A stretch of 11,720 bases of DNA from Deltaproteobacteria bacterium. Its GTDB lineage: Bacteria; Desulfobacterota_B; Binatia; UBA9968. Numbering within the stretch: position 1 is the stretch's first letter; each line of letters opens with the position of its first letter. Location: contig JAUXIP010000029.1 in the NCBI GenBank assembly GCA_030620935.1, positions 1 to 11,720 of the forward strand. The letters run 5' to 3'. The position numbers and the translations under genes were made by a program. A model generated the notes under the pieces. That model was not told the DNA's origin and ran no database searches. It saw nothing but the letters and a program-made list of their open reading frames with translations. Shown here piece by piece: positions 1 through 11,720 of this stretch.

Positions 1-182
1 ACAAGGCCTAGGGCAGAGTCGCTGATGCCGAATGGCGCCACCATTGCCGGAAGCGCCGGCAGGATGAAGTTGACCCCCATCATCAACGCAAGGCTTGAGG
101 CATAAATTAGGGTGAGGCCTTTGCGCTGGACCGGTGCCAGCTCGCCTAAGCCAAACATTGCCGTGATGGAAAATGCGCGCAT
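1..182 (-). CDS. MFS transporter, N-terminal fragment
   Basis: Reading leftward from the ATG at 182-180 gives an open frame that runs off the left edge: about 60 residues with a short cytoplasmic start, a basic RKG before helix 1, then a hydrophobic helix with LMMGVNFILPALPAM and an FGIS loop. This pattern (helix 1, then a loop and the start of helix 2) is typical of major facilitator superfamily drug or metabolite transporters. A second in-frame ATG at 158-156 is an equally possible start, and neither has a clear Shine-Dalgarno sequence. The gene diverges from the IspH-like unit, so the 113-base gap between them should hold both promoters. The substrate cannot be told from this piece. Confidence 0.7.
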   Translation of the reverse strand, partial: MRAFSITAMFGLGELAPVQRKGLTLIYASSLALMMGVNFILPALPAMVAPFGISDSALGL

Positions 183-319
183 TGTCGCCAAGCTAAATCA
201 GTCTTGTCTTTTAATCAATCGGACAGTCTTTTTTGACTGAGGTGACGATCCGTGGTAACAGAGGTCTTATTGGCTTAAGATAAGAATAGAGAGTCTTGAG
301 TCGAATATGGGGGTATTGC
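183..319. promoter_or_regulatory. Divergent intergenic region with a possible promoter for the IspH-like unit
   Basis: This gap separates divergent genes. On the + strand a good -35-like TTGACT lies at 233-238, with a poor TAACAG 17 bases downstream at 256-261. An inverted repeat CAGTC/GACTG with a T6 loop (224-239) overlaps the -35 and could be an operator. The match at -10 is only 3 of 6, so the promoter is a guess. Confidence 0.25.
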
Positions 320-1210
320 ATGGAAGTCATCAAAGTCGACTTTAGCGATATCAAAGGTATCCCGCCGAGCGGGCTGTGTGTCGGCGTTCATCGGGCCGGC
401 GCCATTCACCAGAAAATGGTAAAAAAATATGGCGAGGGGCTGACGGTGTGGTCTCTAAGACCGGACTTGGATTTCGTGGCATTCAAGAAAGAAGGTCTTG
501 GAGAGAAGGGCATTCGATCCACCGATGACCTCGAATCCATTCGAAAAGAGGAAAAGCTTATCTACGGAGTCAGAGGAGCACCTATACAGATTCGCGAGAA
601 AGCCAAAGAGCAAGGGCTCGAGCTGCTTGCCGATGCGACCTGCCCGTTTGTCACGCAACAGGAAGAAGCGGAATTGGAGCTTTTGGAGCGAGGGTGTCAC
701 TTGGTGGTTCTGAGCAGTCGCACCCATCATGGTATTCCTCGCCTGATGGGAATCGCCAAGGATAAAGGACGCGAGGTCTTCATCGTCGAGAAGGAGGAGG
801 ATGTGGATGAGATCCGGCTCACTCGCTTTGAGCCGATCGGGGTCATTGTTCAGACGACTTTCTGGATCGAGACCTATAAGAAGATCATGGGTGTCATCTT
901 AGACCGTTTTGCCAATGTCCAGGTAAGAAACACGGCGTGCGTCGACTCCCTCCAGCGTCTGCCTGAAGTAGAGAAGCTCGCCAAGCAGGTAGACGCCATC
1001 GTCATCTTTGGGTGGACAGAGGGAATGACTAATCGAATGCTCGAGGTGGCGAATAACTTTAACTCTTCGGTTTATAAGATCGAGAAGGTTAATGACCTCC
1101 AGCCTCAGTGGTTTCAAGGAAAAGAAAAGGTCGGTGTCATTGGGGCCAATGAGACTCCCGAGTGGATGATCGACGAAGCAGTCGAGCGCATCAAGGCTAT
1201 GGCTGCTTAG
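320..1210 (+). CDS. Divergent IspH/LytB-like [4Fe-4S] protein
   Basis: The protein (296 residues) has the length and motif order of IspH (4-hydroxy-3-methylbut-2-enyl diphosphate reductase). The three cluster cysteines are present: C20 in LCVGVHRA, C108 in DATCPFV and C207 in NTAC. H136, the VQTT motif (176-180) and the C-terminal GANETPEW segment are also recognisable. Several residues known to handle the HMBPP substrate in true IspH are changed. The AHG histidine aligns with R85, the catalytic Glu of GHPEV aligns with G138, and the SxN phosphate motif is GMTN here. I therefore infer a paralogue with another substrate rather than the isoprenoid enzyme. The ATG at 320 is preferred over the in-frame TTG at 296, because GGGGGT lies just upstream and family proteins start near here. 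The ferredoxin follows after 10 bases, so it may be the electron donor. Confidence 0.8.
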   Translation: MEVIKVDFSDIKGIPPSGLCVGVHRAGAIHQKMVKKYGEGLTVWSLRPDLDFVAFKKEGLGEKGIRSTDDLESIRKEEKLIYGVRGAPIQIREKAKEQGLELLADATCPFVTQQEEAELELLERGCHLVVLSSRTHHGIPRLMGIAKDKGREVFIVEKEEDVDEIRLTRFEPIGVIVQTTFWIETYKKIMGVILDRFANVQVRNTACVDSLQRLPEVEKLAKQVDAIVIFGWTEGMTNRMLEVANNFNSSVYKIEKVNDLQPQWFQGKEKVGVIGANETPEWMIDEAVERIKAMAA

Positions 1211-1220
1211 GGTCGATTTC

Positions 1221-1502
1221 ATGCCCAAGGTTACTTTTCAGCCTCCCGACCAGACTTTTGAAGTCAAAGAAGGAACAACGATCCTTGTCGCCGCCATTCA
1301 AAACGGCGTGCATCTACGCCACGATTGTACGGAGGCGATTTGCGGCACCGACCGGGTTAAGATCTTGGCCGGCCGGGACAACTTAAGCGATAAAAACGAG
1401 AATGAGGAACTGACGCTGGAAATGTTGAATGCCGGCTCCAATGAGCGGCTGGGCTGCGTCGCAAAAATCCTCGGTGATGTGACCGTAGAAATCATCCCTT
1501 AG
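1221..1502 (+). CDS. Plant-type [2Fe-2S] ferredoxin with Asp at one ligand position
   Basis: The 93-residue protein has the ferredoxin beta-grasp pattern: an N-terminal strand PKVTFQPP, EGTTILVAAIQNGV before the cluster loop, the cluster loop, and a final LGC. The usual signature is Cys-x4-Cys-x2-Cys, then a distant Cys. Here it is C36 (DCTEAIC), C41, then D44 where the third Cys should be (CGTD rather than CGTC), and C79. The codon is GAC. The cluster may use Asp as its fourth ligand, which would be expected to shift the redox potential, or it may be incomplete. The gene starts 10 bases after the IspH-like gene, with TAGGGT ahead of the ATG, so it is co-transcribed and the likely electron partner of its neighbours. 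Confidence 0.85.
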   Translation: MPKVTFQPPDQTFEVKEGTTILVAAIQNGVHLRHDCTEAICGTDRVKILAGRDNLSDKNENEELTLEMLNAGSNERLGCVAKILGDVTVEIIP

Positions 1503-1586
1503 ATAACAACTCCGCTGAGATTCTCCCCTTCGCAGCTGCCGGTCTCTGATGCTGTAATCAGAAAGAGCAAAGCGCAGGAGATTTAT

Positions 1587-2690
1587 ATGGAAGCAAAAGC
1601 CATTTTAGCCCGGCCCGAGGATCATCGTGGTATTCTCACCATGTCGGAGGCAGTCAAGGCGATGTCGGAGGCTTTTCGCTATTGGGCTCACGACCCATTG
1701 GTGGCTGAGCTCCGGCGGCGCACGCATACCCCGAAAAATGTGCGCATCACTCTCCATCAGGGCGGGGCCCCTGCGTATGGCACCACGGGGATCATGACCC
1801 ATGCGGAACTCGTCCGGATCTTCGGCGATCAGCAGCGATACCCGCGCCGAGGCCGTCCCGTGCTGGTCCTCTACGATTCAGATAGAGCTGCCCTTAAGCT
1901 GATCCTAATCGGCGAAATGCACCCCAAAGAATTGCCTTACCCCAATAGTGTTGTCGCGATGCCTACTGCCTGCGCGTCTATGATAGGAACGGATCTGTTG
2001 GCAAAACAGAACTGCGAAGTGGCGGGCATCTTCGGCGCAGGAGACCAAGCAAAGTATCACCTCCTCGCCCTGACCTGTATTCGGCCTTCCATCAAAAAAG
2101 TACGTGTCTTTAGCCCTACGCTTGCGAAGAGAGCACAATTCGCAAAGGAGATGTCAAAGGTCCTTGGAATCGAAGTCATTGCGGTCAGCGGGCCGCGGGA
2201 AGTGGTTTCTGGAGCCGATGTGATTGTGTGTGCCACCAACTCAAACGTGCCTGTGTATAATGGCGACTGGCTGGAACCAGGACAACACGTGACGTCCATC
2301 GTTTCGAGCAATATCGCTTTGCTCAAGAGAGGCTTTGTCAAACAGATGCGCCGCGAAGTCGACGACAAGACGTTGGAGCGTGCCGATGTGCTGATGACCA
2401 ATGTCTGGGGACAGGAGGAGCTTGATTTGACGGCCGTGTTCTGGGAAATCTCTAAGGACCGTCCTGAACTGGGCAAGAAGATCGTCGATGCCGGCCAGGT
2501 GATTCGCGGCGACCGGCAGGGCCGAACCAACGATGAGCAGATCACCTACTTTAAGAACTGTGCGTTTTGGGGGATCGGGGCGGCTGCCCTCGGCGGTCTG
2601 ATCTACGATAGACTTTTGGAACAAGGCAAAGGAGTGGTCCTCGATTTCGATCCTTACGAATACTACGATAAGGAGTGGAGCGAGGATTAA
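1587..2690 (+). CDS. Ornithine cyclodeaminase / mu-crystallin family protein
   Basis: The 367-residue protein carries a Rossmann dinucleotide-binding motif, GIFGAGDQAKYHLLAL (about 151-166), preceded by the family's MPTACASMIGTDLLA helix. It is followed by VFSPTLAKRAQFAKEM and by SGADVIVCATNSNVPVYNGDWLEPGQHVTSI. This order is that of ornithine cyclodeaminase/mu-crystallin proteins, which bind NAD(P)H and act on amino or imino acids. The segment usually holding the substrate-binding Lys (GxKxV...P) reads TTGIMTHAEL here and has no Lys, so ornithine cyclisation is doubtful. The C-terminal tail is acidic and Tyr-rich (DPYEYYDKEW). A strong AGGAG (1576-1580) sits 6 bases before the ATG. The gene follows the ferredoxin by 84 bases on the same strand. 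A reductase or dehydrogenase fed by its neighbours is an inference. Confidence 0.8.
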   Translation: MEAKAILARPEDHRGILTMSEAVKAMSEAFRYWAHDPLVAELRRRTHTPKNVRITLHQGGAPAYGTTGIMTHAELVRIFGDQQRYPRRGRPVLVLYDSDRAALKLILIGEMHPKELPYPNSVVAMPTACASMIGTDLLAKQNCEVAGIFGAGDQAKYHLLALTCIRPSIKKVRVFSPTLAKRAQFAKEMSKVLGIEVIAVSGPREVVSGADVIVCATNSNVPVYNGDWLEPGQHVTSIVSSNIALLKRGFVKQMRREVDDKTLERADVLMTNVWGQEELDLTAVFWEISKDRPELGKKIVDAGQVIRGDRQGRTNDEQITYFKNCAFWGIGAAALGGLIYDRLLEQGKGVVLDFDPYEYYDKEWSED

Positions 2691-2817
2691 CGGCAGGCTC
2701 TAACTGGCTGCGTCCACCGGCTAGATGGCCCAATTTTAGGAAATATTGGGAGCGCAGTGCGCGCAAAACAATACCCCTTCGCGTGCTTTTGACGGCCCTG
2801 GTTCTATTGGAGTACCG
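2691..2817. terminator. Convergent intergenic region with a weak bidirectional terminator candidate
   Basis: Two convergent genes end on either side of this stretch. The inverted repeat CCCAAT (2729-2734) / ATTGGG (2745-2750) with a 10-base loop could fold in both transcripts, but no T-run follows. Termination here is expected from the layout more than shown by the sequence. Confidence 0.25.
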
Positions 2818-3720
2818 CTACGGTTGTGTGTCTCGCTCATCGACCAATCGCTCTTTTTCAAAAAAGCTCCAGTTCTCAGTGAATTCCGGAGCAGCACTTT
2901 GGCCTAGTCGAATGCCGGTCTGGCTAGCAATAAGGTAGTTTCCGCTAATTTGAGGACGCGTAAAATCCAGGCTGGATATGGCCAAGATATTTTTGAAAAA
3001 AACATTATCACTTACTACTGCTTGAGATCGATCAGCGATCAATATGGCCGAGGTGTTGAAGCGGAACCAGTTGTCCTGTATGCGACCCTGGGCTTTATCA
3101 TATAACGCCACACCAGTTGGATTGGCGCTAAGCGTGCTGTCTTCGACGGTAAGGGAAGATTGATGAAAGGCCTCAACCGCAGCTAAGTTGGACTTGAAGG
3201 TGGTATTCTTAATATTCGCCTTGGAGTGATCGAAGAGAGCTACAGCTGTGTCCGCGAGATAGATGGATGCATGATTGATCTCTACTTGGCCTTTCTTTAC
3301 CGCGACTATGCCTCCCCAGGAGGATGCCCGAGTTTCTTTTAAGTCGGCCACTGAGATCCCGGAGAACCAACCCCCTTCAAGCGAGAGTGTTCCCTCAACG
3401 ACAATATCGATCAGCCCTGGGCGGGTGATTTCTCTTGGTGCGCCTCGAAGGTTGCGGGAAATTCCGAGGTCCCAGACACTTTTCCCAGGGGTGAGGTTTA
3501 TCGTGGACCCCGCCTGCACCACCAAGGTGCGACCGGTGGGAATATGTAGGTCTCCGGTTAGGACAGTGGTTCCGCTCCAGGTTTCATCTTTCTGAAGCCT
3601 GCCAAACCTGCCTTCAGGCGGCCCAGTCTGAGCTTGGGCACACCCATAAGCTTGGGCTAGTAAAAGTATGAGAGCACTGATGAGCCAAAGGAAAAGAGAG
3701 CGGGCCCGCTCTTGGGACAT
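2818..3720 (-). CDS. Exported right-handed beta-helix repeat protein
   Basis: The 300-residue protein begins with RAR, then a hydrophobic stretch LFLWLISALILLLAQAYG and an AQA site, a likely signal peptide, so it is exported. The region from about 130 to 280 is a run of rungs of about 22 residues with repeating patterns such as ADTAVALFDHSKANIKNTTF, NPTGVALYDKAQGRIQDNWF and NTSAILIADRSQAVVSDNVF. These are typical of parallel beta-helix (PbH1, NosD- or pectate-lyase-like) folds. No catalytic residues can be assigned. I use the ATG at 3720, 5 bases after the merT stop. The upstream in-frame start at 3810 would overlap merT by about 85 bases and add residues ahead of the signal peptide. It is the last gene of the metal operon, so a periplasmic or surface role linked to the transporter is inferred. 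Confidence 0.75.
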   Translation of the reverse strand: MSQERARSLFLWLISALILLLAQAYGCAQAQTGPPEGRFGRLQKDETWSGTTVLTGDLHIPTGRTLVVQAGSTINLTPGKSVWDLGISRNLRGAPREITRPGLIDIVVEGTLSLEGGWFSGISVADLKETRASSWGGIVAVKKGQVEINHASIYLADTAVALFDHSKANIKNTTFKSNLAAVEAFHQSSLTVEDSTLSANPTGVALYDKAQGRIQDNWFRFNTSAILIADRSQAVVSDNVFFKNILAISSLDFTRPQISGNYLIASQTGIRLGQSAAPEFTENWSFFEKERLVDERDTQP

Positions 3721-3725
3721 AGATA

Positions 3726-4109
3726 TCACCAGTAACCTATAAGATCGAGCAGAGGAACAAGAAGATACGAGAGAAAAAGTGCCAGTAAAAAGCCACCGGA
3801 AGAGATCCACAAGGTGATCTTATGCAACTTGCCTTTTGTGTGGGGGCCGGCTACCTCGCAGCTACTATCCAATGGACACTCTTTGACTGGCCTGTAGGTG
3901 ACATAAAAAGACAGACCTAAAAGTACAGCCGTAGATAAAAAGATCCATTCCTTGTAGCGGGAAAGTGTAACGAGAAACCCCGCCTGAGCTACAATGGAAG
4001 CCATCACTGAGCCAAACCCTAGCCCTACCAGGGCTATGGGTAGAGCTCAGCAGACCAGAGATACAAGAGAAAAGAACGTGCTTAAAAGGCCGCTGAGTTT
4101 TTCTTTCAT
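3726..4109 (-). CDS. merT: MerT-like mercuric transporter, selenocysteine-containing (Cys-Sec)
   Basis: Read through the TGA at 4049-4047, the frame from the ATG at 4109 gives 127 residues that align end to end with MerT, the inner-membrane Hg(II) importer (about 116 residues). Helix 1 has SLVSLVC(U)ALPIALVGLGF, where MerT has CC followed by LGPLVLxALGF, so C20-U21 match the metal-receiving Cys pair. Helix 2 is WIFLSTAVLLGLSFYVTY. The cytoplasmic loop RPVKECPLDSSC keeps the second Cys-x5-Cys pair (C78, C84), and helix 3 ends at LLVPLLDLIG. GGGAG lies 8 bases before the ATG and 17 bases separate it from the HMA gene upstream. A 7-bp hairpin with a GGU loop follows the TGA. The gene also stops on TGA (3728-3726), so TGA has two meanings in one message. 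Standard gene finding would call only residues 35-127 and lose the key pair. Mercury as substrate rests on family membership. Confidence 0.88.
4020..4036 (-). promoter_or_regulatory. Bacterial SECIS hairpin in merT mRNA
   Basis: In the mRNA, UAGCCCU-GGU-AGGGCUA forms a perfect 7-bp stem with a 3-base GGU apical loop (4029-4027). The stem starts 10 bases after the UGA and the loop lies 18-20 bases after it. This is inside the roughly 16-37 base window known for bacterial SECIS elements, which need G early in the loop for SelB binding. The same bases encode helix 1. Confidence 0.82.
4047..4049 (-). other. In-frame TGA, predicted selenocysteine codon 21 of merT
   Basis: The codons read GTC TGC TGA GCT CTA CCC, giving V-C-U-A-L-P. 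The TGA takes the place of the second Cys of the conserved MerT Cys-Cys pair. The frame stays open and family-like on both sides. Confidence 0.85.
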
Positions 4110-4126
4110 CTGGATCACTCCCTTTT

Positions 4127-4636
4127 TTAAAGGGCTTCTATCGTTTCAACAGTCCAGAGGCGCACCCTGATCCGGTCTGCAGCAATCTTAAGAGAAAGCT
4201 TGAGTTCACTCGCTCTTTTCAAAAGGGCCTCCACTTTTTCGTTTTTTGAAGGCTTTAGGAACATTATCTGATCGTTTCCATCCACTTGAATGGCCAGTTT
4301 CCCTTCCTGCTCGATTAGCTTTCCGTTGACCGTAATCTGGATGTCTTCGAGAGTAAGCCCGCCGTCTTTTACTGCTCGTGCCAGCCTTTCGATATCCAGT
4401 CTGGTTCCCTTTTTCAATGTGACATCGGCCACGCCCCGGTCCAGCCATGCCCTGGCCGATTCCACTCCGGGCACCCGTGACAGGTTCTTTTCCAACGCGC
4501 GCTCGCAGAACTCACAGGTCATGCCAAGGAGGTTAATCCTGATCTTTTGAAAATCGGCGTGAGTCAATTCGGGGGCCATCAAGGTGAGAAACAAGACTGC
4601 CGTAAAGGCACAAAAAGAGGTTCTTTTTCTGTTCAT
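4127..4636 (-). CDS. Periplasmic MerP-like HMA-domain protein with CxxC
   Basis: The 169-residue protein starts with NRKR, a hydrophobic stretch and a THADFQ cleavage region (about 1-28), so it is exported. An HMA (heavy-metal-associated) domain follows, with GMTCEFCERALEKNL (C41 and C44), VPGVESARAWLDRGVADVTL and a final GGLTLEDI. This is the MerP ferredoxin-like fold, which binds Hg(II) or similar ions and passes them to MerT. The 80 or so residues after the HMA domain are an extension absent from classical MerP. They start ITVNGKLIEQEGKLAIQ and are shared with the second HMA protein at 10804-11304. AGGAGG sits 8 bases before the ATG. The Cys-rich small gene lies upstream and merT is 17 bases downstream, so it should feed metal to the Cys-Sec pair of that transporter. 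Confidence 0.85.
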   Translation of the reverse strand: MNRKRTSFCAFTAVLFLTLMAPELTHADFQKIRINLLGMTCEFCERALEKNLSRVPGVESARAWLDRGVADVTLKKGTRLDIERLARAVKDGGLTLEDIQITVNGKLIEQEGKLAIQVDGNDQIMFLKPSKNEKVEALLKRASELKLSLKIAADRIRVRLWTVETIEAL

Positions 4637-4663
4637 TTTAAAATCCTCCTTTCTATCTATAAC

Positions 4664-4801
4664 CTAATTGTTCTGATTCTGGTTCCGATCATCCGTGTCC
4701 CCCTTTGCTTGTTTCTCTTGCTCTTGCGTCTTTTCTTTAGGAGACTCAAGCGTTACCAGATCCTCACAACCGCAGCCGCAATCCCCATTGCCACAAGACA
4801 T
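4664..4801 (-). CDS. Small Cys-rich protein, putative cytoplasmic metal binder
   Basis: A 45-residue gene fills the space between the barrel protein and the HMA protein. It starts ATG at 4801 with GGGGAGG about 8 bases upstream and stops TAG at 4666-4664. The N-terminus is MSCGNGDCGCGCEDL, giving C3, C8, C10 and C12 (C-x4-C-x-C-x-C). The rest is a hydrophilic tail rich in Lys, Glu, Gln and Asn with no further Cys. There is no signal peptide, so it should stay in the cytoplasm. The clustered Cys and its position in a metal operon suggest binding or relaying of the imported ion, as a miniature metallothionein or chaperone. I recognise no family. The good ribosome-binding site and tight spacing (20 bases after the barrel gene) support it being real. 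Confidence 0.72.
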   Translation of the reverse strand: MSCGNGDCGCGCEDLVTLESPKEKTQEQEKQAKGDTDDRNQNQNN

Positions 4802-4821
4802 AAGATTCACCTCCCCTCTTT

Positions 4822-5739
4822 TTAAAATAGGCTCCGAAAACCAAAAACAAAACGGATACCGGGACTAAGCTGGTTACCACGGAGATTCTCGACTACTGGA
4901 ATCTGCGCTGCAACCTCCCAAGAGAAAACCCTTTCGGTATAAGGGACAGTCCCCTGAATCCCGGGGGTTAGAAACAAGAGATATCCACCCGTACCTGCTT
5001 TTCTATGGCCATCTTTCTCCGCTTTCCCAGCATATTCGCCGTTGAGCTCCAGAATCAGACTTGTCTCCGGTCGGATAATGAAGCGGTATTCCGCAGCCAG
5101 ATTGTGGATCAGTTTGTTCCCGAAGCGGAAGTCTTGGGTACCTTCCGTGTTGATCCGGTAGAAGAGGTTGGCATGCCACGCGAAGCGCAGGGAAATCCGA
5201 TGGGTGAATATCGGGCCAAGGATGAAATCTGTGGATCCGGTTCCGGGCTGCAACTTTGGCTCCAGCAGCTTTCCTTGTGAGTCTCTATCGTTGACCCGCC
5301 CCGTGGGGAGTTTTAGGGCACCCAAGAAGGCGGCCTGCTCGCTGTATTGAAACGCATCTCTCTGGTAGAACTTGTAGAACGTAAAGAGCGTAAGATCTCC
5401 GATGCCTGAAGAGACCCGCTTCCGGCGGGCTCCATCCACGGTTTCTTTCAGTTCCCTCTCCACAAAAGGAAGATTAGCCCCCAGTGTCCAATTGTATTTG
5501 AGGCCGTAGGCGACAGTCATAGCTGCAATGCCTTCTTCTCGTCGCCGGTCTCCACGAGTGGTATCCGAGAACGTCCCTCTCGCACGCCAGCCCCAGAGGC
5601 CGAGTGGCAATGTTGGGGCCTGCTCGCTCACGATGGGAAAGCCCCAGACAGATGCCTGAGGAACGGCGATCAGTAAAATTAATCCCAGGAACGTGGTTAA
5701 GAGCACTTTAGGGAAACTACTCATTGCTTTCGCGATCAT
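4822..5739 (-). CDS. Outer-membrane beta-barrel protein (Phenol_MetA_deg-like), first gene of module A
   Basis: The 305-residue protein has a signal peptide (about 6-33, LLTTFLGLILLIAVPQASVWG). Alternating beta-strand patterns follow to the last residue, which is Phe, as usual for outer-membrane barrels. The segments LGALKLPTGRVNDRDSQG and LQPGTGSTDFILGPIF resemble the putative phenol-degradation/transporter barrel family (Phenol_MetA_deg). The C-terminus, including LELNGEY, LTPGIQ and FGFRSLF, is similar to that of the partial gene at the right edge, so the two are paralogues. I use the ATG at 5739 (AAAGG about 7 bases upstream); M6 at 5724 is an alternative. It lies 23 bases below a MerR-type promoter and heads the metal operon. 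Passage of the metal or of an organic ligand across the outer membrane is a guess. Confidence 0.72.
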   Translation of the reverse strand: MIAKAMSSFPKVLLTTFLGLILLIAVPQASVWGFPIVSEQAPTLPLGLWGWRARGTFSDTTRGDRRREEGIAAMTVAYGLKYNWTLGANLPFVERELKETVDGARRKRVSSGIGDLTLFTFYKFYQRDAFQYSEQAAFLGALKLPTGRVNDRDSQGKLLEPKLQPGTGSTDFILGPIFTHRISLRFAWHANLFYRINTEGTQDFRFGNKLIHNLAAEYRFIIRPETSLILELNGEYAGKAEKDGHRKAGTGGYLLFLTPGIQGTVPYTERVFSWEVAAQIPVVENLRGNQLSPGIRFVFGFRSLF

Positions 5740-5762
5740 TTCCGGCCTTTAGCTTGAAACTT

Positions 5763-5794
5763 ACTTTAACCCTTCCCCTAAAGGGGAGAGTCAA
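5763..5794 (-). promoter_or_regulatory. MerR-type promoter/operator of the metal operon
   Basis: On the minus strand a -35 TTGACT (5794-5789) and a -10 TAAAGT (5768-5763) are separated by 20 bases. That is the overlong spacing that MerR-family activators correct by untwisting DNA. The spacer holds the dyad TCCCC-TTTA-GGGGA. The predicted transcript starts about 17 bases before the ATG at 5739. Confidence 0.75.
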
Positions 5795-5819
5795 GCCCCC
5801 GTCGCTTATTTTTTTTCTG

Positions 5820-6275
5820 CTATTGGCCCAGAATGTTGAGACCCGGTCGGGACGGCATCGGCCTAGGTGGGATCTCAGAGCAGATGCAAAAGCCTTGGGG
5901 AAGAGGAGTCTTCCTAGATCCCTTTTGTATCTTTTTAAGCTCTTCTCGCAGCAGGCTTAGCTCCCGGAGCTTTCGGTCGATCTCCTCGATCTGGTTATTG
6001 ACCAACTTTTGAAGACGGGGCTTAAGCCTCTGACAGTCACAGCCTTGCCCCTTGAGGGATTCAACGATCTCCTTGATCTGCCAGAGCTTCAAGCCGAGCA
6101 GTTTAGTCCTTTGTACCAGCCTTAGCCGCCTGAGGTCTGTTTCCGTGTAAAGCCTGTAGCCTGAAGAAAAAGTTCTTCCCGGTGATGGTATCAATCCTAT
6201 CTTTTCATAAAAGCGGATGGCCTTAACAGAGAGACCAGTCTCCCTCGCCACTTGCCCTATCTTTAATGCCTTCAT
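5820..6275 (-). CDS. MerR-family metal-responsive regulator
   Basis: The 151-residue protein has the MerR winged helix-turn-helix at its N-terminus (LKIGQVARETGLSVKAIRFY, then SGYRLYTETDLRRLRLV). A dimerisation helix and a Cys-bearing C-terminal loop follow. C79 and C81 (GCDC) stand at the start of the dimerisation helix, and C130 and C132 (FCIC) lie near the end. A Cys at the 79 position is known from sensors of divalent metals (ZntR, MerR), while Cu(I) sensors have Ser there, so Hg, Zn, Cd or Pb is likely. A longer frame from 6323 would place the operator inside the gene. The ATG at 6284 overlaps the -10 box. I choose 6275, which falls at the predicted transcript start and matches family N-termini. 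It sits upstream of the operon it should control, on the same strand. Confidence 0.85.
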   Translation of the reverse strand: MKALKIGQVARETGLSVKAIRFYEKIGLIPSPGRTFSSGYRLYTETDLRRLRLVQRTKLLGLKLWQIKEIVESLKGQGCDCQRLKPRLQKLVNNQIEEIDRKLRELSLLREELKKIQKGSRKTPLPQGFCICSEIPPRPMPSRPGLNILGQ

Positions 6276-6282
6276 GATTTTC

Positions 6283-6314
6283 ATTATAAACTCTCCCCTA
6301 AGCTGGAGAGTCAA
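6283..6314 (-). promoter_or_regulatory. MerR-type autoregulated promoter of the regulator gene
   Basis: On the minus strand there is a -35 TTGACT (6314-6309), a 20-base spacer and a perfect -10 TATAAT (6288-6283). The dyad ACTCTCC/GGAGAGT (7-bp arms) spans the spacer. It shares TTGACTCTCC with the promoter at 5763-5794, so one regulator should bind both. Transcription would begin near 6276, at the regulator's own ATG. Confidence 0.75.
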
Positions 6315-6348
6315 GGCAATCAAATTATTTATCCGCCTACGCAGAAGA

Positions 6349-6475
6349 CCCCGGGCGTAAGTCCGGGGATGAATGCATTGGACGGACCCTCCGTAGCTCG
6401 AAGAGCGAAGGAGGGTGAGTTGCTTCGGCGGATTCCGCCGAAGAAATTAACGATACCACGGGTGTAAGCCCGTGG
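6349..6475. repeat. Compact four-hairpin element, possible IS200/IS605-type end or RNA remnant
   Basis: Four inverted repeats lie close together. They are 6349-6368 (CCCCGGGC-GTAA-GTCCGGGG, one G-U pair), 6386-6416 (ACCCTCC/GGAGGGT enclosing GCTC-GAA-GAGC), 6423-6443 (9-bp perfect stem, ATT loop) and 6456-6475 (CCACGGGT-GTAA-GCCCGTGG, one G-U pair). The first and last share an 8-bp stem and a GUAA (GNRA-type) loop. Such hairpins recall the palindromic ends and guide-RNA regions of IS200/IS605 elements, but no transposase or tnpB is present. It lies between the two metal modules, where it could also end transcription. The flanks (6324-6348 and 6476-6541) show no gene. Confidence 0.5.
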
Positions 6476-6541
6476 AGCTTCATTCTACCATCCGGGGCCA
6501 GGATTACGCGGTGATGGAAAACATATACCTCCGAGCGCAAA

Positions 6542-7024
6542 CTACACCGATTTCCAGTCGGCATCTACCTTTCTAAAGCTATTCTCCGTCATGAGTCCAC
6601 AGGCACGGGTTAACAATATCAGAACGAGAGGTGGAAGAATCAGCCACTGTAGGATAGGTGTTAAGCCGACATCGAGGCCAGGGACGATCGGCATGCGCTC
6701 GGTGTATTGCCAGAGGTCCCTGTAATGAACCGCCGTGTACTCGCTCACAAAAGCTAGAATGAGTCCAACTCCCACGAACGAGATCCAATAGCCAGCACTT
6801 TTCGATAAGAACCAATATCGACTACCCGCCGTGATGCTCACAATCCAGTAGGAGGTGAGGGTCATAAGCGCGTCAACGCCGGAGCAGAATAGGAGACAGC
6901 CCGTAAGCAGGAAGGTGGAGAATTGTTGATCGAAAACGAACAAAGGGGCTTGAATGGTCTCCCATAAAAGATTCAGCAAAAAAGAAAAAACGAGGAGGTT
7001 AACCTCTGGAATCCTTATTTGCAC
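6542..7024 (-). CDS. Small integral membrane protein of unknown function
   Basis: The 160-residue protein starts with GTG at 7024, with AGAGGGT about 8 bases upstream. Four or five hydrophobic segments can be seen: LLVFSFLLNLLWE, FLLTGCLLFCSGVDALMTL, AGYWISFVGVGLILAF and LTPILQWLILPPLVLILLT. Conserved-looking features are NLLWETIQAPLF near the start and MPIVPGLDVGLTPILQW before the last helix. I have no firm family or function for it. It is the last gene of module B, 28 bases after the BNR-repeat gene, so it is probably co-transcribed with the cytochrome and permease genes. It may anchor or assist one of them. Confidence 0.7.
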   Translation of the reverse strand: MQIRIPEVNLLVFSFLLNLLWETIQAPLFVFDQQFSTFLLTGCLLFCSGVDALMTLTSYWIVSITAGSRYWFLSKSAGYWISFVGVGLILAFVSEYTAVHYRDLWQYTERMPIVPGLDVGLTPILQWLILPPLVLILLTRACGLMTENSFRKVDADWKSV

Positions 7025-7052
7025 AGCTGCTTACCCTCTTCAGGTTCATCCT

Positions 7053-8036
7053 CTAAAGGATCTTCGCCCACTTTTTACCCCCATCGATGCTGCGGAAAAT
7101 GTGCCCTCCAGTAGCGGCGAAAACATGGCTTGCCTTCTTGCTATCGAAAGCAAAGGCAAAGAGAAATTCCTTTGGAGACAGGGTAAGCCCGTCATTGGCC
7201 CTTTCCCAGTTCTTTCCTCCATTCTGGGAGATTGCGAGGCCGAGCTTTTCGGTAAATGCGAGTAGGGTTTGAGGGTTGGAAAGGTGGACACCAAGGCCGG
7301 CGACCGCCCCCAATGGGGTTTTCATGTTCGTCCAACTTTCCCCGAAATCGTGGGAGACGAATAGCCCGTTCGGTGTACCGGAATAAACGACGCGATCTTT
7401 CTGACTGTCTGCACTGAAACATGGGCCACCCCAGCAAAGCCCCTTGCTTGGAAGACCCCGTGCCGCGGGAAACTGCCATGTTTTTCCTCCGTCCTTGGTT
7501 CGATAGAGTGTTCCGTGAAACCAACCGTAGAGGATCTTAGGGTTGGCTGGGCTGACGACCATCGAATGAAAATCTACATTTTCTCCCTTTAAGCCTCGGA
7601 AAATCTGTTTGAAAGTAAGGCCGCCGTCCTCGGATTTCATCACCCCCATGTTGCCGCCGCCTTTCGGATGCCCGCTCGTAAAAATTGTTTTTGGGTTTGA
7701 TGGAACGAGCGAAAACCCCATGAAGTCGTCACGGCTTTCCCCAAACTGGAAAAGCTTTCCTTCCTTCAAAATGAAAAGACCGTAATGCGTGGCTACGAAC
7801 AATCGTTGGTTTTCACTGTCATAACCGAGACCGTGAATGTGGTTGTGGAACTGATAGGAGATGGAGGGAACGGGTTTAAAAGTGCCTTGGGTGGCGGACC
7901 CCGCAGGTCGCTCTCTGAAAACCCCAAAAAGCAGGATTCCAGAAATGAGTAATACTCCGAAGCGTAGGATTGACCGGCTACCGGCATAGATTTTAATTGT
8001 GCTCACCAACCAAACTTTTCGGCTGTCTTCTTCCAC
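7053..8036 (-). CDS. Exported BNR/sialidase-like beta-propeller protein
   Basis: The 327-residue protein has a signal anchor (about 22-40, SILRFGVLLISGILLFGVF). Its repeats of the BNR (Asp-box) type include SEDGGLTF, TKDGGKTWQ, SHDFGESWT, SQNGGKNWE and SIDGGKKWA. Five Asp-boxes and intervening strands predict a beta-propeller like the F510_1955-type glycosyl-hydrolase-like proteins, which carry HIHGLGYD early, as here. Enzyme activity is unproven; such propellers often act in binding or assembly. A CWGGPC pair lies mid-protein. The GTG start is supported by AGAGGAG 8 bases upstream; no ATG is available near the start. It lies between the cytochrome gene and the small membrane protein, in the same direction. 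Confidence 0.78.
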   Translation of the reverse strand: MEEDSRKVWLVSTIKIYAGSRSILRFGVLLISGILLFGVFRERPAGSATQGTFKPVPSISYQFHNHIHGLGYDSENQRLFVATHYGLFILKEGKLFQFGESRDDFMGFSLVPSNPKTIFTSGHPKGGGNMGVMKSEDGGLTFKQIFRGLKGENVDFHSMVVSPANPKILYGWFHGTLYRTKDGGKTWQFPAARGLPSKGLCWGGPCFSADSQKDRVVYSGTPNGLFVSHDFGESWTNMKTPLGAVAGLGVHLSNPQTLLAFTEKLGLAISQNGGKNWERANDGLTLSPKEFLFAFAFDSKKASHVFAATGGHIFRSIDGGKKWAKIL

Positions 8037-8110
8037 TTTTCAAGCTCCTCTTATCTCTTCATTTGTATTTGTCGTTATTGGAGTTGTCGATATGCTGTGT
8101 TCTCTCTCTT

Positions 8111-8965
8111 TCACCGCATCATCGGTCTTCGGTGCATCATCCCTCCTCTACCGTGCATTCTGATGACCATACTGCCCGCCCTCTCCTCCCGCATCTGCAA
8201 CTCCGAGAGGATGCCGAAATTGAGTGAGGCAACATAGTAGACCAAGGCCCATAAGTCGTCATCTGAAAGGGCATCGCGATATGAGGGCATAGGCGTGCCG
8301 TCCAGGCCCGTCACAAGGGTTAGATAAATGGCTTTAGACGTAGAACCGCGCTTTAGCGGGCGCGTCAGGTCAGCAGGCCGGCTAAGCTGGCCCCAGGAAT
8401 CCTTAAACTCTGAGGCTGACGGACCAACGCCTTTTCCCTCCATCCCATGACAGGTAAAACACCCGGCCTCCTCATAGAGTCTTCTCCCTTTTTCAACCAA
8501 CTCGCGCGACAGCTGAGGAAGAGGTGGCACCGGGATGGACGCTTGTGCCGCTTGTTCCTGAAAGCGCCCGGAAAATGTTTTAAGGTATTCGACCACCGCT
8601 CGACGCTCAGCTTCACGAAGATGATTTTGAGCGATCATCCCGGTCCCGCGAAGCCCCATCGAAATGGTCTGGAATAGGTCCCCGTCGGTAGGAAGAGAGC
8701 CGGTCGGGGTCGAGCGAAACTTGAAGATACCTTGTCGGAAGTCGCGCGGCTTCGTAAGGAGCATCATTTGAGCCATGCCCCGGCCGTCACCCGAAGCCCC
8801 GTGACAGATGGCGCAGCTCTGCTCATAGACCACCTGGCCTTGCTCGATAATGCTGGCCGGCTTTCCATCCGCAGCCCACAACCGAGCAATCACGAGGCCT
8901 ATGGCGGATACAGAAACGAGAACGACCGAGGTGATGAAGCTAGGGGAGAGGCCATTTTTTCTCAT
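8111..8965 (-). CDS. Dihaem cytochrome c, periplasmic
   Basis: The 284-residue protein has an N-terminal signal or anchor (about 9-31) and two cytochrome c domains. The first haem site is CAICH (about 51-55) with the GASGDGRGMAQMM segment after it and a Met-rich stretch for the sixth ligand. The second is CFTCH (about 169-173), with GMEGKGVGPS after it and TPMPSYRDALSDDDLWALVYYVASL at its end, the classic class I C-terminal helix. The protein carries electrons in the periplasm. Its last 30 residues are rich in Met, His and Arg (MVIRMHGRGGMMHRRPMMR), a possible metal-binding tail. It ends on TGA, which is read as a stop. It sits between the TlpA-like and BNR genes, suggesting a redox step linked to the metal carrier. 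Confidence 0.88.
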   Translation of the reverse strand: MRKNGLSPSFITSVVLVSVSAIGLVIARLWAADGKPASIIEQGQVVYEQSCAICHGASGDGRGMAQMMLLTKPRDFRQGIFKFRSTPTGSLPTDGDLFQTISMGLRGTGMIAQNHLREAERRAVVEYLKTFSGRFQEQAAQASIPVPPLPQLSRELVEKGRRLYEEAGCFTCHGMEGKGVGPSASEFKDSWGQLSRPADLTRPLKRGSTSKAIYLTLVTGLDGTPMPSYRDALSDDDLWALVYYVASLNFGILSELQMREERAGSMVIRMHGRGGMMHRRPMMR

Positions 8966-9034
8966 AGGGCCAGTACCTGGAATACTTCTCGTCGATAGCT
9001 TTGCAGAATTTTAACTTTAAGACCTCTTTTACGT

Positions 9035-9619
9035 TTATTCCGCAAGCAGTTGCTCGAAAAACTCTTTTGCCTCGCTACTGTACCACTCTCTGGAGCCCCT
9101 TACTTTGCCCACGATTTCTCCGCGTTTATTCACAATGACGGTCATCGGAAGCCCCCAGGCTTGGTAACTCTCAGCAACTTTTGCGTCGAAATCCAAAAGG
9201 GCCGTAAATGTTAGCTTATGCCTCTTGAAAAACTCCTTTACATCCTTGGCATCCTCTCGATAGTCAATAGCGAGCACCATCAATCCCTTCGGGCCCAGCT
9301 CTTGATGGAGTTTTTCCATTGTCGGCATCTCCTGGACGCAAGGTGGACACCAGGTGGCCCAGAAGTTCAGAAATATGACTTTCCCTCTCAACGCACTTAG
9401 GCTGACTTGCTTCCCTGAAGGATCGTCGAGGGTAAAATCAGGGGCCAAGATCTTGGTTTCTGGCCTTTCTATTTTCAGCTTCTTGAAAAGATCCTCGCCG
9501 GCGGCGTGCGGCTTGCTTTTGTGAAAAAAACTCTCCGCAATGCTGACAAAGGCAACCAGACACAGAACTAAAAAGAGCAATAATCCCAGACGGGCGTGTT
9601 TGTAGGGGCTAATTTCCAT
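9035..9619 (-). CDS. TlpA/ResA-type membrane-anchored thioredoxin
   Basis: The 194-residue protein has an N-terminal membrane anchor (about 11-30, LGLLLFLVLCLVAFVSIAES) and a periplasmic thioredoxin fold. APDFTLDDPSGKQVSLSALRGK leads to FLNFWATWCPPCVQEMP, whose WCPPC is the redox motif. The cis-Pro loop WGLPMTVIVNKRGEIV follows, then a C-terminal helix. This is the TlpA/ResA group, which reduces disulfides in the periplasm, for example in cytochrome maturation. Next to a Sec-Sec HMA protein and a cytochrome c, it could reduce the diselenide of the carrier or prepare the CxxCH motifs of the cytochrome; both are inference. The AAGGA touches the ATG closely, so the start is moderately sure. Confidence 0.88.
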   Translation of the reverse strand: MEISPYKHARLGLLLFLVLCLVAFVSIAESFFHKSKPHAAGEDLFKKLKIERPETKILAPDFTLDDPSGKQVSLSALRGKVIFLNFWATWCPPCVQEMPTMEKLHQELGPKGLMVLAIDYREDAKDVKEFFKRHKLTFTALLDFDAKVAESYQAWGLPMTVIVNKRGEIVGKVRGSREWYSSEAKEFFEQLLAE

Positions 9620-9723
9620 TCCTTATTAGCGTTAACGGAGACAAAAACAATTCGTTCCCTATTCCTAGCACAGCTCAGCTAACAGGTCTTCTTTAGAGCC
9701 ACTTTTAGTTCAGCAGGTCCGGG

Positions 9724-10761
9724 TTAAAACCCAAAAAAGCCTAAGATATTCCCAAAAAGCTTTCCAGCTAATCTCACCGGTGGGAGGCTAGGACGAAAAC
9801 CGAAAGCGGCATAGATCCAGGTGGAGCCAAGACCACCCAATACAGCCGCCCCGTAGATAAGGCCAACGAGCGCGCAGCCCTGTCGCCGACCAAAGGTCTT
9901 CATATAGATCTTGATATCGGATCGATGAATTGCGCTGGCTAAACAGAAGCTGATGATGCCGGGATAACCTAAACCATCTGTTTTGAAAAGCGCATGGATC
10001 ACCGGAAGGTTCCCCACAGGGGATAGGGAAACCGCAACGGATAATACGCCACCAAAGATTGCGTTGGCGAGATCGGAGAGTAGTGTCGCATGTCCGAAGA
10101 CATCGGCGAAGGTAGACCACCACGATTGAAGCCCAGAGGCTAAGATAATCCCTCCCAGCATGATTCCCAAAGCAAGAGACGGAGCAAACCGCTTTATTTC
10201 TTGCCCGATAAATTTAAAGATGGCCAACCAGCCATCGAGAGAAAATAATAACGTCTGCCAGGACGGGAAACTCGGCGGATCGAATAGGGCAGTGTTCTTC
10301 GGCTGTTCTCCTATGGAAGCCCTCGACACTTTTAGCTTAACCCAGCCAAGACTCAGCATTACGAAGCCGATCATGACTAGGGCTCCTAAGAGCTGCCCCG
10401 TGGCGAACTCCGCACCCAGCGAAAGGGCAAAGATAGCCCAGAAATAAATTGTCATGTTGCGGCTTGCAATCAAGAAGACAAGTCCAAGAGACGGCGTGAC
10501 ACCCTGCCTTAACAAATCGTCCATTGAATCCATGCTCTTCTTTCGTCCTGCACTTCCTACGATGCCGAGGCCCACGGCCCGGAAAACTCCCTTCACGCTG
10601 ATCTCGGGATTTGCCCGGATGGCACTCCCCGCCTGGTAACGAAAGCGACAGCTGAGCAAGCCTGCAATTATAAACCCAGGGACCCATACCGTGTAAAAAA
10701 GCGTCATGAACTTGAAGAGTTCCCAGGTAAAAAACCAGGGTTCATGGACAAATTCGCTCAT
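9724..10761 (-). CDS. ArsP_1/DUF318-like membrane permease
   Basis: The 345-residue protein has eight or so membrane segments, among them FMTLFYTVWVPGFIIAGLL, MTIYFWAIFALSLGAEFA, LLGALVMIGFVMLSLGWVKL, SLALGIMLGGIILASGL and ALVGLIYGAAVLGGLGSTW. The order resembles the ArsP_1 (DUF318, YraQ-like) permeases. The motif LSPVGNLPVIHALFKTDGLG near residue 250 sits where those proteins have their conserved Pro/Gly loop. Known members export trivalent organoarsenicals; many are unstudied. Similarity is partial and the usual Cys-containing loop is absent, so the substrate is open. It starts 42 bases after the Sec-Sec HMA protein, taking the place merT has in module A, so it is the likely acceptor or exporter of the ion that protein carries. 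The 104 bases downstream (9620-9723) hold no clear feature. Confidence 0.7.
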   Translation of the reverse strand: MSEFVHEPWFFTWELFKFMTLFYTVWVPGFIIAGLLSCRFRYQAGSAIRANPEISVKGVFRAVGLGIVGSAGRKKSMDSMDDLLRQGVTPSLGLVFLIASRNMTIYFWAIFALSLGAEFATGQLLGALVMIGFVMLSLGWVKLKVSRASIGEQPKNTALFDPPSFPSWQTLLFSLDGWLAIFKFIGQEIKRFAPSLALGIMLGGIILASGLQSWWSTFADVFGHATLLSDLANAIFGGVLSVAVSLSPVGNLPVIHALFKTDGLGYPGIISFCLASAIHRSDIKIYMKTFGRRQGCALVGLIYGAAVLGGLGSTWIYAAFGFRPSLPPVRLAGKLFGNILGFFGF

Positions 10762-10803
10762 AACGCTAATTTCAACCGAGCAGGAAGTCTCCAGGGATGA
10801 AAA

Positions 10804-11304
10804 CTATTTGCTATATTGTTGAATTTCCAAGAAGAGAGGGGACTTTTCTCCAACCACCCTCGCTACTAAACCGACTTCCTTCAACTCCTCACTTTTGAGC
10901 TTTGTGAGCTCTGCGTTTTTCACCAGCGAGAAAATTTGATTCGAACCCATCGGTTGAAAGGAAAGCTGACCGTCCTTTTCCTTCAGTTTTCCTCCCACAG
11001 TGATGAAGATTTCCCTAGGCGTAAAGCCGGCATCCAGGACAGCCTTTCTCAGGACCACTGGCTTCAATTCTGTGTCCGGCTTTAAGTTAAAAGTGGCTTC
11101 TGCCTTCTCAAGACTCACATCAACATTTTCCACGCCTTCCAGGCGCGCCAGGGCCTTATTGACCCCGTAAGCTCATATGGGTCATATCATGCCGTCCACT
11201 TTCATGCTTACTTTCATTCCTTCTGCAGCCAAAAGCGGAGTGAGAAACAGGGCTGAGAGAAGAAGGCCGAGAAAAAAGACCATAGCCTTTTTGTTCGTTC
11301 GCAT
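10804..11304 (-). CDS. Periplasmic MerP-like HMA protein with Sec-x-x-Sec
   Basis: The frame from the ATG at 11304 crosses two TGA codons and gives 166 residues. A signal peptide (KK, then AMVFFLGLLLSALFLTPLLAA) leads into an HMA domain reading MKVDGMI-U-PI-U-AYGVNKALARLEGVENV. Family proteins have GMTCxxC-x4-V-x-KAL-x3-EGV there, so U41 and U44 replace both metal-binding cysteines, and they align with C41 and C44 of the paralogue at 4127-4636. The C-terminal extension (ITVGGKLKEKDGQLSFQ, NQIFSL) is shared with that paralogue. AGGAGG lies 7 bases before this ATG; the ATG at 11307 is only 4 bases away. Twelve bases separate it from the upstream barrel gene. Ordinary gene calling would start at the GTG at 11133 and miss the signal and the metal site. 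Selenocysteine is inferred from sequence. Confidence 0.83.
11141..11167 (-). promoter_or_regulatory. SECIS candidate region in the Sec-Sec HMA message
   Basis: Two hairpins compete downstream of the second UGA. One pairs CGGGGUC with GGCCCUG (11167-11149, two G-U pairs, loop AAUAA). The other pairs AGGC with GCCU (11156-11141) around a loop CCUGGCGC that holds two G, 21-28 bases after the UGA. The second fits the known distance and G-in-loop rule, but its stem is short. Neither is as clear as the merT hairpin. Confidence 0.4.
11173..11175 (-). other. In-frame TGA, predicted selenocysteine 44 of the HMA protein
   Basis: This codon stands at the second Cys of the metal site (CCC ATA TGA GCT). 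The HMA helix AYGVNKAL continues directly after it in frame. Confidence 0.8.
11182..11184 (-). other. In-frame TGA, predicted selenocysteine 41 of the HMA protein
   Basis: This codon stands at the first Cys of the GMxCxxC metal site (GGC ATG ATA TGA). A hairpin TGACCC/GGGTCA starts at this codon and encloses the second TGA, which is not the usual SECIS geometry. Confidence 0.8.
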
Positions 11305-11319
11305 CATGCACCCTCCTTT

Positions 11320-11720
11320 CTAAAAGAGTATTCGAAAACCAAAGAGCACCCGATAGTCCTGATCAAGTTGCTCGCCGTTTGCTCGGTCTAAGACTGGAAA
11401 CTGGAATGACGTTTCCACCAAGGCGTTGTCGAACAAGATGTACTGAATACCTGGGGAGAGGAAGATCGTATCACCCCCTGAGGCACGGACCTTGCTGCTC
11501 CCGCTTTTATTTCGTTCTCGGTGCTCGCCGTTGAACTCCAAGAGGAGATTCAATTGGGCATTTTCGATTGGCCAGCGGGGATAGATCGAGTAAGAGTAGG
11601 CAACATCGTAGTTCAAGGCGGGGCCAAAACGGAATCCGCTGTGACGGGAGTTATATTTAAACTGGACCCCCCCCCTCCACGGCGTGGTAGGCTGAGATCC
11701 AGCCGCCAGCGAATCCAAAG
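11320..11720 (-). CDS. Outer-membrane beta-barrel protein, C-terminal part, module B
   Basis: An open frame enters from the right edge and ends TAG at 11322-11320, leaving about 133 residues. Alternating strands such as NAQLNLLLEFNGEH, DTIFLSPGIQYILF and VETSFQFPVL, and a C-terminal VLFGFRILF ending in Phe, mark an outer-membrane barrel. It is similar to the C-terminus of the module A barrel protein (LELNGEY, LTPGIQ, FGFRSLF), so the two are paralogues. The Met at 11718 is probably internal, with the true start outside the window. The Sec-Sec HMA gene starts 15 bases downstream, repeating the barrel-then-HMA order of module A. Confidence 0.72.
   Translation of the reverse strand, partial: LDSLAAGSQPTTPWRGGVQFKYNSRHSGFRFGPALNYDVAYSYSIYPRWPIENAQLNLLLEFNGEHRERNKSGSSKVRASGGDTIFLSPGIQYILFDNALVETSFQFPVLDRANGEQLDQDYRVLFGFRILF

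Follow-up and report, generated by a model that had tools for sequence, protein, structure and literature searches.

UxxU, MerT, and MerP selenoproteins are of a kind that is already known. In the parts of the papers that are accessible, a UxxU metal-binding protein with two selenocysteine (Sec) residues (NF041115), a C/SxxU MerT selenoprotein, and the CU protein MbdU are listed together (PMC13188914), a UxxU "putative mercuric reductase" is listed along with MerT (PMC9312934), and MerP and a putative mercuric transport protein appear among marine selenoproteins (PMC2398784). Here, we analyzed a gene related to these systems in an 11,720-nucleotide stretch of DNA (the whole of which is called the window). 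The initial annotation had considered its UxxU site rare among selenoproteins, which was too strong, as a UxxU HMA-type family is already present in NCBIfam and in reviews. It had also called the site invisible to ordinary annotation, a claim that has to be dropped for UxxU metal-binding proteins, given that NCBIfam holds both NF041115 and NF045683. The gene at 10804..11307 is nevertheless very probably a selenoprotein, and this reading is strongly supported by an orthologue with the same two TGA codons, a series of Cys and Sec forms among relatives, a constrained hairpin, and SelB and tRNA-Sec in the genome of the orthologue.

The UxxU gene and its relatives

The UxxU gene lies on the minus strand at 10804..11307 and, when TGA is left open, encodes a protein of 167 amino acids in which a signal peptide is followed by an HMA domain and then by a C-terminal domain. 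The frame ends with TAG after 167 codons and is interrupted only twice, by TGA codons at 11182..11184 (residue 42, the first HMA Cys position) and 11173..11175 (residue 45, the second). Thus, the metal motif reads GMIUPIU, with the TGAs on the two Cys of GMxCxxC, and the initial placement of the TGAs exactly on the two cysteines was correct. The frame given initially (10804..11304) was also right, whereas its start was not: the gene begins with ATG-ATG, and the first ATG is one codon further upstream, at 11307. It follows a strong ribosome-binding site, read directly as AAAGGAGG at 11312..11319 on the minus strand, with AAAGGAG as the counterpart before the start of the orthologue. The putative signal peptide covers approximately residues 1 to 28 (11224..11307), as judged by eye from the sequence, and the N terminus has low confidence in the structure model. 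The HMA domain (residues 35 to 95, 11023..11205) has a confidently modeled fold and scores 43.1 bits with Pfam PF00403 against a gathering cut-off of 24.8, and an OB-like C-terminal domain follows (residues 96 to 167, 10807..11022). The signal peptide and ribosome-binding site are intact, as had been claimed. Additionally, the chance that two random in-frame stops would land on both metal codons of 167 is about 7e-5, in agreement with the earlier view that chance nonsense mutations were an unlikely cause. The Cys paralogue said to lie 6 kb away was found at 4127..4636 (minus strand), approximately 6.2 kb distant and beside a MerT-like gene, with 37% identity over 126 amino acids.

An alignment-based scan of genome contigs yielded a single full-length orthologue, L001 (1188-1685), which is 61% identical to the window protein and is the only locus for which double-TGA orthologue DNA was obtained. 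It comes from a metagenome-assembled genome (MAG), G001, named Deltaproteobacteria bacterium and placed in Myxococcota by the tree tool. As in the window gene, its frame is interrupted by two TGA codons and by no other stop, and each TGA aligns with its counterpart in the window. The UxxU gene thus carries conserved in-frame TGA codons aligned with the Cys of its homologues, as is required of a bacterial selenoprotein. To this pair we can add the matches from 292 genomes, drawn as kin of the L001 genome and including it: at an E value of 1e-12, there were 8 matches in 7 genomes, with one UxxU (L001 itself), three CxxU (G006 and two in G182), one UxxC (G122), and three CxxC forms (G047, G250, and G236). 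Each TGA inside the five TGA-bearing matches sits on a metal-binding position. All four states proposed initially for this site (CxxC, UxxC, CxxU, and UxxU) are therefore represented among these 8 matches. Other HMA-type genes were observed separately. A double-HMA protein with CxxU (GMTCSGU) in G182 (contig C281, L059, ~1633) is a further likely selenoprotein, a short HMA protein in G001 (contig C293, L089, ~1525), which has a signal peptide and the UxxU motif GMTUGAU, scores 78.5 bits to NF041115 (cut-off, 95), and an NF041115 match in G173 (C122:1567-1764; 66-67 bits) whose frame holds two TGA codons is possibly another UxxU protein.

The Sec machinery is present in G001, where SelB scores 390 bits (cut-off, 242) and tRNA-Sec scores 76.7 bits (cut-off, 47), although this MAG measures 8.3 Mb and the contigs carrying the two genes could therefore stem from another organism. 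Six further genomes were checked; both components exceeded their cut-offs in G182, G122, G250, and G236, while neither SelB nor tRNA-Sec was found over the curated cut-offs in G006 (CxxU) and G047 (CxxC). The initial annotation had named a genome without selB and tRNA-Sec as evidence against its reading; the genome of the orthologue is not such a genome, while that of the CxxU relative G006 shows neither and is either counter-evidence or an incomplete MAG.

A search of the window UxxU protein against 5.8 billion predicted proteins returned 26 matches, one of which was the window's own fragment; this entry (P0001) and the corresponding one from the search with the CxxC paralogue (P0041) were removed before counting. 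All of the 25 other UxxU homologues were 100 to 118 amino acids long and had been called from downstream of the second TGA position. As the eligible lengths reached approximately 290 amino acids, full-length homologues would have been listed. In the control search with the CxxC paralogue, 11 of the 12 other homologues were full length (166 to 175 amino acids) and one had 121 amino acids. We infer that the 25 shortened homologues also carry TGAs. Gene callers lose the metal-site half of such proteins.

Selection, hairpins, and a second candidate selenoprotein

Selection was estimated from one pair of sequences, the window gene and L001, with the NG86 method. The part before the TGAs (39 codons) had a pN of 0.34 and a pS of 0.55, giving a dN/dS of approximately 0.46, and the pseudogene-like decay that had been named as an argument against the selenoprotein reading is thus absent in this comparison. 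Downstream, the synonymous difference was only 2.0 in 12.3 sites (0.16) over codons 46 to 60, compared with 22.5 of 25.8 sites (0.87) over codons 61 to 96 and 40.0 of 48.0 (0.83) over codons 97 to 167 (Fisher's exact test on rounded counts, p 9e-6). The proposed comparison of synonymous and nonsynonymous change around the TGAs therefore came out in favor of the initial reading, with synonymous change nearly absent from the 15 codons that follow and saturated beyond them. This dip indicates a constraint at the DNA level in the stretch expected to hold a bacterial SECIS.

Downstream of the second TGA, the window gene, L001, L007, L008, and L013 each have two small hairpins. One is a stem-loop with a GGA loop and an 8-bp stem (11130..11148, minus strand), conserved in the five sequences with compensatory changes at three pairs, and the other is an upstream companion (11150..11166, minus strand) with a conserved GGG/CCC core, 83% of cells paired, and no compensatory changes. 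For the GGA-loop hairpin, 87% of the cells in the five sequences were paired versus 40-50% when the partners were slid, and 0 to 27 of 500 shuffles reached the observed value, depending on the measure. The covariation among these five related sequences is supportive of the hairpin, short of proof. Single-sequence folds gave modest z-scores for the five hairpin members (-0.96 to -2.87), and the minimum-energy fold of L008 taken alone differs from the conserved hairpin. For L009, the UxxC member, folding was no more favorable than for its own shuffles (z 0.02), and a different hairpin can be drawn for it. Run over the window and 17 loci, a model built from the five sequences had only one weak match elsewhere, at a CxxC member, and no SECIS family appeared among the Rfam matches. 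The GGA loop starts 33 nucleotides past the second TGA and 42 nucleotides past the first, and the latter distance exceeds the usual SECIS spacing. The GGA-loop hairpin is a likely SECIS element of the UxxU gene.

The MerT-like gene at 3726..4118 (minus strand) is likely to encode a second selenoprotein in the window. It was searched as 3736-4118, minus the last three residues, and scores 30.8 bits with PF02411, just under the cut-off of 32.9. Its sole internal TGA (4047..4049) aligns with the second Cys of the vicinal pair in the LVCCALP motif of its relatives, which gives LVCUALP in the window gene. From this TGA onward, the window sequence can form a strong hairpin whose apical loop is GGU (4008..4049, minus strand); its 69-nucleotide fold has a z-score of -3.93, and it is likely a SECIS element. 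Among 14 MerT-like homologues, the 8 full-length proteins (P0033-P0040) all have CC, and the other 6, of 91 to 93 amino acids, start past the TGA; one of these is 99% identical to the window protein and one is from a Candidatus Binatia MAG. None of the 6 MerT-like matches in the 292 genomes (E 1e-6) had an internal stop, and thus no second CU form was seen at the DNA level.

Neighboring genes, alternative readings, and proposed function

The UxxU gene is followed by an ArsP_1-type permease gene (9724..10761, minus strand; Pfam PF03773, 71 bits) that is 60% identical over 342 amino acids to the downstream neighbor of L001. Upstream is a beta-barrel-like gene, partial at the window edge (11320..11718, minus strand) and 81% identical over 117 amino acids to the upstream neighbor of L001; the latter matches PF13557, whereas the window piece has no Pfam match. 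This gene contains a run of nine C at 11667-11675, and the frame before it does not match the barrel of L001, which makes an indel or an error of assembly likely. Beyond the permease, a TlpA/ResA-like periplasmic thioredoxin with WCPPC (9035..9619, minus strand) is 53% identical to one that shares a contig with the CxxU gene of G006, and a c-type cytochrome is also encoded near the UxxU gene. A MerR-family metal regulator (5820..6284, minus strand), searched from an upstream TTG start, matched CueR best in NCBIfam (84.4 bits; MerR, 67.4), all below the cut-offs. A small Cys-rich open reading frame that begins MSCGNGDCGCGC (4664-4801, minus strand), flanked by a barrel-like gene and the CxxC paralogue, was also observed.

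An ArsP_1-type permease was found within approximately 1 kb of all five hairpin-sharing members (by Pfam for the window, G006, and the two in G182, and by the 60% identity for L001), and in G122 (L064 5483-7462) a barrel-like gene, a UxxC HMA protein, and a MerT-like protein with CC are consecutive. We take both inner-membrane families, ArsP_1-type and MerT-like, to handle thiophilic metals or metalloids, and the carrier thus travels with families of this type across its members. A MerA scoring above the cut-off was present in G122, and none was found in G001, G006, or G182. Flavoproteins resembling MerA but below its cut-off of 454 bits are encoded in G006 (C31:3507-4877, L074; 383 bits), approximately 4.5 kb from the CxxU member, and in G182 (C171:24371-25717, L076; 350 bits), approximately 23.5 kb from a CxxU member.

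These data bear on several other readings of the two TGA codons. That they are nonsense mutations or sequencing errors might be suggested by the apparent frame break at the nine-base C run of the barrel-like gene, as the assembly may carry indel errors, but we rejected this reading as scarcely credible because an independent MAG has the same two TGAs in a gene whose product is 61% identical, and the dN/dS of approximately 0.46 before the TGAs and the intact signal peptide and ribosome-binding site also argue against it. Reassignment of TGA to another amino acid throughout the organism was rejected as equally far-fetched: although TGA terminates only 1 of the 11 long open reading frames of the window in a mechanical count (the others end with TAA or TAG), 13 of the 14 other listed window genes have no internal TGA, the lone TGA of the cytochrome c gene, near its end, reads as a stop, and in the stretches from relatives TGA serves as a normal stop, at 2 of 13 to 3 of 3 gene ends. 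It is also very unlikely that translation stops at the TGAs to give a short regulatory peptide, or that the hairpin is an attenuator, with the downstream part made from an internal start. Gene callers did place the starts of 25 homologues after the TGAs, but conserved signal-peptide and HMA sequence precedes them, the CxxC members read straight through, and the product of an internal start would have neither signal peptide nor metal site.

A further alternative keeps the double selenoprotein but makes the Sec pair a redox center, as a diselenide or selenenylsulfide, rather than a metal site. Known selenoproteins are mostly thiol-type redox proteins, according to the accessible part of PMC9312934, and the TlpA-like thioredoxin and the c-type cytochrome near the UxxU gene would suit such a role. 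However, the fold is that of an HMA metal carrier, the neighbors in relatives are a permease or MerT, and the window itself encodes a CU MerT-like protein, and we therefore regard a redox center as rather improbable.

The reading that we prefer, with a probability of about 70%, is that of a double-Sec periplasmic carrier of soft metals that probably feeds the adjacent ArsP_1-type permease. Both TGAs would be read as Sec to give the UxxU carrier, the signal peptide would direct its export to the periplasm, and a soft metal such as Hg(II) would be gripped between the two selenolates and handed to the permease, while the TlpA-like thioredoxin may keep the Sec pair reduced. A diselenolate metal site in this protein is plausible. 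For the window type, efflux or sequestration would be the preferred direction of transport because the genome of the orthologue yielded no mercuric reductase scoring above the MerA cut-off; import for reduction is the alternative, and it is possible in G006 and G182 given the MerA-like flavoproteins on their CxxU contigs. More tentatively, and with considerable doubt, the UxxU carrier, the membrane-bound CU MerT-like protein, and the ArsP_1 permease might together pass mercury-like metals along a selenium relay, with the permease moving the ion on, and a single SECIS might serve both UGAs, which are nine nucleotides apart. Soft metals such as mercury are bound more tightly by selenolates than by thiolates, and replacing both ligands of a carrier poses the question of how it ever lets the metal go. 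The series of UxxU, CxxU, UxxC, and CxxC forms on one scaffold makes this question directly testable, and the two close UGA codons offer a compact test of service by one likely SECIS.

Comparison with known systems

The best NCBIfam match of the window protein is NF041115 (UxxU_metal_bind), which likewise describes an HMA-type domain with UxxU for CxxC, and in the window protein the two U of this motif, residues 42 and 45, lie at the metal site of the HMA domain. It differs by its additional OB-like C-terminal domain and by its score of 47.9 bits (42.0 for L001), which is below the curated cut-off of 95. The seven members over this cut-off that were seen all have CxxC, with open frames of 114 to 119 amino acids in six and 177 in one. 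Compared with MerP (TIGR02052), the window protein has Sec for Cys, an extra domain, and an ArsP_1 permease instead of MerT beside it; the MerT-like gene is approximately 6.7 kb off, next to the CxxC paralogue, and the score of 38.4 bits is below the curated cut-off of 92.55. Membership of the UxxU protein in either NF041115 or MerP was rejected, as its scores are below both cut-offs.

The MerT/CopZ fusion-like heavy metal transport selenoprotein NF045683 (MerT_CopZ_Se) likewise pairs a Sec-containing MerT with HMA, but as a fusion, whereas the window has separate genes, and its HMA protein scores 29.2 against 375. The selenoprotein MerT (PF02411) is also of the MerT type with Sec, as is likely in the window, and has the motif C/SxxU in the accessible part of PMC13188914; in contrast, the likely Sec of the MerT-like protein in the window is in a vicinal pair (CC to CU). 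This CU motif is common to MbdU (NF045648), the metal-binding double selenoprotein with two Sec residues in the same part of PMC13188914, although NF045648 was absent from the listed NCBIfam matches of both the window UxxU protein (E values up to 0.01) and the MerT-like protein. The literature searches, to which most subscription papers were out of reach, found no paper on the longer UxxU form. This locus differs from the known kind in the longer architecture of the UxxU protein, its scores far below the family cut-offs, its permease context, and the C/U series in its relatives.
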